From positions 62,001 through 126,000 of the forward strand of contig JADZCV010000044.1 of assembly GCA_020851375.1 (NCBI GenBank): 64,000 bases of DNA, read 5' to 3'. The notes below the pieces were generated by a model, which saw only the letters and a list, made by a program, of their open reading frames with translations, did no database searches and was not told the DNA's origin. Positions within the stretch are counted from its first letter, which is position 1. The number at the start of each line of letters is the position of its first letter. This DNA is from Nitrospirota bacterium (GTDB taxonomy: Bacteria; Nitrospirota; 9FT-COMBO-42-15; HDB-SIOI813). Of the stretch, positions 1-64,000 are shown one piece after another. Made by a program: the position numbers and the translations under genes.

Positions 1-618
1 CCTGCTCATCAGTGAACCGACAGGACATACCTCAATACAGTTGCCGCAGTGATCACAATCAAGGTATTCTTTGACAAAACTTGTCTCCTGGGTCCCTGCA
101 CCGCGTCCTATTGAGCCGATCACATTGGCGCCGACGACCTCGGCACAAATGCGTACACACCTCTTGCACTGGATACACCTGTTGATATTCTGGACTATTA
201 CAGGACTTAAGATGTAATCCTCTTCATGGAATCTGCGTTTTCTGTCACTGAAAGGACTCTGCCTCGGACCAAACCTGAAAGTCACATCCTGGAGTTCGCA
301 CTCACCACCCTTGTCACATACAGGGCAGTCAAGCGGATGATTCGCGAGCAGCAGCTCTATCATGGAAGATCTGGCAGACGTTACCACAGGCGACTCTGTC
401 AGGACCTCCATATTATGCATTACAGGTGTCACACAGGATGGCTGAAGTTTCTTTTGTCCCACTATCTCGACAAGACATACCCTGCACGAGGCAAGCTTGC
501 TGAGTCTCGCGTGATAACACATGGTAGGGATCTCAAATCCTGCGCTGCGTGCAGCATCAATTATCAGCGTCCCGTCGTCTACAGTTATCTCTTTGCCGTT
601 TATCTTAACGGTTGCCAT
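1..618 (-). CDS. nuoG: NADH-quinone oxidoreductase subunit G, N-terminal part (runs off window)
   Basis: Subunit of the peripheral arm of complex I that carries the electron-relay Fe-S clusters. The first 206 codons are visible and the gene continues past the window edge. The translation shows a 2Fe-2S ferredoxin-like domain with cysteines near 34, 45, 48 and 62. The HxxxCxxCxxxxxC cluster follows (His94, Cys98, Cys101, Cys107). Two CxxCxxCxxxCP 4Fe-4S motifs start near 148 and 188. The ATG at 618 has an AGAGGTG Shine-Dalgarno and overlaps the end of nuoF by 14 bases. It belongs to the nuoABCDEFG operon. The N-terminal domains identify it clearly; the C-terminal molybdopterin-type fold cannot be checked here. 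Confidence 0.95.
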   Translation of the reverse strand, partial: MATVKINGKEITVDDGTLIIDAARSAGFEIPTMCYHARLSKLASCRVCLVEIVGQKKLQPSCVTPVMHNMEVLTESPVVTSARSSMIELLLANHPLDCPVCDKGGECELQDVTFRFGPRQSPFSDRKRRFHEEDYILSPVIVQNINRCIQCKRCVRICAEVVGANVIGSIGRGAGTQETSFVKEYLDCDHCGNCIEVCPVGSLMSR

Positions 619-1876
619 TAACCATACACCTCTTGTTCTTTATATGATACTCAAACTCTTCCGTGAAGTTGTTAAATGCGCCTCTTAGCGCCATAACAGC
701 GCCGTCACCCAGCGGACAGAATGTCCTTCCGAAAATATCCACGCACAATTTCTTCAGCAACTCCATGTCACCCTCTTTACCCTGACCATGTTCGATACGC
801 CGCATGACCTTTACAATCCAGTCAAGGCCTTCCCGGCACGGGGTGCACTTTCCGCATGATTCATGATGAAAAAATTCATGAGTGATAAGGGCAGCCTTTA
901 CTATGCACATGCTGTCATCAATAACGACAACGGCGCCGCTTCCAAGCATCGTACCCTTTGCCGCAAGGGAATCAAAATCCATTGGCGTATCAAGATCCTT
1001 TTCCGTAAGCATTGGAGCTGATACACCGCCTGGTATCACGGCCTTTAATTTCTTCCCCGGCCTGATGCCTCCCGCATGTGTAAATATAATCTCTCTGAGA
1101 GGCGTCCCCATTGGAAGCTCATACAATCCCGGCTTATTCACGCTCCCGCTGATCCCGAACAGTTTCGGCCCCGGGCTCTTTGCCGGACCTATAGAAGCAA
1201 ACCACGCCGCACCCCTGTTGACGATATGAGGTATGCATGCGAGCGTCTCCACATTGTTTATCACAGTAGGCTTTCCAAAAAGCCCGACATGCGCTGGAAA
1301 CGGCGGCTTGATACGCGGCAGTGCCCTCCGCCCTTCGATAGACTCAAGCAGTGCAGTCTCCTCGCCGCAGATGTAAGCCCCAGCCCCCCTGTGCACGTAG
1401 ATATCATGACTGAACTTCGTTCCCAGAATATTCTTCCCAAGGTAGTTCTTCTGATAAGCCTCTTTAATGGCATCCTCGAGCCTGTCTGCACCAAGGCTAA
1501 ACTCTCCGCGGATATAGATATATGATGTATCAGCCCCGATAGCGTATGAGGCGATAACCATACCTTCTATCAACTGGTGGGGGTCATATTCTATGATTGC
1601 CCTGTCTTTGAATGTACCAGGCTCCCCTTCATCAGCATTACAGCAGAGGTATTTCTGCAGAGTCGGGTCCTTGGGGATAAAGCTCCACTTAAGCCCGGTG
1701 GAGAAACCTGCACCGCCGCGCCCCCTTAACCCCGAATCCTTCACCATCTGGATAAGCGAGTCCGGCGTCATCTCAAGCGCCTTCTTCAGGGCCTGATAAC
1801 CGCCGCTGCTCATGTAAGAGGTAAGCTTATATGAATCCGGCATATTTATATTTTTTAAAAGTACTGGTTCAAACAT
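605..1876 (-). CDS. nuoF: NADH-quinone oxidoreductase subunit F
   Basis: NADH-binding, FMN-containing subunit of complex I; it takes hydride from NADH and passes electrons to the Fe-S chain. The protein is 423 residues, usual for NuoF. It carries the glycine-rich nucleotide loop GRGGAGFSTG near residue 50, a GAGAYICGEETAL FMN/NADH motif, and the C-terminal 4Fe-4S ligands ESCGKCTPCREG plus a downstream cysteine in FCPLGDGA. It lies 3 bases after nuoE and overlaps nuoG by 14 bases, so the three dehydrogenase-module subunits are probably translationally coupled. Identification is firm. Confidence 0.97.
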   Translation of the reverse strand: MFEPVLLKNINMPDSYKLTSYMSSGGYQALKKALEMTPDSLIQMVKDSGLRGRGGAGFSTGLKWSFIPKDPTLQKYLCCNADEGEPGTFKDRAIIEYDPHQLIEGMVIASYAIGADTSYIYIRGEFSLGADRLEDAIKEAYQKNYLGKNILGTKFSHDIYVHRGAGAYICGEETALLESIEGRRALPRIKPPFPAHVGLFGKPTVINNVETLACIPHIVNRGAAWFASIGPAKSPGPKLFGISGSVNKPGLYELPMGTPLREIIFTHAGGIRPGKKLKAVIPGGVSAPMLTEKDLDTPMDFDSLAAKGTMLGSGAVVVIDDSMCIVKAALITHEFFHHESCGKCTPCREGLDWIVKVMRRIEHGQGKEGDMELLKKLCVDIFGRTFCPLGDGAVMALRGAFNNFTEEFEYHIKNKRCMVNGNR

Positions 1877-1879
1877 AAT

Positions 1880-2344
1880 CTACCGTAAACCGTTCAGTAT
1901 ATCCTCAACCTTTGCATCATTAAGGTTTTCATAATACTTGTCATTTATTTGCATCATAGGCGCTGTGCCGCATGAACCAAGACACTCAACTGTCGAGAGG
2001 GTAAACTTCTTATCCGGTGTCGTCTCTTTGACCTTAATACCAAGCTTTCTTGAAATAACGTCCACTATATGTTCACCATCCAGAATAGAGCATGAAATAT
2101 TGGTACAGACCTGTACATGATACTTGCCGACAGGCTTCTTATTGTACATCGTATAGAATGTCGAAACCTCGAAGACAAGGACCGGCTGCACGCCAAGTAT
2201 CTTTGCGATTTCCCTCATACCCTCTTCAGTAATATAGCCATATTCCCGCTGGACAACATAGAGGCAGGGCATGATACACGAACGCGCCGTTGCATATCTC
2301 TTTCTTATCTCTTTTATCTCGTTTGCCGCTGCTTCTGAAAGCAT
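1880..2344 (-). CDS. nuoE: NADH-quinone oxidoreductase subunit E
   Basis: Complex I subunit with a thioredoxin-like fold holding a 2Fe-2S cluster (N1a). Ligand cysteines are visible in two pairs, CTNISC and CLGSC, near residues 80/85 and 121/125 of the 154-residue product. A longer reading frame extends to 2386, but the ATG at 2344 follows a GAGGA ribosome site at good spacing, just after the nuoD stop, so 2344 is preferred. It sits between nuoD and nuoF in the usual order. Confidence 0.95.
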   Translation of the reverse strand: MLSEAAANEIKEIRKRYATARSCIMPCLYVVQREYGYITEEGMREIAKILGVQPVLVFEVSTFYTMYNKKPVGKYHVQVCTNISCSILDGEHIVDVISRKLGIKVKETTPDKKFTLSTVECLGSCGTAPMMQINDKYYENLNDAKVEDILNGLR

Positions 2345-2354
2345 CCCTGTTTCC

Positions 2355-3578
2355 TCACTTGTCAACTTCACCAAATACCGGGTCAAGGCTTGAAATTACC
2401 GAAACAACATCAGCAAAGTATGCGCCCCTTGACATCGGGTCTATACTCTGCAGATTCACGAAGGATGGGGCCCTGATCTTGACCCTGAAGGGTTTTTCAG
2501 TCCCATCGCTCTTTATATAAAAACCAAGTTCTCCCTTCGGCGCCTCTATAGAGCAATAGACCTCGCCGACCGGGGTCTTGTATCCGTGTGATATGATTTT
2601 GAAATGGTGGATGAGGGCCTCCATGTTGTTATACACGTCCTTCCTTGGCGGTGAAACGATATCAGGCGCATTGGCATTGACCGACCCGTCAGGTAACTGC
2701 TGCAGCGCCTGGGATATTATCCGGGCCGCCTGCCTCATCTCCTCCACCCTGCACATATACCTGTCAAAGCAGTCGCCATTGGTGCCTACCGGTACGTCAA
2801 AATCAAACCTGTCATAAACCAGATAAGGCTCATCCTTACGTATATCCCACTTGACCCCTGACCCCCTGAGAGAAGGGCCTGTGAGCCCGAGGTCTGTCGC
2901 ATCCTTTGCAGACAATACGCCTATACCCTTAGTTCTCTGAAGCCATATCCTGTTGCCGGTCAGGAGTGTCTCATATTCATCCACCCGCTTCGGAAATATT
3001 TTAATAAACTCAGTGCATTTCTCTACAAAGCCCGCCGGAAGGTCTCCCCGCACTCCGCCGACCTTCATATAGTTGTAAGTCAGCCTGGCGCCGCAAAGCA
3101 TCTCGAACAGATCAAGTATCATCTCCCTTTCACGGAATGCATACAGGACCATAGTCATTGCGCCGAGGTCCAGTCCCCAGGCGCCAATCGCAAGGAGATG
3201 ACTTGATATGCGTGATAACTCAGAGGTGATTACCCGTATGTATTTGCCCCTCTCTGGTATCTCAAGGCCAAGCAGTTTTTCCACTGCCATTACATAGCCA
3301 AGGTTGTTGGTCATACTGCTGAGATAGTCAAGCCTGTCAGTGTAAGGCACAAACTGGCCATAGAGGAGATTTTCCGCAATCTTTTCCATCCCCCTGTGCA
3401 GATACCCTATATCAGGGTCCGCCTTGACTATCTTCTCACCCTGCAGATGGAGGACAAGGTGCATAACACCATGGGTAGAAGGGTGCTGAGGCCCCATGTT
3501 AAGGGTCATCTCACGGGTTATCAAGTCCATATTATTTGTTGTAATGTCTAAAGTTTCCGCCATAATGTTCCCATTCAT
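2355..3578 (-). CDS. nuoD: NADH-quinone oxidoreductase subunit D
   Basis: 49-kDa-type subunit of complex I. With NuoB it forms the quinone-binding pocket next to cluster N2. The protein has about 407 residues and shows the family signature MGPQHPSTHGV near the N terminus and GYLHRGMEK a little later. It is a separate gene, not fused to nuoC as in Escherichia coli. The start is uncertain: ATG at 3578 and ATG at 3563 are both in frame and neither has a strong ribosome site. The end overlaps the nuoE start region. Confidence 0.97.
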   Translation of the reverse strand: MNGNIMAETLDITTNNMDLITREMTLNMGPQHPSTHGVMHLVLHLQGEKIVKADPDIGYLHRGMEKIAENLLYGQFVPYTDRLDYLSSMTNNLGYVMAVEKLLGLEIPERGKYIRVITSELSRISSHLLAIGAWGLDLGAMTMVLYAFREREMILDLFEMLCGARLTYNYMKVGGVRGDLPAGFVEKCTEFIKIFPKRVDEYETLLTGNRIWLQRTKGIGVLSAKDATDLGLTGPSLRGSGVKWDIRKDEPYLVYDRFDFDVPVGTNGDCFDRYMCRVEEMRQAARIISQALQQLPDGSVNANAPDIVSPPRKDVYNNMEALIHHFKIISHGYKTPVGEVYCSIEAPKGELGFYIKSDGTEKPFRVKIRAPSFVNLQSIDPMSRGAYFADVVSVISSLDPVFGEVDK

Positions 3579-3603
3579 CTACTCACTACTCATTGCCCAT
3601 TGC

Positions 3604-4134
3604 TCATTGCTTCTTCTCCACTCCGCACGGATTATACTGATCCTTATATCCAACAAGCGGATAGTCTCTTCTAAGCGGATGTCCCTCCCAGTCCGGGGCC
3701 ATATAAATCCGTCTAAGGTCAGGATGTCCTGTAAATACAATCCCTACAAGGTCATAAGCCTCCCTCTCCGCAAAGTTGGCACTCTTCCAGACTGATGTTA
3801 CGCTCGGGACGCTCTCACCCTCTTTGACCCTCACTTTAAGCCTTATACGATGTTTGTGTGGTATGGAATAGAGCTGATAGACGACCTCAAAATAAGAATT
3901 GAGGGGACGGCAATCCGTGCCTATAATGTCTGACAGAAAATTAAACTGAAAATCCAGGTCATACTTGAGGGAATTGCATACATCCGCAATATCTTTAGTC
4001 GCAATCACATGGGTTATCTCACCACGAAATACTGCAGTCTCAATGATTGATTTACCGAACCTGCTCCTGATCTTTTGAACAAGTACCGGATGTTCTGAAA
4101 GAACTTCTTCTTGTTTTAGCTCATTCACGTCCAT
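3604..4134 (-). CDS. nuoC: NADH-quinone oxidoreductase subunit C
   Basis: 30-kDa-type subunit of the complex I connecting module. About 176 residues. It contains the conserved block ERExYDLVGIxFxGHPDLRRI and a C-terminal HPLRRDYPLxG motif typical of NuoC. ATG at 4134 is chosen; a GTG one codon earlier (4137) is equally possible. It lies five bases after nuoB. A short imperfect run of CATT/CACT units separates it from nuoD. Confidence 0.95.
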   Translation of the reverse strand: MDVNELKQEEVLSEHPVLVQKIRSRFGKSIIETAVFRGEITHVIATKDIADVCNSLKYDLDFQFNFLSDIIGTDCRPLNSYFEVVYQLYSIPHKHRIRLKVRVKEGESVPSVTSVWKSANFAEREAYDLVGIVFTGHPDLRRIYMAPDWEGHPLRRDYPLVGYKDQYNPCGVEKKQ

Positions 4135-4139
4135 CACAT

Positions 4140-4616
4140 TCAGCTCTTAAACTTTTCAAGCACAGACGGCATCTCCCGCCGTATCTTCTCCTGTAATTGC
4201 AGGAACCCGTATAAAAGGGCCTCCGGCCTTGGTGGACATCCCGGTATATAAATATCTACAGGGACTACAAGGTCTGAACCCTGAACAACACTGTAGGTAT
4301 TAAACGGTCCGCCTGCTGAGGCGCAACCACCCATCGCAATAACCCATTTTGGATCAGGCATCTGATCATAAAGCCTCTTGACCGCCGGGGCCATCTTCTT
4401 GGTCATGGTCCCCGCGATTATCATAACATCCGACTGCCTCGGAGTCGGCCTGAAAACGATACCGAAACGGTCGGTATCATAGCGCGAACATCCTGCTGCA
4501 ATCATCTCAATGGCACAGCAGGCCAGACCGAACGTCATTGGCCAGAGGGCAGACCTGCGGCCCCAGTTCACAACATTATCCAGAGTGGTAAATAATACAT
4601 TCTCGTTTATTGCCAT
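4140..4616 (-). CDS. nuoB: NADH-quinone oxidoreductase subunit B
   Basis: Complex I subunit that binds the terminal 4Fe-4S cluster N2 and donates electrons to quinone. From the ATG at 4616 the protein is 158 residues and carries the ligand set CC (33/34), GC (98) and GCPPRP (127). An in-frame ATG at 4637 lies deep inside nuoA and has no ribosome site. The 4616 start overlaps the 3' end of nuoA by ten bases, indicating coupled translation. Confidence 0.96.
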
Positions 4617-4966
4617 TCCAGTGCGCCTTTCTTCCATGCATAAATAAATCCGACCGCAAGTATGGCTATGAAAACAAACATCTCGACAAAGGCAATCCCT
4701 CCTATGCTCCTGAGGACAACTGCCCAGGGAAAGAGGAATAATGTCTCAACATCAAATACGATGAACAGGATTGCCACGATAAAAAAATGGATTCTGAAAT
4801 GTCCCGTTGATGCGCTGCCGATAGGCTCCATACCGCACTCCCAGGGCAATAGTTTTCCCTTAAAAGGATTACTGGGACTTACAATTGAATTGACGAAAAG
4901 GACGGTAACCGCAAGGGCAGTAACAAAGCCCACGATTATCAAAACCGGAAGATAGGTCATCAGCAT
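4607..4966 (-). CDS. nuoA: NADH-quinone oxidoreductase subunit A
   Basis: Small membrane subunit of complex I, 119 residues, with three predicted transmembrane helices: near residues 5-27, in the [26 protein letters not shown] region, and at the C terminus. The FDVE motif and the PWECGMEP loop are NuoA hallmarks. It is the first gene of the nuo operon, with a purine-rich GGGGGGAAG site before its ATG and a good promoter just upstream. Confidence 0.95.
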
Positions 4967-4995
4967 TTTTTGCTTCCCCCCAGTGGTAAGAAAAC

Positions 4996-5024
4996 ACCTT
5001 AATAGAACTTATACGTTTTGTCAA
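4996..5024 (-). promoter_or_regulatory. Predicted housekeeping promoter of the nuo operon
   Basis: On the minus strand a perfect -35 (TTGACA, 5019-5024) is separated by 17 bases from TAAGGT (4996-5001). Transcription would start about 25 bases before the nuoA ATG. The hexamer match and spacing are seen directly; activity is inferred. Confidence 0.7.
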
Positions 5025-5062
5025 GGGGGGAAAAGCATGAAAATTTTGTTTGCTGCGCTTTG

Positions 5063-6292
5063 TTATTCATACCTCAATGCGTCAATCGGATTCAGGAGCG
5101 AGGCCTTGTAAGCCGGGTAGAATCCGAAAAAAATACCCACCATAGCTGAGAAACCAAAGGCGAGGAGTATGGACAGGGGAGATATGGTGACAGGCCATCC
5201 AGCCAGCATGGAGAGGACTTCCGAACTGACGACTCCGGCAATGATTCCCGCGATGCCACCGATGACGGAAAGGGTCAGGGCCTCCACGATGAACTGAAGC
5301 CGGATGTCCCAGGTCCTGGCGCCTACGGCCATCCGGATGCCGATCTCCCGGGTCCTCTCGGTGACAGAGACCAGCATGATGTTCATTATCCCGATCCCGC
5401 CCACGATCAGCGAGACCGAGGCAATGGCGCCCAGCAGCAGGGTCATGACCCGCGTGGATTGTTCCGCTGCCTGCATAAACTGGGTGAGGTTTCTGACGCT
5501 AAAATCATCCTCTACCCCCGGCCCGATGCGGTGTCTCTGCCTCAGGAGCCGGGTGATCTGTTCCCCGGCTGCGTCGAGATCTTCCGTGCCCGTTGCCTTT
5601 ACCGAAATCATACGTACCATTCCCGGAAATGCAGTACCAAAAAGCTTTTTCTGGGCGGTCGTCAGGGGGACAAAGATCGTGTCGTCCTGATCCTGCCCTC
5701 CGGAGGTCTGACCCTTGGCGGATAGGACCCCAATAACGGTGAAGGGGATCTTCCTGATCCGGATTATCTGGCCCACAGGGTCGAGATCGCCAAACAGATT
5801 CTCTATCACTGTTTTCCCCAGCAGGGCCACTTTCGCGGAGCTCTTGATATCCTGATCCGTAAAAGGCCTGCCGGAGGCAAGGGACCAGTCCCGCACGGTC
5901 AGGATGCCAGGCGTGGTCCCGGTGATGCCGGTTGACCAGTTCTGGTGGCCGTAGACCACCTGCGCAACACCGCTTAAAACCGGCGCCACGTCGGATACTG
6001 CCGGGCATTCTCTCTTGATTGCCTCCGCGTCGCCGGCTGTGAGGGTGGATTGCGTTCCCGAGCCCATTCGGACCCCGCCTGCAGTGGTGGCGCCTGGAAG
6101 AACGATCAGGAGATTGCTCCCCATGCTTGAAATCTGCTGCGCAATCTGCGTGCTTGCCCCGGTGCCGACGGCAAGCATGGCGATCACGGCGCCGACGCCT
6201 ATTACCATCCCGAGCATAGTCAGTGCGGAGCGCATCTTGTTCACCCTTAAAGCCCTGAAGGATATTCTGAATGTCGAGGGAAAATTAATCAT
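5063..6292 (-). CDS. MacB-type ABC transporter permease
   Basis: Membrane subunit of a MacAB-like efflux or lipoprotein-handling ABC transporter. It shows an N-terminal membrane segment (MLGMVIGVGAVIAML), a periplasmic MacB_PCD domain of about 200 residues, and three C-terminal FtsX-type helices with the ERTREIGIRMAVGAR coupling segment. It lacks the nucleotide-binding domain that E. coli MacB carries on the same chain; that domain is encoded by the preceding gene. ATG at 6292 (GGAAAG ribosome site) overlaps the ATPase stop. It is the last gene of the yqaA to permease series. Confidence 0.9.
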   Translation of the reverse strand: MINFPSTFRISFRALRVNKMRSALTMLGMVIGVGAVIAMLAVGTGASTQIAQQISSMGSNLLIVLPGATTAGGVRMGSGTQSTLTAGDAEAIKRECPAVSDVAPVLSGVAQVVYGHQNWSTGITGTTPGILTVRDWSLASGRPFTDQDIKSSAKVALLGKTVIENLFGDLDPVGQIIRIRKIPFTVIGVLSAKGQTSGGQDQDDTIFVPLTTAQKKLFGTAFPGMVRMISVKATGTEDLDAAGEQITRLLRQRHRIGPGVEDDFSVRNLTQFMQAAEQSTRVMTLLLGAIASVSLIVGGIGIMNIMLVSVTERTREIGIRMAVGARTWDIRLQFIVEALTLSVIGGIAGIIAGVVSSEVLSMLAGWPVTISPLSILLAFGFSAMVGIFFGFYPAYKASLLNPIDALRYE

Positions 6293-6977
6293 GTCTTTCC
6301 ACCGGTTCGTCACTGACTATGCGGCCGTCGAGAAACCTGATGATTCGTCTGCTGTATGAGGCAATGTCCGGTTCATGCGTTATGAGGATAATGGTGATGT
6401 TTGATTCCATGTTGAGTCTGGTAAAAAGCTCCATCAACTCGGCACTTGCCTTTGTGTCAAGGTTGCCTGTCGGCTCATCAGCGAGGATGACGGGCGCAGC
6501 ATTGACGAGCGCCCTCGCGACGGCGACTCTCTGCTGCTGTCCGCCGGAAAGCTGATTGGGATGGTGATTCTCCCTCTCCTCCAGCCCCACGCTCCTGAGC
6601 GCCGCCATAGCCCGCTCCCTCCTGTCACTTGTCGCGAGACCGTCGTAGAGCATAGGGAGTTCAACGTTCTCGATGGCCGATGTCCTTGAAAGGAGGTTGA
6701 ACCCCTGGAAAATAAAGCCGATCTTTTTCTTCCGTATATCCGCCAGCTCGTCTCTCTGAAGGCGGCTCACGTCAATCCCATCCAGGAGATACCGGCCGCT
6801 TGTCGGCTGGTCGAGACATCCCAGTATGTGCATGAAGGTCGATTTACCGGAACCGGAGGGCCCCATAATAGCAACAAATTCCCCCTTCTCTATGCTCAGG
6901 GAGACCTTGTCGAGCGCGTTGACAGCGAAGTCCCCCATCCGGTAATTCTTACTGATCTCTGTGGTTTCTATCATCAT
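6285..6977 (-). CDS. MacB/LolD-type ABC transporter ATP-binding protein
   Basis: Cytoplasmic ATPase that powers the neighbouring permease. About 230 residues. It contains a Walker A motif GPSGSGKST, the Q-loop FQGFNLL, the signature LSGGQQQRVAVARAL, Walker B VILADEPTGNLD and a switch histidine in LITHEP, the pattern of the MacB/LolD family. The frame is open to 7031, but that part overlaps the upstream adaptor gene; ATGs at 6977 and 6974 follow an AGGGA site and are preferred. Confidence 0.92.
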   Translation of the reverse strand: MMIETTEISKNYRMGDFAVNALDKVSLSIEKGEFVAIMGPSGSGKSTFMHILGCLDQPTSGRYLLDGIDVSRLQRDELADIRKKKIGFIFQGFNLLSRTSAIENVELPMLYDGLATSDRRERAMAALRSVGLEERENHHPNQLSGGQQQRVAVARALVNAAPVILADEPTGNLDTKASAELMELFTRLNMESNITIILITHEPDIASYSRRIIRFLDGRIVSDEPVERHD

Positions 6978-7011
6978 CGCGCTATCCCTGTTTTTCTTCC
7001 CATTGCTACGT

Positions 7012-8172
7012 TCAGAAGAACCTCGGGCCACGGGGCGCGGAGGTCTGATTCTTTGTTTTGGTCAGGGATTCTGTGATCACCTCCTGACCTTCCGTTAACG
7101 AACCTGAAATCAGTTCGGTATGAATTCCGTCGTTGATTCCGGTAGATACCGGGATTCGTTTCAGTTTTCCCTGTTCGGTCACCCATACCCCGGGCCCCTT
7201 CTGAGGCGTGGCCGCTTTGTTGTTATCTGCAGGCTTGAATCTAAGGGCGGCATTCGGTATCTTTAAGACACCCTCCTTCTCATCCGTAATGATCTGCACG
7301 TTGGCGGTCATCCCGGGCTTGAGTTTAAGATCAGGATTTTCCATCTTAATAACTACATCGTAGGTCACCACATTCTGTACTGTGATCGGTGCATTTCTGA
7401 CCTGCAAGACCCTGCCATGAAACGGGGTGTCAGGGTATGCGTCCACTGTAAATTCCACATCCTGTCCCATACTGATCTTGCCGATATCCGCTTCATCCAC
7501 ATTCGTGTCAATCTGCATCTTCGTCAGATCCTGGGCGATGGTGAACAGTGTCGGGGTTTGAAAACTTGCAGCCACAGTCTGGCCAACGTCCACGCTCCGT
7601 GAGACCACGATGCCATCCACCGGCGAGAGGATCCGGGTATATCTGAGATTGGTCTCTGCATTCTTCAGTGCCGCCCCGGTCTGTGCGATCTGAGCCTTCG
7701 CCACTGTGACCTGGGCCTTTGCCGTCTCGTAATTAGTCTCCGCTGTATCCAGTTCGCTCCTTGCCACAAGGTTTCTCGTAAAGAGCTCATTATTCCTGTC
7801 CGCTGTCCTCTTTGCATCGAGGAGCGCTGCTTCGGCCTTCTCCATGTTTGCCTGCGAAGACAGGAGGTTCGCCCTTGCCTGTTCCACCTGGGCATCAAAC
7901 AGGGCGGGATCTATCTGTGCAATGATCTGCCCCTTCTTTACGGGCGAGTTGAAGTCCACATATATCTGGTTTATCGTTCCGGATACCTGCGTTCCCACGA
8001 GGACCGTGGTGACAGCATTGACCGTGCCGGTAGCGGTCACGGTTTCCCTGATATAGCCCTTCCCGACCTTCTCTGTCCTGTACCCTGCCTCCCCTTCATT
8101 GTTCCTCAGGAACAGGAACAGAAGACCTGCGGAAATGAGCAGTATAATCATGCCGATCACTGTCTTTTTCAT
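7012..8172 (-). CDS. HlyD/MacA-type periplasmic adaptor of an efflux pump
   Basis: Membrane fusion protein bridging the inner-membrane ABC transporter and the TolC-like channel. It has 386 residues, with an N-terminal anchor helix (about residues 4-22) and then a lipoyl/barrel-sandwich domain with the GTVNAVTTVLVGTQVSG segment. A long alpha-helical hairpin spans about 90-170, followed by a beta-barrel and a membrane-proximal domain with the KLKPGMTANV motif. It overlaps the TolC-type gene by four bases (ATGA), so it is translated from the same mRNA. The substrate cannot be read from sequence. Confidence 0.92.
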   Translation of the reverse strand: MKKTVIGMIILLISAGLLFLFLRNNEGEAGYRTEKVGKGYIRETVTATGTVNAVTTVLVGTQVSGTINQIYVDFNSPVKKGQIIAQIDPALFDAQVEQARANLLSSQANMEKAEAALLDAKRTADRNNELFTRNLVARSELDTAETNYETAKAQVTVAKAQIAQTGAALKNAETNLRYTRILSPVDGIVVSRSVDVGQTVAASFQTPTLFTIAQDLTKMQIDTNVDEADIGKISMGQDVEFTVDAYPDTPFHGRVLQVRNAPITVQNVVTYDVVIKMENPDLKLKPGMTANVQIITDEKEGVLKIPNAALRFKPADNNKAATPQKGPGVWVTEQGKLKRIPVSTGINDGIHTELISGSLTEGQEVITESLTKTKNQTSAPRGPRFF

Positions 8173-9422
8173 CTTGCCCCCATAGCCTTTTCAAGGCTTG
8201 CCTGTGCGATCCTGTAATCATAGAGCGCCTGGATGTATGCGGTCTTTGCGCTGCTCAGCGCTACCTCTGCGTCGGTCACCTCGATCGGACTTCCGACGCC
8301 TGCCGTATATCTTCCGTTAGCAATGTCAAGGTTTTCTTCCGCCTGTTTTACTACGAGTTCCGATGCAGGGATCCTCTCCTCCGCCTCTGTAAGGTTCAGA
8401 TACGCCTGCTGCACCTCAAGTAGGATCGTCTGTCTCAGCAACTCTTCATTGGCCGACAAAACGTTCAGTGTGGCCCCTGATTCTTCCACCTGATACCGGG
8501 TCAGGAAGCCGCTGAACAACGGCAGTGAGAGGGTTGCCCCGATATTCCAGCCGTGATCGAGCGGAAAGCCCTCTCCCTCCCAGTTGTAAGAGGCGCTGCC
8601 GCTCAGTTCCGGATAATAGCCTGTCTTTGCGAGTCGGACAGAGGCCTCTGCCGCTTGCTTTCTCGCGTTGGCAGACCTGAGGTCAGGTCTGCTTTCATAG
8701 GCCCTCTTCGTGGCATCTTCGAGGGTTATATTATACCTCTGAAAGGAAAGGCTGTCTTCAATGGTGTATTCAGGCGCCGCAGGAATACCCATGGCGTTGC
8801 TGAGGTTCACCATGGCGGTCCTCAGGGCGTTCTCAGACCTTATCAGGCCAAGTCTTGCGTTGCTCAGATCCACCTCGGCCCTGGTCACGTCGAACTTCGG
8901 TTTGGAGCCAGCCTCATAAAATCCCCTCGCCTGCTCCAGGTGCTGCGCGAACTGCCTGACTGTTTCAGCCGCGACCTCCCTGTTTCGCTGCGCCTGCAGC
9001 ACACCGTAGTAGGCCTGCCTGACGTTGAAGATGATCTGATCCGAAACATCCTGAAGGTCGGAACCTGCCGACTCAAGATTCCGTTTCTGAACGCTGACCT
9101 GGGCCGGCGTCTTTCCAAAATCATAGATATTCTGGCTCAGGGTGATACTGCTGGAATACTGGTCGGAGGAGCCGGGGGAGATCCTGCGATAACCCGCCAT
9201 CCAGTTCACCTGGGGATAGTATTTTGCCTCAGCCTGACCAACCCTGCTTTCACTGACTGAGAGCGTATTCGCCGATGCAACAACACTGGGGTGTTTTGCC
9301 AGGGCGATCTCGATGCATCTCTCCAGCGTGAGCTGTTCCCCCTGTTTGACCAAATCTTCTGCCAGGCCAAGAGAGGGGATGGCCATAATGAAGATGAGGG
9401 CTGAAAGGGTTAGTTTGTTCAT
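8169..9422 (-). CDS. TolC-family outer membrane efflux protein
   Basis: Outer-membrane channel of the tripartite pump encoded with the adaptor and ABC genes downstream. It has 417 residues with a signal peptide ending near residue 21 (SLGLA/EDL). The tandem outer-membrane-efflux repeats are seen as two helical halves, with LxxA-rich coiled coils and RPDLRSA in the second half. AGGAGA precedes the ATG. No convincing promoter lies in the 42-base gap upstream, so it is probably read from the genes at 9465-10432. Confidence 0.9.
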   Translation of the reverse strand: MNKLTLSALIFIMAIPSLGLAEDLVKQGEQLTLERCIEIALAKHPSVVASANTLSVSESRVGQAEAKYYPQVNWMAGYRRISPGSSDQYSSSITLSQNIYDFGKTPAQVSVQKRNLESAGSDLQDVSDQIIFNVRQAYYGVLQAQRNREVAAETVRQFAQHLEQARGFYEAGSKPKFDVTRAEVDLSNARLGLIRSENALRTAMVNLSNAMGIPAAPEYTIEDSLSFQRYNITLEDATKRAYESRPDLRSANARKQAAEASVRLAKTGYYPELSGSASYNWEGEGFPLDHGWNIGATLSLPLFSGFLTRYQVEESGATLNVLSANEELLRQTILLEVQQAYLNLTEAEERIPASELVVKQAEENLDIANGRYTAGVGSPIEVTDAEVALSSAKTAYIQALYDYRIAQASLEKAMGAR

Positions 9423-9464
9423 GTCCGGTCTCCTGTTTTTACTGTGTCAACCTAATCTGATTTT

Positions 9465-9779
9465 TTAAGTCCTTAGTTTTTTCCTGAGTTTTTTCTCTAC
9501 ACTGTCTATTTTACTGTCAATCCTGCCAGTCTTTCCCTTCCTGTAATCTATCTTGATGGTGGTTGTGATACGGTCACAGTCCTTCCTCATCCGGTCAAGA
9601 CACCGTCTCACCACATCAAATACCTCATCCCACTCCCCTTCAATCACCGTCCCCATAGGATTCATCCTGTAGTCAAGGCCGCTCTTATCAATAATATCCA
9701 GAGACCTTGCCACATATTTGCTCACACTCTCCCCCCTGGCAAGCGGGGTCATACTGAATTCAATCAAGATTACCGGCAT
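9465..9779 (-). CDS. MTH1187/YkoF-fold thiamine-binding-type protein
   Basis: Small cytoplasmic protein (104 residues) of the MTH1187/YqgV family, ferredoxin-like alpha-beta proteins some of which bind thiamine or its precursors. The signature includes the VILIEFSMTP start, the SVSKYVARSLDII helix and the YRMNPMGTVIEGEWDEVF stretch. The frame extends to 9845, but ATG 9779 has a near-perfect AGGAGGTG site four bases away and is clearly the start. Its role here is unknown. Confidence 0.85.
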   Translation of the reverse strand: MPVILIEFSMTPLARGESVSKYVARSLDIIDKSGLDYRMNPMGTVIEGEWDEVFDVVRRCLDRMRKDCDRITTTIKIDYRKGKTGRIDSKIDSVEKKLRKKLRT

Positions 9780-9844
9780 GGCGCACCTCCTGAATTTTGT
9801 TACATTGACACCATATACTTTATCATTGCATCCCGAAAGGGTCA

Positions 9845-10432
9845 CTAAAGCAGATACTTCACTGCAAGGAACCCTGCAATAAGCAGCGCAAAAAAAGCAA
9901 GAGCGAGCCAGTCGAAGTATTTGTCTATCTTCTCCTTCATGACAGGACCAAAGTAATAGAGGAGTCCGGCAACCATGAAAAAGCGGGAGGAACGGCCTAT
10001 GACAGACGCAATAACCAGTGTCAGAAAACTAATTTTTGTAACACCTGCCGCTATGGTAATTACCTTGTAAGGGATCGGGGTAAAAGCCGCTGTAAGGATT
10101 GTAAGGAAGGCATTGTCATTGTACGCCTGGACTACCTTGTCAAAGACCGTCTGACTGAATATATGGCCGATGAATATCGTATCCACCATTTCCCATATTC
10201 CCCAGCCTATTGCATAGCCTGCCATACCCCCAAGCACAGAACCCGCTGAGCAGACAATGGCATACCACATGGCGCGGGCCGGAACAGCAATAACCATTGC
10301 TATGAGCAGTACATCCGGCGGTACAGGGAAGAAGGAAGATTCTGCAAATGCTATCAGAAAGAGGGCAGCAACTGCATGCGGCGTTGCTGACCAGTGAATA
10401 ACCCATTTGTAGAGTCGGCGTATCAGTTTCAT
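9845..10432 (-). CDS. VTT/YqaA-family integral membrane protein
   Basis: Membrane protein of 195 residues from the DedA/VTT (SNARE-associated Golgi protein) superfamily, YqaA branch. Visible features are the FAESSFFPVPPDVLL amphipathic re-entrant segment near residue 30, the GSVLGGMAGYAIGWGIW helix, the FTPIPYKVITIAAG segment and GRSSRF. Such proteins are linked to membrane homeostasis and lipid scrambling; the actual function is not established. Its start codon overlaps the -35 region of the divergent gene at 10469. Confidence 0.85.
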   Translation of the reverse strand: MKLIRRLYKWVIHWSATPHAVAALFLIAFAESSFFPVPPDVLLIAMVIAVPARAMWYAIVCSAGSVLGGMAGYAIGWGIWEMVDTIFIGHIFSQTVFDKVVQAYNDNAFLTILTAAFTPIPYKVITIAAGVTKISFLTLVIASVIGRSSRFFMVAGLLYYFGPVMKEKIDKYFDWLALAFFALLIAGFLAVKYLL

Positions 10433-10462
10433 TTGAATTGCCCTGTATTTCTCCTATATAAT
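10433..10462 (+). promoter_or_regulatory. Predicted promoter for the membrane protein gene at 10469
   Basis: TTGAAT (10433-10438), an 18-base spacer and a perfect TATAAT (10457-10462). The -10 ends six bases before the ATG at 10469 and no ribosome site is present, so the message would be leaderless. Confidence 0.6.
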
Positions 10463-10468
10463 CATTTC

Positions 10469-10990
10469 ATGAAAAAACATATTATACACCCTTTATGGGT
10501 ACTTGTAATCCTTGCATCCGCTGCCATTGCCGGTGAAATAACAGTGCGGGTACTTGCCTTTCCCGGCGGCTTTCATATACTTGCTGATATCCTGCTCCTT
10601 GTCTGGGGAATCATGATGTTGTTTGGCGGCATATTCTCCATCCTGAGTTATTTTTTTGAAACGAAATGGAAGGCCTTTAATGGTCTCATATGGACTTACA
10701 AAAATATAATGCCGATAGGCGGTAAAGTCAATGCAATAGTAATCGGAATTATCGCTATTGCGATTGGAATTGTCTCAATACTCAAGGCCTTTTCATCGGG
10801 CTATTTAATTTCGGCCTTTTTCCTCTCTGCTATAAGCCGCGACAGCCTGTCAATCTCGTCCGGGCTTGTCCTATACAGTATATCCACAAAGGAAGAAGCG
10901 GCTGAGCCTGCGGATATGTCAAGGATACCCTGTAACACCTCTTCCGAGACCTGCCTTACAAATTCCTCTCTGGAAATGGAAGGGGCATAG
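10469..10990 (+). CDS. Hypothetical multi-pass membrane protein
   Basis: I do not recognise this family. About 173 residues. The first 115 or so contain three or four hydrophobic helices: PLWVLVILASAAIA, ILADILLLVWGIMMLFGGIF, NAIVIGIIAIAIGIVSI and GYLISAFFLSAI. The last roughly 60 residues are polar and lie antisense to the 3' end of the blaI-type gene (190-base overlap). That tail looks accidental, as if the original stop had been lost. A TATAAT box directly in front supports expression. The membrane part fills an otherwise empty 370-base gap. Confidence 0.6.
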   Translation: MKKHIIHPLWVLVILASAAIAGEITVRVLAFPGGFHILADILLLVWGIMMLFGGIFSILSYFFETKWKAFNGLIWTYKNIMPIGGKVNAIVIGIIAIAIGIVSILKAFSSGYLISAFFLSAISRDSLSISSGLVLYSISTKEEAAEPADMSRIPCNTSSETCLTNSSLEMEGA

Positions 10991-11229
10991 ATAAATACCC
11001 CTCCCCTCTTTTTCCTCTTAATGAGTCCTTTCTTTAACAACCTGTCCATAACAGTTAGTACGGTGGTAAAGGCAAGCACCCTTTGCTTTTCAATCTCTTC
11101 CAGTACCTCACGCCCTGTTATCTCTTCCCTGTTCCATAACACATCCATAACCTGCTTTTCGAGATCACCCAGTACGCGGCCAAGACCCGCTTTGTGCGGC
11201 TTAAACGAGGATGTAAGGCGTTTAATCAT
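10801..11229 (-). CDS. BlaI/MecI/CopY-family transcriptional repressor
   Basis: DNA-binding winged-helix repressor, 142 residues. The N-terminal domain has LGDLEKQVMDVLW, the TTVLTVMDRLLKKGLIKRKK recognition region and a GVFIYAP wing; the C-terminal helices form the dimerisation domain. Family members control beta-lactamase or copper genes and are often inactivated by a BlaR1-type M56 protease. No such partner or beta-lactamase gene lies in the window. A palindrome over its own -35 suggests autoregulation. No ribosome site precedes the ATG. Confidence 0.85.
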   Translation of the reverse strand: MIKRLTSSFKPHKAGLGRVLGDLEKQVMDVLWNREEITGREVLEEIEKQRVLAFTTVLTVMDRLLKKGLIKRKKRGGVFIYAPSISREEFVRQVSEEVLQGILDISAGSAASSFVDILYRTSPDEIDRLSRLIAERKKAEIK

Positions 11230-11236
11230 AAACTAT

Positions 11237-11272
11237 CTTTTACCATTATTTTCATTCTACGTCAAGTAGAAT
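11237..11272 (-). promoter_or_regulatory. blaI promoter with palindromic operator over the -35
   Basis: Minus-strand -35 TTGACG (11260-11265), a 17-base spacer and TAAAAG (11237-11242). An inverted repeat ATTCTAC / GTAGAAT with a five-base centre (11254-11272) covers the -35. The TAC...GTA core resembles BlaI/CopY sites (TACA-N2-TGTA) but its centre is one base longer. Regulation is inferred. Confidence 0.5.
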
Positions 11273-11624
11273 GCATGACTTCCGGCATTATCAGGGCCTT
11301 GTCCTTACACACGCTGATGCATGGGAAGTCAGAACACATTTTGCAGGGAGTAATCTCAGGGATTATTATTGGAGTGCCAATACCATATTCCACATCAGAA
11401 TCTATACCTCTTACGGCATAATGGGGACATACCCTTATGCACTCATTGCATCTCGTGCAGCGGGAGAGGAATAACTCCTCCTCAACTGCTCCGGGCGGTC
11501 TTTGATACTTCCTCTTCCTGGCAGGCCTGTTTTCTGCGTCAATGGCAAACTCTGCAAATCTTTTCGTGAGCTCGGCAAATGCAGTCCGGAAAAAACCGCG
11601 CCTGCCTGTCATTTCTTCATCCAA
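11262..11624 (-). CDS. Polyferredoxin-type 4Fe-4S protein of the Moco operon
   Basis: Ferredoxin of about 120 residues. It carries the 4Fe-4S motif CTRCNECIRVCPHYAV and a second cysteine group CKMCSDFPCISVC, resembling NapF/MauM-type accessory ferredoxins that help mature or feed molybdoenzymes. The N terminus GRRGFFR recalls a twin-arginine motif but no hydrophobic signal follows, so export is not supported. A TTG at 11624 has a GGAGGG site at correct spacing; ATG at 11612 is the alternative. It lies 31 bases after moeA, as the last gene of the operon. Confidence 0.75.
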   Translation of the reverse strand: MDEEMTGRRGFFRTAFAELTKRFAEFAIDAENRPARKRKYQRPPGAVEEELFLSRCTRCNECIRVCPHYAVRGIDSDVEYGIGTPIIIPEITPCKMCSDFPCISVCKDKALIMPEVMHST

Positions 11625-11655
11625 TAATACCCTCCCCCTGCCGCTGCCCTGCAAA

Positions 11656-12879
11656 CTAAGAGTGATCAACCGGTCCCACGAACAACTGCACCCTGACAGA
11701 CTCGCCCTGCAGTACCTTCTCCTTGTCAGGAGGCAGTACAATGAAACTGTTTGCCTGAGACATGGATATCAGAATTCCGCTGCCCTGGTCTCCGGTGGAT
11801 CTGACATAATATTTGCCGTCCGTATAACGGGTTACAGCCCTTACATAGTTGGTGCGTCCTGCACGGCTGCGGAACTCTCCCTCGCAAACAGCATCAACAA
11901 CCGGCCTTGACAAAGACCTGTGACCGCTCATCTTCAGTATGGCCGGTCGTGCAAACACCTCAAATGTCACCATAGTAGATACCGGATTGCCAGGAAGGCC
12001 GAATATCGGTTTGTCACCTACAAGACCAAAGGCAATAGGATGGCCCGGCCTGATGCCTACAGTCCAGAATTTCATATCAATGCCGTATTCCTTTAAGATA
12101 TCCTTTACAAAATCATACATCCCTACAGACACTCCGCCTGAGACAAGGAGCATATCTCCTCCAAGACCCTCGCCTATCTTCTCTCTGAGACTTTCCTTAT
12201 TGTCACGGGCAATGCCAAGCAGATGCGGAACACCGCCTGCCTCAATCACCTGAGCAGCTACAGTATAGCCATTACTGTTAGGGATCCTGTTCTCTGTTAT
12301 ATCCTCGTCAAGGTCAGCGAGCTCATCACCTGTGGCAAGAACCATGACCCTGGGCCTTCTGTAAACTGATACAACAGGCTTGCCGACCATTGCCAATACC
12401 CCAATGTGTGCTGCGTTGAGGATACTCCCCCTGCTCAGGACTACATCACCCTTTTTAATATTCTCACCCTTGTGCCTTACATTCTCTCCCATGTACCCTG
12501 CATGGAAGATATTAACGACGTCACCATCTCCCTTTGTATCCTCGACACGCACTACAGTATCAGAGCCGTCAGGCACAGGCGCTCCTGTCATAATCCGTAT
12601 CGCCTCTCCCTTTTTTACAGGCTTGTCAGGCATGATACCGGCACGGACATCACCGACAATGCGGAGCCGTACTGCATCCTCTTTTGACGCATTTTTAATA
12701 TCATCCCAGCGAACCGCAAAACCGTCCATGGCCGAATTATCCCACGGCGGATGGAACAGGCCGCTTGTCACGTCTTCAGCAAGCACCCTGCCATGCGCAT
12801 CCTGAATTGAAATCCTCTCCGTACCAAGCACCTTTGTGCTTTCCAAAACAGTTTTCAAAGCCTCCTCTACTGAACGCAT
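11656..12879 (-). CDS. moeA: Molybdopterin molybdenumtransferase MoeA
   Basis: Inserts molybdate into adenylylated molybdopterin in the last step of basic Moco synthesis. It has 407 residues with all MoeA domains. DNSAMDGFAVR lies near residue 47 and a beta-domain carries IMTGAPVPDG. The MPT-binding core has LLVSGGVSVGMYDF and FGLPGNPVS, and a C-terminal beta-barrel follows. It lies four bases after mobA and belongs to the tat-modE-mob operon. Confidence 0.95.
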   Translation of the reverse strand: MRSVEEALKTVLESTKVLGTERISIQDAHGRVLAEDVTSGLFHPPWDNSAMDGFAVRWDDIKNASKEDAVRLRIVGDVRAGIMPDKPVKKGEAIRIMTGAPVPDGSDTVVRVEDTKGDGDVVNIFHAGYMGENVRHKGENIKKGDVVLSRGSILNAAHIGVLAMVGKPVVSVYRRPRVMVLATGDELADLDEDITENRIPNSNGYTVAAQVIEAGGVPHLLGIARDNKESLREKIGEGLGGDMLLVSGGVSVGMYDFVKDILKEYGIDMKFWTVGIRPGHPIAFGLVGDKPIFGLPGNPVSTMVTFEVFARPAILKMSGHRSLSRPVVDAVCEGEFRSRAGRTNYVRAVTRYTDGKYYVRSTGDQGSGILISMSQANSFIVLPPDKEKVLQGESVRVQLFVGPVDHS

Positions 12880-12883
12880 GTTA

Positions 12884-13483
12884 TTATTCCTCCTTTTTAC
12901 CTGAAATCCGGTCAGCCAGTGCCCAGTCCTCCTGGGTATTCATATTAAAAAGAGAAATGACACCGGAATCGCCCTCTTTCATCTGCGCTGCCTGCACTTT
13001 CTTCACGCTTAATCCCTCCACCTCATTAATAAATTTAGTTACATTATAATGCCCGTTATCAAGCCATTCACGAATATACGGAGAGCACCTCCTGCTGTAT
13101 GCTGCGTGAAGCGGATGAAGCCTTCCGCCTTCCTCCGGGACAACTATATCATAACGTACAGGCTCGTCTAAGACAACTCTGACCGCTGAAGCCATGATAA
13201 AAGGCAGGTCGCAGGAGGCGACGAATATCCTGTCAGATTTGGCATAAGACAGCCCTGTATATATGCCCCCGAGAGGGCCGCAATCCGGTATTATGTCAGC
13301 CACTTCCCTGTACCCTGACCCAGCGTGCCGTCCTGTCGTATTAGTGACTACAAGTATCTCGTCAAACATAGTCCCGAAGATGTCAAGGATCCTCCTGATC
13401 ACCTGCACGCCGCCTACGGATAGAAGCGCCTTATCCTGTCCCATGCGGCTGCTCCTGCCGCCTGTCAGGATTACACCGGTCAT
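12884..13483 (-). CDS. mobA: Molybdenum cofactor guanylyltransferase MobA
   Basis: Transfers GMP to molybdopterin to make the guanine dinucleotide form used by DMSO-reductase-family enzymes (nitrate reductase, formate dehydrogenase). The protein has 199 residues with the nucleotidyltransferase signature GVILTGGRSSRMGQDKALL and conserved CDLPF. It overlaps mogA by four bases. Its presence implies that the host uses bis-MGD enzymes, many of which are Tat-exported, matching the tat genes at the head of the operon. Confidence 0.93.
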   Translation of the reverse strand: MTGVILTGGRSSRMGQDKALLSVGGVQVIRRILDIFGTMFDEILVVTNTTGRHAGSGYREVADIIPDCGPLGGIYTGLSYAKSDRIFVASCDLPFIMASAVRVVLDEPVRYDIVVPEEGGRLHPLHAAYSRRCSPYIREWLDNGHYNVTKFINEVEGLSVKKVQAAQMKEGDSGVISLFNMNTQEDWALADRISGKKEE

Positions 13484-13977
13484 TTTACAGGCTTTCCGCA
13501 GTCCGACTCATCTCCGTGCAACTTTTCAACAACATGCGGGATCGTAGTCAGTATTACCCCGAGACTCTCTGCGACCCCTTTAGGACTGCCCGGCAGATTG
13601 ACAATCATCGTGCTTCCCCTTGTCCCTACAAGTCCGCGGGAGATTGCCGCCCTCAGGGTCTTTTTACACCCTTCCGCCCTCATCAGTTCCGCCAACCCGG
13701 GAATCTCTTTTTCCATTACATTTTTTGTAGCTTCCGGTGTAATATCCCTTGGGCTTACCCCTGTCCCCCCGGTCGTCACAATTAGGTCCGCCTTAAGCTT
13801 GTCTGCAAAATAGCGTAACTTGTCTTCGATAATGTCCTGCTCATCAGGAATAATGTCATGCACTATAACATCGCCGTCAATATCCTTTACCATCTGGCAG
13901 ATCAATTTCCCGCTCTCATCAATTCGCTCCCCCCTTGAACCCTTGTCACTCATCGTTAATACTGCAACCTTTATCAT
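13480..13977 (-). CDS. mogA: Molybdopterin adenylyltransferase (MogA/MoaB family)
   Basis: Adenylylates molybdopterin before metal insertion by MoeA. The protein has 165 residues with the MPT-binding motif TTGGTGVSPRD near the middle and NLPGSPKG towards the end. It overlaps both neighbours by four bases, so mobB, mogA and mobA are translationally coupled. MogA and MoaB cannot be told apart reliably from sequence alone; adjacency to moeA fits either. Confidence 0.9.
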   Translation of the reverse strand: MIKVAVLTMSDKGSRGERIDESGKLICQMVKDIDGDVIVHDIIPDEQDIIEDKLRYFADKLKADLIVTTGGTGVSPRDITPEATKNVMEKEIPGLAELMRAEGCKKTLRAAISRGLVGTRGSTMIVNLPGSPKGVAESLGVILTTIPHVVEKLHGDESDCGKPVK

Positions 13978-14498
13978 TTATATCCCTCCTTTTCCAGAAA
14001 AGCAGCTTCAATGAAATCCGTTATGCCTTCGGCGTCATTAATATCAAATACAGGGATGCCAGGGTCAGGCCTGCTGTCAGAAGCCACGGCTATGATTGAC
14101 GGATCGCTGAGACACCTTAAATCATGACCGCCATTCCTGTTCACTTCTATCTTGGGGTATGAATCTTTTTTAAAACCCTCGACGATCAGGATATCCGCCT
14201 TTTCTGCAAACCTGTTCAAAACATCCTCAATGGTTATCTCACTTCTGCTGTCTGACACAACGGAATATTGTGAAGGAGATGCAAGGACGACCGTCCTTGC
14301 CCCTGCGGCCTTATGGCGCCAGCTGTCCTTTCCTTCTGAATCCGCACTGAAATTCTTATGTGTATGCTTGACCGTCGCAATATCATATCCCCTTTTTGCG
14401 AGCAGTCTTATGACCTTTTCAATCAGCGTAGTCTTGCCGCTGTTGGAAGAACCTACAAAGCATACAACCGGCGTTGATGATTTTGTCTTTCCTGTCAT
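13974..14498 (-). CDS. mobB: Molybdopterin-guanine dinucleotide biosynthesis protein MobB
   Basis: GTP-binding accessory protein to MobA. It has 174 residues with a Walker A loop GSSNSGKTT near residue 17, the TVKHTHKNF segment and DILIVEGFKK, all typical of MobB. It is the first gene after a perfect palindrome and a TATAAT box that lie between it and modE, so it may have its own molybdate-responsive promoter as well as readthrough from tatA. Confidence 0.92.
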   Translation of the reverse strand: MTGKTKSSTPVVCFVGSSNSGKTTLIEKVIRLLAKRGYDIATVKHTHKNFSADSEGKDSWRHKAAGARTVVLASPSQYSVVSDSRSEITIEDVLNRFAEKADILIVEGFKKDSYPKIEVNRNGGHDLRCLSDPSIIAVASDSRPDPGIPVFDINDAEGITDFIEAAFLEKEGYK

Positions 14499-14511
14499 AG
14501 ACGAGCCATAT

Positions 14512-14543
14512 CGTTATGCTATTTAGCATAACGCAGGATTATA
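14512..14543 (-). promoter_or_regulatory. Probable ModE operator with internal -10 box before mobB
   Basis: A perfect inverted repeat with 10-base arms CGTTATGCTA and a two-base centre occupies 14512-14533. It overlaps the modE stop codon and ends 13 bases before the mobB ATG. On the minus strand a TATAAT (14538-14543) lies just upstream without a good -35. The CGnTAT...ATAnCG form resembles known ModE sites. Binding by the adjacent ModE-like protein is inferred. Confidence 0.6.
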
Positions 14544-14917
14544 AAAAAATTCCACTTCTTTTTTCTCAGAACACCTTCAAGGTACGACGTCATCTCCTCA
14601 TACCTGCTTAAAAACTCCTTTGCCTCCATAGAAAGCATTGTCCCGCCGCCATTGCAGCCGCCTGTCTGCGTAGATATCAATTTTACACCCAGACGTTCTT
14701 CCATTGCATGCAGATAACTCCATGCCCTTCTGTATGGTATCCCTGCCGCCCTCGCAGCCTGATTAATGGAACCATACTTGTCTATACCTTTTAAAAGCTG
14801 AAAGCGTCCCTCGCCAAAGAACGGCTTGCCCCCAATCTCAAGCCATAATTTTGCACGAACAGTTATAAGGTGGCCTGTCATACGGCTTATATTTTTATCA
14901 AGTCCTTTTTTCTTCAT
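14519..14917 (-). CDS. modE: ModE-type winged-helix regulator, DNA-binding domain only
   Basis: Molybdate-related transcription regulator. The 132 residues hold the LysR-like winged-helix domain of ModE: LWLEIGGKPFFGEGRFQLL, the helix-turn-helix INQAARAAGIPYRRAW and wing TQTGGCNGGGT. The C-terminal TOBE/Mop molybdate-binding domains of E. coli ModE are absent, so it must sense molybdate another way or act with a partner. It overlaps the tatB-like gene by 20 bases. Confidence 0.85.
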   Translation of the reverse strand: MKKKGLDKNISRMTGHLITVRAKLWLEIGGKPFFGEGRFQLLKGIDKYGSINQAARAAGIPYRRAWSYLHAMEERLGVKLISTQTGGCNGGGTMLSMEAKEFLSRYEEMTSYLEGVLRKKKWNFFIILRYAK

Positions 14918-15113
14918 CAGTCCTGCATTCTGATTCCTTATTCAGGTCCGCAACATCGCGCGTTATGCTCTCAGTAATATCAGCTTTGGCGCGCTGAAAG
15001 CTTCTGAATGCCCTGCCCAACTCTTTGCCAACCCTGGGCAATTCCCTGGGACCTATAACAAGAAAAGCTATCACGAGTATCAAAATAAGCTCAGATGTCC
15101 CGATGCCAAACAT
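14898..15113 (-). CDS. Sec-independent translocase component, TatA/TatB type
   Basis: Second Tat membrane component, 71 residues. A short N-terminal helix (SELILILVIAFLVI) is followed by the GPRELPRVGKELGRAF hinge and amphipathic helix and a charged tail. The GPxxLP hinge is closer to TatB than to classical TatA. It lies three bases after tatA. No tatC is present in the window. Confidence 0.85.
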   Translation of the reverse strand: MFGIGTSELILILVIAFLVIGPRELPRVGKELGRAFRSFQRAKADITESITRDVADLNKESECRTDEEKRT

Positions 15114-15116
15114 AAC

Positions 15117-15302
15117 TTACCTGGGATCCTTTTCGCCCTCTTTCTTCATCTCTTCCACTTTTGGCGCCTCTGCAAGTCCCTTTTTGAAACCATTGATAGC
15201 CTTGCCAAGGCCTTCGCCAACCTGGGGAAGTTTTCCCACACCGAAGATGATAAGGATAATAGCGAGGATAACGAGTAATTCTGAAAATCCAAGACCAAAC
15301 AT
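15117..15302 (-). CDS. tatA: Sec-independent translocase protein TatA
   Basis: Pore-forming component of the twin-arginine system, which exports folded cofactor-containing proteins. It has 61 residues: an N-terminal helix (LVILAIILIIFG), the FGVGKLPQVG hinge, an amphipathic helix with GKAINGFKKGL, and a charged tail. It is the first gene of the operon that continues into modE and the Moco genes. AAAGGAG precedes the ATG, and a strong promoter lies about 45 bases upstream. Confidence 0.93.
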   Translation of the reverse strand: MFGLGFSELLVILAIILIIFGVGKLPQVGEGLGKAINGFKKGLAEAPKVEEMKKEGEKDPR

Positions 15303-15346
15303 ATCAGTCTCCTTTATTTAATGCTAATTATGTAAAATATGTATGT

Positions 15347-15375
15347 ATTCTATACTTGTAAATACTGAGCGTCAA
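15347..15375 (-). promoter_or_regulatory. Predicted promoter of the tat-modE-Moco operon
   Basis: Minus strand: TTGACG (15370-15375), a 17-base spacer, TAGAAT (15347-15352). The leader before tatA is about 38 bases and has a ribosome site. Confidence 0.7.
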
Positions 15376-15424
15376 GAAATTTATCTGGAATTGAGACCAT
15401 AGGGACTGTAAGGGCAGGGCCGGT

Positions 15425-15457
15425 GGCAGCGACTATTTTTTTTAAATAGTCGCTGCC
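15425..15457. repeat. Palindromic repeat, GACAGCGACTATTT family, copy 1
   Basis: Perfect 14-base arms (GGCAGCGACTATTT and its complement, 15425-15438 and 15444-15457) around five T residues. It shares the CAGCGACTATTT core with the larger palindromes at 45741-45813 and 51335-51392. It lies between ytxH and the tatA promoter and could also act as a terminator hairpin. Confidence 0.8.
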
Positions 15458-15477
15458 CTCATTTTAACCAGGTACAT

Positions 15478-15828
15478 TCAGGCTGATCTCCTCTCTTCCT
15501 CAAGCTTTCGCCTCTCTTCATCATAGGCCTTCTTTGCCGCCTGAATAGCCGCCAGAATCTCACGCTTCTTGTCTTCGGCTAGCTGAGTGCCGCCGTGAAT
15601 GAGCTCTTCTGTCTTACTGCTGATCTGATGCATGAGATGAGACATCTTCTCTTCTATCGCATCCTTACCTTCCCTGACACGTTCTGCTCCACGGGCAGCG
15701 AGCCTCCTGATATCCTCCCTTGTTTCACGCCCTGCTTTTGGGGCGTACAACAGGGCGATACCGGCACCGATAAGACCTCCCACCAGTAAAAATACCAGGT
15801 TTTCACCCCTTCCATGTTCACAAGCCAT
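15478..15828 (-). CDS. YtxH-domain protein
   Basis: Small membrane-anchored protein of the YtxH (general-stress/gas-vesicle-like) family, about 116 residues. An N-terminal helix LVFLLVGGLIGAGIALLYAPKAG is followed by a long charged coiled coil rich in Glu, Lys and Arg. ATG 15828 follows a GGGGGTG site and overlaps the end of the DUF948 gene. This pairing with DUF948 is common and points to an envelope-associated role, but the function is unknown. Confidence 0.8.
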   Translation of the reverse strand: MACEHGRGENLVFLLVGGLIGAGIALLYAPKAGRETREDIRRLAARGAERVREGKDAIEEKMSHLMHQISSKTEELIHGGTQLAEDKKREILAAIQAAKKAYDEERRKLEEERRSA

Positions 15829-16171
15829 GATCATCACCCCCATTTCTTTTAAAAAACGCCTTTGTACCTGCCCTGATAGCCTTCAGAATGATACCCAGGG
15901 TCTGAACAGGCCCTAATAAAATCTCTATTGCGTCGTTGACCCTCCTTGTCCCGTCTTTTGCAGTTTCAACAACCCCCTTTACATCGTTTAGAATATCCTT
16001 TACCTCATACAGGATCGGTCTTATGTCGGTCTCCATGCGTAACAGGAACTCCTCCCATCGCCTTATGGACTCTTCTACCCGTATACTGAGGGTATACACG
16101 CGGACCGTAATCACTACAATACATACTGCGATTACCCCTACAGATATCTCAATAATCATAAATGATTTCAC
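15818..16171 (-). CDS. DUF948-domain protein
   Basis: Protein of 117 residues with one N-terminal membrane helix (about residues 5-25, IEISVGVIAVCIVVITVRVY), then an amphipathic helical region with DVKGVVETAKDG typical of DUF948. Members occur with YtxH proteins in stress operons; biochemical function is unknown. Its promoter contains a 20-base palindrome between the -35 and -10, suggesting tight repressor control. Confidence 0.75.
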   Translation of the reverse strand: MKSFMIIEISVGVIAVCIVVITVRVYTLSIRVEESIRRWEEFLLRMETDIRPILYEVKDILNDVKGVVETAKDGTRRVNDAIEILLGPVQTLGIILKAIRAGTKAFFKRNGGDDHGL

Positions 16172-16188
16172 TCATCCCTATAGTCTAT

Positions 16189-16217
16189 AACTTACCCTCA
16201 TGATAGGGTAAAGTCAA
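16189..16217 (-). promoter_or_regulatory. Promoter of the DUF948-ytxH pair with operator in the spacer
   Basis: Minus strand: TTGACT (16212-16217), a 17-base spacer, TAAGTT (16189-16194). An inverted repeat TTACCCT / AGGGTAA with a six-base centre (16192-16211) fills the spacer exactly, the classical position for a repressor site. The regulator is not identifiable. Confidence 0.5.
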
Positions 16218-16298
16218 TCAGAATAATCCTGTTTGATCATGATTTTTCCTCGTCAACCATTTTTTGTGATAAATTACTAAAAATAAGGAGACAGGGGC

Positions 16299-17447
16299 AT
16301 GGGAAAAAGCAGGCTTTTGATTACCTGTGCAAAGGGAATAACCCCATTTTTGAGGGAGGAACTCCTTCTTCTGGGATTCCCGGTAATCTCTGAAACTGTC
16401 GCAGGCATTGAGACAGAAGGGACTATGGACGATACCTTTCGTCTGAACCTCCTGCTCCGCACAGGGCATCGCGTACTCTTTCTTATCAGAAAATTCCGTG
16501 CAGGAGACGCTGATGATCTGTATCGTGCAGTGTCTGATATCGCGTGGGAGGAGTATATCGCCGGCGATGGATATCTCTGTGTGACATCCAGTGTGGATAA
16601 TCCGACTGTCAGGACATCACTCTTTGCCAATGTAACGTGCAAGGATGCGATTGTGGACAGGATCAGGGATAAGTGCGGACAGCGTCCTGATTCCGGACCC
16701 AAAAAAGACCGGGTTGTGGTCAACCTGTACTGGAAGGATGAGGACTGCTCCATTTATCTGGATACCTCCGGCGAACCCCTCTCCAGACGCAGCTACAGAA
16801 AGATCCCCATGCATGCGCCCATGCAGGAGACCCTTGCGGCAGCAATTATCATGGCTACAGGCTGGAACGGGAGCAGCCACTTCGTTAACCCCATGTGCGG
16901 CAGCGGCACCCTTGCCATAGAGGCTGCCCTTGCAGGCCTGAACGTGGCTCCGGGGATATTACGGGATAATTTCGGATTCATGCATCTGAAGGGCTTTAAC
17001 AAATCCCTTTGGATGAGGCTGCGCACAGAGTCTGTAAAATCCGCCAGGAACACCATCAATTTCAGGATTATTGCCACTGACATAAACAGGGATGCAGTTG
17101 CGGCTGCCAGGCAGAACGCCGCCCTGGCCGGTGTTGAAAAACATATCGAATTTGCCGTATGTAATTATTCTGAAACGCCAATTCCCGGCGGTAACGGTGT
17201 CGTTATCCTTAATCCTGAATATGGAGAAAGAATGGGACAGGCCAAAGAGCTTGAGAGTGTATACAAGGGTATCGGCGATTTCCTTAAACAGAGGTGCAAA
17301 GGCTATACAGGATATATATTTACAGGAAATCCGGACCTGGCAAAAAAGGTGGGATTAAGGACAAACAGAAAGGTCCCCTTTTTTAACGGAGCTATAGAAT
17401 GCAGGCTGCTTGAGTATGAATTGTACGATGGAAGCAGAAAAAAATAA
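16299..17447 (+). CDS. THUMP-domain 23S rRNA methyltransferase, RlmL type
   Basis: S-adenosylmethionine-dependent RNA methyltransferase of the RlmL/Trm14 group, 382 residues. A THUMP RNA-binding region spans about residues 45-160. The methyltransferase domain contains FVNPMCGSGTLAIEAAL (motif I) and IATDINRDAV (motif II). The catalytic motif IV reads NPEYGERMG where the family normally has NPPYGER, a striking change of the second proline to glutamate. AAGGAG lies before the ATG. The C-terminal RlmK module of E. coli RlmL is absent. The exact target cannot be fixed from sequence. Confidence 0.85.
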   Translation: MGKSRLLITCAKGITPFLREELLLLGFPVISETVAGIETEGTMDDTFRLNLLLRTGHRVLFLIRKFRAGDADDLYRAVSDIAWEEYIAGDGYLCVTSSVDNPTVRTSLFANVTCKDAIVDRIRDKCGQRPDSGPKKDRVVVNLYWKDEDCSIYLDTSGEPLSRRSYRKIPMHAPMQETLAAAIIMATGWNGSSHFVNPMCGSGTLAIEAALAGLNVAPGILRDNFGFMHLKGFNKSLWMRLRTESVKSARNTINFRIIATDINRDAVAAARQNAALAGVEKHIEFAVCNYSETPIPGGNGVVILNPEYGERMGQAKELESVYKGIGDFLKQRCKGYTGYIFTGNPDLAKKVGLRTNRKVPFFNGAIECRLLEYELYDGSRKK

Positions 17448-17461
17448 TTTCTTAGTCTTCC

Positions 17462-17491
17462 TTGACTAACTGTATTAATGTATGCTAATAT
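17462..17491 (+). promoter_or_regulatory. Predicted cold-shock gene promoter (extended -10)
   Basis: TTGACT (17462-17467), an 18-base spacer, TAATAT (17486-17491) preceded by TGC, an extended -10. The start point near 17498 gives a leader of about 115 bases before the cold-shock ATG. Confidence 0.65.
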
Positions 17492-17524
17492 AAAAACAGA
17501 ATTTTGGAAGTTTTTGATTTTTTT

Positions 17525-17560
17525 AAGGCCACAAAGACTTTTCGACTTTGTGGCTTTTTT
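17525..17560 (+). terminator. Rho-independent terminator or attenuator in the csp leader
   Basis: A 12-base-pair stem (17525-17536 with 17546-17557; core GCCACAAAG / CTTTGTGGC) with a nine-base loop and a run of T to 17560. It lies downstream of the promoter at 17462 and upstream of the csp start, with no second promoter between, so csp must be read through it. Confidence 0.75.
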
Positions 17561-17612
17561 ATTTGTTAAGACCTTCTGAGATTTGAGTTCAAAGAAAAGG
17601 AGGTAATAGTAA

Positions 17613-17813
17613 ATGGCTAAAGGAACAGTAAAGTGGTTCAATGATTCAAAAGGCTTTGGTTTTATCACAAGCGAAGACGGTAGTGATGTATTTGTTCATC
17701 ATACTTCCATCCAGGGCGAAGGCTTTAAGAGCCTTGCCGAGGGTGACTCAGTTCAATTTGATACTGAAGCGGGACCGAAAGGCCCCAAGGCAATCAATGT
17801 AACAAAGATGTAA
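17613..17813 (+). CDS. Cold-shock protein, CspA family
   Basis: Single OB-fold nucleic-acid chaperone, 66 residues, with RNP1 KGFGFI and RNP2 VFVHH. It binds single-stranded RNA and DNA, and family members melt RNA hairpins and act as antiterminators. A very strong AAAGGAGGT ribosome site precedes the ATG. The long leader with a terminator-like hairpin suggests control by attenuation, possibly temperature-dependent or autoregulatory. A strong terminator follows. Confidence 0.97.
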
Positions 17814-17825
17814 TTGAATCATAAT

Positions 17826-17863
17826 AGCCCCCCCTTGCTTCTGCATGCGGGGGGCTTTTTTTT
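17826..17863 (+). terminator. Terminator of the cold-shock gene
   Basis: GC-rich stem AGCCCCCC / GGGGGGCT (17826-17833 with 17849-17856) followed by eight T residues (17856-17863). Confidence 0.9.
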
Positions 17864-17896
17864 CATGTCATTAGAACGGTTTACGTTCCATACAAA

Positions 17897-18871
17897 TCAC
17901 TCTGCCGGGAACAGAGGTTCCCCGCTTGCCTCATACCAGCGCAGAATCCCGTCCCAGATTTCCTGAGCCGTTTCAGCGTACCAGAACAATTCCCGGTCCT
18001 CCGGGTCAATGACACCCTCATCAACAAGAAAGTCCGCATTGAATGCCTGCCTCCAGTATGCCTCACCCACCAGGATGATGGGAAGCGGTCTTATGGTGCG
18101 TGTCTGCACCAGCGTCAGGGTTTCGAACAACTCGTCAAATGTCCCATAACCTCCGGGAAAGGCAACCAGGGCCCTGGCACGCAGGAGAAAATGGAGCTTA
18201 CGCAGGGCGAAGTAGTGGAAACTGAAGCAGAGTTCGGGCGTAATATATGGGTTCGGATACTGCTCATGGGGCAGGTTGATATTCAATCCTACAGATTTGG
18301 CCCCCAGGTCATACGCACCGCGGTTTGCAGCTTCCATTATACCCGGGCCGCCTCCTGTCACGACAACTATGCGGCTGTCCCCTGAATTTTGCCTGTAGCT
18401 CGTTACCAACCGGCTGAACTCACGTGCAATTTCGTAGTAGAAGCTCTTTGCCAGGATACGTTCCCCTATCTCAAGCCTGCTTTGCAGCACTTTATCGGAT
18501 GGGGCCCCGGCAAGGGACCGGCGCAGCAAATCTACCTTGCGCTGAGCAGCAGAAGTCTCTGAAATACGGGTACTGCCGAAGACAACGATGGTCTGTCCGA
18601 TGCCATGCTGTTTAAGAAATAATTCAGGTTTAAGATAATCCAACTGAAGACGCACTCCGCGGGTGTCATCCCGGCTTAGAAAATCAACATCATGGTCGGC
18701 CTCCCTGTAGCTCGGGCTTGCCAGTATGGCCTTGATGCGCAGCAGCGCCTCAGGGTCTTCATCAGCGGACTTGGGCTTCTGCCATGGCAGCGGCTCCTGA
18801 CGCTCCTGCGGGTGAGCCGGGGCGGGAATTCTTATATCTTTTCCTGAAGGCGGCCTTCTGTTATTTTTCAT
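17897..18871 (-). CDS. LOG-family (TIGR00730-type) nucleotide hydrolase-like protein
   Basis: Rossmann-fold protein of the LOG/PpnN group, 324 residues. Family members cleave nucleoside monophosphates at the N-glycosidic bond, or make cytokinins in plants. It shows VTGGGPGIMEAANRGAYD and the hallmark PGGYGTFDELFE (PGGxGTxxE). A basic, proline-rich extension of about 60 residues precedes the domain. It lies four bases after engB. Older databases call this family lysine decarboxylase, which is misleading. Confidence 0.85.
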   Translation of the reverse strand: MKNNRRPPSGKDIRIPAPAHPQERQEPLPWQKPKSADEDPEALLRIKAILASPSYREADHDVDFLSRDDTRGVRLQLDYLKPELFLKQHGIGQTIVVFGSTRISETSAAQRKVDLLRRSLAGAPSDKVLQSRLEIGERILAKSFYYEIAREFSRLVTSYRQNSGDSRIVVVTGGGPGIMEAANRGAYDLGAKSVGLNINLPHEQYPNPYITPELCFSFHYFALRKLHFLLRARALVAFPGGYGTFDELFETLTLVQTRTIRPLPIILVGEAYWRQAFNADFLVDEGVIDPEDRELFWYAETAQEIWDGILRWYEASGEPLFPAE

Positions 18872-18875
18872 ACGA

Positions 18876-19490
18876 TTATCCGCACTCCATCAGTTTATTC
18901 GTTTCCTCAATAAACTGAAGCAGTTCCCGTTTGCCCTTGTTTGCGGTGGAGGATGTCTGAAACTGCTTCGGGAGTTCTTCCCATGTTTCCAGCATGACCC
19001 TGTTATAACTGCTGATGTTTTTCATTAACTGCCCTGACGTGAGTTTATCTGTTTTCGTAAATACCATGACAAAAGGAATTTCATTGCCTGCAAGCCACTC
19101 CATAAACTGCAGATCCATTTCCTGCGGTCCAAGCCTCGAATCTATCAGTACGAAGAGACAGAGCAGATTCTCTCTTTTTAATATATACTCCGTTAAGAAT
19201 ATATTCCATTCTTCCTTTTTACTTTTTGACACACTTGCATAACCATAGCCCGGCAAATCAACGAGATACCAGGGGGCTTCTGTTTCATTGATAATAAAAT
19301 GATTTATCAACTGGGTCTTGCCAGGCTTATCCGAAGCCCTCGCAAGTCCCTTTTGTCCGGTAAGGTAATTTATCAGCGATGACTTGCCTACGTTCGATCT
19401 CCCGATGAAGGCAAACTCAGGAATACCCGCTTCCGGACATTTTCTATAATCGGTGCTGCTCATTACAAAAGTGGCGCTCTTGATTATCAT
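18876..19490 (-). CDS. engB: Ribosome-biogenesis GTPase EngB/YihA
   Basis: Essential GTPase required for assembly of the large ribosomal subunit. About 204 residues. G1 GRSNVGKSS, G3 DLPGYG and G4 TKTD are visible. The frame extends to 19508 with TTG, but ATG 19490 (MIIKSATFV) matches family N termini. A promoter 19 bases upstream leaves only a leader of about 10-12 bases and no ribosome site. Confidence 0.93.
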   Translation of the reverse strand: MIIKSATFVMSSTDYRKCPEAGIPEFAFIGRSNVGKSSLINYLTGQKGLARASDKPGKTQLINHFIINETEAPWYLVDLPGYGYASVSKSKKEEWNIFLTEYILKRENLLCLFVLIDSRLGPQEMDLQFMEWLAGNEIPFVMVFTKTDKLTSGQLMKNISSYNRVMLETWEELPKQFQTSSTANKGKRELLQFIEETNKLMECG

Positions 19491-19508
19491 AATAGTTTTA
19501 AGATACAA

Positions 19509-19537
19509 AGTATACGCTATTCAGCCACCATCGGCAA
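19509..19537 (-). promoter_or_regulatory. Predicted promoter of engB
   Basis: Minus strand: TTGCCG (19532-19537), a 17-base spacer, TATACT (19509-19514). Confidence 0.6.
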
Positions 19538-19559
19538 GACTACCGGGATTAATCCTAAG

Positions 19560-19589
19560 TTGACAAACCATGCATTTTTAAGGTAATTA
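19560..19589 (+). promoter_or_regulatory. Possible promoter of amiC
   Basis: TTGACA (19560-19565), an 18-base spacer, TAATTA (19584-19589). The -10 match is moderate. The leader to the ATG at 19603 would be only about seven bases. Confidence 0.45.
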
Positions 19590-19602
19590 AATATGACAAG
19601 TC

Positions 19603-20793
19603 ATGCAAGCAATCAGGCACATCTTATTTTATGCATCACTGGTAATCTGCATGTTGTATGTAGCAGCTGCTCCGGCTGTTTCTGCACTGGACAAGACTCC
19701 GCAGGCCACCATAAACGGCATACGCTACTGGAAGGATCCTAATTACACAAGGATAGTCGTTGATTTAAGCAATCCCTCTGCTTTCAGCAAGAAGTATTTG
19801 CATAACCCTGACAGGCTCTTTATTGACCTCCATAATACAAGCCTGGGCAGGGGACTAAATCCAATCCAGATCAGCGACGGGGTTGTCACTCAGGTGCGGG
19901 CCGGTCAGCATGATAAAGAAACCGTGCGTGTCGTTATTGATTTCAGCTCCAGGGCTGAATACAAGATACTGCCTCTGACGTCCCCTGACAGGCTGGTAAT
20001 AGATGTGTTCCGTGAAAACATTCCTCCTGCTGCTGAACCGGCCCCGCAGACTGATAATGGCAGTGATAAAAATACCATCATGAAAAGTCAGACTATCGTG
20101 ATAGACCCGGGACACGGCGGTAAAGACCCCGGAGCCATAGGAAAACAAGGCCTCAGGGAGAAGGACGTTGTGCTTGATGTAGGACTTCGGCTGCGCAAAC
20201 TCGTCAAAGAGAGGCTCGGCATAAATGTGATAATGACAAGAGACACAGACGTCTTTATCCCTCTTGAGGAAAGGACTGCAATTGCCAATACACGGGGGGC
20301 GGATCTATTTGTATCAGTACACGCAAATTCAAGCAGGCGGCAGGGGGCAAACGGCGTTGAGACATATCTCCTCGGGAGGGCAACAGACAGAGATGCCATG
20401 GCAACAGCAGAGCGTGAGAACAGTGCATCAGAGAGCTCATTGAATACGCTGCAGCTGATACTTGCAGACCTTGTAAATACAGCCAGGAAGGAAGAGTCAT
20501 TAAGGCTGGCCCATTATGTCCAGGAAAATATGATAGGGCATATGGAGAACCGTTACAAAATAAATGACCTCGGTGTAAAACAGGCTCCTTTTTATGTCCT
20601 TGTGAATGCGAGGATGCCAGGCATCCTCGCTGAAATATCCTTCATCAGCAACCCTGAAGAAGAACGGTTGCTGTCTGACGCCGGACACAGGCAGGAGATT
20701 GCTGAGGCGATCTTAAAGGGGATCAGAAAATACATCGAGTCTACACCTCTCCTCGCTCAGCCGAAACAGGCAGCCTATGAACCTCTCCCGTAA
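19603..20793 (+). CDS. N-acetylmuramoyl-L-alanine amidase, AmiC type (AMIN + Amidase_3)
   Basis: Periplasmic zinc amidase that cuts the stem peptide from muramic acid during septum splitting. It has 396 residues. A signal peptide ends near residue 28 (AVSALD). An AMIN domain (about 35-140) targets the septum or peptidoglycan. The catalytic Amidase_3 domain begins at IVIDPGHGGKDPGA (zinc His) and continues with REKDVVLDV (zinc Glu), FVSVHANS (zinc His) and a catalytic Glu in ILAEISFISN. It precedes truA and the dcw cluster, in keeping with a cell-division role. Confidence 0.93.
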   Translation: MQAIRHILFYASLVICMLYVAAAPAVSALDKTPQATINGIRYWKDPNYTRIVVDLSNPSAFSKKYLHNPDRLFIDLHNTSLGRGLNPIQISDGVVTQVRAGQHDKETVRVVIDFSSRAEYKILPLTSPDRLVIDVFRENIPPAAEPAPQTDNGSDKNTIMKSQTIVIDPGHGGKDPGAIGKQGLREKDVVLDVGLRLRKLVKERLGINVIMTRDTDVFIPLEERTAIANTRGADLFVSVHANSSRRQGANGVETYLLGRATDRDAMATAERENSASESSLNTLQLILADLVNTARKEESLRLAHYVQENMIGHMENRYKINDLGVKQAPFYVLVNARMPGILAEISFISNPEEERLLSDAGHRQEIAEAILKGIRKYIESTPLLAQPKQAAYEPLP

Positions 20794-20804
20794 ATCCCTG
20801 ACTT

Positions 20805-21662
20805 ATGACACATAATGTCAAACTGATTATAGAATATGACGGCACAGATTATCACGGCTGGCAGAGGCAGGCTTCTCCGCATGGCGCAGAAGGTGATTTA
20901 CACAAGACTATACAGGGAACTATTGAAGATGTCCTTTCACGCATCATCAGGCAGCCTGCAAAAATAGTAGCTGCCGGCAGGACTGACGCCGGAGTTCATG
21001 CTGCAGGACAAGTTATACATTTCAAGTCAGTACTGCAGATCAATGAATCATCATGGGTTAAGGCAATAAACTCTCTGCTCCCCGAAGATATAGTTGTTAA
21101 GAAGGCAGAGTATGTCCATGATGGATTTAATGCCAGGTTTGATGCAAAGAGCAAGGTCTACAAATATTTCATATTAAATTCCCATCTCCCCTCGTCATTT
21201 CAGAGAAATTATATGTGGCACATTAAATACCCCCTCGATGTTTCATTGATGGAAAAGGCATCCCAATATCTGATTGGCAACCACGACTTCTCGTCTTTCC
21301 GGGCGTCTGATTGCAGTTCCAGGTCTCCGGTCAAAACACTCGGCAGGCTTGAGGTTGATGTGGCAACATTTACTACTGAATGCGGCTTCATCAGGCCATC
21401 TGTGCCGGTATTACAGGCCGGCGCTGTATCATCCGGTTCAGCTGCGCCGGGCAAAGAAAAAGACAGGATTATTTCTTTCACGTTTGAAGCAAGGTCATAC
21501 CTGCAGCACATGGTAAGGAATATTGTAGGGACATTGGCAGAGGTCGGAAGAGGGAAAACACCTCCATCTGATATTGATAAAATTCTGGAGAAGAGAGACC
21601 GGCGCTATGCAGGTCCTATTGCGCCTCCGCATGGGCTGTACCTGGATGAGGTAAGGTATTGA
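20805..21662 (+). CDS. truA: tRNA pseudouridine(38-40) synthase TruA
   Basis: Converts uridine to pseudouridine in the tRNA anticodon arm. It has 285 residues, slightly long. The catalytic aspartate lies in AAGRTDAGVHA near residue 64, and YDGTDYHGWQRQ opens the protein. An insertion of about 25 residues (SVPVLQAGAVSSGSAAPGKE region) precedes the C-terminal FEARSYLQHMVRNIVGTL motif. It starts 11 bases after amiC. Confidence 0.95.
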   Translation: MTHNVKLIIEYDGTDYHGWQRQASPHGAEGDLHKTIQGTIEDVLSRIIRQPAKIVAAGRTDAGVHAAGQVIHFKSVLQINESSWVKAINSLLPEDIVVKKAEYVHDGFNARFDAKSKVYKYFILNSHLPSSFQRNYMWHIKYPLDVSLMEKASQYLIGNHDFSSFRASDCSSRSPVKTLGRLEVDVATFTTECGFIRPSVPVLQAGAVSSGSAAPGKEKDRIISFTFEARSYLQHMVRNIVGTLAEVGRGKTPPSDIDKILEKRDRRYAGPIAPPHGLYLDEVRY

Positions 21663-21728
21663 GCATGAATGGAATAAGCCATTTGGGAACATAAAGCGTT
21701 ACTTCAATATATGGGATATCGTCCGAAC

Positions 21729-21737
21729 TTATCCACA
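21729..21737 (+). promoter_or_regulatory. Consensus DnaA box upstream of the dcw cluster
   Basis: TTATCCACA is a perfect match to the 9-base DnaA box TTATnCACA. It lies about 75 bases before the mraZ promoter. Only one copy is seen, so it is not an origin; a regulatory or chance occurrence is possible. Confidence 0.4.
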
Positions 21738-21802
21738 ATATGATGTGTAGTTTTCAACAACACTAAATATTTCCTAACCCTTTAAAATTTATCATTTTTT
21801 TC

Positions 21803-21830
21803 TTGACAATTTATTTTCATAGTATATACT
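21803..21830 (+). promoter_or_regulatory. Predicted promoter of the dcw cluster
   Basis: TTGACA (21803-21808), a 16-base spacer, TATACT (21825-21830), just upstream of the MraZ boxes. Confidence 0.7.
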
Positions 21831-21842
21831 TTCATCCATCGG

Positions 21843-21876
21843 TGGGATGAAGTGGGATGTAATGGTGTAAATGGGC
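21843..21876 (+). promoter_or_regulatory. MraZ operator: four TGGG-type direct repeats
   Basis: TGGGA (21843), TGGGA (21853), TGGTG (21863) and TGGGC (21872). The first three are spaced ten bases apart and the fourth nine. MraZ is known to bind TGGGn repeats of ten-base period in front of its own gene. The array lies just after the promoter, where binding would repress the cluster. Confidence 0.75.
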
Positions 21877-21904
21877 AGGTTTTGGCAAAGGAGACCACGA
21901 TTTA

Positions 21905-22348
21905 ATGTTTCGTGGAAGATACCATCACACAATTGACGCAAAGGGACGCCTGAGCATTCCATCCAAGTTCAGGGATAAGGTTCTCCATAGTTATGCAGGC
22001 CAGTTGATCCTTATTAAAGACCTCGTTGACAGGTGTATTGCCGCATACACACCTGACGGATGGGAGGATCTTACCATGAAAATCCAGAAGGCCTCATCGC
22101 TCGCAGAAGAGGTTAAGGCCTTCCGCCGCCTTATGTTCTCTGAAGCAGAAGACTGCGTTATTGACAAGCAGGGCAGAATCCTGATACCTCCAAGGCTCAG
22201 AGAGTATGCCTCTCTGGAAAAAGAAGTGCTCGTGGCAGGTGTTGAAAATAATAAGATTGAATTCTGGAACCCGCAGATGTGGGAAGATGCAATGGCCGCC
22301 TATGATCCAAGGGATATAGCAAGGAAGATGGCGGAAATGGGCATATAA
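21905..22348 (+). CDS. mraZ: Transcriptional regulator MraZ
   Basis: First gene of the dcw cluster; an AbrB-fold ring-forming repressor of its own operon. It has 147 residues with two SpoVT/AbrB repeats: HTIDAKGRLSIPSKFR and CVIDKQGRILIPPRLR. AAAGGAG precedes the ATG. Its binding repeats lie immediately upstream. Confidence 0.95.
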   Translation: MFRGRYHHTIDAKGRLSIPSKFRDKVLHSYAGQLILIKDLVDRCIAAYTPDGWEDLTMKIQKASSLAEEVKAFRRLMFSEAEDCVIDKQGRILIPPRLREYASLEKEVLVAGVENNKIEFWNPQMWEDAMAAYDPRDIARKMAEMGI

Positions 22349-22352
22349 GTAA

Positions 22353-23282
22353 GTGAAACAACATATCCCTGTATTGCTGGAGGAGGTCTTGAAGCAGTTG
22401 CGATGCGAACGCCCCGGTCTCTATGTTGATTGCACTGTCGGAGCAGGCGGACATGCCTCAGCAATTCTTTCGTCATCTCCCAATAACAGGGTAATAGGGA
22501 TTGACTGGGACAGTACGGCAATAGAAACGGCAAGAGAAAATCTCAGGGAATTTGGAGACAGGGTGACATTCATCCGGGAGGACTACTCCTCCATAGGGTC
22601 TGTACTTGATGAAATGGAGATAAGAGAAACAGACGGTATCCTGTTTGATCTCGGACTCTCCTCCATGCAGGTGGATTCTCCGGAGCGCGGGTTCAGTTTC
22701 CGCTATGACAGCCCGCTTGACATGCGGATGGACAGGAGGAAACAAACAACAGCAGCAGAACTCGCAAACAATCTCGACGCCGGCGAACTCGCCCATATAC
22801 TTAAGGTCTTCGGTGAAGAAAGATGGGCCGGAAGGATTGCTTCGGCTATTGTAAGGGAGAGAGGCAGGGGCGCAATTACAACAACCGGCCGGTTAGCGGA
22901 AGTTGTCAGCTCAGCTGTGCCTCATTCGTTCAGGCCGGCCCGCATCCACCCTGCCACTAAAACGTTTCAGGCACTCAGAATCGCCGTTAACAGAGAATTG
23001 GATCATATAGATGAGGCAATAAAGGACGCAGTCAGGCATCTCAAAAAGGGGTGCCGCATCTGTGTTATTTCGTTTCATTCCCTGGAGGACAGGATCGTCA
23101 AGCAGACGCTGCGAGCTATGGAGAAGGGGTGCATATGTCCGCCCCGTATTCCATATTGCATATGCGGACTCAAAAAAGAGATAACTGTACTGACCAGGAA
23201 ACCCATCAGGCCTTCCTCAGCAGAGATTATCAGCAACCCGCGATCAGGAAGTGCCAGGCTTCGCGCAGCAGAGAGAATATAA
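22353..23282 (+). CDS. rsmH: 16S rRNA (cytosine(1402)-N4)-methyltransferase RsmH (MraW)
   Basis: Methylates C1402 in the ribosomal P site. It has 309 residues from a GTG start. HIPVLLEEVL, VDCTVGAGGHA (SAM-binding motif I), DGILFDLGLSSMQVD (catalytic region), HPATKTFQALRIAVNRE and SFHSLEDRIVK are all present. It lies four bases after mraZ. Confidence 0.96.
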   Translation: MKQHIPVLLEEVLKQLRCERPGLYVDCTVGAGGHASAILSSSPNNRVIGIDWDSTAIETARENLREFGDRVTFIREDYSSIGSVLDEMEIRETDGILFDLGLSSMQVDSPERGFSFRYDSPLDMRMDRRKQTTAAELANNLDAGELAHILKVFGEERWAGRIASAIVRERGRGAITTTGRLAEVVSSAVPHSFRPARIHPATKTFQALRIAVNRELDHIDEAIKDAVRHLKKGCRICVISFHSLEDRIVKQTLRAMEKGCICPPRIPYCICGLKKEITVLTRKPIRPSSAEIISNPRSGSARLRAAERI

Positions 23283-23311
23283 CAGTTTGACTTAAGAACA
23301 GGAGGTACAAA

Positions 23312-23674
23312 GTGCGCTCAGGTTTGAAAATCCTGCCGGTCGTCTTTTTTGTAATTATGCTCGGTTATGTGGTACAAAGGAGCTATGTTATGAAACTTGG
23401 CTATGAGATAGAAGGTCTCAAAAAAGAATTAAAAAACCTGCAGCAGATTAATAATGGTCTCCTCATAGAGAGGGCCGCTTTGACATCCACTGAACGCATA
23501 GAAAAAATAGCAACGACCTTTATAGGGATGAAAAATCCTGACAACAGCCAGATCATTGTAGTCAGGAATTCGGAAGAAACAGGCAGGAGAAGCACTTATG
23601 CAAGGTTAAATACGGATGATGACCATGGAAATTCACCTGTTAAACTCGTAAAATACTTTAATCAAAGACTGTAA
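23312..23674 (+). CDS. ftsL: FtsL-like cell division protein
   Basis: Small bitopic division protein, 120 residues from a GTG start with an AGGAGG site. It has a short cytoplasmic N terminus, one transmembrane segment (LPVVFFVIMLGYVVQ) and a periplasmic coiled coil (EIEGLKKELKNLQQIN). FtsL, FtsB and FtsQ form the complex that activates FtsWI. Sequence is poorly conserved in this family; the position between rsmH and ftsI makes the call. Confidence 0.85.
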   Translation: MRSGLKILPVVFFVIMLGYVVQRSYVMKLGYEIEGLKKELKNLQQINNGLLIERAALTSTERIEKIATTFIGMKNPDNSQIIVVRNSEETGRRSTYARLNTDDDHGNSPVKLVKYFNQRL

Positions 23675-23676
23675 TA

Positions 23677-25443
23677 ATGAACTTTCCTGATAAGGACAAA
23701 GAGTCCCTGACAAAAAGAGAAAAGTTTTGCAGACTGAAACGGCGAAGGTTAAATATTATATTTATTATCATAACGGCAGGGTTCATTACCGCCATCATAA
23801 GACTTGCCTGGCTCCAGCTCCTGCAGGGAGAGGCGCTTGCAATGAAGGCAGAAAAGCAACACCGCCGTTTCGTTGACATAGAAGGCGAGAGGGGAAATAT
23901 TTATGACAGGAACAGGAGAGAGCTTGCAGTAAATCTGGATATGCCCTCTCTCTATGGCATCCCGTCCTCAATAACTGACCCATCTTTCGTGGTAAAAAAA
24001 ATATCCCGCGTCGTTGATATTGACACTTCAGCCGTAAAATCCAAATTAGACAGCAGGAAACATTTCGCATGGATTAAGAGGAGAATCTCTCCTGACCTGG
24101 CAGAGATGGTCGAGGCCATGAATATCAAGGGCATAGGCCTTGCCCCGGAAAAAAAGAGGTTTTATCCTGATAAGGAACTGATCGGGCAAGTCCTTGGTTT
24201 CACGAATACGGACAACCACGGTCTGGAGGGTATCGAGAAATATTATGAAGAATCCCTTAACGGGGACAAGGGTGCGCTGGTGCTTGAGAGGGATGCACGC
24301 GGTCAGGCCGTCCTTACGAGCACTAACCTTGACGGCCTCAAAGGCAATGACCTCGTGCTGACAATTGATGAAGTAATCCAGTATATAACAGAAAAAGAAC
24401 TTGATAGCTCAGTTGAGAAACACAGCGCAGCCGGCGGGATCGGGATAGTGATGGATCCCCATACCGGCGAAATCCTCTCAATGGCCGTAAGTCCCAGATT
24501 TAATCCCAACACGCCTGAGAAATACACTGCAGGTTCATGGCGCAACAGGGCCATTACCGACGTATATGAGCCGGGCTCAACATTTAAGATTGTGACAGCG
24601 TCTGCAGCCCTCGAGGAGAAGCTCTTTTCTCCGAATGAGATTGTGCACGATGGCAGCGGAAGCATGAAGTTTGGCAAAACGGTCATTCACGACCCTCACC
24701 CAAAAGGTACTCCAATGTCGTTCAGGGAGGTAATATCACACTCAAGCAACGTAGGCTCTGCAAAGATCGGCATAAAGCTTGGGGATAAAAGGCTGTACAA
24801 ATATATGAGGGCTTTTGGATTTGGCGACAAGAGCGGAATAGATCTTCCCGGGGAGGTGCGGGGACTGGTCAGGAGTCCGGAGTCCTGGTCCGGACGTTCA
24901 CTCGCAACAATTTCAATAGGCCAGGAGGTGGGAATAACCCCGATCCAGCTTACTGCGGCCATGGCCGTTATTGCCAACGGCGGTCTCCTTGTGAGGCCTC
25001 ATATTGTATCAGAAGAAATTGACCATATGGGAAATTCAAAGAGGATTAATCCTGAGATCAAAAGTCGGGTAATCTCTGAATCTACAAGTAAAAAGATGAC
25101 AGATATCCTGAAATGGGTCGTAAGTAACGAGGGAACAGGCAAACTTGCGGCTGTTGATGGCTTCTCCGTTGCAGGGAAAACCGGTACTGCACAAAAGGCG
25201 GACCCTGCCACAGGAAGGTACTCGTCAAGCAAGTTCATAAGTTCCTTTATAGGATTTCTGCCGGCAGATTCCCCGGAGCTTGTCATTCTGATTGTTATAG
25301 ACGAGCCGCGCGGTGTCTCCTGGGGAGGCAGCGTCGCAGCTCCTGTCTTTCACAGCGTTGCAGAACAGGCACTGAGATACCTGCATGTAGAACCGGCTGA
25401 ACAGCAGAAAATAACGATTATGGCGAAAAACAGCGACAATTAA
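23677..25443 (+). CDS. ftsI: Septal peptidoglycan transpeptidase FtsI (PBP3)
   Basis: Class B penicillin-binding protein that crosslinks septal peptidoglycan. It has 588 residues. One N-terminal membrane helix (about 25-47) precedes the dimerisation/pedestal domain, which starts at ERGNIYDRNRRELA. The transpeptidase motifs are STFK (Ser301), SSN (356-358) and KTG (501-503). No PASTA domains are seen. It works with FtsW, encoded downstream, and lies two bases after ftsL. Confidence 0.95.
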   Translation: MNFPDKDKESLTKREKFCRLKRRRLNIIFIIITAGFITAIIRLAWLQLLQGEALAMKAEKQHRRFVDIEGERGNIYDRNRRELAVNLDMPSLYGIPSSITDPSFVVKKISRVVDIDTSAVKSKLDSRKHFAWIKRRISPDLAEMVEAMNIKGIGLAPEKKRFYPDKELIGQVLGFTNTDNHGLEGIEKYYEESLNGDKGALVLERDARGQAVLTSTNLDGLKGNDLVLTIDEVIQYITEKELDSSVEKHSAAGGIGIVMDPHTGEILSMAVSPRFNPNTPEKYTAGSWRNRAITDVYEPGSTFKIVTASAALEEKLFSPNEIVHDGSGSMKFGKTVIHDPHPKGTPMSFREVISHSSNVGSAKIGIKLGDKRLYKYMRAFGFGDKSGIDLPGEVRGLVRSPESWSGRSLATISIGQEVGITPIQLTAAMAVIANGGLLVRPHIVSEEIDHMGNSKRINPEIKSRVISESTSKKMTDILKWVVSNEGTGKLAAVDGFSVAGKTGTAQKADPATGRYSSSKFISSFIGFLPADSPELVILIVIDEPRGVSWGGSVAAPVFHSVAEQALRYLHVEPAEQQKITIMAKNSDN

Positions 25444-25453
25444 GGCGGCATCA

Positions 25454-26953
25454 GTGAAACTATCAGAGATCATGAAGGACATAGGACTGCAGAAGACCCT
25501 GGTAAACATGGAGTGTGACATAACAGGTATTGCTTATGACTCACGCAATGTCAGCAGGGGCACACTCTTCGCTGCGATCAGGGGAATTAAAACAGACGGA
25601 CATCTCTACATAAAAAATGCCATAGAGAATGGTGCGGCTGCAATCCTTGCAGAGCGCGAACCTGAAGGCGTGACGGTTCCTCCGGACATACCTTTAATCA
25701 TAGCAAAGGACACGAGAAAGGCCATTGCAGCAGCAGCAGCCAATTACTTCAGGCATCCGTCACGCGAACTAAGCGTGATAGGAATCACAGGGACCAACGG
25801 TAAAACGACAACCTCATTCCTCATCAGGTCTATTCTTGAAAATGCAGGCTATAAGTCCGGACTTCTGGGCACCATATTCTGGTCAGACGGCAGCAGGACG
25901 TCAGAGGCTGAACATACCACGCCGGAGGCCGTTGATTTTCAAAATTTATTAAGAAGAATGTCAGTCAACGGCTGCACCTTCGCCGTTACCGAGGTTTCAT
26001 CCCATTCACTCTCGCTCAGCAGGGTTTACGGGACCGACTTCAGTACCGCCGTCTTTACCAATCTGACGCAGGACCACCTGGATTTCCATGCTGATATGGA
26101 AGATTATTTTCAGGCAAAAGCCCTCCTCTTCTCCGGCATATCATCAAATAAATATGCGGTTATAAACTCAGATGATCCATACGGACAACGCCTTTTCACG
26201 ATGATCAAATGCCGCAGTCTCTCGTACGGAATTGATAAAAGTGCAGATATAATGGCGGAGAATATTTCACTTTCAATAGAAGGTACCGGGTTTGACATGG
26301 CAACTCCTGCAGGACGTATTTATGTAAAATCAAGCCTTGTTGGAATACATAATGTCTATAACATACTCGCCGCTGCAGGCGCGGCGCTCTCAAACAACAT
26401 AGCTTTGGAGAAGATCTCCTCCGGAATATCTTCCCTCACTTCTGTCCCCGGCAGGTTTGAACGGATCGACAGCGGGCTCGGCTTCAGCGTGGTGGTTGAT
26501 TACGCACATACTGAAAATGCGCTGAGATTATTGCTTGAAGCGGCTAAACGGTTCTCGCCAGGGAGGATTGTTACTGTCTTTGGTTGCGGCGGAGACAGGG
26601 ACAGGGGAAAACGTCCACTCATGGGCGGAACTGCCGTCGAATTAAGTGATTACGTAATTGTGACCTCAGATAATCCGAGATCCGAAGATCCTGAAAAGAT
26701 TATTGAAGAAGTTGTATCCGGCATAACTGAGGCAATTGCCAGGGACAAGGCAAGGGCTGCAGAATATATAACTCTGCCTGACAGGAGGCAGGCCATAGAA
26801 GAGGCTGTCAGAATAGCGGAAAAGGGTGACCTTGTTATAATAGCCGGCAAGGGGCATGAAGATTATCAGATAACCGGCAGGGAAAGGCTTCACTTTGATG
26901 ACAGGGAAGAGGTGAAAAGGGCTGTTTCAGTCAGGCTGGGGGGGAAATGTTAA
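25454..26953 (+). CDS. murE: UDP-MurNAc-tripeptide synthetase MurE (meso-DAP type)
   Basis: Adds the third amino acid to the peptidoglycan precursor. It has 499 residues from a GTG start. The ATP loop is GITGTNGKTTTS. The motif DNPRSEDP (about residue 405) is the DNPR signature that selects meso-diaminopimelate over lysine. RPLMGGTAVEL and GKGHEDYQ are also family blocks. It overlaps murF by seven bases. Confidence 0.96.
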   Translation: MKLSEIMKDIGLQKTLVNMECDITGIAYDSRNVSRGTLFAAIRGIKTDGHLYIKNAIENGAAAILAEREPEGVTVPPDIPLIIAKDTRKAIAAAAANYFRHPSRELSVIGITGTNGKTTTSFLIRSILENAGYKSGLLGTIFWSDGSRTSEAEHTTPEAVDFQNLLRRMSVNGCTFAVTEVSSHSLSLSRVYGTDFSTAVFTNLTQDHLDFHADMEDYFQAKALLFSGISSNKYAVINSDDPYGQRLFTMIKCRSLSYGIDKSADIMAENISLSIEGTGFDMATPAGRIYVKSSLVGIHNVYNILAAAGAALSNNIALEKISSGISSLTSVPGRFERIDSGLGFSVVVDYAHTENALRLLLEAAKRFSPGRIVTVFGCGGDRDRGKRPLMGGTAVELSDYVIVTSDNPRSEDPEKIIEEVVSGITEAIARDKARAAEYITLPDRRQAIEEAVRIAEKGDLVIIAGKGHEDYQITGRERLHFDDREEVKRAVSVRLGGKC

Positions 26954-28347
26954 CTATAGATGAAATATTAAAAGCTGCCGGCGGCAGACTCATTCATGGA
27001 CGGCATGACCTTGAGGTGCCGGGAATTTCAATTGACTCACGCACTATTAAGAATGGCGAACTCTTTACAGCAATCAAAGGGGATGTGTTTGACGGACATG
27101 ATTTCATTGAAGAGGCTGTAAGGAAAGGGGCTTGCGGCGTAATAATTGCCGGGAACGGCTATCCGGCCTCAGGCTCCCTCCTGCAGAACAAGGCAGTTAT
27201 AGCAGTCACCGATACACTCCATGCCCTTCAGGAAACCGCAAGATTCTATCGCAGCAGGTTTTCAATCCCTGTAACAGGAATAACAGGCAGCAATGGAAAG
27301 ACTACTACAAAGGAAATGCTCTGGTCCATCCTGAGTCAGAAAGCACATGTCCTGAAGAATGAAGGAAACCTTAATAATCATATTGGCGTACCGCTTACAC
27401 TCCTGAAGCTCGATTCATCGCATAATATGGCAGTAATTGAAATGGGTATAAGTGAGCGGGGTGAACTTACAAGGCTCTGCCGGATAGCTGCGCCGGACTC
27501 AGCAGTGATTACAAACATAGGACCGACTCATCTGGAAAAACTTGGCAGGATAGAAAATGTCGCTGAGGCAAAGGGTGAAATACTGAAGACTCTTCCTTCT
27601 GACGGCTTCTGCATCTTAAACAGGGATGACAAGTTTTATGACGTGTTCAGGGCCATGTCTCCGTGCAGGATAATAAGCTTTGGCATTTCACCTGATGCAG
27701 ATGTGCATATAGAATCCTACGAGACAGCTATTGAAGGCACATCTGTAAACCAGCTTGTTTTTAACCTCATAACCCCTGCAGGCAGGACAGACGTCAATCT
27801 GCACATCCCGGGGCTTCACAATATCTATAATGCACTCAGCGCTGCAGCGGCCGCACATGCACATGGAGTATCCCTGGCAGAAATCAAATCAGGTTTGGAG
27901 AAATTTACACCTGTAAGGATGCGGAGCTCAGTAGAAAAGACCGGGGATATCTATATTATCAATGATACCTATAATGCCAATCCCGCTTCTATGGTAGCTG
28001 CAATAGACATGCTCAAGACATTCAAAGCAGGGAAAAGAAGGTTTGCTGTCATAGGAGACATGCTGGAATTGGGCGAAAACACCATTATGGCCCATCGGGA
28101 CCTTGGTATTTACATTGCAGGGGCAGGCACAGACGGGCTGATTGCAGTTGGGGAATTCGCGGGCTACGTTGCAGAAGGGGCTTCAGAGGCAGGGATGAAC
28201 GAAGAACAGGTCAAGGTATTCAATGACTACCCTCAGACCCTCGAGCAGATAAAGGAATGGATATCAGCAGGTGATGTAGTACTGGTAAAAGGGTCCAGGG
28301 GGATGAAGATGGAAAGGATAGTGGAAGGACTGAAAGAAAGCATCTGA
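26947..28347 (+). CDS. murF: UDP-MurNAc-pentapeptide synthetase MurF
   Basis: Adds D-Ala-D-Ala to complete the pentapeptide precursor. It has 466 residues. An N-terminal Mur-ligase domain with [18 protein letters not shown] is followed by the ATP loop [14 protein letters not shown], the central [11 protein letters not shown] motif, and the C-terminal [11 protein letters not shown] and GDMLELGEN motifs. It is coupled to murE by overlap and followed at once by mraY. Confidence 0.96.
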
Positions 28348-28348
28348 A

Positions 28349-29425
28349 ATGATATACCACTTATTATATTCTCTTCACGATTATTATTCCTTTTTCAATG
28401 TCTTCAGGTATATCACCCTCAGGACTGTTTATGCGGTAATTACAGCCCTCGTCCTCTGCCTTATGATAGGCCCGTATATGATAGAGCTGTTAAAGAAATA
28501 TCAGATAGGACAGTTCGTCAGGAATGACGGCCCCTCCCGTCACCTGAACAAGGCAGGGACTCCTACCATGGGAGGCGTGCTAATCCTGATTATAGTGGTT
28601 CTTGCCACCCTTTCATGGGCTGATCTGTCCAATGTATATGTGTGGCTTGTCCTTGCCGTCCTGGCAGGTTTCGGCCTTATAGGATTTGCTGATGATTACC
28701 TTAAGGTCGTAAGGAAGAAGTCGGAGGGTTTGAGGGGAAAATACAAATTCACGATGCAGATAGCCATAGCAACCCTGGTAGCAATTGCACTCTATTATCT
28801 TCCGGCTTATTCCACTACACTAAGCGTCCCTTTTTTGAAGAATTTTAATCCTGACCTTGGATGGTTTTATATTCCATTTGTAATCTTCATAATAGTCGGC
28901 ACGTCCAATGCTGTAAATCTTACCGACGGACTCGACGGTCTTGCCATTGGTCCTGTTATAGTAGTTACGATGGTATTCACAATCATCACCTATGTCGCCG
29001 GAAACGCAAAAATAGCCAGTTATCTTCTGATACCTTTCATAAATGGTTCCGGTGAACTTGCTATTCTCTGCGGCGCTGTATTCGGCGCCGGACTCGGCTT
29101 CCTCTGGTTCAATACCTACCCTGCCTCTGTATTCATGGGTGATGTCGGATCACTCCCTCTTGGAGCGCTTCTTGGCACTGTTGCAGTTATTGCAAAACAT
29201 GAATTGCTTCTGATAATAGTCGGCGGCATATTTGTTGTAGAGACTGTTTCCGTCATCTTCCAGGTAGCCTCATTCAGATTGCACGGCAAGAGGGTCTTTT
29301 TAATGGCACCCCTTCATCATCATTATGAGCTGAAGGGGTGGCAGGAACCAAAGATAATTGTCCGGTTCTGGATTATAGCGATCATACTGGGATTGCTCGC
29401 GTTGAGCACATTGAAACTGAGGTAG
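28349..29425 (+). CDS. mraY: Phospho-MurNAc-pentapeptide transferase MraY
   Basis: Integral membrane enzyme making lipid I from UDP-MurNAc-pentapeptide and undecaprenyl phosphate. It has 358 residues and about ten helices. The catalytic motifs are [30 protein letters not shown] and the cytoplasmic histidine loop [12 protein letters not shown]. Identification is firm. Confidence 0.97.
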
Positions 29426-29435
29426 TTTTTCTGAC

Positions 29436-30803
29436 ATGAAGAATTTAGATCTGAAAGGGAAAAGGACACTTGTCGTCGGCCTTGGTAAAAGCGGCGTGGC
29501 TGCTTCAAGGCTGCTGCTGCGTAATGGGGCAATAGTCACGGCAACCGACAACAATCCCGCTGAAAAACTGTCAGATGATGCAAGAAGTCTCATGACATCA
29601 GGTGTAAAGATAGAAGCCGGCGGACACCTGACCGGATCATTCACCTCATCCGACCTTATTATTTTAAGCCCCGGCGTCCCTAAAGAAATTAAACCTATGG
29701 CTGCTGCAAGAGAGCGGGGAGTAAGGATAATTAGCGAGATAGAGCTTGCCTGCCGCTTTATTGATACCCCGCTTATTGCCATTACAGGCTCCAATGGAAA
29801 ATCCACCACGACTACCCTGATTGGACGTATACTCATGCTGAACGGCAGCAGCGTCTTTGTAGGGGGCAACATAGGAACTCCCCTGTGTGAATATGTGCTG
29901 TCAGGAAAAACCGCTGACTGGGTTGTAGCTGAAATAAGCAGCTTTCAACTGGAAACCATTGAAGGATTCAGGCCCAGGATCTCCCTGCTCCTGAACATAT
30001 CGCCTGATCATATGGACCGTTACCACGACATATCAGATTATAAAGAGGCAAAATTCAGGATATTTGAAAATCAGGATAAAGATGATTTTGCAGTCATTAA
30101 CGGAGATGAACCGTGGTGTCCGGATTTGGCAGGCAGGATTAAATGCAGGCCGGTATTATTCAGCAGAAGGAATAAAACGGCAAACGGAATTTTCACTGAA
30201 GATGGATGGATTGTCTCTGACATCGGGGGAACAAGGTTAAGGGTGTGTGAAACATCAGCCCTAGGTATCAGGGGCGTGCATAATCTTGAAAATGCCATGG
30301 CATCCGCTGCCGCGGGGATCCTTGCCGGTTGCAGTAAGAACGCCATTGAGTCTGCCTTAAAGACATTTACAGGACTTGAGCACAGGCTGGAGTCAGTACG
30401 GGAGATCAATGGCGTAAGATATATTAATGACTCAAAAGGGACAAATGTGGGGGCCGTCATAAAATCCATTGAAAGTTTCGACGAACCCCTGCTCCTGATT
30501 GCAGGCGGGAGAGACAAGGGGAGTGATTTTTCCCCGCTCAGACCGCTGATAAAAGAACGTGTCAAAAGACTTATCCTTATAGGCGAGGCAAGCAGGAAGA
30601 TAGCAAAAGATGCCGCGGGTCTGACAGAGACATCCTTTGCATCCTCACTTGAAGAGGCCGTAAGCATGGCACAGGGAAGTGCCGTAAAAGGGGATGTTGT
30701 ACTCCTCTCCCCTGCCTGTGCGAGTTTTGACATGTTCAGGAACTTTGAAGACCGGGGGAATAAATTCAAGGAGATAGTATGGAGACTAAACAGCTCAGCT
30801 TAA
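29436..30803 (+). CDS. murD: UDP-MurNAc-L-alanine:D-glutamate ligase MurD
   Basis: Adds D-glutamate to UDP-MurNAc-Ala. It has 455 residues: an N-terminal UDP-binding domain (VVGLGKSGVAAS), the ATP loop ITGSNGKSTTTTL, then ISPDHMDRY and YINDSKGTNVGA, and a C-terminal domain with LIAGGRDKGSDF and LLSPACASFDMF. It overlaps ftsW by 25 bases. Confidence 0.96.
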   Translation: MKNLDLKGKRTLVVGLGKSGVAASRLLLRNGAIVTATDNNPAEKLSDDARSLMTSGVKIEAGGHLTGSFTSSDLIILSPGVPKEIKPMAAARERGVRIISEIELACRFIDTPLIAITGSNGKSTTTTLIGRILMLNGSSVFVGGNIGTPLCEYVLSGKTADWVVAEISSFQLETIEGFRPRISLLLNISPDHMDRYHDISDYKEAKFRIFENQDKDDFAVINGDEPWCPDLAGRIKCRPVLFSRRNKTANGIFTEDGWIVSDIGGTRLRVCETSALGIRGVHNLENAMASAAAGILAGCSKNAIESALKTFTGLEHRLESVREINGVRYINDSKGTNVGAVIKSIESFDEPLLLIAGGRDKGSDFSPLRPLIKERVKRLILIGEASRKIAKDAAGLTETSFASSLEEAVSMAQGSAVKGDVVLLSPACASFDMFRNFEDRGNKFKEIVWRLNSSA

Positions 30804-31951
30804 ACTTCAGCCGGAAGGACAAAATGCTTGTTGCAATCGTTTTTTGCCTCGCAGGGTTTGGCATGATCATGATTTACAGCGCCAGCGCCATGACTGCCCT
30901 GCAGAAATACGGCGACTCTTTCTATTTCCTCAAGAAACAGTTCGCCTGGATGATATTATCTGTCATTGCAATGCTTGTGGTGTCAAGAATGGATCTGGAC
31001 ATACTAAAGCGTCTTCATTTTCCGCTGATAGCCCTCTCCTGCATTCTCCTGGTGCTCGTCCTGATCCCTGGAGTGGGCAGTGAAATAAATAACTCCCGAA
31101 GATGGTTCAGGCTGGGGCCTTTGTCTCTTCAGCCTTCAGAGCTGGCAAAGGTGTCCGTCATTATTTACCTGTCAACATATCTGGCAAAGAAAGGCGAACG
31201 GATCCAGGACTTTGTCAACGGCTTTGTCCCTCCGCTTCTTGTTGTGGGACTCATCTCACTCCTTGTAGTAGTTGAACCGGACCTCGGGACAGTTCTTGTC
31301 ATCTGCGGTGGTTCCGGAATACTGCTTTTCATCGGGGGTGCCAGGATATTGCATATCTCAGGATTGTTTCTAACCTGTCTGCCGGCTGTCATTCTCCTTA
31401 TCGTGAATGTCGGTTACAGGGCAAAGAGAATTACGGCCTTCCTGCATCCGTGGGATGATCCTGACGGCACAGGCTATCAGATAGTACAGTCCTTTCTTGC
31501 ATTTGGAAACGGTGGAATATTTGGAAGGGGCGTAGGCGGGGGCAGGCAAAAACTCTTTTTCCTTCCTGAGGCCCATACGGATTTCATATTCTCGGTTGCA
31601 GGCGAAGAGCTCGGATTCACCGGATGCGTTGCGATAATAATCCTTTTTATCTTCTTTCTGTGGAGATGCTTTAGAATAATCAGGAATCACTGGGGTTCGT
31701 TTGAGGGTTATCTGGCGTCAGGCATAACCATCTTCATTGCTATTCAGATTATCATCAACATGTATGTTGTGACAGGACTCTTTCCTACAAAGGGTCTGGC
31801 GCTGCCGTTTCTGAGTTTCGGCGGCACATCCTTATTGACAAATATGGTGCTGGTTGGGTTGCTGTATTCCATATCAGGAAGATCTCCTGTTAAACATCAG
31901 GTGGAAGTGCGGACAAATGGTAAATTCAGGACGCTGATAAAAACGCATTAA
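30779..31951 (+). CDS. ftsW: Septal peptidoglycan glycosyltransferase FtsW
   Basis: SEDS-family polymerase partnered with FtsI. It has 390 residues and ten predicted membrane helices. Conserved blocks are GxMIYSASA, NNSRRWFRLGPLSLQPSELAK, VEPDLGT, the extracellular LFFLPEAHTDFIFSVAGEELGF and the C-terminal PFLSFGGTSL. The order murD-ftsW-murG is the standard dcw arrangement. Confidence 0.96.
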   Translation: METKQLSLNFSRKDKMLVAIVFCLAGFGMIMIYSASAMTALQKYGDSFYFLKKQFAWMILSVIAMLVVSRMDLDILKRLHFPLIALSCILLVLVLIPGVGSEINNSRRWFRLGPLSLQPSELAKVSVIIYLSTYLAKKGERIQDFVNGFVPPLLVVGLISLLVVVEPDLGTVLVICGGSGILLFIGGARILHISGLFLTCLPAVILLIVNVGYRAKRITAFLHPWDDPDGTGYQIVQSFLAFGNGGIFGRGVGGGRQKLFFLPEAHTDFIFSVAGEELGFTGCVAIIILFIFFLWRCFRIIRNHWGSFEGYLASGITIFIAIQIIINMYVVTGLFPTKGLALPFLSFGGTSLLTNMVLVGLLYSISGRSPVKHQVEVRTNGKFRTLIKTH

Positions 31952-31959
31952 ACAATAAT

Positions 31960-33030
31960 ATGCGCGTAATCATTGCAGGCGGAGGCACCGGAGGCCATCT
32001 GTATCCGGGGATGGCGGTGGCTGAGGAGATTTACAGGCAGGAGCCGGATTCTGAAGTACTTTTTGTAGGCACTAAAGCCGGCATTGAGTCAAGGATACTA
32101 CCCAGGGAGGGATACAAATTGGAAATAATACCAGCTGGAGGAGTTGTCAGGAAGAATTTGATGTCAAAATTATTATCATTAATGAAAATGACCGGTGGCT
32201 TCTTCAAGTCATTTTTTCTCCTCAGACGATTCAGGCCTGACGTAGTAATCGGCGTCGGTGGTTATGCATCTGCACCCATGCTATCTGCTGCTTCCCTGAT
32301 GAGGTATCCCACGATGATAATGGAACAAAACCTTTATCCAGGCTCAACAAACAGATTTCTTTCCAGGATAGTTGACAGGGTCGTTGTGGCATTCGAAGGA
32401 TCTGAGAAGTTCTTTAACAGAAAGGTGGACGTCCTTGGCAATCCTGTCAGAAGGAGTATTCAGAATTGCACATACAGGAGCGGCAGGAGGACATTTACAG
32501 TCTTTATTTTCGGAGGCAGCCAGGGTTCCCATGCAATAAATAAAAGCGTTGCAGAATCACTTGAATATTTGCAGGATGCGGCCGGTCAGATAAGGTTTCT
32601 GCATCAGACAGGCGAAAGGGATTATGCATGGGTTGATGAGTCTTACAAGAAGGCGGGAATGCAGGCTGAAGTGGTGCCCTATGTTTACAACATAGTTGAT
32701 ATGTATGGCAAGTCGGACATAGTTATATGCAGGGCAGGAGCTACAACTATAGCTGAAATCACCGCAAGCGGGCGTCCTGCAATACTAATACCGTATCCTT
32801 ATGCAGCTCATGACCATCAGAGGACAAATGCAGAATACGTGCAATCAGCGGGCGGCGCTGAGGTAATACATGAAAAAGATCTCAGTGGAAAAATTCTTGC
32901 TGACAAGATTAAATATTTTATGTATAACAGGGATAGACTAAAAGAAATGGCAGAAAAAAGCTCCGGTCTTTACAGACAGAATTCAGCACACGATATTGTT
33001 AAGCTGTGCAGGTTTCTTGTGTTAAAATAA
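31960..33030 (+). CDS. murG: UDP-GlcNAc transferase MurG
   Basis: Peripheral membrane glycosyltransferase converting lipid I to lipid II. It has 356 residues. AGGGTGGHLYPGMAVAEEI is the N-terminal signature, GVGGYASAPM lies in the acceptor domain, and the C-terminal donor-site motifs are GGSQGSHAIN and CRAGATTIAE with IPYPYAAHDHQ. Confidence 0.96.
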   Translation: MRVIIAGGGTGGHLYPGMAVAEEIYRQEPDSEVLFVGTKAGIESRILPREGYKLEIIPAGGVVRKNLMSKLLSLMKMTGGFFKSFFLLRRFRPDVVIGVGGYASAPMLSAASLMRYPTMIMEQNLYPGSTNRFLSRIVDRVVVAFEGSEKFFNRKVDVLGNPVRRSIQNCTYRSGRRTFTVFIFGGSQGSHAINKSVAESLEYLQDAAGQIRFLHQTGERDYAWVDESYKKAGMQAEVVPYVYNIVDMYGKSDIVICRAGATTIAEITASGRPAILIPYPYAAHDHQRTNAEYVQSAGGAEVIHEKDLSGKILADKIKYFMYNRDRLKEMAEKSSGLYRQNSAHDIVKLCRFLVLK

Positions 33031-33062
33031 ATTAATTCAAAAGCTTCAGGGGATACAGCCAT

Positions 33063-34463
33063 ATGTTCAGGAAAATACAGCATATACACTTCGTAGGAAT
33101 AGGTGGAGCAGGCATGAGTGGAATCGCCGAGGTCCTGCTCAACCTCGGATACAAGGTCAGCGGCTCGGATATGAATGAGACAGAGGTAGTGCAGCGACTG
33201 CGGAATGCAGGCGGACACATAACCATCGGACACAGTTCTTCGAACATCAAGGGGGCTCAGGTGGTTGTCATATCTTCAGCAGTCTCGCCTCATAATATCG
33301 AAGTAGTTGCAGCACGGAGTTCTTCCATTCCGGTGATACAGCGTGCAGAGATGCTGGCTGAATTAATGCGCCTTAAGTACGGGATCGCTATAGCAGGGGC
33401 CCACGGAAAGACTACAACTACATCCATGATATCAAGCGTAATCGCATCAGCAGGACTTGATCCTACTGTTGTAATAGGCGGAAAGCTTAACAGCCTCGGT
33501 AGTAACGCCAAGCTGGGCCAGAGCGAATTTCTTGTGGCAGAGGCAGATGAGAGCGACGGATCATTCCTTAAACTCTCTCCGACCATCGCCGTAGTTACAA
33601 ATATTGACGCTGAACACCTCGATTATTATCATGACATTGAAAATATCAGGAGGACCTTTCTTAATTTCATAAATAAGGTGCCGTTCTACGGTGTTTCCAT
33701 CCTGTGCGCAGATGATGCCAATATAAGGAGCATTCTCCATTCAGTTGAAAAGAGGTATATTACATATGGGATCAACAGCAGGGCGGACATCACTGTTGCT
33801 GACATAGAAATGTCATCGGGAAAATCAAAGTTCAGGGTGCTTTACAGGGGCATGGACATGGGCAGGTTCGAGCTGTCGCTGCCAGGCATGCACAATATCA
33901 GCAATGCCCTGTCCTGCATAGGTGTGGCTGTCGAGCTTGATATTAATACAGATGATGTAAAGAAGGCGCTGAGGGATTTCAGCGGTGTTGAACGCAGATT
34001 CCAGATAGTCGGACGGATAAATGCGCAGGATGTACTGATAGTTGATGACTACGGACACCACCCTACAGAAATCAGGGCTACACTGGCGGCCGCCAAGTCA
34101 GGATGGGAAAGGAGGACTATCGTCCTTTTTCAGCCGCACAGGTATACAAGGACAAGGGATCTTATGAATGAGTTCGCAGGGGCTTTCAGTAATGCAGATG
34201 TCCTTCTGGTTACAGAAATATATCCTGCAGGCGAACAGCCTGTTGAAGGTGTCAGCGGCAGGAAACTATTTGACGCCATACGGGAGCATGGCCACAGAAA
34301 CGTACTGTTTGTATCCGACAAAAAGGCGATTTCTGAAAAGGTGAGGGAATTACTCATGAATGGGGATATGGTCATCACTCTCGGAGCCGGTGATATATGG
34401 AGGGTTGGCAGGGAACTCGTTGATAGTTCAGTCAGCAATGACAAGACAACAGGCATGAAGTAG
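33063..34463 (+). CDS. murC: UDP-MurNAc:L-alanine ligase MurC
   Basis: First amino-acid ligase of the precursor pathway. It has 466 residues. HFVGIGGAGMSGIAEVL opens the protein, the ATP loop is GAHGKTTTTSM, and VAEADESDGSF, DDYGHHPTEI and FQPHRYTR are typical MurC blocks. A 32-base gap follows murG. The last codons run to within 15 bases of murB. Confidence 0.96.
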   Translation: MFRKIQHIHFVGIGGAGMSGIAEVLLNLGYKVSGSDMNETEVVQRLRNAGGHITIGHSSSNIKGAQVVVISSAVSPHNIEVVAARSSSIPVIQRAEMLAELMRLKYGIAIAGAHGKTTTTSMISSVIASAGLDPTVVIGGKLNSLGSNAKLGQSEFLVAEADESDGSFLKLSPTIAVVTNIDAEHLDYYHDIENIRRTFLNFINKVPFYGVSILCADDANIRSILHSVEKRYITYGINSRADITVADIEMSSGKSKFRVLYRGMDMGRFELSLPGMHNISNALSCIGVAVELDINTDDVKKALRDFSGVERRFQIVGRINAQDVLIVDDYGHHPTEIRATLAAAKSGWERRTIVLFQPHRYTRTRDLMNEFAGAFSNADVLLVTEIYPAGEQPVEGVSGRKLFDAIREHGHRNVLFVSDKKAISEKVRELLMNGDMVITLGAGDIWRVGRELVDSSVSNDKTTGMK

Positions 34464-34477
34464 GCGAACGCGTTTAC

Positions 34478-35416
34478 ATGGTGATAAGGAAACAAAGACA
34501 ACTGAGATCTGTCCTTACAGGATTAAAGAGCACTGTGCTGTTTAATGAACCTTTGAGCAGGCATACGTCTTTCAGAATCGGCGGGCCTGCAGAGGCTATG
34601 GTATACCCATGCAATGAAACTGAGCTTACGAAGGTGGTACATATAGCCAGGTCTGAAAGGATCCCCCTCTTTGTTTTGGGAAATGGTACAAACATTTTAG
34701 CAGGTGACAAAGGTTATCATGGTATCGTGGTATCTTTATCTTCCGCTGATGCCGGAGAATGTTTCAGGCAAATTGTAAAAATAAGGGAAGTCAACGACCA
34801 GGTATATATTTATGCAGGCGCAGGGACTGCATTGGCAAAACTGCTTAAATACACGATCCAAAACGGGCTGACCGGCCTTGAGTTCACAGCCGGAATCCCG
34901 GGCTCTCTCGGCGGCGCTGTAATTATGAATGCAGGCTCATATGGAAGGGAGATGAAGGACGTACTTGATACAGTCAGGATTATTGACAGAAATGGCATCC
35001 CTGCAGATATCCCTGCAAAGGATATATCATTTAAATACAGGGGAGCCGCCATTCATGGGACAGCAGTAACCGGGGCAGTGCTCAGACTGAGCAAAGGCGA
35101 TCCTGAGAAAATAAAAAAAACCGTGGAAGAAAACATCCGGAGAAAAAGGACGAGTCAGCCTTTGAGCGCGCACAGCGCCGGTTCCATATTCAGGAACCCT
35201 GACAGGACAAAGGCATGGGAGCTGATTGATTCAGCGGGTATGAGGACGGCATCTGCCGGCGGGGCATCAGTATCCCCTCTTCATGCCAACTTCATAGTCA
35301 ACAACGGCAACGCCACTGCAGGAGATGTCCTGTCGCTCATAAAACAGATTGGGCGAAAGATTGAGAAAGACACTGGAACAACACTTGAGCTGGAGGTAAA
35401 AATAGTAGGGTCATGA
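34478..35416 (+). CDS. murB: UDP-N-acetylenolpyruvoylglucosamine reductase MurB
   Basis: FAD enzyme reducing enolpyruvyl-UDP-GlcNAc to UDP-MurNAc. It has 312 residues, type IIb-like. The FAD domain shows TSFRIGGPAEAMVYP, VLGNGTNILAGD and GLEFTAGIPGSLGGAVIMNAG; the C-terminal SAGSIFRNPD block supplies the catalytic serine and the last helix carries the general glutamate. It overlaps ddl by four bases. Confidence 0.95.
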   Translation: MVIRKQRQLRSVLTGLKSTVLFNEPLSRHTSFRIGGPAEAMVYPCNETELTKVVHIARSERIPLFVLGNGTNILAGDKGYHGIVVSLSSADAGECFRQIVKIREVNDQVYIYAGAGTALAKLLKYTIQNGLTGLEFTAGIPGSLGGAVIMNAGSYGREMKDVLDTVRIIDRNGIPADIPAKDISFKYRGAAIHGTAVTGAVLRLSKGDPEKIKKTVEENIRRKRTSQPLSAHSAGSIFRNPDRTKAWELIDSAGMRTASAGGASVSPLHANFIVNNGNATAGDVLSLIKQIGRKIEKDTGTTLELEVKIVGS

Positions 35417-36339
35417 TTAGTGACAGGAAAATAGGCGTACTTATGGGCGGCTTGTCATCGGAACGTGAAATATCCCTTAAGACAGGCAGGCTTGTTGCTG
35501 CCTCATTAAAAAGGAAGGGTTACAATGTCGCTGCCATTGATGTCGGGAGGGACCTGCCACAGACTTTAATAAATGAGGGAATAGGGGCCGCCTTTATCGC
35601 CCTTCATGGCAAATTCGGAGAAGACGGCTGCGTACAGGGACTACTTGAGTTAATGGGCATCCCATATACCGGTTCAGGAGTATCCGCAAGCGCTGTATGC
35701 ATGGACAAACTGCTGACGAAGGAGATACTGCTCCATCACGGTCTTCCCACACCCAAGTTCTCGGTACTGAATAAAGGTGCAGCAGAAGAGCTTCCTGCAG
35801 TGAGATACCCCGTTGTAGTCAAGCCATTGAGGGAGGGTTCTACTATCGGCATCAGTATAGTGCAGGAGAAAACAGGGCTAAAGCCGGCCATTGATAATGC
35901 ATTCCAATACGGAGATACCATCCTGCTCGAAGAATATATTGCCGGCAGGGAAATCACTGCCGGAATTATCCGTGATACTCCCCTTCCGCTTGTTGAAATT
36001 GTCCCCCGCGGTGGATTCTATGACTTCAATACCAAGACAACAGGCGGTATGGCTGAATATATAGTGCCGGCTGAACTACCCTCAGCCGTATCCGGTAATA
36101 TACAGGACACAGCACTTAAGGCCCACAAGGCGCTGGGTTGTTGTTATGTGTCCCGGGTGGATTTCAGGGTTGATCCTGCAGGGCAGCCATACATACTGGA
36201 GGTAAACACAGTGCCGGGCATGACAGATACCAGTCTCCTGCCCAAAGCGGCCGGAGAAGCAGGTATCGGATATGATGAACTTGTGGAAATGATTCTATCG
36301 TCGGCTTTTACAGGGAAGGCCAGCAATGTACTTTTCTAA
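35413..36339 (+). CDS. ddl: D-alanine-D-alanine ligase
   Basis: ATP-grasp enzyme that makes the D-Ala-D-Ala dipeptide for MurF. It has 308 residues, DdlB-like. Visible are GGLSSEREISLKTG, ALHGKFGEDGCVQG, PYTGSGVSASAVCMDK, KPLREGSTIGIS and the metal-binding EVNTVPGMTDTSLLPKAA. Translation is coupled to murB and ftsQ by overlaps. Confidence 0.96.
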   Translation: MISDRKIGVLMGGLSSEREISLKTGRLVAASLKRKGYNVAAIDVGRDLPQTLINEGIGAAFIALHGKFGEDGCVQGLLELMGIPYTGSGVSASAVCMDKLLTKEILLHHGLPTPKFSVLNKGAAEELPAVRYPVVVKPLREGSTIGISIVQEKTGLKPAIDNAFQYGDTILLEEYIAGREITAGIIRDTPLPLVEIVPRGGFYDFNTKTTGGMAEYIVPAELPSAVSGNIQDTALKAHKALGCCYVSRVDFRVDPAGQPYILEVNTVPGMTDTSLLPKAAGEAGIGYDELVEMILSSAFTGKASNVLF

Positions 36340-37174
36340 ATACAAATCAAAGAAGACTGCCGGAAAAAAGAACAGGATCCGCGGACAGAAGCGTGGCGGT
36401 GTGAAAAAAGGCGTTCTCAGATTCCTTATCCTTGCAGCAATTATCATCTCTATAGTTCCTGTGGTATATCTGTCAGACAGCGTATACAGACTGGCGGCAA
36501 AAAGACCAGATAACAGGCAGGCGGTTCAGACATCCTACATGGACCGCCACTTCCGCGTGGAATCTGTCAGGGTCTCCGGAAACAACATGGTTACAATGGA
36601 AGAATTAAATCCATATCTGCAATCGGCAAAGGGCAGGAATATTCTCAAACTCGATCTCGGGGTATTGGCAGCAAAACTCAGAAACAATCCCTGGATTAAA
36701 GATGTGTCTGTCAGGAGGGAGCCGCCGTCTTCTATAGCCGTGAGTATAGTGGAGAGGACGCCGGCAGTATATGTCAACAGCAGGGGCGGTTTGTATCTTG
36801 CTGATGAGGAAGGTACTTTGCTGGGAGAAAAGGGCGGCATCACCTTTGGATTGCCGGTTGTTTATGGAATATCGCTTGGCAGCACCAGGGTTGGGGAAAA
36901 GAGTAATTCTGAGGCGCTCATGTCAGCCATCCGGGTAAGGAACGAGTTGAGTTCTCTGTCCTGGATAGAACTTCCTCAAACAGCAATAGAGATTGATGAG
37001 AGATCAGATATAACCCTTCATATGAGGGGATACAGGGTAAAGCTTGGTCACAACAGATACAGGGATAAGATGCTCAGATTCAATGAAATCGCAAAGGACC
37101 TTAATGGAAAGGGTATCTCTTATAAGGAAGTAGACCTGAGATTTGACAACCAGGTGGTTGTTCAGACTCTTTGA
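36326..37174 (+). CDS. ftsQ: Cell division protein FtsQ
   Basis: Bitopic division protein linking early and late divisome parts. It has 282 residues with a very basic cytoplasmic N terminus rich in Lys and Arg and one membrane helix (FLILAAIIISIVPVVYLS). A POTRA domain begins at FRVESVRVSGNNMVT, followed by the FtsQ/DivIB domain with NNPWIKDVSVRREPP and VYVNSRGGLYLADEEG. It overlaps ddl by 14 bases. Confidence 0.93.
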   Translation: MYFSKYKSKKTAGKKNRIRGQKRGGVKKGVLRFLILAAIIISIVPVVYLSDSVYRLAAKRPDNRQAVQTSYMDRHFRVESVRVSGNNMVTMEELNPYLQSAKGRNILKLDLGVLAAKLRNNPWIKDVSVRREPPSSIAVSIVERTPAVYVNSRGGLYLADEEGTLLGEKGGITFGLPVVYGISLGSTRVGEKSNSEALMSAIRVRNELSSLSWIELPQTAIEIDERSDITLHMRGYRVKLGHNRYRDKMLRFNEIAKDLNGKGISYKEVDLRFDNQVVVQTL

Positions 37175-37193
37175 AAATTAACGGAGGAAGAGC

Positions 37194-38423
37194 GTGCGTA
37201 AGAAGGAGAATATAATTGCAGCCCTTGATATAGGCACCACAAAGATCTGTGCTATTGCCGCTGAAGTAACGGAAGGCAATAAACTGAGTATAAAAGGAAT
37301 GGGAACAAGCCCTTCAAAGGGATTGAAAAAAGGGATAATTGTTGACATAGAACAGACGGTTGATTCAATAAGAAAGGCCGTGCAGGAGGCCTGCAAAACA
37401 TCCGGAGTGGAAATAAAGAATGTCCATACGGGAATTGCCGGCAGTCACATCCTTGGGCTCAACAGCAAAGGCGCCGTCCCCATCAGGAACCAGGAAGTAG
37501 CAATGGGTGACGTGGAAAAGGCCCTTGAAACGGCAAGGGCAATAGCAATCCCCCCTGACAGAGAAATATTACATGTTATTCCACAGGAGTTCATCATAGA
37601 CGGCCAGGATGGCATCAGAAATCCCATCGGGATATCTGGAGTACGGCTCGAAGTGCTGGTTCACATAATTACAGGCGCCATCACCTCTGCCCAAAATATA
37701 ATCAAGAGCGTAAATAAGGCGGGCATCGATGTCATGGATGTTATCCTCCAGCCGCTGGCCTCAGCTGAAGCTGTCCTGACACAGGATGAAAAGGAGCTTG
37801 GGGTGGCCCTCATAGATATTGGCGGTGGTACAACTGATATGGCCCTGATCATAAATGGTTCCGTTAAGCATACTGCAGTCATACCAATAGGCGGCAATTA
37901 TGTTACAAATGACATTGCATTCGGAGTACGCACCCCATTTACTGAGGCTGAAAACCTTAAAATAAAATATGGATGCGCAATGAAGTCACTGATTATGGAA
38001 AATGGTACCATAGAAGTTCAGGATGTCGGAGGCAGGCCTCCCAGGCAGTTATCAAGACATGAGCTGGCCGGAATAATACAGCCAAGGGCAGAAGAGATTT
38101 TTGAACTGGCAAAACATGAAATAAAGAAGGCAAATTTTTTTGATGCGCTCTGTTCCGGGATTGTACTGACCGGGGGAAGCAGTATAATGAAAGGCTTACC
38201 TGAACTGGCAGAGAAAATTACGGGACTGCCGGTCAGACTGGGAACCCCTGAAAATATATCAGGCAGCATTGCTAATATTAATCATCCTATGTATTCAACT
38301 GGTATAGGCATTCTCCTGTATGCAATACAGCAGGAAGGCGTTGATTGCGGAAATTTCGGAAACGGACGCATGGTTGATAATATGTTTAAAAAGATGAAGG
38401 GATGGTTCAGGGAATTCTTCTAA
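37194..38423 (+). CDS. ftsA: Cell division protein FtsA
   Basis: Actin-like ATPase that anchors FtsZ to the membrane. It has 409 residues from a GTG start with a GGAGGA site. [16 protein letters not shown] is phosphate-binding loop 1, [14 protein letters not shown] loop 2 and [14 protein letters not shown] the adenosine motif. The C-terminal amphipathic membrane-targeting helix is [11 protein letters not shown]. Confidence 0.96.
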
Positions 38424-38457
38424 CACATCATTTTTATTATTCCACAGGAGGGTGCAA

Positions 38458-39603
38458 ATGTTTGAACTTGAGGAAATTATTGAAGTTGGCGCAAGGATCA
38501 GGGTTATCGGCGTTGGCGGCTGCGGATGCAATGCTGTAAACAATATGATTGCATCAAAACTGGCAGGAGTTGAATTCATTGCAGTCAACACAGATGTCCA
38601 GAACCTTGCGCTATCAAAGGCTAACACGAAATTACAGATAGGGGCCAAACTGACGAGGGGCCTTGGGGCAGGGGCAAACCCTGATATAGGAAGGGATGCT
38701 GCGCTGGAAGACGCCGAGGCATTAAGAGAGGTCCTCGCAGAATCTGATATGGTTTTTGTAACCGCAGGAATGGGTGGAGGGACAGGAACAGGCGCTGCAC
38801 CGGTTATAGCAGAAATCGCAAAGAGCCTGGGGGCATTGACTGTCGCAGTCGTAACAAAACCATTCATGTATGAGATGGGTAAGAGGATTGCTCATGCAAA
38901 ACGCGGTCTTGAGGAGATGAAAAAGTATGCAGACAGCGTCATTGTTATACCAAACGAAAAGGTCCGCAGCCTCGTAGACAAGTCAACACCCATGCTAAAG
39001 GCATTTGAACTTGCCGATGATGTATTGCGGCAGGCTGTTCAGGGAATATCTGATATCATTATCAAACCCGGTTATATAAATGTGGATTTTGCGGATATAA
39101 AGACTATCATGAGTCATATGGGCCGTGCGGTTATGGGAATGGGCGTAGGCAGCGGTGAAAACAGGGCTGTTGATGCGTTAAACAAGGCGATAACAAGCCC
39201 CCTGCTCGAAGACAGTTCCATCGAAGGTTCCAAGGGAATCCTGATCAATATATCAGGCGGGATGGACCTTGCGCTCAACGAGATTTCGGAGGCATCCCTT
39301 ATAATAGAGAAGGCTGCTGACAAAGATGCCAATGTAATACTTGGATGCGTAATTGATGAGGCATTGGGAGATAAGGTTGTTGTAACGGTTATTGCCACCG
39401 GTTTCAGCGAAGACATGCAGGTGCCTGTTGCCGTGGGCGCTGGGTTTGGAAATGAGTATGAAAAGTCAATTCACAGTCAGAAAGAAATGGAACGGCCGGC
39501 ATTTACCAGGAAATTCAGCTCTGCTGACTTCAGAAACGAGGCAGTCGGAATAGAAAATAATGAGTTTGACATGCCCGCCTTCTTAAGGAGGAAGGATATC
39601 TGA
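38458..39603 (+). CDS. ftsZ: Cell division protein FtsZ
   Basis: Tubulin-like GTPase forming the division ring. About 381 residues. [13 protein letters not shown] and the tubulin signature [12 protein letters not shown] bind GTP, and the T7 loop follows. A short linker leads to the conserved C-terminal peptide [11 protein letters not shown] that contacts FtsA. ATG 38458 follows AGGAGG at six bases; an upstream GTG at 38452 lies too close to the ribosome site. It is the last gene of the dcw cluster proper. Confidence 0.97.
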
Positions 39604-40302
39604 ATGCTCCTCTACTTGCCTGAACTGGAAAATTACAGTATTAAACATTTCTTTACAACGAAACAATCTGACTTCAGGGACATGACGCCGTTCGGCAGTA
39701 AAGACACGATTCTGACGATAAATCAGGTGCATGGAAATGATATATTTGTAATAGACAAACCTGTGGAAAAGGTTGCCGCTCTGATGAATGCTGCAGCCAG
39801 GACACAGGGTGATGCAATTATAACCAATCAGAGGAATATTGGGATAGGAATCGTTACTGCAGATTGCGTCCCGATACTGATTCTTGACCCCGTAAGGTCT
39901 GTAATATCAGCAGTGCACGCCGGGTGGAAGGGAACTATAAAGGGTGTCCTGCCGAGGGTCATCCTGGAAATGACAAATAGATTCAGATGCCATGCTGAGG
40001 ATATAGTGGTTGGCATCGGTCCTGCCATCGGGTCATGTTGTTACACGGTAGGCGGTACAGTAACAGAGCCATTAAAAAGCGCAAACCCTGAATGGGGCAG
40101 ATATTTAAGGCCGGATGGAGAGGGACAGTCCATGCTTGACCTGGCGGCATTGAACATAAGACAGGTTGAGGATGCAGGTGTCCTGTCAAAGAATGTATTT
40201 AACCTGGGCTTATGTACTTCATGTAACAAGGAACTATTCTTTTCATACAGGAGAGACGGGGCCGGGACAGGCAGGATGCTGAGCGGAATCATGCTGAACT
40301 AA
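39604..40302 (+). CDS. pgeF: PgeF/YfiH-family purine nucleoside phosphorylase
   Basis: Laccase-domain family protein (YfiH, LACC1). Members act as purine nucleoside phosphorylases/deaminases, and in E. coli correct misincorporation in peptidoglycan stem peptides, which fits a position right after ftsZ. It has 232 residues. The metal-site motifs QVHGND, TADCVPI, VHAGWKGT and GPAIGSCCYTV and a terminal CTSCNKELFFSYRRDGAGTGR are present. It starts immediately at the ftsZ stop. Confidence 0.92.
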   Translation: MLLYLPELENYSIKHFFTTKQSDFRDMTPFGSKDTILTINQVHGNDIFVIDKPVEKVAALMNAAARTQGDAIITNQRNIGIGIVTADCVPILILDPVRSVISAVHAGWKGTIKGVLPRVILEMTNRFRCHAEDIVVGIGPAIGSCCYTVGGTVTEPLKSANPEWGRYLRPDGEGQSMLDLAALNIRQVEDAGVLSKNVFNLGLCTSCNKELFFSYRRDGAGTGRMLSGIMLN

Positions 40303-40421
40303 AAGCGCCAGGTTTGTTATCCAAATTTGTGGGGGGATGAACCACTACGCTACGGGATGGCAGGATCAGCGGAAATTTTCAGGTAAACAATTACGTGCTT
40401 CCGGATAACAGAGGCATATGA

Positions 40422-40524
40422 AAATCCTCCTTAGTCCCCCTTTACAAAGGGGGAAAATAATTCTTCTCTGTATAAAAGAGAGAAATCAGTTCCCCCTTTA
40501 GTAAAGGGGGGACAGGGGGGATTT
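40422..40524. repeat. MITE-like palindromic repeat with CCCCCTTTAC/GTAAAGGGGG arms
   Basis: About 103 bases with imperfect terminal inverted repeats of about 24 bases (start AAATCCTCCTTAGTCCCCC; end pairing GGGGGGATTT). It contains smaller inner palindromes: CCCCCTTTACAAAGGGGG, and TTCTCT/AGAGAGAA in the centre. No coding capacity. It fills most of the pgeF-yggS gap; the rest of that gap (40303-40421) shows nothing recognisable. Confidence 0.75.
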
Positions 40525-40544
40525 GAACGGGGATTCTCAGGTGA

Positions 40545-41234
40545 ATGATCAGTGATAACCTTCACAACGTAATTGAGCGGATGGCGCACGCGGCAGGGAG
40601 GGCCGGACGGAATCCAGAAGATGTGGTTCTGATCGCAGCTTCCAAGGGCGTCGGAATTGACAGGCTCAGGGAAGGATTGTCTGCAGGGATCAGGGTTCTT
40701 GGCGAAAGCAAGGTACAGGAGGCTATGCCCAAGATTCAGGCCATTGGAAAAGGGGCTGAATGGCATTTTATCGGGCACCTTCAGGGCAATAAGGTAAAGT
40801 ATGTTGTTGGTGAATTTACACTTATTCACTCTGCAGACAGCATTGAACTGTCGGAGGCAATAAACAGCAGGGCCGAAAAGACAGGTGTAATTCAAAAAAT
40901 ACTGATAGAAGTAAATGTTTCAGGAGAAAAAGGCAAATTTGGCATCATGCCGGAAAAGGTAAGTGCTGTAACAAAGGCAATCTCAGCATTTCATAATGTC
41001 TCACTGAGGGGATTTATGACTATACCCCCATACAGTGATAATCCTGAAGATGCAAGGCCATATTTCAGGATGCTCAGGGAGATAAGGGACAATGTCAGGA
41101 ATTCCGGGACATGTTATGGTGACTGCAGGGAATTATCCATGGGTATGAGCGGCGATTTTGAAGTGGCGATCGAAGAAGGGGCAACAATGGTCAGGATAGG
41201 AACGGCTATTTTCGGAGCAAGGAAAGGAAGATAA
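40545..41234 (+). CDS. yggS: YggS/PROSC-family PLP homeostasis protein
   Basis: Single-domain alanine-racemase-barrel protein that binds pyridoxal phosphate and keeps vitamin B6 and amino-acid pools balanced. It has 229 residues. The PLP lysine lies in LIAASKG (about residue 34). WHFIGHLQGNKVKYV, MGMSGDFEVAIEEGATMVRIGTAIFG are family blocks. The usual GENYVQE motif reads GESKVQE here. Neighbourhood with proC and yggT is very common. Confidence 0.93.
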   Translation: MISDNLHNVIERMAHAAGRAGRNPEDVVLIAASKGVGIDRLREGLSAGIRVLGESKVQEAMPKIQAIGKGAEWHFIGHLQGNKVKYVVGEFTLIHSADSIELSEAINSRAEKTGVIQKILIEVNVSGEKGKFGIMPEKVSAVTKAISAFHNVSLRGFMTIPPYSDNPEDARPYFRMLREIRDNVRNSGTCYGDCRELSMGMSGDFEVAIEEGATMVRIGTAIFGARKGR

Positions 41235-42050
41235 ATGGCAAAGTATAAGATTTGTATATTGGGAACCGGGAACATGGGTGAGGCCATACTCAGGGGGATA
41301 CTTACGTCCGGGTTATACCCTAAAAAGGATATCGTTGTAACGGACGTTTCTGAAGAGAGGCTCTCGTATATACATGAACGTTACAATGTAAAAACAACAA
41401 AAGATAATGCGCAGGCCGCCTCCTCTTCCAGATATATAATGATTATTGTGAAACCTGCTGTAGTGAAGTCACTTTTAAATGAAATCGCACATTTACTGGA
41501 TACATCAAAGCTTGTTATATCTGTTGCAGCAGGCATATCTATAAACAATATACGGATGTGGCTGAAAAAGGAACTCCCTGTCATAAGAGTAATGCCCAAT
41601 ATCCCTGTCCTCGTATTGGAGGGGGCTACAGCCATAGCCTCAGGCCCCGGTGTAAGGCACGAAGAGATTGAGGACGTTAAAAAAATATTTGATTCAGTAG
41701 GCAAGTCAATACTCCTTGGTGAAGAGTATATCAATGCAGTCACAGGGCTTAGCGGGAGCGGGCCGGCCTACATATTCACTGTCATAGACGCGCTCTCGGA
41801 CGGCGGAGTAAAAGCAGGACTACCCCGCCAGGCATCCACCCTGCTTGCAGCTCAGACCGTACTTGGAGCAGCGAGGATGGTACTTGAAAGCGGAGAGCAT
41901 CCTGGAAGGCTTAAAGATATGATAACTTCACCAGGGGGGACAACTATCGAAGGTTTACATACACTTGAAATGTCAGGAATTCGCGGTGCTTTTATCAGCG
42001 CAGTCGAACACGCCGCCAAAAAGGCTGAAGAATTGGGAAAGAGGGAATAA
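41235..42050 (+). CDS. proC: Pyrroline-5-carboxylate reductase
   Basis: Last step of proline synthesis, reducing pyrroline-5-carboxylate with NAD(P)H. It has 271 residues. The Rossmann loop is ILGTGNMGEAILRG; VIRVMPNIPVLV, LSGSGPAYIFTVIDAL and DMITSPGGTTIEGL are ProC motifs. It starts at the yggS stop. Confidence 0.95.
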   Translation: MAKYKICILGTGNMGEAILRGILTSGLYPKKDIVVTDVSEERLSYIHERYNVKTTKDNAQAASSSRYIMIIVKPAVVKSLLNEIAHLLDTSKLVISVAAGISINNIRMWLKKELPVIRVMPNIPVLVLEGATAIASGPGVRHEEIEDVKKIFDSVGKSILLGEEYINAVTGLSGSGPAYIFTVIDALSDGGVKAGLPRQASTLLAAQTVLGAARMVLESGEHPGRLKDMITSPGGTTIEGLHTLEMSGIRGAFISAVEHAAKKAEELGKRE

Positions 42051-42052
42051 CT

Positions 42053-42346
42053 ATGTTCGTATTTACTAATTTTATAGCTGCGGTCGCCGATGTAATTAAT
42101 ATAATACTGACAGTCTATATGTATGTAATTATTGCGCGGGCAATCTTGTCATGGGTAAGTCCTGACCCCTATAATCCTATAGTACAGATGCTTTACAAGG
42201 TAACAGAGCCTGTCCTGAGTCCGTTAAGACGGCTGATACCTGTGTGGAAAACGGGTCTGGATCTGTCACCTATGATAGCAATATTGATAATATTATTCTT
42301 AAAAAGATTTCTTGTGGCATCGCTTAGACAGGCAGCTTACTTTTAA
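42053..42346 (+). CDS. YggT-family membrane protein
   Basis: Small integral membrane protein, 97 residues, with two hydrophobic regions and the YggT signature ILSWVSPDPYNPIVQMLYKVTEP followed by LSPLRRLIP. It is linked to osmotic or membrane-related functions in some bacteria but is not well defined. It lies two bases after proC in the yggS-proC-yggT order usual near division genes. Confidence 0.88.
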   Translation: MFVFTNFIAAVADVINIILTVYMYVIIARAILSWVSPDPYNPIVQMLYKVTEPVLSPLRRLIPVWKTGLDLSPMIAILIILFLKRFLVASLRQAAYF

Positions 42347-42386
42347 ACCTACTGATAACAAACCAGAAGCAGAAAGGGAGGTCCTT

Positions 42387-43706
42387 GTGGAAAATGGATG
42401 GCGCGATTATCAGGGCAGCATCAAAAGACAGAAGAACTTTAGAAAAAAGGGCTTCATTGTCATATCATTAATCCTCGGAATAACATTTCTTGTTACGAGT
42501 TCGGCCATTTTGGGAGGCACGGGTATTTCAGGGAAATTCAATTACTCGATTCAGGAGGACAATCTTAACCTGAAATTCACAGAGGACTTCGTTCACATAG
42601 AAGGTGGAATTGACCCGCTTTTCAATGACGTTGTTGAAAACAGGGTTGTTAGTAAGTTCGGAGACGATGTACAGGTGATCTACACACTGGATCCGGTACT
42701 GCAGGAAAAGGTGACGTCTCTTTTTGAAAAATACAAAGTTCCATACGGGGCATTCGTGGCAATATCACCCCGTACAGGAAAGGTCCTTGCCATGGTTGGC
42801 TACTCAGAAAAGGACGGTCCTGACCAGCAGTTCGCTCTCAGGGCAACATATCCGGCTGCATCTGTCTTTAAACTTGTAACAGCTGCGGCTGCCATTGAAA
42901 AAGGGAAGGTTGAACCTGATACCGTAATAAATTTCAGTGGAGGGCTTTATTCACTCTCTCCGCGAAACTGGACTGACAATCCCAGGAAAGACAAAAACAA
43001 GATAACACTTGCTGATGCTATGGGGAAGTCGTGCAATGTCGCGTTTGCAAAAGTGGCCCTGAAGTGGCTTGAGGCGGATGACCTGCTCAGGTCTGCAGAA
43101 AAGTTCGGATTTAACAACTCAATAAACTTCGAATTTCCGGTACAGACAAGCAGGGTATATGTTGAAAATACTGAGTCAAGTATTGCAAAAACAGCGGCCG
43201 GGTTTGGCCATGTCACACTTTCGCCGCTGCATGGCGCCCTGATCGCCTCTGCAATTGCAAATAACGGGCGTATGGTTGAGCCAAGGATAGTTGAAAAGAT
43301 CTTCATTGATGGAAGAGAGGCGTATAACGTTGACATGAAGGAGTGGCCTTCAGGTATTTCCAATAAAACCGCTGATAAGCTCAGGCACATGATGGTTAAG
43401 ACTGTTGAAAAGGGAACCGCAAGACATGCATTCTACACGCGGCGGGGAGAGGCTTACCTTAAAGACATGGCCGTTGGGGGAAAGACTGGTTCACTGGAAG
43501 GCAATGATCCGCAGGGCGATTACAGCTGGTTCATAGGCATGGCGCCACTTGACAATCCGGAGATAGCAGTTGCAGCGCTTGTAATAAATCACCCCAAATG
43601 GCAGATTAAGGCCCCGTTTGTCGCAAGGGAAGGCCTTTTGACTTACTTCAACAATAAGGACAAGGGTGCTTCAAAAGAAAAGCTTAAAGTAGCCAGCCTG
43701 AGATAA
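42387..43706 (+). CDS. Transpeptidase-only penicillin-binding protein
   Basis: Membrane-anchored serine DD-transpeptidase, about 439 residues from a GTG with a GGGAGG site (the frame is open back to 42312). One N-terminal helix (GFIVISLILGITFLVTSSAIL) and a linker of about 80 residues lead into the transpeptidase fold with SVFK (Ser159), SCN (215-217) and KTGS (366-369). The class B dimerisation domain and any glycosyltransferase domain are missing. Linkage to the division cluster suggests a role in septal or side-wall synthesis; a penicillin-sensor-type role is another possibility. Confidence 0.85.
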   Translation: MENGWRDYQGSIKRQKNFRKKGFIVISLILGITFLVTSSAILGGTGISGKFNYSIQEDNLNLKFTEDFVHIEGGIDPLFNDVVENRVVSKFGDDVQVIYTLDPVLQEKVTSLFEKYKVPYGAFVAISPRTGKVLAMVGYSEKDGPDQQFALRATYPAASVFKLVTAAAAIEKGKVEPDTVINFSGGLYSLSPRNWTDNPRKDKNKITLADAMGKSCNVAFAKVALKWLEADDLLRSAEKFGFNNSINFEFPVQTSRVYVENTESSIAKTAAGFGHVTLSPLHGALIASAIANNGRMVEPRIVEKIFIDGREAYNVDMKEWPSGISNKTADKLRHMMVKTVEKGTARHAFYTRRGEAYLKDMAVGGKTGSLEGNDPQGDYSWFIGMAPLDNPEIAVAALVINHPKWQIKAPFVAREGLLTYFNNKDKGASKEKLKVASLR

Positions 43707-43747
43707 AATGACACAGGGAATCACTGCCAGGCATAAAGGCTTGATAA

Positions 43748-44398
43748 TCATTTCCCGTAATCGAGCCTGAGACATAATAATAAGACAAGGATCGTTAGAA
43801 TAATAAAGAGCCACGTGCCCAGAAACCAGCCTATTAACGGAATCGTATAATAGAATCCCCGGATGCCAAATGTATAATGAATGCCTGCAGTAGAAAACAT
43901 CTTCGTAATATAGTCAACGGCGCTCATCTTCATCGTCTCCTCTATCGTTTCCGTGGAGGCGCCAATCAGAATAGCAAGGTAATTCAGGAGGCGTATGCAG
44001 AGGGTAAAATTAAGCAGGGAGAGCAGAAACATGATCATAAGGGTTATTAATTTGATAAACACGTGATAATCAGGGAGTGAAATAGTCCCCTTTCCTGTAA
44101 CAATTCCTGACGTCTGTTCTATATTAATTATGAGATAGAGTATGCTGCCTATAAACACGATGCTCGAAGATGCGAGGAATGAGGCAGCCATATGTATATT
44201 GCGAAGTGACTGAACAGCAGTAATTGCATGGCCTGGTCTAAGCATATTTTCCACCCATGTCCTGCGGATTATGTTGATCTTACCTTTAAAGATATTCCTC
44301 GGAAGCCTTGATACTTTGAAATAATAGTATGCATGATAAAACAACGTGCATGATACAAAAAGAACCAGTGCCAGGATATCTATTGGGGATAATATCAT
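43748..44398 (-). CDS. DUF599-family membrane protein
   Basis: Integral membrane protein, 216 residues, with four hydrophobic helices. It has the DUF599 features RRTWVENML, QSLRNIHMAASFLASSSI, and the C-terminal TFGIRGFYYTIPLIGWFLG. No function is established for this family. It converges with the penicillin-binding protein gene; no clear terminator lies in the 41-base gap. Confidence 0.75.
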   Translation of the reverse strand: MILSPIDILALVLFVSCTLFYHAYYYFKVSRLPRNIFKGKINIIRRTWVENMLRPGHAITAVQSLRNIHMAASFLASSSIVFIGSILYLIINIEQTSGIVTGKGTISLPDYHVFIKLITLMIMFLLSLLNFTLCIRLLNYLAILIGASTETIEETMKMSAVDYITKMFSTAGIHYTFGIRGFYYTIPLIGWFLGTWLFIILTILVLLLCLRLDYGK

Positions 44399-44410
44399 TT
44401 TACGACTCCG

Positions 44411-44764
44411 TCAAAAATCAATTTCGTGTAACATCTTGTCATGATACACTTCAGGATGTCTCTCTTTGGGTGCAAGCTCTGTAATCTTGGACCCGTACTG
44501 CAGGGCCTCGTCATGATGTCCCACATACCACAACCGTATAGGCCCGTTGTCTGAGTGTTCAAATATAAGCCTGTATGTCTCGTCCACCCTGCACTCCATT
44601 ATACCCTTTCGGCCTGTCCTTAACTGTTTTACCTGGAGAGAAGGATGGCGGTCGCTCTTAAGAAGCAGTATTACGCACTTCCATATCTTTGGCTGGACAT
44701 TCCTGGGTAACCTGTATGCATTGAGAACAAAGTCATCTGTAAGTGTCAAACTATCTTCCGCCAT
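44411..44764 (-). CDS. RelE/ParE-fold protein (toxin-like), solitary
   Basis: Small protein of 117 residues. The core resembles RelE-superfamily mRNA interferases: FVLNAYRLPRNVQPKIWKCVILL helices, then LRTGRKGIMECRVDETYRLIFEHS and IRLWYVGHHDEAL strands. It overlaps the DUF457 gene by 14 bases. No antitoxin gene is adjacent, so it may be an orphan, a chromosomally fixed relative, or a non-toxic member. The C terminus extends about 25 residues beyond the fold. Confidence 0.65.
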   Translation of the reverse strand: MAEDSLTLTDDFVLNAYRLPRNVQPKIWKCVILLLKSDRHPSLQVKQLRTGRKGIMECRVDETYRLIFEHSDNGPIRLWYVGHHDEALQYGSKITELAPKERHPEVYHDKMLHEIDF

Positions 44765-45731
44765 AATTTTCCATGAATGAATTAACCGTAGAAAATTTCT
44801 CCACCACTACTGCTCCATCATTATCAAATTCTACTCTATATGTAAATGGAATTCTATCCATTAAATTATCAAACCTGAGATCTATAAATTCAACAAGGTG
44901 ATGTCCGTTAGCCATATCCTTAACTACTGCCACAGGAAACCTTGCAAACCACATGTAAAACTCTACGCCTGGCATTTTCTGTGCATTATCAAGCCAGGGA
45001 GAGGCAGGCCATTTCTTCCACATTATACCATTCATTTCCCTGCCGGAGTCATGTTGATTATAAATATCCGCAAAACGCTGATAAAGCGTGTCCCCTGAAT
45101 CAACAAGCAAAACCCATTTGAATGGAGAGAGCGGCTGGGGAAGCGCCGCTATAGTGTGTGCAGAAAGATTTCTTTCCCTTGCCTCCTCGAAGGCCATGGA
45201 GACTGCTGTGTTATGACTGAATATGCAGAGTCCAATGTACGGCACCAGAAGGCTTAAAGACATTACGCCAAGTTCCCTGTTATAACTCTTAAACAGGTAC
45301 GTGAGCAGAAACGGGACCATGAGGATTGCCGTAAAATATGGATCTATGATGAATATGATATCCCATGCGATCCTTTGATCGGAAAGTGGGCTTAAGGCCA
45401 TAGTTCCAAAGGAGGTTACCAGATCCAGCAGGATGTGACTGAGAAGCGACAGGAAACATAGAAGATAAAAAGATAAAAAGTTTTGCTTCCTGGATACGCG
45501 ATTAAAAATAAAGGCAAGGATAAGACTAAAAAAAGGCAATAAAATCAGTGAATGTGTAATGCCACGGTGGTGCCTCAGAAAGGTTTCCTCGCCGAATAAC
45601 CGAAGCAGGAAATCTGAATCAGGCAATGTAGCTGCAATAATACCTGTTGCAGTGCCCCATTTACCAAAACTTTTCGAAAATCCGGCTTTGGCAATAACAG
45701 CGCCTGCTAAACCATGTGTAACAGGATCCAT
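44751..45731 (-). CDS. Membrane-bound metal-dependent hydrolase, YdjM/DUF457 type
   Basis: Multi-pass membrane protein of 326 residues in the LexA-regulated YdjM/YfhP family of putative zinc hydrolases. Conserved metal-site residues are seen in MDPVTHGLAGAVIA, ATLPDSDFL and HHRGITHSLILLP, then SHILLDLVTSFGT. About four helices are followed by a soluble C-terminal part of about 130 residues. The biological substrate is unknown. Confidence 0.85.
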   Translation of the reverse strand: MDPVTHGLAGAVIAKAGFSKSFGKWGTATGIIAATLPDSDFLLRLFGEETFLRHHRGITHSLILLPFFSLILAFIFNRVSRKQNFLSFYLLCFLSLLSHILLDLVTSFGTMALSPLSDQRIAWDIIFIIDPYFTAILMVPFLLTYLFKSYNRELGVMSLSLLVPYIGLCIFSHNTAVSMAFEEARERNLSAHTIAALPQPLSPFKWVLLVDSGDTLYQRFADIYNQHDSGREMNGIMWKKWPASPWLDNAQKMPGVEFYMWFARFPVAVVKDMANGHHLVEFIDLRFDNLMDRIPFTYRVEFDNDGAVVVEKFSTVNSFMENYGGR

Positions 45732-45740
45732 ACCGTTTCA

Positions 45741-45813
45741 AGATAAATAGGGACAGCGACTATTTATTCATATTCCGTGCATGCAAATAAATAGTCGCTG
45801 TCCCTATTTATCT
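45741..45813. repeat. Palindromic repeat, GACAGCGACTATTT family, copy 2
   Basis: Perfect inverted repeat with 28-base arms (45741-45768 and 45786-45813) and a 17-base loop. The core GGGACAGCGACTATTT is shared with copy 3. It lies exactly between two minus-strand genes, ending one base before the stop codon of the gene at 45814. It could act as a terminator or mRNA stabiliser; its family nature suggests a REP/MITE-like origin. Confidence 0.9.
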
Positions 45814-46167
45814 TTATCCCTCGAATTTCTGGAACAGGATATTGCAGATACTCTCATGTTCACTAAAAAGTTCAGGGGCTTCCTGTCTTATGGAAGATAT
45901 ATCTATTTTCCCCTCCACAATGGCCTTGACTTTCTTAAGGTCTTCAAGATTGGGAAACTCGAAGTCTACTCCTATTGATGTAAATGCCTCGCCTGCATAG
46001 TCATAAACAGCCTTTCTCACACTATCCTCCGGCTGAGGCGTCCCTCTCAAGGCCAGAAACTTCATCCTTGTTACAACAAGACAGGCGAGCATCCCTTCAC
46101 GGGTCGTTTTATTCGAAAGGACACGCTTCGACAATTTCTCTTTCAGTATATCTTCACATGCTTCCAT
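45814..46167 (-). CDS. Hypothetical protein
   Basis: I do not recognise this protein of about 117 residues. It is soluble, predicted mostly helical, with a basic N-terminal helix (ILKEKLSKRVLSNKTTREG) and an acidic C-terminal half (EFPNLEDLKKVKAIVEG, EAPELFSEHESIC). The ATG at 46167 follows AGGGGTGA. It lies between two palindromic repeats, which suggests a stand-alone transcription unit or one with the gene at 46349. Confidence 0.6.
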   Translation of the reverse strand: MEACEDILKEKLSKRVLSNKTTREGMLACLVVTRMKFLALRGTPQPEDSVRKAVYDYAGEAFTSIGVDFEFPNLEDLKKVKAIVEGKIDISSIRQEAPELFSEHESICNILFQKFEG

Positions 46168-46221
46168 ATTCACCCCTTTTTATAGAAAGGACACAGCACT
46201 CCATCTTAGAAAATAATCGCC

Positions 46222-46350
46222 AAGTTTACGCTCAAAAATGCCCAGGTGCAAGGAAGGACTTAAAATTTGAGCCGAGGCGTACTGGTTCGTACGTTGAGGC
46301 TCAGATTTTAAGTTCTGACGCCGCAGATGGGCGTTTTTCAGCGTAAACTT
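46222..46350. repeat. Dispersed hairpin repeat (ACGCTCAAAAATG family), copy 1
   Basis: About 129 bases bounded by 22-base inverted ends (AAGTTTACGCTCAAAAATG and its near complement, two mismatches). A 16-base inner inverted pair (ACTTAAAAtTTGAGCC, 46258-46273, one mismatch) and a CGTAC/GTACG centre complete a long hairpin. The outer sequence, CCAGGTGCAAGGAAGG and CTGACGCCGCA are shared with the element at 63645. Its right end overlaps the stop codon of the gene at 46349. Confidence 0.85.
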
Positions 46351-46573
46351 AATGGAATGATTCTTCCTCGAAGTCCGCGCACTCCGACACAATTACATCA
46401 AATACCACATCCTCAGGGATAAAGACTGAGTCGCTCCCGTCTTCTTCCTGCATTTCCCTAAGCTCCTCAAGCGCCTCATCAAGTGATTCCATCTCCGCAG
46501 ATGTATCAAGCTCTGCCGGCACCAGGCAACTTGACATATGCTTACACTTTGGGCAAAGGTTCATATCAGACAT
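46349..46573 (-). CDS. Small acidic CxxC protein, hypothetical
   Basis: Acidic protein of 71-74 residues, not recognised. The N terminus has a possible zinc or redox site CPKCKHMSSC; the middle is a glutamate-rich helix (MESLDEALEELREMQEEDG) and the end is acidic. ATG 46573 or 46564 may be the start; AAAGGAG lies just before. It has its own promoter, back to back with that of perR, so it could belong to the same stress response; this is inference. Confidence 0.6.
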   Translation of the reverse strand: MSDMNLCPKCKHMSSCLVPAELDTSAEMESLDEALEELREMQEEDGSDSVFIPEDVVFDVIVSECADFEEESFH

Positions 46574-46597
46574 CACTCCTTTCTTTTTGAGTTGAGT

Positions 46598-46626
46598 ATT
46601 TTATATTAAGAAAAAATAAAAGTAAA
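46598..46626 (-). promoter_or_regulatory. Predicted promoter of the small CxxC gene
   Basis: Minus strand: TTTACT (46621-46626), a 17-base spacer, TAAAAT (46598-46603). Confidence 0.5.
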
Positions 46627-46661
46627 GATTTATGGAGTTATTTTAACAATTAAAAAAAGAC

Positions 46662-46715
46662 TTGACAAACTAATTAAGCTATAATAGAATTATTCTCAGA
46701 TTGGAATTATTCTAA
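46662..46715 (+). promoter_or_regulatory. perR promoter with two PerR-type boxes
   Basis: TTGACA (46662-46667), a 17-base spacer, TAGAAT (46685-46690). Two 7-1-7 inverted repeats follow the PerR/Fur pattern. Box 1, 46684-46698 (ATAGAAT-T-ATTCTCA), covers the -10. Box 2, 46701-46715 (TTGGAAT-T-ATTCTAA), lies in the leader. Their centres are 17 bases apart. This points to autorepression of perR-ahpC by PerR. Confidence 0.75.
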
Positions 46716-46723
46716 CTAATGAT

Positions 46724-47146
46724 ATGGAAAAGATTATTAATAAATATAAAGACAGCGGCATGCGGCTGACTCCCCAGAGGATTGCAATACTTAAATACCT
46801 TGATGGAAATACCAGCCATCCAACTGCTGAGGATATATACAGGGATGTCAGGCGGCACTATCCTACCTTGTCCTTTGCCACAGTATATAATACCCTTCAG
46901 ACACTGAAGGACCACGGCAGGGTCATGGAAATTACGATTGATCCGGAGAGAAAGCATTATGACCCGAACACAGATCAACATCATCATGTAGTGTGCATCA
47001 GGTGCAACAAGATCCGGGATGTATTTGAAGATTATTCCGGGATCCTGAAACTGCCTGCAAGCATGTCAGGAGAGATCAGGGCTGTTGGAGTTCATGTGGA
47101 TTTCTATGGTATTTGCAGGAGCTGCCATAAAGAGGAAGGGGGGTGA
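46724..47146 (+). CDS. perR: Fur-family peroxide-responsive repressor, PerR type
   Basis: Metal-dependent repressor of peroxide defence, 140 residues. The winged helix shows MRLTPQRIAILKYLDGN and PTLSFATVYNTLQTLKDHG. The metal-sensing histidines are in HYDPNTDQHHHVVC, and two CxxC pairs (CIRC, CRSC) form the structural zinc site. PerR rather than Fur is favoured by the adjacent ahpC gene and by the PerR-like boxes in its promoter. Confidence 0.9.
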   Translation: MEKIINKYKDSGMRLTPQRIAILKYLDGNTSHPTAEDIYRDVRRHYPTLSFATVYNTLQTLKDHGRVMEITIDPERKHYDPNTDQHHHVVCIRCNKIRDVFEDYSGILKLPASMSGEIRAVGVHVDFYGICRSCHKEEGG

Positions 47147-47220
47147 TTACTCTGCACTAACACCTGCGGTAATTATGTTTAATCAATATATTAACAATAT
47201 CTTAAAAGGAGGAAGCAACG

Positions 47221-47820
47221 ATGTCAGAATATTTATCTATAGGACAGATAGTACCAAATTTCGAGATGGAGGTCTTTGATCCCAATAAAAGTGACTTTGG
47301 TAAGATTAACCTTGATGAGATTAAAGCGAGGAGGTCATGGACCATACTCTTCTTTTATCCGGCAGATTTTACGTTTGTATGCCCTACTGAGCTCGATGAT
47401 CTTGCTGACAAGCAAAAACAGCTCAAGGACCTCGGCTGTGATGTTATCGCAGTAAGCACAGATACAAAATTTTCCCACATGGCATGGCAACAGTCTGAAA
47501 AGCTGCTTGCCAATGTTAAATATCTGATGGGGGCTGATCCGACCGGCAGGGTCTCGCGGTTGTTTGGGGTTTATGATGAGAATACAGGTCTGGCACTCAG
47601 AGGCACATTTATCATCAATCCGGACGGAAAGCTGATTGCATCTGAGATTAACTTCTACAATGTCGGCAGGAATGCTGATGAGCTTCTGAGAAAGATGCAG
47701 GCCAATCTGTATCTTTCAGGTCATCCTGATGAGGTCTGCCCTGCAAACTGGCATGAAGGCGAAAAGACTATTAAGCCGTCAGCAAAGATCGTCGGAAAAG
47801 TCTACGAGGCAATGAAATAG
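47221..47820 (+). CDS. ahpC: Alkyl hydroperoxide reductase subunit C / 2-Cys peroxiredoxin
   Basis: Thiol peroxidase that removes hydrogen peroxide and organic peroxides. It has 199 residues. The peroxidatic cysteine lies in FYPADFTFVCPTE (about residue 52) and the resolving cysteine in EVCPANW (about 169). AAAGGAGG precedes the ATG. It lies 74 bases after perR and is probably cotranscribed. The reductase partner (AhpF or thioredoxin system) is not in the window. A terminator follows. Confidence 0.95.
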   Translation: MSEYLSIGQIVPNFEMEVFDPNKSDFGKINLDEIKARRSWTILFFYPADFTFVCPTELDDLADKQKQLKDLGCDVIAVSTDTKFSHMAWQQSEKLLANVKYLMGADPTGRVSRLFGVYDENTGLALRGTFIINPDGKLIASEINFYNVGRNADELLRKMQANLYLSGHPDEVCPANWHEGEKTIKPSAKIVGKVYEAMK

Positions 47821-47884
47821 GGCTATCCATGGGGCTGCCAGGGACACTTGCCCATGGACCACCAGGGGAAGCGTCTCCAATCCG

Positions 47885-47929
47885 AGCCGTAGCGCCGGGA
47901 TTCATCACCAGCGCTACGGCTTATTTTTT
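47885..47929 (+). terminator. Terminator after ahpC
   Basis: An 11-base stem AGCCGTAGCGC / GCGCTACGGCT (47885-47895 with 47911-47921) followed by TTATTTTTT. It overlaps the stop codon of the convergent ubiD gene. Confidence 0.85.
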
Positions 47930-49423
47930 CTTCTGCTTCCTGTCCTGATTGCCGTGTAAGGATGTGTCTGGAATGCCGTAGGATGACCATTTCCTGTCCA
48001 CCAACTCTCTGATCTCGGCAGGCATCTCGATCTTTTTCCCCCAAACACGGTTGACTTCAGGATATGATTTCATAGTGGCATCTATCCCCATTTTCGAACC
48101 CAGTTCAGGCAGTGGTGTTGAAAAGTCGAGATAGTCGTAAGGTGTGTTTTCAATCATTACAGTGTCCCTCGCAGGATCAACACGGGTGGAAATCGCCCAG
48201 ATGACATCGTCCCAGTTTCGCACATCAATATCATCATCCACAATGATTACATATTTTGTGTATAAAAACTGTTTCAGGAAGCCCCATAACCCCATCATCA
48301 CCCTTTTGGCATGTCCGGGAAATGACTTCTTCATTGACACGATTGCAATGCGGTAAGATACAGCCTCCATAGGAAGATGAAAGTCCACGATCTCAGGAAA
48401 CTGATTTCTTAATACAGGCAGAAATATCCGTGTAAGTGCAAGTCCGATTATAGCGTCCTCTTTTGGGGGGCGTCCGGTAATTGTTGAAAGATACAGAGGG
48501 GAATTCCTGTGCGTTATGCACTTAATCCTCATGACTGGAAATCTCTCCTCTGCATTGTAATATCCGGTGTGATCTGCAAACGGACCCTCCGGCGCCTCTT
48601 CTCCCGGGAGTATCTCACCTTCAAGAACTATCTCGCTTGTTGCCGGCACCATCAGATCATTTGTTACACACTTTACAATCTCAATGGCATCCTTCCGGAG
48701 GAGCCCTGCAAAATGAAACTCGCCCATCCTCTCAGGCACAGGCGTCACTGCAGCGATAGTCGTTGCCGGTTCACACCCTATGGCTACTGATACCGGCATA
48801 GGTACACCCTTCTCAAGCCACTCCCTGTGGTGATGCGCCCCGCCGCGCGTCTTGAGCCAGCGCATTATAACGCGGTCCCTGCCGATCACCTGCATCCTGT
48901 ATACACCGACATTAAAAGGCCCGCCTGACGGCGACTGGGTAATAACGAGCGGCCATGTAATAAGCGGACCGGCATCTTCCGGCCAGCATGTCATCACCGG
49001 AATCTTTGACAGGTCCACATCGCTTTCCCGGAGTATAACCTCCTGGCATACCCCCCGGTTGACGGTCCTGGGCGTAAGATTCATCACTTTGGCAAAGAAT
49101 GGGAATTTCTTTATAGCCTCAATCAGCCCTTTCGGCGGTTCCGGCTGCTGAAGATATGCAAGGAATGTCCCTATCTCATCAAGTCCCGCCTCATCACACT
49201 CGAGCCCAAGGGCAACCCTTCCTACTGTACCATACAGGTTAGCCACCAGTGGGATGCTGTATCCCCTGACATTCTCAAATAAGACAGCCGGCCCTCCCTT
49301 TGATAGGAGCCTCTCCAGTATTTCTGTAATCTCAAACCCGGGGTCTACCTCTGTCTTTACCCGGACGAGTTCCCCCCTCTGCTCCAGCACATCAAGAAAA
49401 TTCCTCAGATCTTTATACGGCAT
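47921..49423 (-). CDS. ubiD: UbiD-family prenyl-FMN decarboxylase
   Basis: Decarboxylates prenylated 4-hydroxybenzoate or a related aromatic acid in quinone synthesis, using prenylated FMN. It has 500 residues, typical of UbiD. It opens with YKDLRNFLDVLEQRGELVRV; VGVYRMQVIGRDRVIMRW, the EGPFADHTGYY active-site segment with conserved glutamates, and VDDDIDVRNWDDVIWAI are family blocks. It overlaps ubiA by 11 bases. Whether the product is ubiquinone or menaquinone (MqnL-like role) cannot be settled by sequence alone. A lysine-rich tail ends the protein. Confidence 0.9.
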   Translation of the reverse strand: MPYKDLRNFLDVLEQRGELVRVKTEVDPGFEITEILERLLSKGGPAVLFENVRGYSIPLVANLYGTVGRVALGLECDEAGLDEIGTFLAYLQQPEPPKGLIEAIKKFPFFAKVMNLTPRTVNRGVCQEVILRESDVDLSKIPVMTCWPEDAGPLITWPLVITQSPSGGPFNVGVYRMQVIGRDRVIMRWLKTRGGAHHHREWLEKGVPMPVSVAIGCEPATTIAAVTPVPERMGEFHFAGLLRKDAIEIVKCVTNDLMVPATSEIVLEGEILPGEEAPEGPFADHTGYYNAEERFPVMRIKCITHRNSPLYLSTITGRPPKEDAIIGLALTRIFLPVLRNQFPEIVDFHLPMEAVSYRIAIVSMKKSFPGHAKRVMMGLWGFLKQFLYTKYVIIVDDDIDVRNWDDVIWAISTRVDPARDTVMIENTPYDYLDFSTPLPELGSKMGIDATMKSYPEVNRVWGKKIEMPAEIRELVDRKWSSYGIPDTSLHGNQDRKQKKK

Positions 49424-50285
49424 AATGACTCCTTATAAGAAGATCAGACAGTATACCTATCAGAATGATAATCCCTATCCATACATGGGACCTGAACAAC
49501 TGCATCAGCCCTTCCCGCTCAACACCCCGGCTTATCTGATATACCTGATACATAAATCCTGCCGTGACCAGCAGCATGGAGAACATGTAGATATGTCCAA
49601 GCCTCGCCGCCCTGCCAGCGGCAAACAAGAAGAATACTGTAATAAGGAATATGATGGCGAGGGCAAACCATGTGTGCCTGCCAAAAAGGATGGCTGTAGA
49701 TTTAACTCCGATCCTTAAATCATCCTCAATATCCATCATTGCATAGATCGTGTCATAGCCTGTTGCCCAAAATACCGTTGCAAGAAAAAAAAAGACCGCT
49801 GGCAGGGCCACTTCATTCCGTACAGCCGCCCACGCAATTACTGCGCCCCACCCAAAGGCCGCGCCAAGAAAAAGCTGGGGCATGTTAACGACCCTCTTTG
49901 TAAAGGGGTACAGTCCTGTCAGTATAATGGCTACCAGGGATAACTGCATGCTGAGCCTGTTAAGGTACAGGACAATGCCCAGGGCGATAATGAGCAGTAT
50001 GGATAATACGGCTGCAGCCTCTGTTGTCCTCAATCTGCCGGATGCAAGCGGGCGCTCCCTGGTCCGTTCAACAAACCTGTCATAGTTTCTGTCAGCCATG
50101 TCATTTATAACACAACCGGCGCTGCGCATAATAAATGAGCCGAGAACGAATATTGCAACATATATAAGCGACGGTCTCCCTTCTGAGGCAAGGACAAGTG
50201 ACCACAGGGCGGGCATCATGAGGAGAAGCGTGCCATATTGCTTGTCAAGGCGTATCAGATCACAGACAGCCTTTAACTTTTCCAT
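49413..50285 (-). CDS. ubiA: UbiA-family 4-hydroxybenzoate polyprenyltransferase
   Basis: Integral membrane prenyltransferase attaching the isoprenoid tail to an aromatic acid. It has 290 residues and eight or nine helices. The two aspartate motifs are NDMADRNYDRFVERT and DTIYAMMDIEDD, and ERPLASGRL is typical of the UbiA/MqnP group. It sits between a chorismate-lyase-like gene and ubiD with overlaps on both sides, so the three probably make one pathway: chorismate to 4-hydroxybenzoate, prenylation, decarboxylation. Confidence 0.92.
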   Translation of the reverse strand: MEKLKAVCDLIRLDKQYGTLLLMMPALWSLVLASEGRPSLIYVAIFVLGSFIMRSAGCVINDMADRNYDRFVERTRERPLASGRLRTTEAAAVLSILLIIALGIVLYLNRLSMQLSLVAIILTGLYPFTKRVVNMPQLFLGAAFGWGAVIAWAAVRNEVALPAVFFFLATVFWATGYDTIYAMMDIEDDLRIGVKSTAILFGRHTWFALAIIFLITVFFLFAAGRAARLGHIYMFSMLLVTAGFMYQVYQISRGVEREGLMQLFRSHVWIGIIILIGILSDLLIRSHYAV

Positions 50286-50863
50286 GTATCCGGGGAGAAG
50301 ACTTCCAGTATCGCTGCATTGAATTCATCAGATCCCCTGAGACGATAACACCTTGCCCAGAACGTATCTTCCAATGTTGAAAAATGTTCCGCCAGGTAGT
50401 CACTCTTTATCCTGCTGATAAATAACTGATCTCTGAGGAGCGGCATATTATAATCACTTAGCAGGATACCTACAGGTTTATTCATTCTGCTTACCTCACG
50501 CATCAACGGTTCCGCAATGCGTGATGAATCAATTACAGAGTGGGCATACATGAACTTCCTTCCATTCCTGTTGAGCCAGGCATCTCTGACTATTGCCGCA
50601 GCCCCTTCCCTTGCATCAAGGAATTTAGCCATCTCAAGGCCCATGCCCGCACCCTTCTGTCCGGTAACATCTACAGTAATGTCAGTCATAAATAACGATC
50701 TGAAAAACCTGACAAGTGAACCATCATTCAGCAATGTCAGCCGCGACAGCGTTGGGAGATTATACTCAGCGGAACAGGAAATAAATTCGTCAGGGTCCAT
50801 CCATGAACAAACAGGTATATAGGTAAACGGCAGATGGGTCAGATAATATTTCTCTATCAACAT
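50273..50863 (-). CDS. Chorismate lyase (UbiC)-like protein
   Basis: Protein of 196 residues resembling chorismate pyruvate-lyases of the UbiC/DUF98 fold. Conserved features are a central IVRDAWLNRNGRKFMYAHSVID (compare UbiC R-x-V-x-L and YARS), KPVGILLSDYNM and the C-terminal RCYRLRGSDEFNAAILEVFSPDTW. It would supply 4-hydroxybenzoate to UbiA. The similarity is weak by eye and rests partly on gene order. No ribosome site precedes the ATG; the predicted start of transcription falls on it. Confidence 0.7.
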   Translation of the reverse strand: MLIEKYYLTHLPFTYIPVCSWMDPDEFISCSAEYNLPTLSRLTLLNDGSLVRFFRSLFMTDITVDVTGQKGAGMGLEMAKFLDAREGAAAIVRDAWLNRNGRKFMYAHSVIDSSRIAEPLMREVSRMNKPVGILLSDYNMPLLRDQLFISRIKSDYLAEHFSTLEDTFWARCYRLRGSDEFNAAILEVFSPDTWKS

Positions 50864-50870
50864 AGCCCAT

Positions 50871-50900
50871 AGAATAAAACAAAGGGTTTTAATAAGTCAA
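50871..50900 (-). promoter_or_regulatory. Predicted promoter of the ubiC-ubiA-ubiD operon
   Basis: Minus strand: TTGACT (50895-50900), an 18-base spacer, TATTCT (50871-50876), ending seven bases before the ATG at 50863 (leaderless). Confidence 0.6.
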
Positions 50901-50911
50901 CCTTTATTATG

Positions 50912-50940
50912 TTGACATTCCCAATCTTACGGGGTATAAC
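50912..50940 (+). promoter_or_regulatory. Predicted promoter of the receiver-domain gene
   Basis: TTGACA (50912-50917), a 17-base spacer, TATAAC (50935-50940). It is divergent from the ubiC promoter. Four GTTGAC-like half-sites lie in and around the two promoters (50896-50954). Confidence 0.7.
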
Positions 50941-50972
50941 GTTAACATGTTGACTGTCAGGAAGGGCATTGA

Positions 50973-51338
50973 ATGAAGCACATTCTGGTAATAGATGATG
51001 ATCCTGTCATGAGATCCCTTCTGAAAAGCTTTCTGTCTCTCCGGAAATTCAGAGTTGATTGCGTCAATACCGAGGCTGACGCAATGAAGGTGTTAATCAA
51101 CGACCATGTTGATATTGTTATAACTGACATTAAGATGCCGGGAACAGACAGCGTCTCTCTCATCAGAAAGATTAACCAGACTAAACCAGGTGTAAAATTG
51201 ATAATGATGAGCGGTGACTCAAGTTTCGATAAGCTCCCAAAGGACATAAGGGCAGATATGCCCTTTATCCACAAGCCCTTTAAATTGCAGGACATTGAAA
51301 AGTTGATACGCACGTTAACCGGCACAGCTAACGCATAG
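50973..51338 (+). CDS. Stand-alone response regulator receiver domain
   Basis: A CheY-like single REC domain, 121 residues, no output domain. The acidic pocket is VIDDDP, the phosphorylation site is the Asp in VITDIKMPG (about residue 51), the conserved Ser is in MMSGDS and the Lys in HKPF. AGGAAGGG precedes the ATG. No histidine kinase is nearby. It may feed a phosphorelay or act by protein contact. Its stop codon lies inside the arm of a large palindrome. Confidence 0.9.
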   Translation: MKHILVIDDDPVMRSLLKSFLSLRKFRVDCVNTEADAMKVLINDHVDIVITDIKMPGTDSVSLIRKINQTKPGVKLIMMSGDSSFDKLPKDIRADMPFIHKPFKLQDIEKLIRTLTGTANA

Positions 51339-51392
51339 TTAAATAGGGACAGCGACTATTTTATTAAATAGTCGCTGTCCCTATTTAACTAT
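51335..51392. repeat. Palindromic repeat, GACAGCGACTATTT family, copy 3
   Basis: Perfect 27-base arms (51335-51361 and 51366-51392) with a four-base loop. The arms contain the TAG stop of the receiver gene on one side and the TAA stop of recO on the other. It probably serves as a bidirectional terminator between the convergent genes. Confidence 0.9.
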
Positions 51393-52128
51393 ATCTCTTT
51401 ATATCTATCAGTTTCTTCCCTGTTACATGACCTATGTGCAGATCAAGTATTCCCCTCATCTCACTCTTGATACTCTCAGCAAGTCTGAACCTGCTGATAT
51501 GACTGCTCACCAGTGTCTGCCATCTGCGCATCACTGCTATGGTGCCCCCGCTTGTCAGGATCCCCCTGCTGCCGGTCTTAGCAATGCATACAGGACATAT
51601 AAGTCCTCCTTCGGCTATTGAAACAGTTATTGTTGGGGCTGCTACAGCCCTGCTGCACTTTACACAACCGTCAAAGCGAAGCCCAAGCCCGGACAAGTTG
51701 AGTATCTGGATCTGATAAAAAAAGAGTATATTATCTATATGATCTCCGGAAGATATCCTTTCAAGAGATCTGAGCAGGAGGGCAAATATGGCCCTGTTAG
51801 GGTCTTCGGGGGGGGTTATCTTTCTAAGTACATCCACCATACTTGATGAATGCAGGAGCAGATCAAGGTCTTCCCTTACCTCACTGAACGAAGCTACTAT
51901 ATCTGCTGACTCAATGCGAAAGAAAGAACCATGACGTTTTCTGAAGAGGCCGAGCCTGCAATGCGTAAATGGCTCAAGTGAGCCTCCGAACCTGTTTTTA
52001 AAACTCCTTGCCCCCTTTGCAATACAGTCAATCCTGCCAAGGTCTTCAGTAAAAATACCAACAATCCTGTCATACTCGCCCATAGGACGGCTGTTGAGTA
52101 TAATACCGGATGTCTTTATCAGTGGCAT
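51385..52128 (-). CDS. recO: DNA repair protein RecO
   Basis: Recombination mediator that helps load RecA on gapped DNA. It has 247 residues. An N-terminal OB fold (GIILNSRPMGEYDRIVGIFTEDLGRI) is followed by a helical domain and a zinc site FDGCVKC ... CPVC. It lies eight bases after mgtE and ends inside the palindrome. Confidence 0.92.
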   Translation of the reverse strand: MPLIKTSGIILNSRPMGEYDRIVGIFTEDLGRIDCIAKGARSFKNRFGGSLEPFTHCRLGLFRKRHGSFFRIESADIVASFSEVREDLDLLLHSSSMVDVLRKITPPEDPNRAIFALLLRSLERISSGDHIDNILFFYQIQILNLSGLGLRFDGCVKCSRAVAAPTITVSIAEGGLICPVCIAKTGSRGILTSGGTIAVMRRWQTLVSSHISRFRLAESIKSEMRGILDLHIGHVTGKKLIDIKRYS

Positions 52129-52136
52129 AACTTTAC

Positions 52137-53492
52137 CTATAAATAAGAAAGCATAACCGTCGCAACCGTAAGATATATCGAAAATCCGACTATGTCTGTC
52201 AACGTTGTCACTACAGGTCCGGATGCGATTGCAGGGTCTACCTTGAATACCTTAAAGATAACAGGCATCATTGTGCCAAGCGATGATGCAACAAAAACAG
52301 AGGTAACCATCGCACTGCCAACTACCAGGCCAAGCATGGCGCGGCCATGCCATATATAGACTGCTATTCCAATTATCGTGCCGCATACTGCGCCTATCAG
52401 GAGAGCCACCCGGAACTCCTTTAACAATACCCTCAGGGCATTGGTCACCTCAACACGGCCTGTAGCAAGGCCACGGGTAATTACTGTTGAAGATTGCACG
52501 CCTACATTGCCGGATACAGCGCTGATAATTGGTGCAAAGGAAACAAGGGCAATTATCTGTTCAAGTGTCGCCTTAAAATGCCACAGGACAGCGCCCACCA
52601 CGAACTCACCAAGGATTGTGACGATAAGCCACGGCAGCCGGAATCGTGCAACCCTCAAAGGGGAACTGGTAAATATATATTCATCATCTTCCGTGCCTGC
52701 CATCTTCAGTATGTCTTCAGTCGCCTCTTCACGTATAACATCTATTACATCATCCACAGTGACGATGCCGGCAAGCCTGTCTTCCTTGTCTACAACCGGG
52801 ATAGCGAGTATGTTGTACCTCGCCACAAGACGCGCAACCTCTTCCTGATCAACACCTGTATTTACCCGAATGACCTCAGTGTCCATGATCTCACGAAGCC
52901 TCGTATATGGCGGGACAAGGAGAAGCTTTCTGAGGGAAACGACCCCCACTAACTTACCGGCCTCATCAACGACATAGACATAGAAAACCATTTCAACTTC
53001 TCCTGCCTCCTGCAGTTTTTTTATTGCGTCCTGAACACTCATGTCCTCTCTGAGTGAAAACACCTTGGTGTTCATGATGCCGCCGGCAGTCTCGGCAGGA
53101 TACTGCAGCAGCTCCTTTACAGCCTCATACTCCCTGACCCCCATCAGGGTCAGGACCTCATGCCCCTTTTCATCCGGCAGGTCTGCAAATATATCTGCCA
53201 CATCATCCGATGGTATGTGCCGCAGAAGCTGAACGATCTCATAGGGCGGGATCATCTCGAGGACGGCCCGCCTGCTCCCTTCATCCATCTCACTTATGAG
53301 CAATCCCCTCGTCCTGCTCTCTTTAAGGAGGCCGAATATGGTGTTTTTCTCTTTGGCATCAAGATTTCTGAACAGCCTCGCAAGGTCAGCCGGGTGCATG
53401 CGGTTGGCCATGTTGGCTAAATTGGCTATGGCCCCGCGATGGAGAAACTTTCTTACTGTCCAGACAAGCTGATCAAATTTTACAACTGCCAC
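52137..53492 (-). CDS. mgtE: Magnesium transporter MgtE
   Basis: Mg2+-gated magnesium channel, 451 residues. An N-domain of helical repeats (HPADLARLFRNLDAKEKN) is followed by two CBS domains (about 135-255), a connecting helix and five C-terminal membrane helices. The helices carry FAPIISAVSGNVGVQSSTVITRGLA and a final GPVVTTLTDIVGFSIYL, the pore signatures. It is in the era-mgtE-recO row. Confidence 0.94.
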   Translation of the reverse strand: MAVVKFDQLVWTVRKFLHRGAIANLANMANRMHPADLARLFRNLDAKEKNTIFGLLKESRTRGLLISEMDEGSRRAVLEMIPPYEIVQLLRHIPSDDVADIFADLPDEKGHEVLTLMGVREYEAVKELLQYPAETAGGIMNTKVFSLREDMSVQDAIKKLQEAGEVEMVFYVYVVDEAGKLVGVVSLRKLLLVPPYTRLREIMDTEVIRVNTGVDQEEVARLVARYNILAIPVVDKEDRLAGIVTVDDVIDVIREEATEDILKMAGTEDDEYIFTSSPLRVARFRLPWLIVTILGEFVVGAVLWHFKATLEQIIALVSFAPIISAVSGNVGVQSSTVITRGLATGRVEVTNALRVLLKEFRVALLIGAVCGTIIGIAVYIWHGRAMLGLVVGSAMVTSVFVASSLGTMMPVIFKVFKVDPAIASGPVVTTLTDIVGFSIYLTVATVMLSYL

Positions 53493-53516
53493 AAACCCAC
53501 CCTCGCCTTCCCATCT

Positions 53517-54416
53517 CTATATTTTATAACCCAGCTGTCTTAAGACCGCGTCATCCCCGCGCCAGCCTGATTTAACCTTTACCCATAACTCGAGAAAGAC
53601 CTTTATACCCATGACAGCCTCCAGCTCCTGTCTTGCAAGCTGTCCGACCTTCTTTAACACAGCCCCGCCCTTTCCTATTACAATCCCCTTCTGTGAGTCT
53701 TTATCTACAAAAATTACCGCCCTGATAAATGCCACATTTTTCTCCTTATCCTCCCTGAACTCTTCAATCCCAACAGCTGCCGAATATGGTATCTCCTCAT
53801 AAGTAAGCTGAAAAATCTTCTCCCGCACAAGCTCTGCAGCTATAAACCTCATCGGCTGGTCTGTCACTGCATCCTCCGGGAAGTACTGCGGACCTTCCGG
53901 AAGCCGCTTCACAATAGCCTCAAAAAGGCCGGACATGTTATCACCATGAAGGGCTGACAGCGGGAATATCTCAGTAAAGTTATACAACCGGCTGTATTCG
54001 GCGATAAGCGGCAGAAGCGAACTCTTCGGCACGAGGTCTATCTTGTTTATAAGGAGAAACACAGGCCTCTTGACATCCCGCAGTCTTTCTATGATATACC
54101 TGTCACCACCTCCGGCTGCCTCAGCGGCCTCAGTCATGAACAGTACTATATCCACTTCATCAAGGGTATGAAGGGCTGTCTTTACCATGTATTCATTCAG
54201 CTTGTGTTTTGGTTTGTGAATGCCCGGGGTGTCTATAAAAATAACCTGCATGCCCGGGAGCGTCCTGATGCCAAGTATCCTGTTTCTCGTCGTCTGCGGC
54301 TTATCAGAGACGATAGATACCTTCTCTTCAAGTATGGCGTTCAAAAGCGTGGATTTCCCGACATTTGGCCTCCCTATTATGGAGACAAACCCTGATTTAT
54401 ATGTATTTCCGGACAT
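53517..54416 (-). CDS. era: GTPase Era
   Basis: Ribosome-assembly GTPase binding the 3' end of 16S rRNA. About 299 residues. G1 GRPNVGKSTLLN, G2 region TTRNRILGI, G3 DTPGIHKPKHKLN and G4 NKID are clear, and the C-terminal KH domain carries the conserved GKGGAVLKKVGQLARQELE. ATG 54416 is used; the TTG before it is unlikely. The promoter runs right up to the ATG. Confidence 0.95.
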   Translation of the reverse strand: MSGNTYKSGFVSIIGRPNVGKSTLLNAILEEKVSIVSDKPQTTRNRILGIRTLPGMQVIFIDTPGIHKPKHKLNEYMVKTALHTLDEVDIVLFMTEAAEAAGGGDRYIIERLRDVKRPVFLLINKIDLVPKSSLLPLIAEYSRLYNFTEIFPLSALHGDNMSGLFEAIVKRLPEGPQYFPEDAVTDQPMRFIAAELVREKIFQLTYEEIPYSAAVGIEEFREDKEKNVAFIRAVIFVDKDSQKGIVIGKGGAVLKKVGQLARQELEAVMGIKVFLELWVKVKSGWRGDDAVLRQLGYKI

Positions 54417-54422
54417 CAAAAC

Positions 54423-54452
54423 AATTTAGCACATTTCGGAAATAAGTGGCAA
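54423..54452 (-). promoter_or_regulatory. Predicted promoter of era
   Basis: Minus strand: TTGCCA (54447-54452), an 18-base spacer, TAAATT (54423-54428) preceded by TGC (extended -10). It ends six bases before the start codon. Confidence 0.5.
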
Positions 54453-54467
54453 GAAAAACCGGAGGTT

Positions 54468-55757
54468 CTATGCAGACTGCTGAGCTGAAAGCCCGCCGAT
54501 GATACACATGTTTCTACCGCTGTTCTTTGCAATGTAAAGACTGGAATCAGCTTCTTTAATTATCTGTTCCACCGTGCTCTTCCCTGCAGAATCGGAAACG
54601 CCAATACTTATGGTAAGAGGCCTGGCCAGCCCTGCAAAATGATGTCCCTCAACAACCTCCCGAAGCCTCTCTACCAGTGACAATACCCCGGACTTCGTTG
54701 TGTACGGTGATATTATCGCAAACTCCTCTCCGCCGTAGCGGGCAACAATATCTGTGTCCCTAACACAATTCTTAATTACCAAAACCAGCTCCTTAAGGAC
54801 TGAATCTCCGGTCTGATGACCCAGCGTGTCATTTATTTTCTTGAAGTAATCTATATCAATAATCGAAAGGGAATAAATGGTTCCATGCCGTGTATACCGG
54901 CTCATCTCCTCTCCGATTCTTATATCAAAATATCTCCTGTTATATGCGCTGGTAAGAGAGTCCACGATTGATAATTCTGACGTGGATCTTTGAACTTCAT
55001 GCACCTTTTCGACAAGTGTCCTGACGGTTGCTTCAATCTCTTTCTCGCACAGGGTCTCTTTCAGGTTCGGCTGATAGTCATAGTCACCTTTTTTCATCGC
55101 GGCCAAATAGGGCAAAAGCCTGCTGCAGGACTTGCAGGAATAGAAATGCATGATGGAGAGCGCTACTATCATCAACCAGGATAATATACCCGTAACATTC
55201 CTTATCCACCTCATCTTCGATGTTACTGTAGAAAGGAATACAGTTACTGTCGCGGCCTCTTCATCTATACGATTGTCAATCTCGTTCATGAAGAACTCCA
55301 TTCTCTCTCCCACTTCAATGGCCTCATCGAGTTTCCGCCTCCTCACTGTGGCGTCTTTTGCTGCAATTACTCCGTTGACGTGCGATATAAATTGCGGATA
55401 GAGTTTCTGAAGAGCCTCTGCAGAATTGGCATATTCCCTGAAAGACTTGTCATCCTTTCCGGCATAGAATATGAAGTTTATTTCACGTGACAGGCCTTCC
55501 ATACCACGTTCAACGTGGTCTATATGTGGTTTAATCGGTACAGCATCAGCTGATGTACCGTATTCGAGGCTGTAAATACCCTCCTTGATAGCAGTGATGT
55601 GGTAGAGTATTTCGTGGGCATTAAACAGTATACCTACATGTTTATCATATATTTCAACCTCTTCATCTACCTTTTGTGCAAGATACTCGGAAATGGCAAA
55701 GATGATGACAAATGTAATAGATGCAAAAAAAAGGTATGCCTTTACCCTGTCTTTCAC
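54468..55757 (-). CDS. Membrane-bound diguanylate cyclase (GGDEF domain)
   Basis: Makes cyclic di-GMP. It has 429 residues from a GTG start. Helix 1 (about 8-26), a periplasmic four-helix-bundle-like sensor of about 155 residues and helix 2 (about 185-206) lead to a cytoplasmic GGDEF domain with active-site GGEEF at 342-346. An intact inhibitory I-site RDTD lies at 333-336, exactly five residues upstream, so product inhibition is expected. The periplasmic domain is not recognised; its ligand is unknown. Confidence 0.92.
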   Translation of the reverse strand: MKDRVKAYLFFASITFVIIFAISEYLAQKVDEEVEIYDKHVGILFNAHEILYHITAIKEGIYSLEYGTSADAVPIKPHIDHVERGMEGLSREINFIFYAGKDDKSFREYANSAEALQKLYPQFISHVNGVIAAKDATVRRRKLDEAIEVGERMEFFMNEIDNRIDEEAATVTVFLSTVTSKMRWIRNVTGILSWLMIVALSIMHFYSCKSCSRLLPYLAAMKKGDYDYQPNLKETLCEKEIEATVRTLVEKVHEVQRSTSELSIVDSLTSAYNRRYFDIRIGEEMSRYTRHGTIYSLSIIDIDYFKKINDTLGHQTGDSVLKELVLVIKNCVRDTDIVARYGGEEFAIISPYTTKSGVLSLVERLREVVEGHHFAGLARPLTISIGVSDSAGKSTVEQIIKEADSSLYIAKNSGRNMCIIGGLSAQQSA

Positions 55758-55807
55758 GGTGAATTAATTATCGGTGTAAATAATATATACTGTAGCAATG
55801 AAACCTG

Positions 55808-55837
55808 TTGATTTTATTGGAGTTCATATAATATAAT
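55808..55837 (+). promoter_or_regulatory. Predicted promoter of nadA
   Basis: TTGATT (55808-55813), an 18-base spacer, perfect TATAAT (55832-55837), six bases before the nadA ATG; no ribosome site. Confidence 0.65.
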
Positions 55838-55843
55838 ATCATT

Positions 55844-56932
55844 ATGTCTGTGAGCGCTGTTAACCCTATTGAAGATTATCTGGACTTATCCGCAACAGAA
55901 CTTGATGACAGGATAACAAAGGCGCGAAAATCACTTGACAGACGCCTCCTTATATTGGGACATCACTACCAGCAGGATGACATAATCAGGTTCGCTGATT
56001 TCCGCGGTGATTCACTTAAACTATCTCAGCAGGCGGCTAAAAGTGACCGGGAGTTCATAATATTCTGCGGCGTGCACTTTATGGCAGAGACTGCAGACAT
56101 CGTCACAGGGGACAGCCAGAAGGTGATACTGCCTGACCTCACCGCCGGTTGTTCCATGGCGGACATGGCAGATATTTACAAAGTGGAAAAGGCATGGGAA
56201 GAAATAACAGGTATAACCGGTAACGATGGCCTTTTGCCGGTAACTTATATCAACTCTTCCGCCGAATTAAAGGCCTTCTGCGGAAAAAAGGGAGGCGCCA
56301 TTTGCACGTCTTCATCCGCAGAAAAGATCTTAAGATGGGCGCTTGGCGGGAATAAGAAGGTGTTCTTTTTCCCTGATGAGCACCTTGGCAGAAACAGTGC
56401 ATTTAAGATAGGCATCCCTGAAGATGAGATCATCGTGTGGCACAGGGAAGAACATCGCGGAGGAAACAGCACTGCAGGAATTGAAAAGGCAAGGGTCATC
56501 CTGTGGAATGGGTTCTGCAGCGTCCACATGCTCTTTCTGCCAAAACACATAGAATACTTCAGAGAAAAACATCCCGGCATAAACATCATTGTTCATCCTG
56601 AATGCCGCAGGGAGGTAGTTGAGTTATCAGATCTCTGCGGGTCTACAGAATACATTATCAACACAGTAAAGGCCGCCCCTTCAGGCACGGCATGGGCAAT
56701 AGGTACAGAGATCAACCTCGTAAACCGGCTTCGGAAAGAACAACCTGACAAGACTATATTCTTTCTGTCCCCAACGGTGTGTCTCTGTTCAACTATGTAC
56801 AGGATTGACCCACAGCATCTGTGCTGGTCGCTGGAAAACCTTGTGAACGGCAATGTAGTCAATCAAATCATCGTGCCTGAAGAAGAGAAGAAGTGGGCAA
56901 AGATAGCGCTGGCGAGGATGCTGGAGTTATAA
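55844..56932 (+). CDS. nadA: Quinolinate synthase NadA
   Basis: 4Fe-4S enzyme condensing iminoaspartate with dihydroxyacetone phosphate for NAD synthesis. It has 362 residues. LILGHHYQQDDI opens the first domain. The three cluster cysteines lie in AGCSMADM (Cys103), VHPECRREV (about 257) and SPTVCLCSTM (about 312). It appears to be transcribed alone from a leaderless promoter; no nadB or nadC is in the window. Confidence 0.95.
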   Translation: MSVSAVNPIEDYLDLSATELDDRITKARKSLDRRLLILGHHYQQDDIIRFADFRGDSLKLSQQAAKSDREFIIFCGVHFMAETADIVTGDSQKVILPDLTAGCSMADMADIYKVEKAWEEITGITGNDGLLPVTYINSSAELKAFCGKKGGAICTSSSAEKILRWALGGNKKVFFFPDEHLGRNSAFKIGIPEDEIIVWHREEHRGGNSTAGIEKARVILWNGFCSVHMLFLPKHIEYFREKHPGINIIVHPECRREVVELSDLCGSTEYIINTVKAAPSGTAWAIGTEINLVNRLRKEQPDKTIFFLSPTVCLCSTMYRIDPQHLCWSLENLVNGNVVNQIIVPEEEKKWAKIALARMLEL

Positions 56933-56937
56933 GAAGC

Positions 56938-56979
56938 GATGAGTTTGGTGGATTTCCAGATGAGTTTGGGGGATTTCCA
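56938..56979 (+). repeat. Tandem 21-base duplication
   Basis: Two head-to-tail copies of GATGAGTTTGGTGGATTTCCA with one mismatch, directly after nadA. It is followed by a nested hairpin (TGAACC..TGAGCC / GGCTCA..GGTTCA, about 56982-57015). Confidence 0.75.
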
Positions 56980-57022
56980 TGTGAACCGTCATGAGCCTCA
57001 GGCTCACCAGGGTTCATGAAAA

Positions 57023-57119
57023 CGTCATTCCCGCGTAAGCGGGAATCCAGACCGGGGCCTGGTTCTGGATTCCCACTGCCCGCTTAAATCATGCGGGGAC
57101 AGGTTCCGTGGGAATGACG
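57023..57119. repeat. REP/MITE-like element with CGTCATTCCC ends
   Basis: 97 bases with 10-base perfect terminal inverted repeats (CGTCATTCCC / GGGAATGACG) and an inner pair GGGAATCCAG / CTGGATTCCC. Sequences of this CGTCATTCCCGCG type recur as intergenic repeats in many bacterial genomes. No coding capacity. Confidence 0.75.
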
Positions 57120-57140
57120 GATACTTAGGAGTATTTTCGG

Positions 57141-57332
57141 ATGAAGCAATTTGATCAATTCAAGGCATCCATGCTCTTCTGTCAGGGATGCAAACAGGCA
57201 GTACCTGTACGGGAAAGGCTTCTGCTTGTCCTTGCAGACGGAGACCTTTATGATTACATGTGCGTCTACTGCGCCAGTTCAGTGGGATCACGGAAAGAGA
57301 CGCATACAAGAGAAGTGAAAATAGTCCCCTGA
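57141..57332 (+). CDS. Small two-CxxC protein, hypothetical
   Basis: Protein of 63 residues with two CxxC pairs (CQGC near 14 and CVYC near 41), suggesting a zinc-ribbon or small metal-binding fold. TAGGAG lies nine bases before the ATG. No family is recognised with certainty. It converges with fabI, with only six bases between the stops. Confidence 0.55.
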   Translation: MKQFDQFKASMLFCQGCKQAVPVRERLLLVLADGDLYDYMCVYCASSVGSRKETHTREVKIVP

Positions 57333-57338
57333 TTCCAT

Positions 57339-58109
57339 TTACATCCCGACTATATTATAGCCCCCGTCAACATAAATGATTTCGCCTGTCACACCGCTCC
57401 CAAGGTCACTGCAAAGATAAAGCGCGGTCTTTCCGACCTCGTCAGCCAGTACATTCCTTTTCAGCGGAGATTTCTCTGCTACATGCTGCAGCATCTCCCT
57501 GAAGCCGCCTATGCCGGAGGCAGCAAGGGTCTTTATGGGCCCGGGGGAAATGGTATTGACCCTGATGCCTTTGGGGCCGAGGTCCATGGCAAGATAACGA
57601 ACACTCGCCTCAAGGGCAGCCTTTGCAACACCCATGACATTGTAATTAGGCACCACCTTTTCTGATCCATAGTATGAAAGCGTAATTATGCTGCCTGGCC
57701 TGCCTTCCATTAAGGGCGCGGCATGCCTCACAACTGCCGCAAGAGAATAGACGCTGACATCCATTGCAATCCTGAATCCCTCCCTTGACGTATTAAGGTA
57801 CTCACCCTTCAACTCATCCCTGTTTGCAAATGCAATGGCATGAACGACAATATCAAGACCTCCGAATGTATTCCTGACCTTATTAAAGACATTCTCTATA
57901 TCGCTGTCACGGGTAACATCGCATGGTTCGATTATCCTTGCGCCTAGTCCTTCGGCGAGCGGTCTGACCCGCTTTTCAAGAACTTCACCGGCGTATGTGA
58001 ATGCAAGCTCCGCCCCTTCCCTGTGGAGGGCCTCCGCTATAGCCCATGCAATGCTCCGCTCATTTGCAACACCAAAGACAATACCCTTCTTTCCGGAAAG
58101 AAGACCCAT
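57339..58109 (-). CDS. fabI: Enoyl-ACP reductase FabI
   Basis: Reduces enoyl-ACP in the last step of each fatty-acid elongation cycle, using NAD(P)H. About 256 residues from ATG 58109 (GGAGG site). It is a divergent short-chain dehydrogenase: [13 protein letters not shown] cofactor loop, [11 protein letters not shown], the active-site pair in [21 protein letters not shown] (Tyr-x6-Lys), and [14 protein letters not shown]. The frame continues to 58136 without support. Confidence 0.94.
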
Positions 58110-58142
58110 ACCTGTTTTCCTCCACAGTTGACTCAAATTAGT

Positions 58143-58886
58143 TTACAATAAGTTCACAACCAGTGTAACCGCCATGATCCGGTCAGCGTACTCTGCCCCG
58201 CCAGCAGGTTCATTGTCATATTTTACCTGATAGCTGGTCTTTAATGAAAGGATACTGTTGAGGGCAGCAATAATGGCTGTTTCAGAATTTATGTTATAGT
58301 TTTCACTGTCCTCAAAATCATGCAGGTATTCAACAGTTTGCTCAAACTTGTTCTTTTCTGAAAAGAGATATGCATATTTGGCAAATATACGGCCGCCGGT
58401 GTAGTTGTTATCTGTATTGTCGGAATAACTATCCATCGTGTAATTGATTCCGCCTTCGGCATCTAAAATATGGCTGGGTCCGGCCAGGATTTTATAGCCA
58501 AGACCTGCGCCAAGATAGTACCTGTCATCTATGTTTGCAAAAACGTCCCGCAGCCACTGCACATCGGCAAATGTATACAGCCTGCTTTCTATCCTGTAAT
58601 CGAGACGGAGTGATGTCATATATCTCTCCGCCGTATCCTTGCCTTCCTGCGAAGATTTCAGCGCCTCGATCTTCCATGTCGTAGTGATATAATCAATGGG
58701 TGTGTATTTCAATGAATTTACCAGCAACATCGTGGTCAGGTCTGTATTCCCCTGCGTATTGATGTAAGACAGTTGAGCCACGTCAGTAATCTTCTTTGGA
58801 TCCGGCGTCTCAGCCGATGCCTTGAGAGGCAGGAATAATACCAGCATTAAGACAGCGGCAAAGGCAATCCTGGTTTTACGAAACAT
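58143..58886 (-). CDS. DUF481-family outer-membrane protein
   Basis: Predicted beta-barrel protein of about 247 residues with a signal peptide (ALMLVLFLPLKASA-type, cut near residue 26). DUF481 members (for example YdiY) are called salt-induced outer-membrane proteins. Typical alternation of aromatic and polar residues, YLGAGLGYKI and a final VTLVVNLL strand are visible. ATG 58886 is chosen for ribosome-site spacing. Confidence 0.8.
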   Translation of the reverse strand: MFRKTRIAFAAVLMLVLFLPLKASAETPDPKKITDVAQLSYINTQGNTDLTTMLLVNSLKYTPIDYITTTWKIEALKSSQEGKDTAERYMTSLRLDYRIESRLYTFADVQWLRDVFANIDDRYYLGAGLGYKILAGPSHILDAEGGINYTMDSYSDNTDNNYTGGRIFAKYAYLFSEKNKFEQTVEYLHDFEDSENYNINSETAIIAALNSILSLKTSYQVKYDNEPAGGAEYADRIMAVTLVVNLL

Positions 58887-58905
58887 CTGCATTCCTCCTG
58901 TTCAG

Positions 58906-59307
58906 TTATTTAGATCTCAATATATCCCTGATCTCTGTGAGCAGGGTCTCTTCCTTCGAAGGACCCGGCGGTGCCGATACAGCGGCCTCCTCTTTCCGTT
59001 TAAGGGCATTTATTGCCTTTACCAGCAGAAATATGGCAAAGGCAACAATGGTAAAATCCACCACCGTCTGAATAAACTTGCCGTATTTGAACGTAACGGC
59101 AGGAGCGCCGCCTGATGCAGCCTTCATTATAATTGTAAGGTCTGTAAAATCCACGCCGCCTACAATCAGACCAACAGGCGGCATGATGACGTCTTCAACG
59201 AGGGATGCGACTATCTTGCCAAAGGCAGCGCCAATAATGATACCTACAGCCATGTCAACGACATTCCCCTTTACAGCAAAGGATTTAAATTCCTGAATGA
59301 AACCCAT
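58906..59307 (-). CDS. mscL: Large-conductance mechanosensitive channel MscL
   Basis: Homopentameric osmotic safety valve. It has 133 residues: [31 protein letters not shown] forms the amphipathic N-terminal helix and pore-lining TM1, followed by the periplasmic loop, TM2 ([19 protein letters not shown]) and a cytoplasmic helix [18 protein letters not shown] precedes the ATG. Confidence 0.96.
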
Positions 59308-59325
59308 ATATCCTCCTTCCGTCTT

Positions 59326-60742
59326 TTACTGTACCTTAACCATAGTATCTATAACCGCTTCAACCCTGCGGTTTTGCTGACGGCCTAAGGCAGTTGAATT
59401 GTCAGCAACAGGTTTTGAAGGCCCATATCCCTTAGCGCTAATCCTTGAAGCATCTATTCCAAACTTTTCAATGAGGTATTTTTTTACAGCGTCTGCGCGC
59501 CTTTGAGATAATTTTATATTAGATTCTTCCCTGCCAGTATTATCAGTATGACCGCCTATCTCAACAGTCGTAACAGGATATTTGATCATAAAGTCTGCAA
59601 GCCTCCTAACCTCATCACTATATTGAGGCTTTATGTCTGCTTTAGCCGTGTCAAACTCGATATTAAGAGTGATAGACACCTTTTCCGGAAGCGCACAACC
59701 ACTGTCATCCACCGGGGTTTTGGGTCTCGTATCAGGACATTTGTCGAGGTAGTCCGCCACACCATCGCCGTCCGAATCAAGGGGGCAGCCAGACGCGTCA
59801 ACCTTCACACCAGCAGGGGTGCCGGGACACCTGTCCTGTGAATCTGCGATGCCGTCTCCATCTGAATCTGCAGGACACCCGCTTGAATCCACCGCTACGC
59901 CCACCGTCGTATCCGGACATTTATCCATGCTATCAGACACACCATCACCATCGCTGTCAACCGGACATCCGCTGGAGTCAACCCGCACACCGGCAGGTGT
60001 TCCCGGACACTTGTCAAGGTAGTCGGCAACACCATCCCCATCCGTATCTACAGGACATCCTGACGAATCAACCCTTACACCAACCGGTGTACCAGGGCAA
60101 TGATCAATCTCGTTTCTTACACCGTCGCCATCATCATCTTTCGGTGCCTGGACCGGCTCAGGCGCTTTTGTAACCTGCATCTTCTCCTCTGATACCGGTT
60201 TCTTTCCTAATGGAATTGCCCACGTCAGGCCGGCAAGCCAGTCATTGAAATGGTCTTCAGTAGAGATACTGGAATCATCCCCATCATAGCGGTGCCGCAC
60301 ATCAAGTCGCCCCTGTATTCGCTGTTGAATAACTAAGTCCGAGTCCAAGTTCAGCCATCAGGTTCGTACTCCTGGTCCCCGGCACCGTGGTCCTGAGGGC
60401 GCCTATGCCCAGGACACCATATGGAGAGAGTTGGGCATGCTGTGTAAAGAAGTAGAGGGCATTTAAACTTAATCCCCTCTGCCTGAAGTCATTGCTTTTC
60501 CCTGAAATGGACAGATTATCAATCAGGATATCCAGCTCAGCGCTCCATTCTCTGCTAATTGCCTTTCCAATGCCAAGCCTGAAGCCCGCGTCATTGTCTG
60601 CATTCCGGTCATTGTCTGCAAAGATATAATTGACGCCAGGCGCAATGTACCATCTCGTATCAACAGGCTCTTCAGCCATAACGGCTGTTGACCCGGTCAA
60701 TAGGGCAAATACCACAAAAAGAAATATAATTTTGATCTTCAT
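59326..60742 (-). pseudogene. OmpA-family protein with TSP3 repeats, split by a frameshift
   Basis: One gene in two frames. The first part (60742 to about 60310) has a signal peptide (FALLTGSTAVMA) and most of an eight-stranded barrel. The second part (to 59326) continues the barrel (RLDVRHRYDGDDSS). It then has five thrombospondin type-3 calcium-binding repeats (DxDGDGVxDxxDxCPxTP), and an OmpA C-terminal peptidoglycan-binding domain with IEFDTAKADIKP and GHTDNTG. The frames join at a run of four C (60310-60313); removing one base restores continuity. It may be a true null allele, phase variation or a sequencing error. AAGGAGA precedes the ATG. Confidence 0.85.
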
Positions 60743-60841
60743 GGCGCTTCTCCTTTCAAAAAGAAGTGATAGAAATGAATATCCTGTTCGAAAGCACGAA
60801 GCAAAAACAAAGGTGAGTCAGGAATACTTAGGCTATTGAAT

Positions 60842-60870
60842 ACAATATCAGGACAATTTTTGCATGTCAA
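60842..60870 (-). promoter_or_regulatory. Predicted promoter of the OmpA-family gene
   Basis: Minus strand: TTGACA (60865-60870), a 17-base spacer, TATTGT (60842-60847). The leader is about 90 bases. Confidence 0.6.
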
Positions 60871-60912
60871 CCAAATATTAGCCGTTTGTCAAAAAGCAGG
60901 CCTATCATATAC

Positions 60913-60941
60913 TTGACAACAAATAAGCATAAATGTAACAT
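60913..60941 (+). promoter_or_regulatory. Predicted promoter of tRNA-Ala
   Basis: TTGACA (60913-60918), a 17-base spacer, TAACAT (60936-60941), about 22 bases before the tRNA. Confidence 0.65.
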
Positions 60942-60963
60942 TGCCGAAGCATTAAGAAACTAT

Positions 60964-61039
<76 letters not shown>

Positions 61040-61052
61040 GGGAAATCAGGGG

Positions 61053-61667
61053 CTACTGATTAATAACGATCTTTGCCCTTCTCCGCAATCCATCAAGATA
61101 TTCTTTTAATCGTTTTTCTGACTCTGCAGTAAACAACATCCCTTTTATCTGATCATGAATATCAGCAATCGCCTGTTCCCCGAAATCTGCCTTGTGTTCC
61201 TCATAGAATGTCTTAATCGCATCCTCTGATATGACAACAAAAAAGTTTATCCTGAACTCAATAAATTTTTCTGCTATCGCCTGATCTGACAATTTCTTGA
61301 TAATGTCTGATTCCCTTAGATTGTAATCCCTCAGAAAATCATTATAACGTTCATCTCCCAGAAATTGCCTGATCGCCTCAAGCCTCCCCTGAATCTTCTC
61401 AACATCCTCCTTAGACTCTGTAATCTTGAATTTTTCAGCCTCCCTCAGTAAGAGCATCCTGTTAATAATACCCTGCAACGTATTATTCTCATCCTTTTCA
61501 TACATATTAAGAACAAGTTCAACAGTTACATCCCTGTAGGTAATCACCTCATCATCAACCACAGCAGCTATCCTGTCAATAATGAGTTCATCTGCCCGGA
61601 CCATCCCACTGCAGGACAATAGTAAATTCACAAGGGCGAAAATCACGAAAAATCTGTATAACCACAT
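61053..61667 (-). CDS. SurA-N-like periplasmic chaperone without PPIase domain
   Basis: Exported protein of about 204 residues. The signal region FALVNLLLSCSGM could be a lipoprotein signal with lipobox cysteine or an ordinary signal peptide cut before DEL. The mature start ELIIDRIAAVVDDEVITYRDV matches the SurA N-terminal domain (DxIxAVVNxxxIT). Helices follow, but no rotamase domain. A chaperone role in outer-membrane protein folding is likely. The start codon lies at the predicted transcription start. Confidence 0.75.
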   Translation of the reverse strand: MWLYRFFVIFALVNLLLSCSGMVRADELIIDRIAAVVDDEVITYRDVTVELVLNMYEKDENNTLQGIINRMLLLREAEKFKITESKEDVEKIQGRLEAIRQFLGDERYNDFLRDYNLRESDIIKKLSDQAIAEKFIEFRINFFVVISEDAIKTFYEEHKADFGEQAIADIHDQIKGMLFTAESEKRLKEYLDGLRRRAKIVINQ

Positions 61668-61673
61668 CACTGC

Positions 61674-61702
61674 ATTATATGAAGTGTCAAAGCAACAATC
61701 AA
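61674..61702 (-). promoter_or_regulatory. Predicted promoter of the SurA-like gene
   Basis: Minus strand: TTGATT (61697-61702), a 17-base spacer, perfect TATAAT (61674-61679), six bases before the start codon. Confidence 0.6.
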
Positions 61703-61731
61703 TAAGGTTTTCTATATTGTTCTATATTGTC

Positions 61732-61761
61732 TTGACACTGCCCGGCGATAGATGATAACAT
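61732..61761 (+). promoter_or_regulatory. Predicted promoter of thrS
   Basis: TTGACA (61732-61737), an 18-base spacer, TAACAT (61756-61761). The -10 overlaps an in-frame ATG at 61760, which therefore is unlikely to be the start. A TTCTATATTG direct repeat (about 61709-61729) lies just upstream. Confidence 0.6.
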
Positions 61762-61780
61762 GTCAAAACTTTGTAACGTC

Positions 61781-63637
61781 ATGACACTTATAGAAATTTT
61801 AAAAGCAAGGGGCAGGGAAAATCCGGAGATAATTGCAGCAAAAATTAACGGCCAGCCTGCAGATTTAAACACTCCTGTAACTGAAGGTCCCGAAATAGAG
61901 TGGATTAGTGTCTCTTCTCCTGAGGGCCTGGAAATCCTCAGGCACAGCACAAGCCATCTTATGGCTCAGGCAGTAAAAGAGCTATATCCGGAAGTCAGTG
62001 TTACAATAGGTCCTGCCATTGAGGAGGGATTTTATTATGACTTTGACTATGACAGGACATTTACGCCTGATGACCTTGTCCGGATAGAAAAGCGGATGAG
62101 GGAGCTGGCAGATAAGAACATGGCAGTCACCCGTATGGAAATGTTGCGGGAAGATGCCATAAAGCTCTTTGACAATATGGGAGAGAAGTACAAGGTCGAG
62201 ATAATCAACGAAATACCTGACAAGACCGTATCTTGTTATAAACAGGGGGATTTTATAGACCTGTGCAGGGGGCCGCATGTCCCGTCTACAGGTTGGATAA
62301 GGTCATTTAAACTCCTTCATACTGCAGGCGCATACTGGCGTGGTGATGAAAACAACAGGATGCTCCAGAGGATATACGGGACCGCGTTTCCCGGACAGGT
62401 TGAACTTGACAACTATCTTACTAAATTAGAGGAAATAAAGAAAAGGGACCATCGCAAGCTGGGGAGGGAATTGGATCTCTTCAGCGTTCATGATGAGATA
62501 GGTGCAGGCCTGATCCTATGGCATCCGAGAGGCGCCATAATCCGCAAGACGATTGAGGACTTCTGGAGGGAGGAACACCTGAGGCACGGATATAAGCTAC
62601 TCTACACCCCCCATGTGGCAAAACTGGACCTCTGGAAGACGAGCGGCCATACGGAATTCTATCAGGGGAATATGTATAAGCCTATGGATGTAGAGGGTCA
62701 GGACTTCCAGCTGAAACCTATGAACTGTCCTTTTCATATAATGATTTATAAGTCTAAACTGAACAGTTACAGGGAGCTTCCGATAAGATGGGCTGAACTC
62801 GGCACTGTATACCGTTACGAACGGTCTGGAGTTTTACACGGACTTCTGAGGGTAAGGGGTTTTACACAGGATGATGCACACATATTCTGCAGGCCAGATC
62901 AGATTCAGGATGAGATAACTTCTATTCTGGACTTTACTGTTGAGTTGCTGACCACTTACGGTTTCGACAGGTATGATATCTATCTCTCTACAAGGCCGGA
63001 GAAGTATGTCGGGACACTTGACAACTGGGAAAAGGCGACTAATGCCCTTCGCAATGCCCTCGAACTGAAGGGCCTTCCTTATCAGATAGACCCTGGCGAG
63101 GGGGTGTTTTACGGACCCAAGATAGATATAAAGATAAAGGATGTGCTGGACCGTGCCTGGCAGTGCACCACGATCCAGGTTGATTTTAACCTGCCTGAGC
63201 GGTTCTCCCTGACGTATGCAGGAGAAGACGGTCTGCAGCACCAGCCGATCATGATACACAGGGCGCTGATGGGGTCATTGGAGAGATTCTTCGGCATATT
63301 GATAGAGCACTATGCCGGCGCCTTCCCATTATGGCTGTCGCCTGTGCAGGTTAAGGTGCTCCCGATAACGGAAAAGCAGAAAGAATATGCGGAAGAGATA
63401 AGAAATTTACTTGCTAATGAAGGTATCCGGGTGGAGGTGGACGTCAGAAACGAGAAGATAGGACACAAGATACGTGAGGCACAGTTGGAAAAAATCCCAT
63501 ATATGTTTATAATAGGCGGCAGGGAGGCTGAGTCCCGTGCAGTTGCAGTAAGGACTCGTAAGGAAGGCGACACAGGGGCAATGCCGCTTCAAGATGCTGT
63601 TAACAAGGTGAAACAAGAAATTAACCTGAAGTCATAA
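61781..63637 (+). CDS. thrS: Threonyl-tRNA synthetase
   Basis: Class II synthetase charging tRNA-Thr. About 618 residues. The N-terminal TGS domain appears shortened: it begins near IEILKARGRENPEIIAAKINGQ, without the usual first strand. The editing domain has HSTSHLMAQAVKELYP (HxxxH) and a later Cys/His site. The catalytic core shows motif 2 RYERSGVLHGLLRVRGFTQDDAHIF, zinc ligands including MNCPFH, and motif 3 near the HRALMGSLERFFGILIEH segment; an anticodon domain ends the protein. ATG 61781 is preferred over 61760. Confidence 0.95.
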   Translation: MTLIEILKARGRENPEIIAAKINGQPADLNTPVTEGPEIEWISVSSPEGLEILRHSTSHLMAQAVKELYPEVSVTIGPAIEEGFYYDFDYDRTFTPDDLVRIEKRMRELADKNMAVTRMEMLREDAIKLFDNMGEKYKVEIINEIPDKTVSCYKQGDFIDLCRGPHVPSTGWIRSFKLLHTAGAYWRGDENNRMLQRIYGTAFPGQVELDNYLTKLEEIKKRDHRKLGRELDLFSVHDEIGAGLILWHPRGAIIRKTIEDFWREEHLRHGYKLLYTPHVAKLDLWKTSGHTEFYQGNMYKPMDVEGQDFQLKPMNCPFHIMIYKSKLNSYRELPIRWAELGTVYRYERSGVLHGLLRVRGFTQDDAHIFCRPDQIQDEITSILDFTVELLTTYGFDRYDIYLSTRPEKYVGTLDNWEKATNALRNALELKGLPYQIDPGEGVFYGPKIDIKIKDVLDRAWQCTTIQVDFNLPERFSLTYAGEDGLQHQPIMIHRALMGSLERFFGILIEHYAGAFPLWLSPVQVKVLPITEKQKEYAEEIRNLLANEGIRVEVDVRNEKIGHKIREAQLEKIPYMFIIGGREAESRAVAVRTRKEGDTGAMPLQDAVNKVKQEINLKS

Positions 63638-63644
63638 CTAAACC

Positions 63645-63754
63645 GTTGACGCTCAAAAATGTCCAGATGCAAGGAAGGCGGGCCGTCCTGACGCCGCATG
63701 ACCCATTGCACTTGCTTCGCAAGCAATGGGTGCCCCGCATTTTTCAGCGTCAAC
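63645..63754. repeat. Dispersed hairpin repeat (ACGCTCAAAAATG family), copy 2
   Basis: 110 bases with 17-base inverted ends (GTTGACGCTCAAAAATG; one mismatch to its partner). An inner hairpin ACCCATTG / CAATGGGT encloses CTTGC-TTC-GCAAG. It shares the ends, CCAG-TGCAAGGAAGG and CTGACGCCGCA with the element at 46222. It sits between thrS and infC. Confidence 0.85.
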
Positions 63755-63772
63755 AAGAGGGGGTGATATAAC

Positions 63773-64000
63773 ATCGCTGAGCCAAGAATAAGGGTAAACA
63801 GAGAAATAAGAATCAAAGAAGTTCGTGTAATCGGCCCTGAGGGTGAGCAGTTAGGGATATTGCCGACATATGAGGCTATTAAGAAAGCCGGAGAATACGG
63901 CCTGGACCTCGTTGAGGTAGCACCTACAGCCAAACCACCAGTATGCCGTATCATGGACTTTGGGAAATATAAATATGAACTTGCAAAAAAGCAGCATGGC
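63773..64000 (+). CDS. infC: Translation initiation factor IF-3, N-terminal part (runs off window)
   Basis: IF-3 checks start codons on the 30S subunit. The visible 76 codons give [27 protein letters not shown] and [24 protein letters not shown], the IF-3 N-domain and linker. No ATG, GTG or TTG is in frame after the TGA at about 63764; the reading frame begins with ATC (63773), seven bases after a GGGGGTG ribosome site. Use of AUC would match the rare AUU start of E. coli infC, which underlies autorepression. It follows thrS, the classic thrS-infC order. Confidence 0.9.

Follow-up and report, generated by a model that had tools for sequence, protein, structure and literature searches.

The csp gene of a Nitrospirota bacterium is probably preceded by a conserved transcription attenuator, a leader in which strand exchange would convert a candidate antiterminator helix (segments 1:2) into a terminator (2:3), with an outer helix, P1, forming in the read-through RNA. 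Comparison of homologous leaders establishes a promoter, P1 and a terminator hairpin with its T-run (P2), placed before csp and, less often, before rpsU and DEAD-box helicase genes. We infer that termination and read-through both occur in the cell and are tilted by cold and/or by free Csp protein. The window, which is the whole stretch of DNA analysed, comprises 64,000 nt of contig JADZCV010000044.1 (positions 62,001–126,000, forward strand) from assembly GCA_020851375.1, which is 2.5 Mb in size and 98% complete (GTDB lineage Bacteria; Nitrospirota; 9FT-COMBO-42-15; HDB-SIOI813).

Promoter, terminator hairpin and outer helix of the csp leader

The csp gene (17613–17813; all features described here lie on the + strand) encodes a 66-aa cold-shock domain protein (PF00313, Pfam CSD, 101.3 bits), and sequence reading and leader alignments place its Shine–Dalgarno sequence, AGGAGGT, at 17598–17604. 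A Pfam search identified the gene upstream as RlmL-like (PF01170, THUMP, RlmL_1st). Directly after the csp stop codon lies a second terminator-like hairpin with a T8 run (17831–17863), as expected for a one-gene transcript.

The csp promoter (17462–17491) consists of a −35 element, TTGACT (17462–17467), separated by an 18-nt spacer from a −10 element, TAATAT (17486–17491), which is extended by TG at 17483–17484; transcription would start at about 17497–17499. Taken alone, the window sequence gave no significant promoter match (1 found, 2.1 expected). Among 178 homologous leaders, a best promoter score of at least 9 was reached by 86%, compared with 17% of shuffled sequences; in 146 the −10 element ended at one and the same position, give or take 1 nt, and the extended −10 TG was present in 88%. 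The promoter with an extended −10 that the original prediction had placed upstream of the hairpin is therefore confirmed, both by reading and by its fixed position. The prediction that no second promoter intervenes before the ATG also held: no conserved promoter was found between hairpin and start codon in the homologous leaders, and promoter-like sites from the hairpin 5′ arm onwards were rarer than in shuffles (1.7% versus 10%).

P2 is formed by 12 pairs, one of them G-U, between a 5′ arm, AAGGCCACAAAG (17525–17536; segment 2, supported by reading, fold and covariation), and a 3′ arm, CTTTGTGGCTTT (17546–17557), which enclose the 9-nt loop ACTTTTCGA (17537–17545). A T6 run follows at 17555–17560, so that the 3′ arm and T-run together make up segment 3 (17546–17560), and the csp ATG at 17613 stands 52 nt past this point. 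Direct reading at 17525–17560 thus bore out the 12-bp stem and T-run that had been described ahead of the csp ATG. By sequence reading and fold, P2 has the form of an intrinsic terminator, a GC-containing stem-loop followed at once by a T-run, and its position between promoter and start codon within one transcription unit is that of an attenuator. Our terminator scan did not list P2, as its loop limit was 8 nt and the P2 loop has 9.

Fold and covariation further revealed the outer helix P1, in which segment 1, GAATTTTGGAAG (17499–17510), pairs with segment 4, CTTCTGAGATTT (17573–17584). The terminator lies inside P1, the 3′ strand of which is transcribed only after the T-run. The 121-nt csp leader has a predicted fold of −31.7 kcal/mol, and each of 200 dinucleotide shuffles folded less well (z = −3.8). 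Neither P1 nor the candidate antiterminator helix, nor the other cold-type genes that share the leader, had been part of the original prediction.

Conservation and distribution of the leader

The nearest relatives of the window’s csp were found nearly all in Nitrospirota assemblies, and their leaders align over the promoter, P1, a GTTTTTG heptamer, the hairpin (with loop ACTTTT), the T-run, the 3′ strand of P1 and the Shine–Dalgarno sequence. A T-run with at least six T in eight positions was present in 168 of 171 csp leaders. In a seed alignment of 29 sequences that was not fitted to the structure, P1 and P2 could pair in 94.6% of cells, and 27 cells had changed on both sides, compared with 8.5 in shuffles (0/500 shuffles). 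When 102 copies were aligned to a covariance model of the leader, R1, double-sided changes were seen in 22 of 24 pairs (0/500 shuffles), in an alignment that leans towards the structure to which it was fitted and includes one antisense match row. The conservation of stem and T-run in the csp leaders of relatives, proposed earlier as a check, is thereby strongly positive. Together, these comparisons identify the csp leader as a conserved structured element and no chance terminator.

R1 matched the whole structured leader of the window (17493–17605) with 111.8 bits. Matches were found in 112 of 296 sampled Nitrospirota genomes, often in several copies per genome, in 11 of 198 genomes from the phylum of a deltaproteobacterial genome and in 1 of 193 from the phylum of an Omnitrophota genome; within the window’s own genome, the only strong match was that before csp. 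Two tandem csp genes at locus L224 each carry their own copy of the motif (301–401 and 891–994). A natural deletion is seen in a Thermodesulfovibrionales csp leader (L053, 2926–2995), which has lost the terminator hairpin and kept P1, with GTTTTTG in its loop; this leader would be useful for separating protein binding from attenuation.

In the motif search, csp lay directly downstream of 171 of 181 retrieved R1 copies, and in four further copies (L127, L197, L201 and L253) the downstream frame starts csp-like and is altered or cut by the contig end. Two of these, L197 and L201, have an intact leader motif followed by a csp frame that gives way to unrelated sequence some ten codons in; they may be pseudogenes or assembly joins. 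The remaining contexts were rpsU followed by a DEAD-box helicase gene (L141, L154), a DEAD-box helicase gene directly (L237) and small-protein genes (L195, L202, L232), two of which were tested and had no Pfam match. A targeted check of rpsU, helicase and RRM genes added the leader of a helicase gene from a member of the window’s own family (L317, 46.6 bits with R1) and that of an RRM RNA-binding-protein gene (L302, 36.9 bits). By R1 search and leader inspection, the motif was absent from the rpsU, deaD and RRM leaders of the window’s own genome. A single RNA architecture that couples csp, rpsU, DEAD-box helicase and RRM-protein genes across Nitrospirota, and that is read by free Csp or by cold-slowed strand exchange, is conceivable, and on balance we regard it as doubtful; if true, the need for RNA chaperones would be measured by the leader’s ability to form its antiterminator.

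Proposed strand exchange, its possible signal and competing explanations

With the promoter upstream, the hairpin inside the leader and no conserved promoter between hairpin and ATG, conditional read-through is the natural reading. RNA synthesis would begin at about 17498, and the earliest pairing would be that of segment 1 with the terminator’s 5′ arm plus loop (1:2, the antiterminator). Completion of the 3′ arm would then let strand exchange produce the terminator (2:3), and an RNA of about 63 nt would be released if nothing slowed or prevented the exchange. Read-through RNA would have segment 1 paired with segment 4 as P1, and P2 would persist in it as an inert hairpin; its predicted fold at 37 °C leaves the ribosome site open.

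The candidate antiterminator pairs AAGTTTTTG (17508–17516) over nine bases with CAAAGACTT (17532–17540), which is part of the 5′ arm and loop of P2; a pairing that covers both arm and loop would explain why the loop is conserved. Across 36 hand-registered leaders from four gene classes, native 1:2 pairing averaged −11.2 kcal/mol, compared with −8.9 kcal/mol for swapped partners, and in most cases it outscored dinucleotide-shuffled versions of segment 1 (median p 0.04). The 36 leaders are related and were picked by eye, which is why their combined p of 1e-20 is not to be read literally. At fixed columns, two pairs of the helix had changed on both sides, one of them from A-U to U-A in seven sequences, and 401 of 500 shuffles scored as high. 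An automatic swap test over 203 leaders, in some of which the hairpin was misplaced, was neutral overall, and segment 1 fails to match the hairpin of its own leader in certain clades (L272/L274, L026/L271). As fixed-column covariation is weak and the automatic swap test neutral, we regard the 1:2 helix as supported but not proven by these comparisons. The original prediction is borne out in part: its central idea, attenuation of csp in the leader, has strong comparative backing, and melting of this hairpin by Csp is putative.

Predicted folds of the window’s growing RNA had 1:2 as the minimum at 45–57 nt; the terminator took over at 60 nt, and from 85 nt onwards P1 formed together with P2. In the model, the helices thus appear in the sequence required of an attenuator. 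Once the T-run is complete, the predicted stability of the terminator at 37 °C exceeds that of 1:2 by 5.5 kcal/mol; control would therefore need to come from a protein or from a change in how fast the strands exchange.

A candidate binding site for such a protein is the GTTTTTG heptamer (17510–17516), which together with 17508–17509 makes up the 5′ strand of the candidate antiterminator helix. It was found in 114 of 136 leaders with a readable heptamer and is one base off the consensus GTCTTTG/C of Bacillus subtilis CspB (PMC7825780), a resemblance that makes Csp binding at GUUUUUG plausible; three leaders have GTCTTTG exactly. Csp proteins alter read-through at terminators in both model species: Escherichia coli CspA, CspC and CspE are antiterminators that increase it (PMC11648934, PMC4347634), and B. 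subtilis CspB and CspD seem to favour termination, mostly lowering it (PMC8307031). By analogy, control of the csp leader by Csp and/or cold is plausible, with either sign. Csp bound to GUUUUUG would favour the terminator, as feedback, and when the site is vacated in the cold, read-through would gain; the effect may also run in the inverse direction. The leader may also sense temperature directly. The full-length fold predicted at 10 °C, where predictions are rough, hides the ribosome site, which speaks against a simple cold induction of translation.

One competitor to attenuation, that the hairpin terminates the upstream rlmL-like gene and the csp promoter lies beyond it, draws on the hairpin’s position 3′ of that gene, where it could also stop upstream read-through. 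We consider it very improbable and reject it. The promoter precedes the hairpin at a spacing that is conserved, promoter-like sites are scarce in the interior as noted above, and conservation extends to either side of the hairpin. In 18 of 34 loci, the upstream gene runs antiparallel (orientation called by a simple ORF rule). Fixed promoter, depleted interior and antiparallel neighbours place the hairpin in the csp transcription unit. Promoter and terminator would equally define a small RNA of about 63 nt. That this terminated transcript should be the chief product of the unit and have a small-RNA role is hardly credible, since conservation runs past the terminator into the 3′ strand of P1 and the Shine–Dalgarno sequence and the unit stays in front of csp; no result of the analysis favoured such a role.

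Two further explanations assign the structure to the mRNA itself. P1 and P2 might form a static 5′ structure that mainly protects or matures csp mRNA, as an RNase barrier or processing site, with the T-run terminating only weakly. No helix in the full-length leader is stronger than P1, which L053 keeps after losing P2, but a T-run right after the stem in nearly every csp leader would be needless for mere stability, and we judge this account unlikely. The T-run is also left unexplained by translation control, in which segment 4 would mask the Shine–Dalgarno sequence and P1 or Csp would free it. ACCTTCT (17571–17577) can pair with AGGAGGT in the window, and in L147 and L229 the corresponding pairing is strong; the predicted 10 °C full-length fold hides the Shine–Dalgarno sequence, and translational thermosensing is described for E. 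coli cspA (PMC9947658). The pairing of segment 4 with the Shine–Dalgarno sequence was, however, only modestly enriched over shuffles (−7.0 versus −6.1 kcal/mol), so that general masking was rejected and translation control appears quite unlikely. Counting against the attenuator reading itself are L053, with its lost terminator, and the motif-free rpsU, deaD and RRM leaders of this genome.

Known systems and related leaders

At the gathering cut-off, Rfam 15 gave no match at 17493–17605 and only a tRNA elsewhere in the window; the best sub-threshold match was the trpB motif RF04312 (30.6 versus 59 bits). The cspA thermoregulator RF01766, which like the csp leader concerns the structured 5′ leader of a cold-shock gene, was tried and rejected, at 47.2 bits against a cut-off of 78: it models leader and coding region, only its coding part aligns well with the window, and that part drives the score. 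For the E. coli element, an action on translation is described (PMC9947658), whereas we read the csp leader as a probable transcription attenuator. Our literature search, which covered an open-access library, found no description of this leader.

In its layout, the csp leader resembles a protein-responsive attenuator. Promoter, antiterminator-capable strand, terminator and gene are features that it shares with TRAP at the Bacillus trp leader and with the Bgl/Sac family (PMC4347634); those attenuators are protein-controlled, whereas the regulator of the csp leader is putative, and a P1 whose 3′ strand follows the T-run is a feature of the csp leader that the cited review passage does not describe for them. 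Csp-dependent antitermination in E. coli (Bae et al. 2000, via PMC11648934) likewise has Csp changing read-through at a hairpin with a T-run, but its targets are metY–rpsO and sRNAs and not a csp leader, and the Csp effect proposed here is putative. The cold-shock boxes of B. subtilis cspB and cspC, compared by description, are likewise conserved csp leader elements, and expression rises when the cspC box or its vicinity carries a point mutation; the source mentions no leader terminator for them (PMC8307031).

How cold-shock genes are induced outside the E. coli and Bacillus models is largely open. The leader, absent from Rfam, occurs in over a third of sampled Nitrospirota genomes, recurs before csp and less often before other cold-type genes, and looks like a shared on/off switch of the cold response. 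Its conservation makes self-control of Csp by attenuation directly testable, and R1 can be used to annotate such leaders.

Terminator-like hairpins also stand in csp leaders of other phyla, in 14 of 39 compared with 2% of shuffles; none of these 39 non-Nitrospirota leaders had significant complementarity in the strand upstream of the hairpin. In Omnitrophota (L063, L072, L076, L077, L080, L086, L087), the hairpin lies 48–63 nt before the ATG, in sequence unrelated to R1. The RRM leaders of several other genomes differ in sequence from the csp leader and follow a similar plan. Nitrospirota RRM genes (L341, L343, L348, L349, L351, L352, L366, L368) have a common short leader with a terminator-like hairpin, in which the loop and the strand immediately 5′ of the hairpin have complementary sequences (CTTTTAGAGTTT and AGACTTTGAAAG, for instance). 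The second csp gene of the window’s genome (L372, G000:C48:52900-54200) has an unrelated leader, also with a terminator-like hairpin, ACCGCAGGGG...CCTCTGCGGTTTTTTTT, where GGCCA before the hairpin could pair with TGGCC in the loop; this leader type is conserved within the same family and was also seen at L002, L009 and L016.
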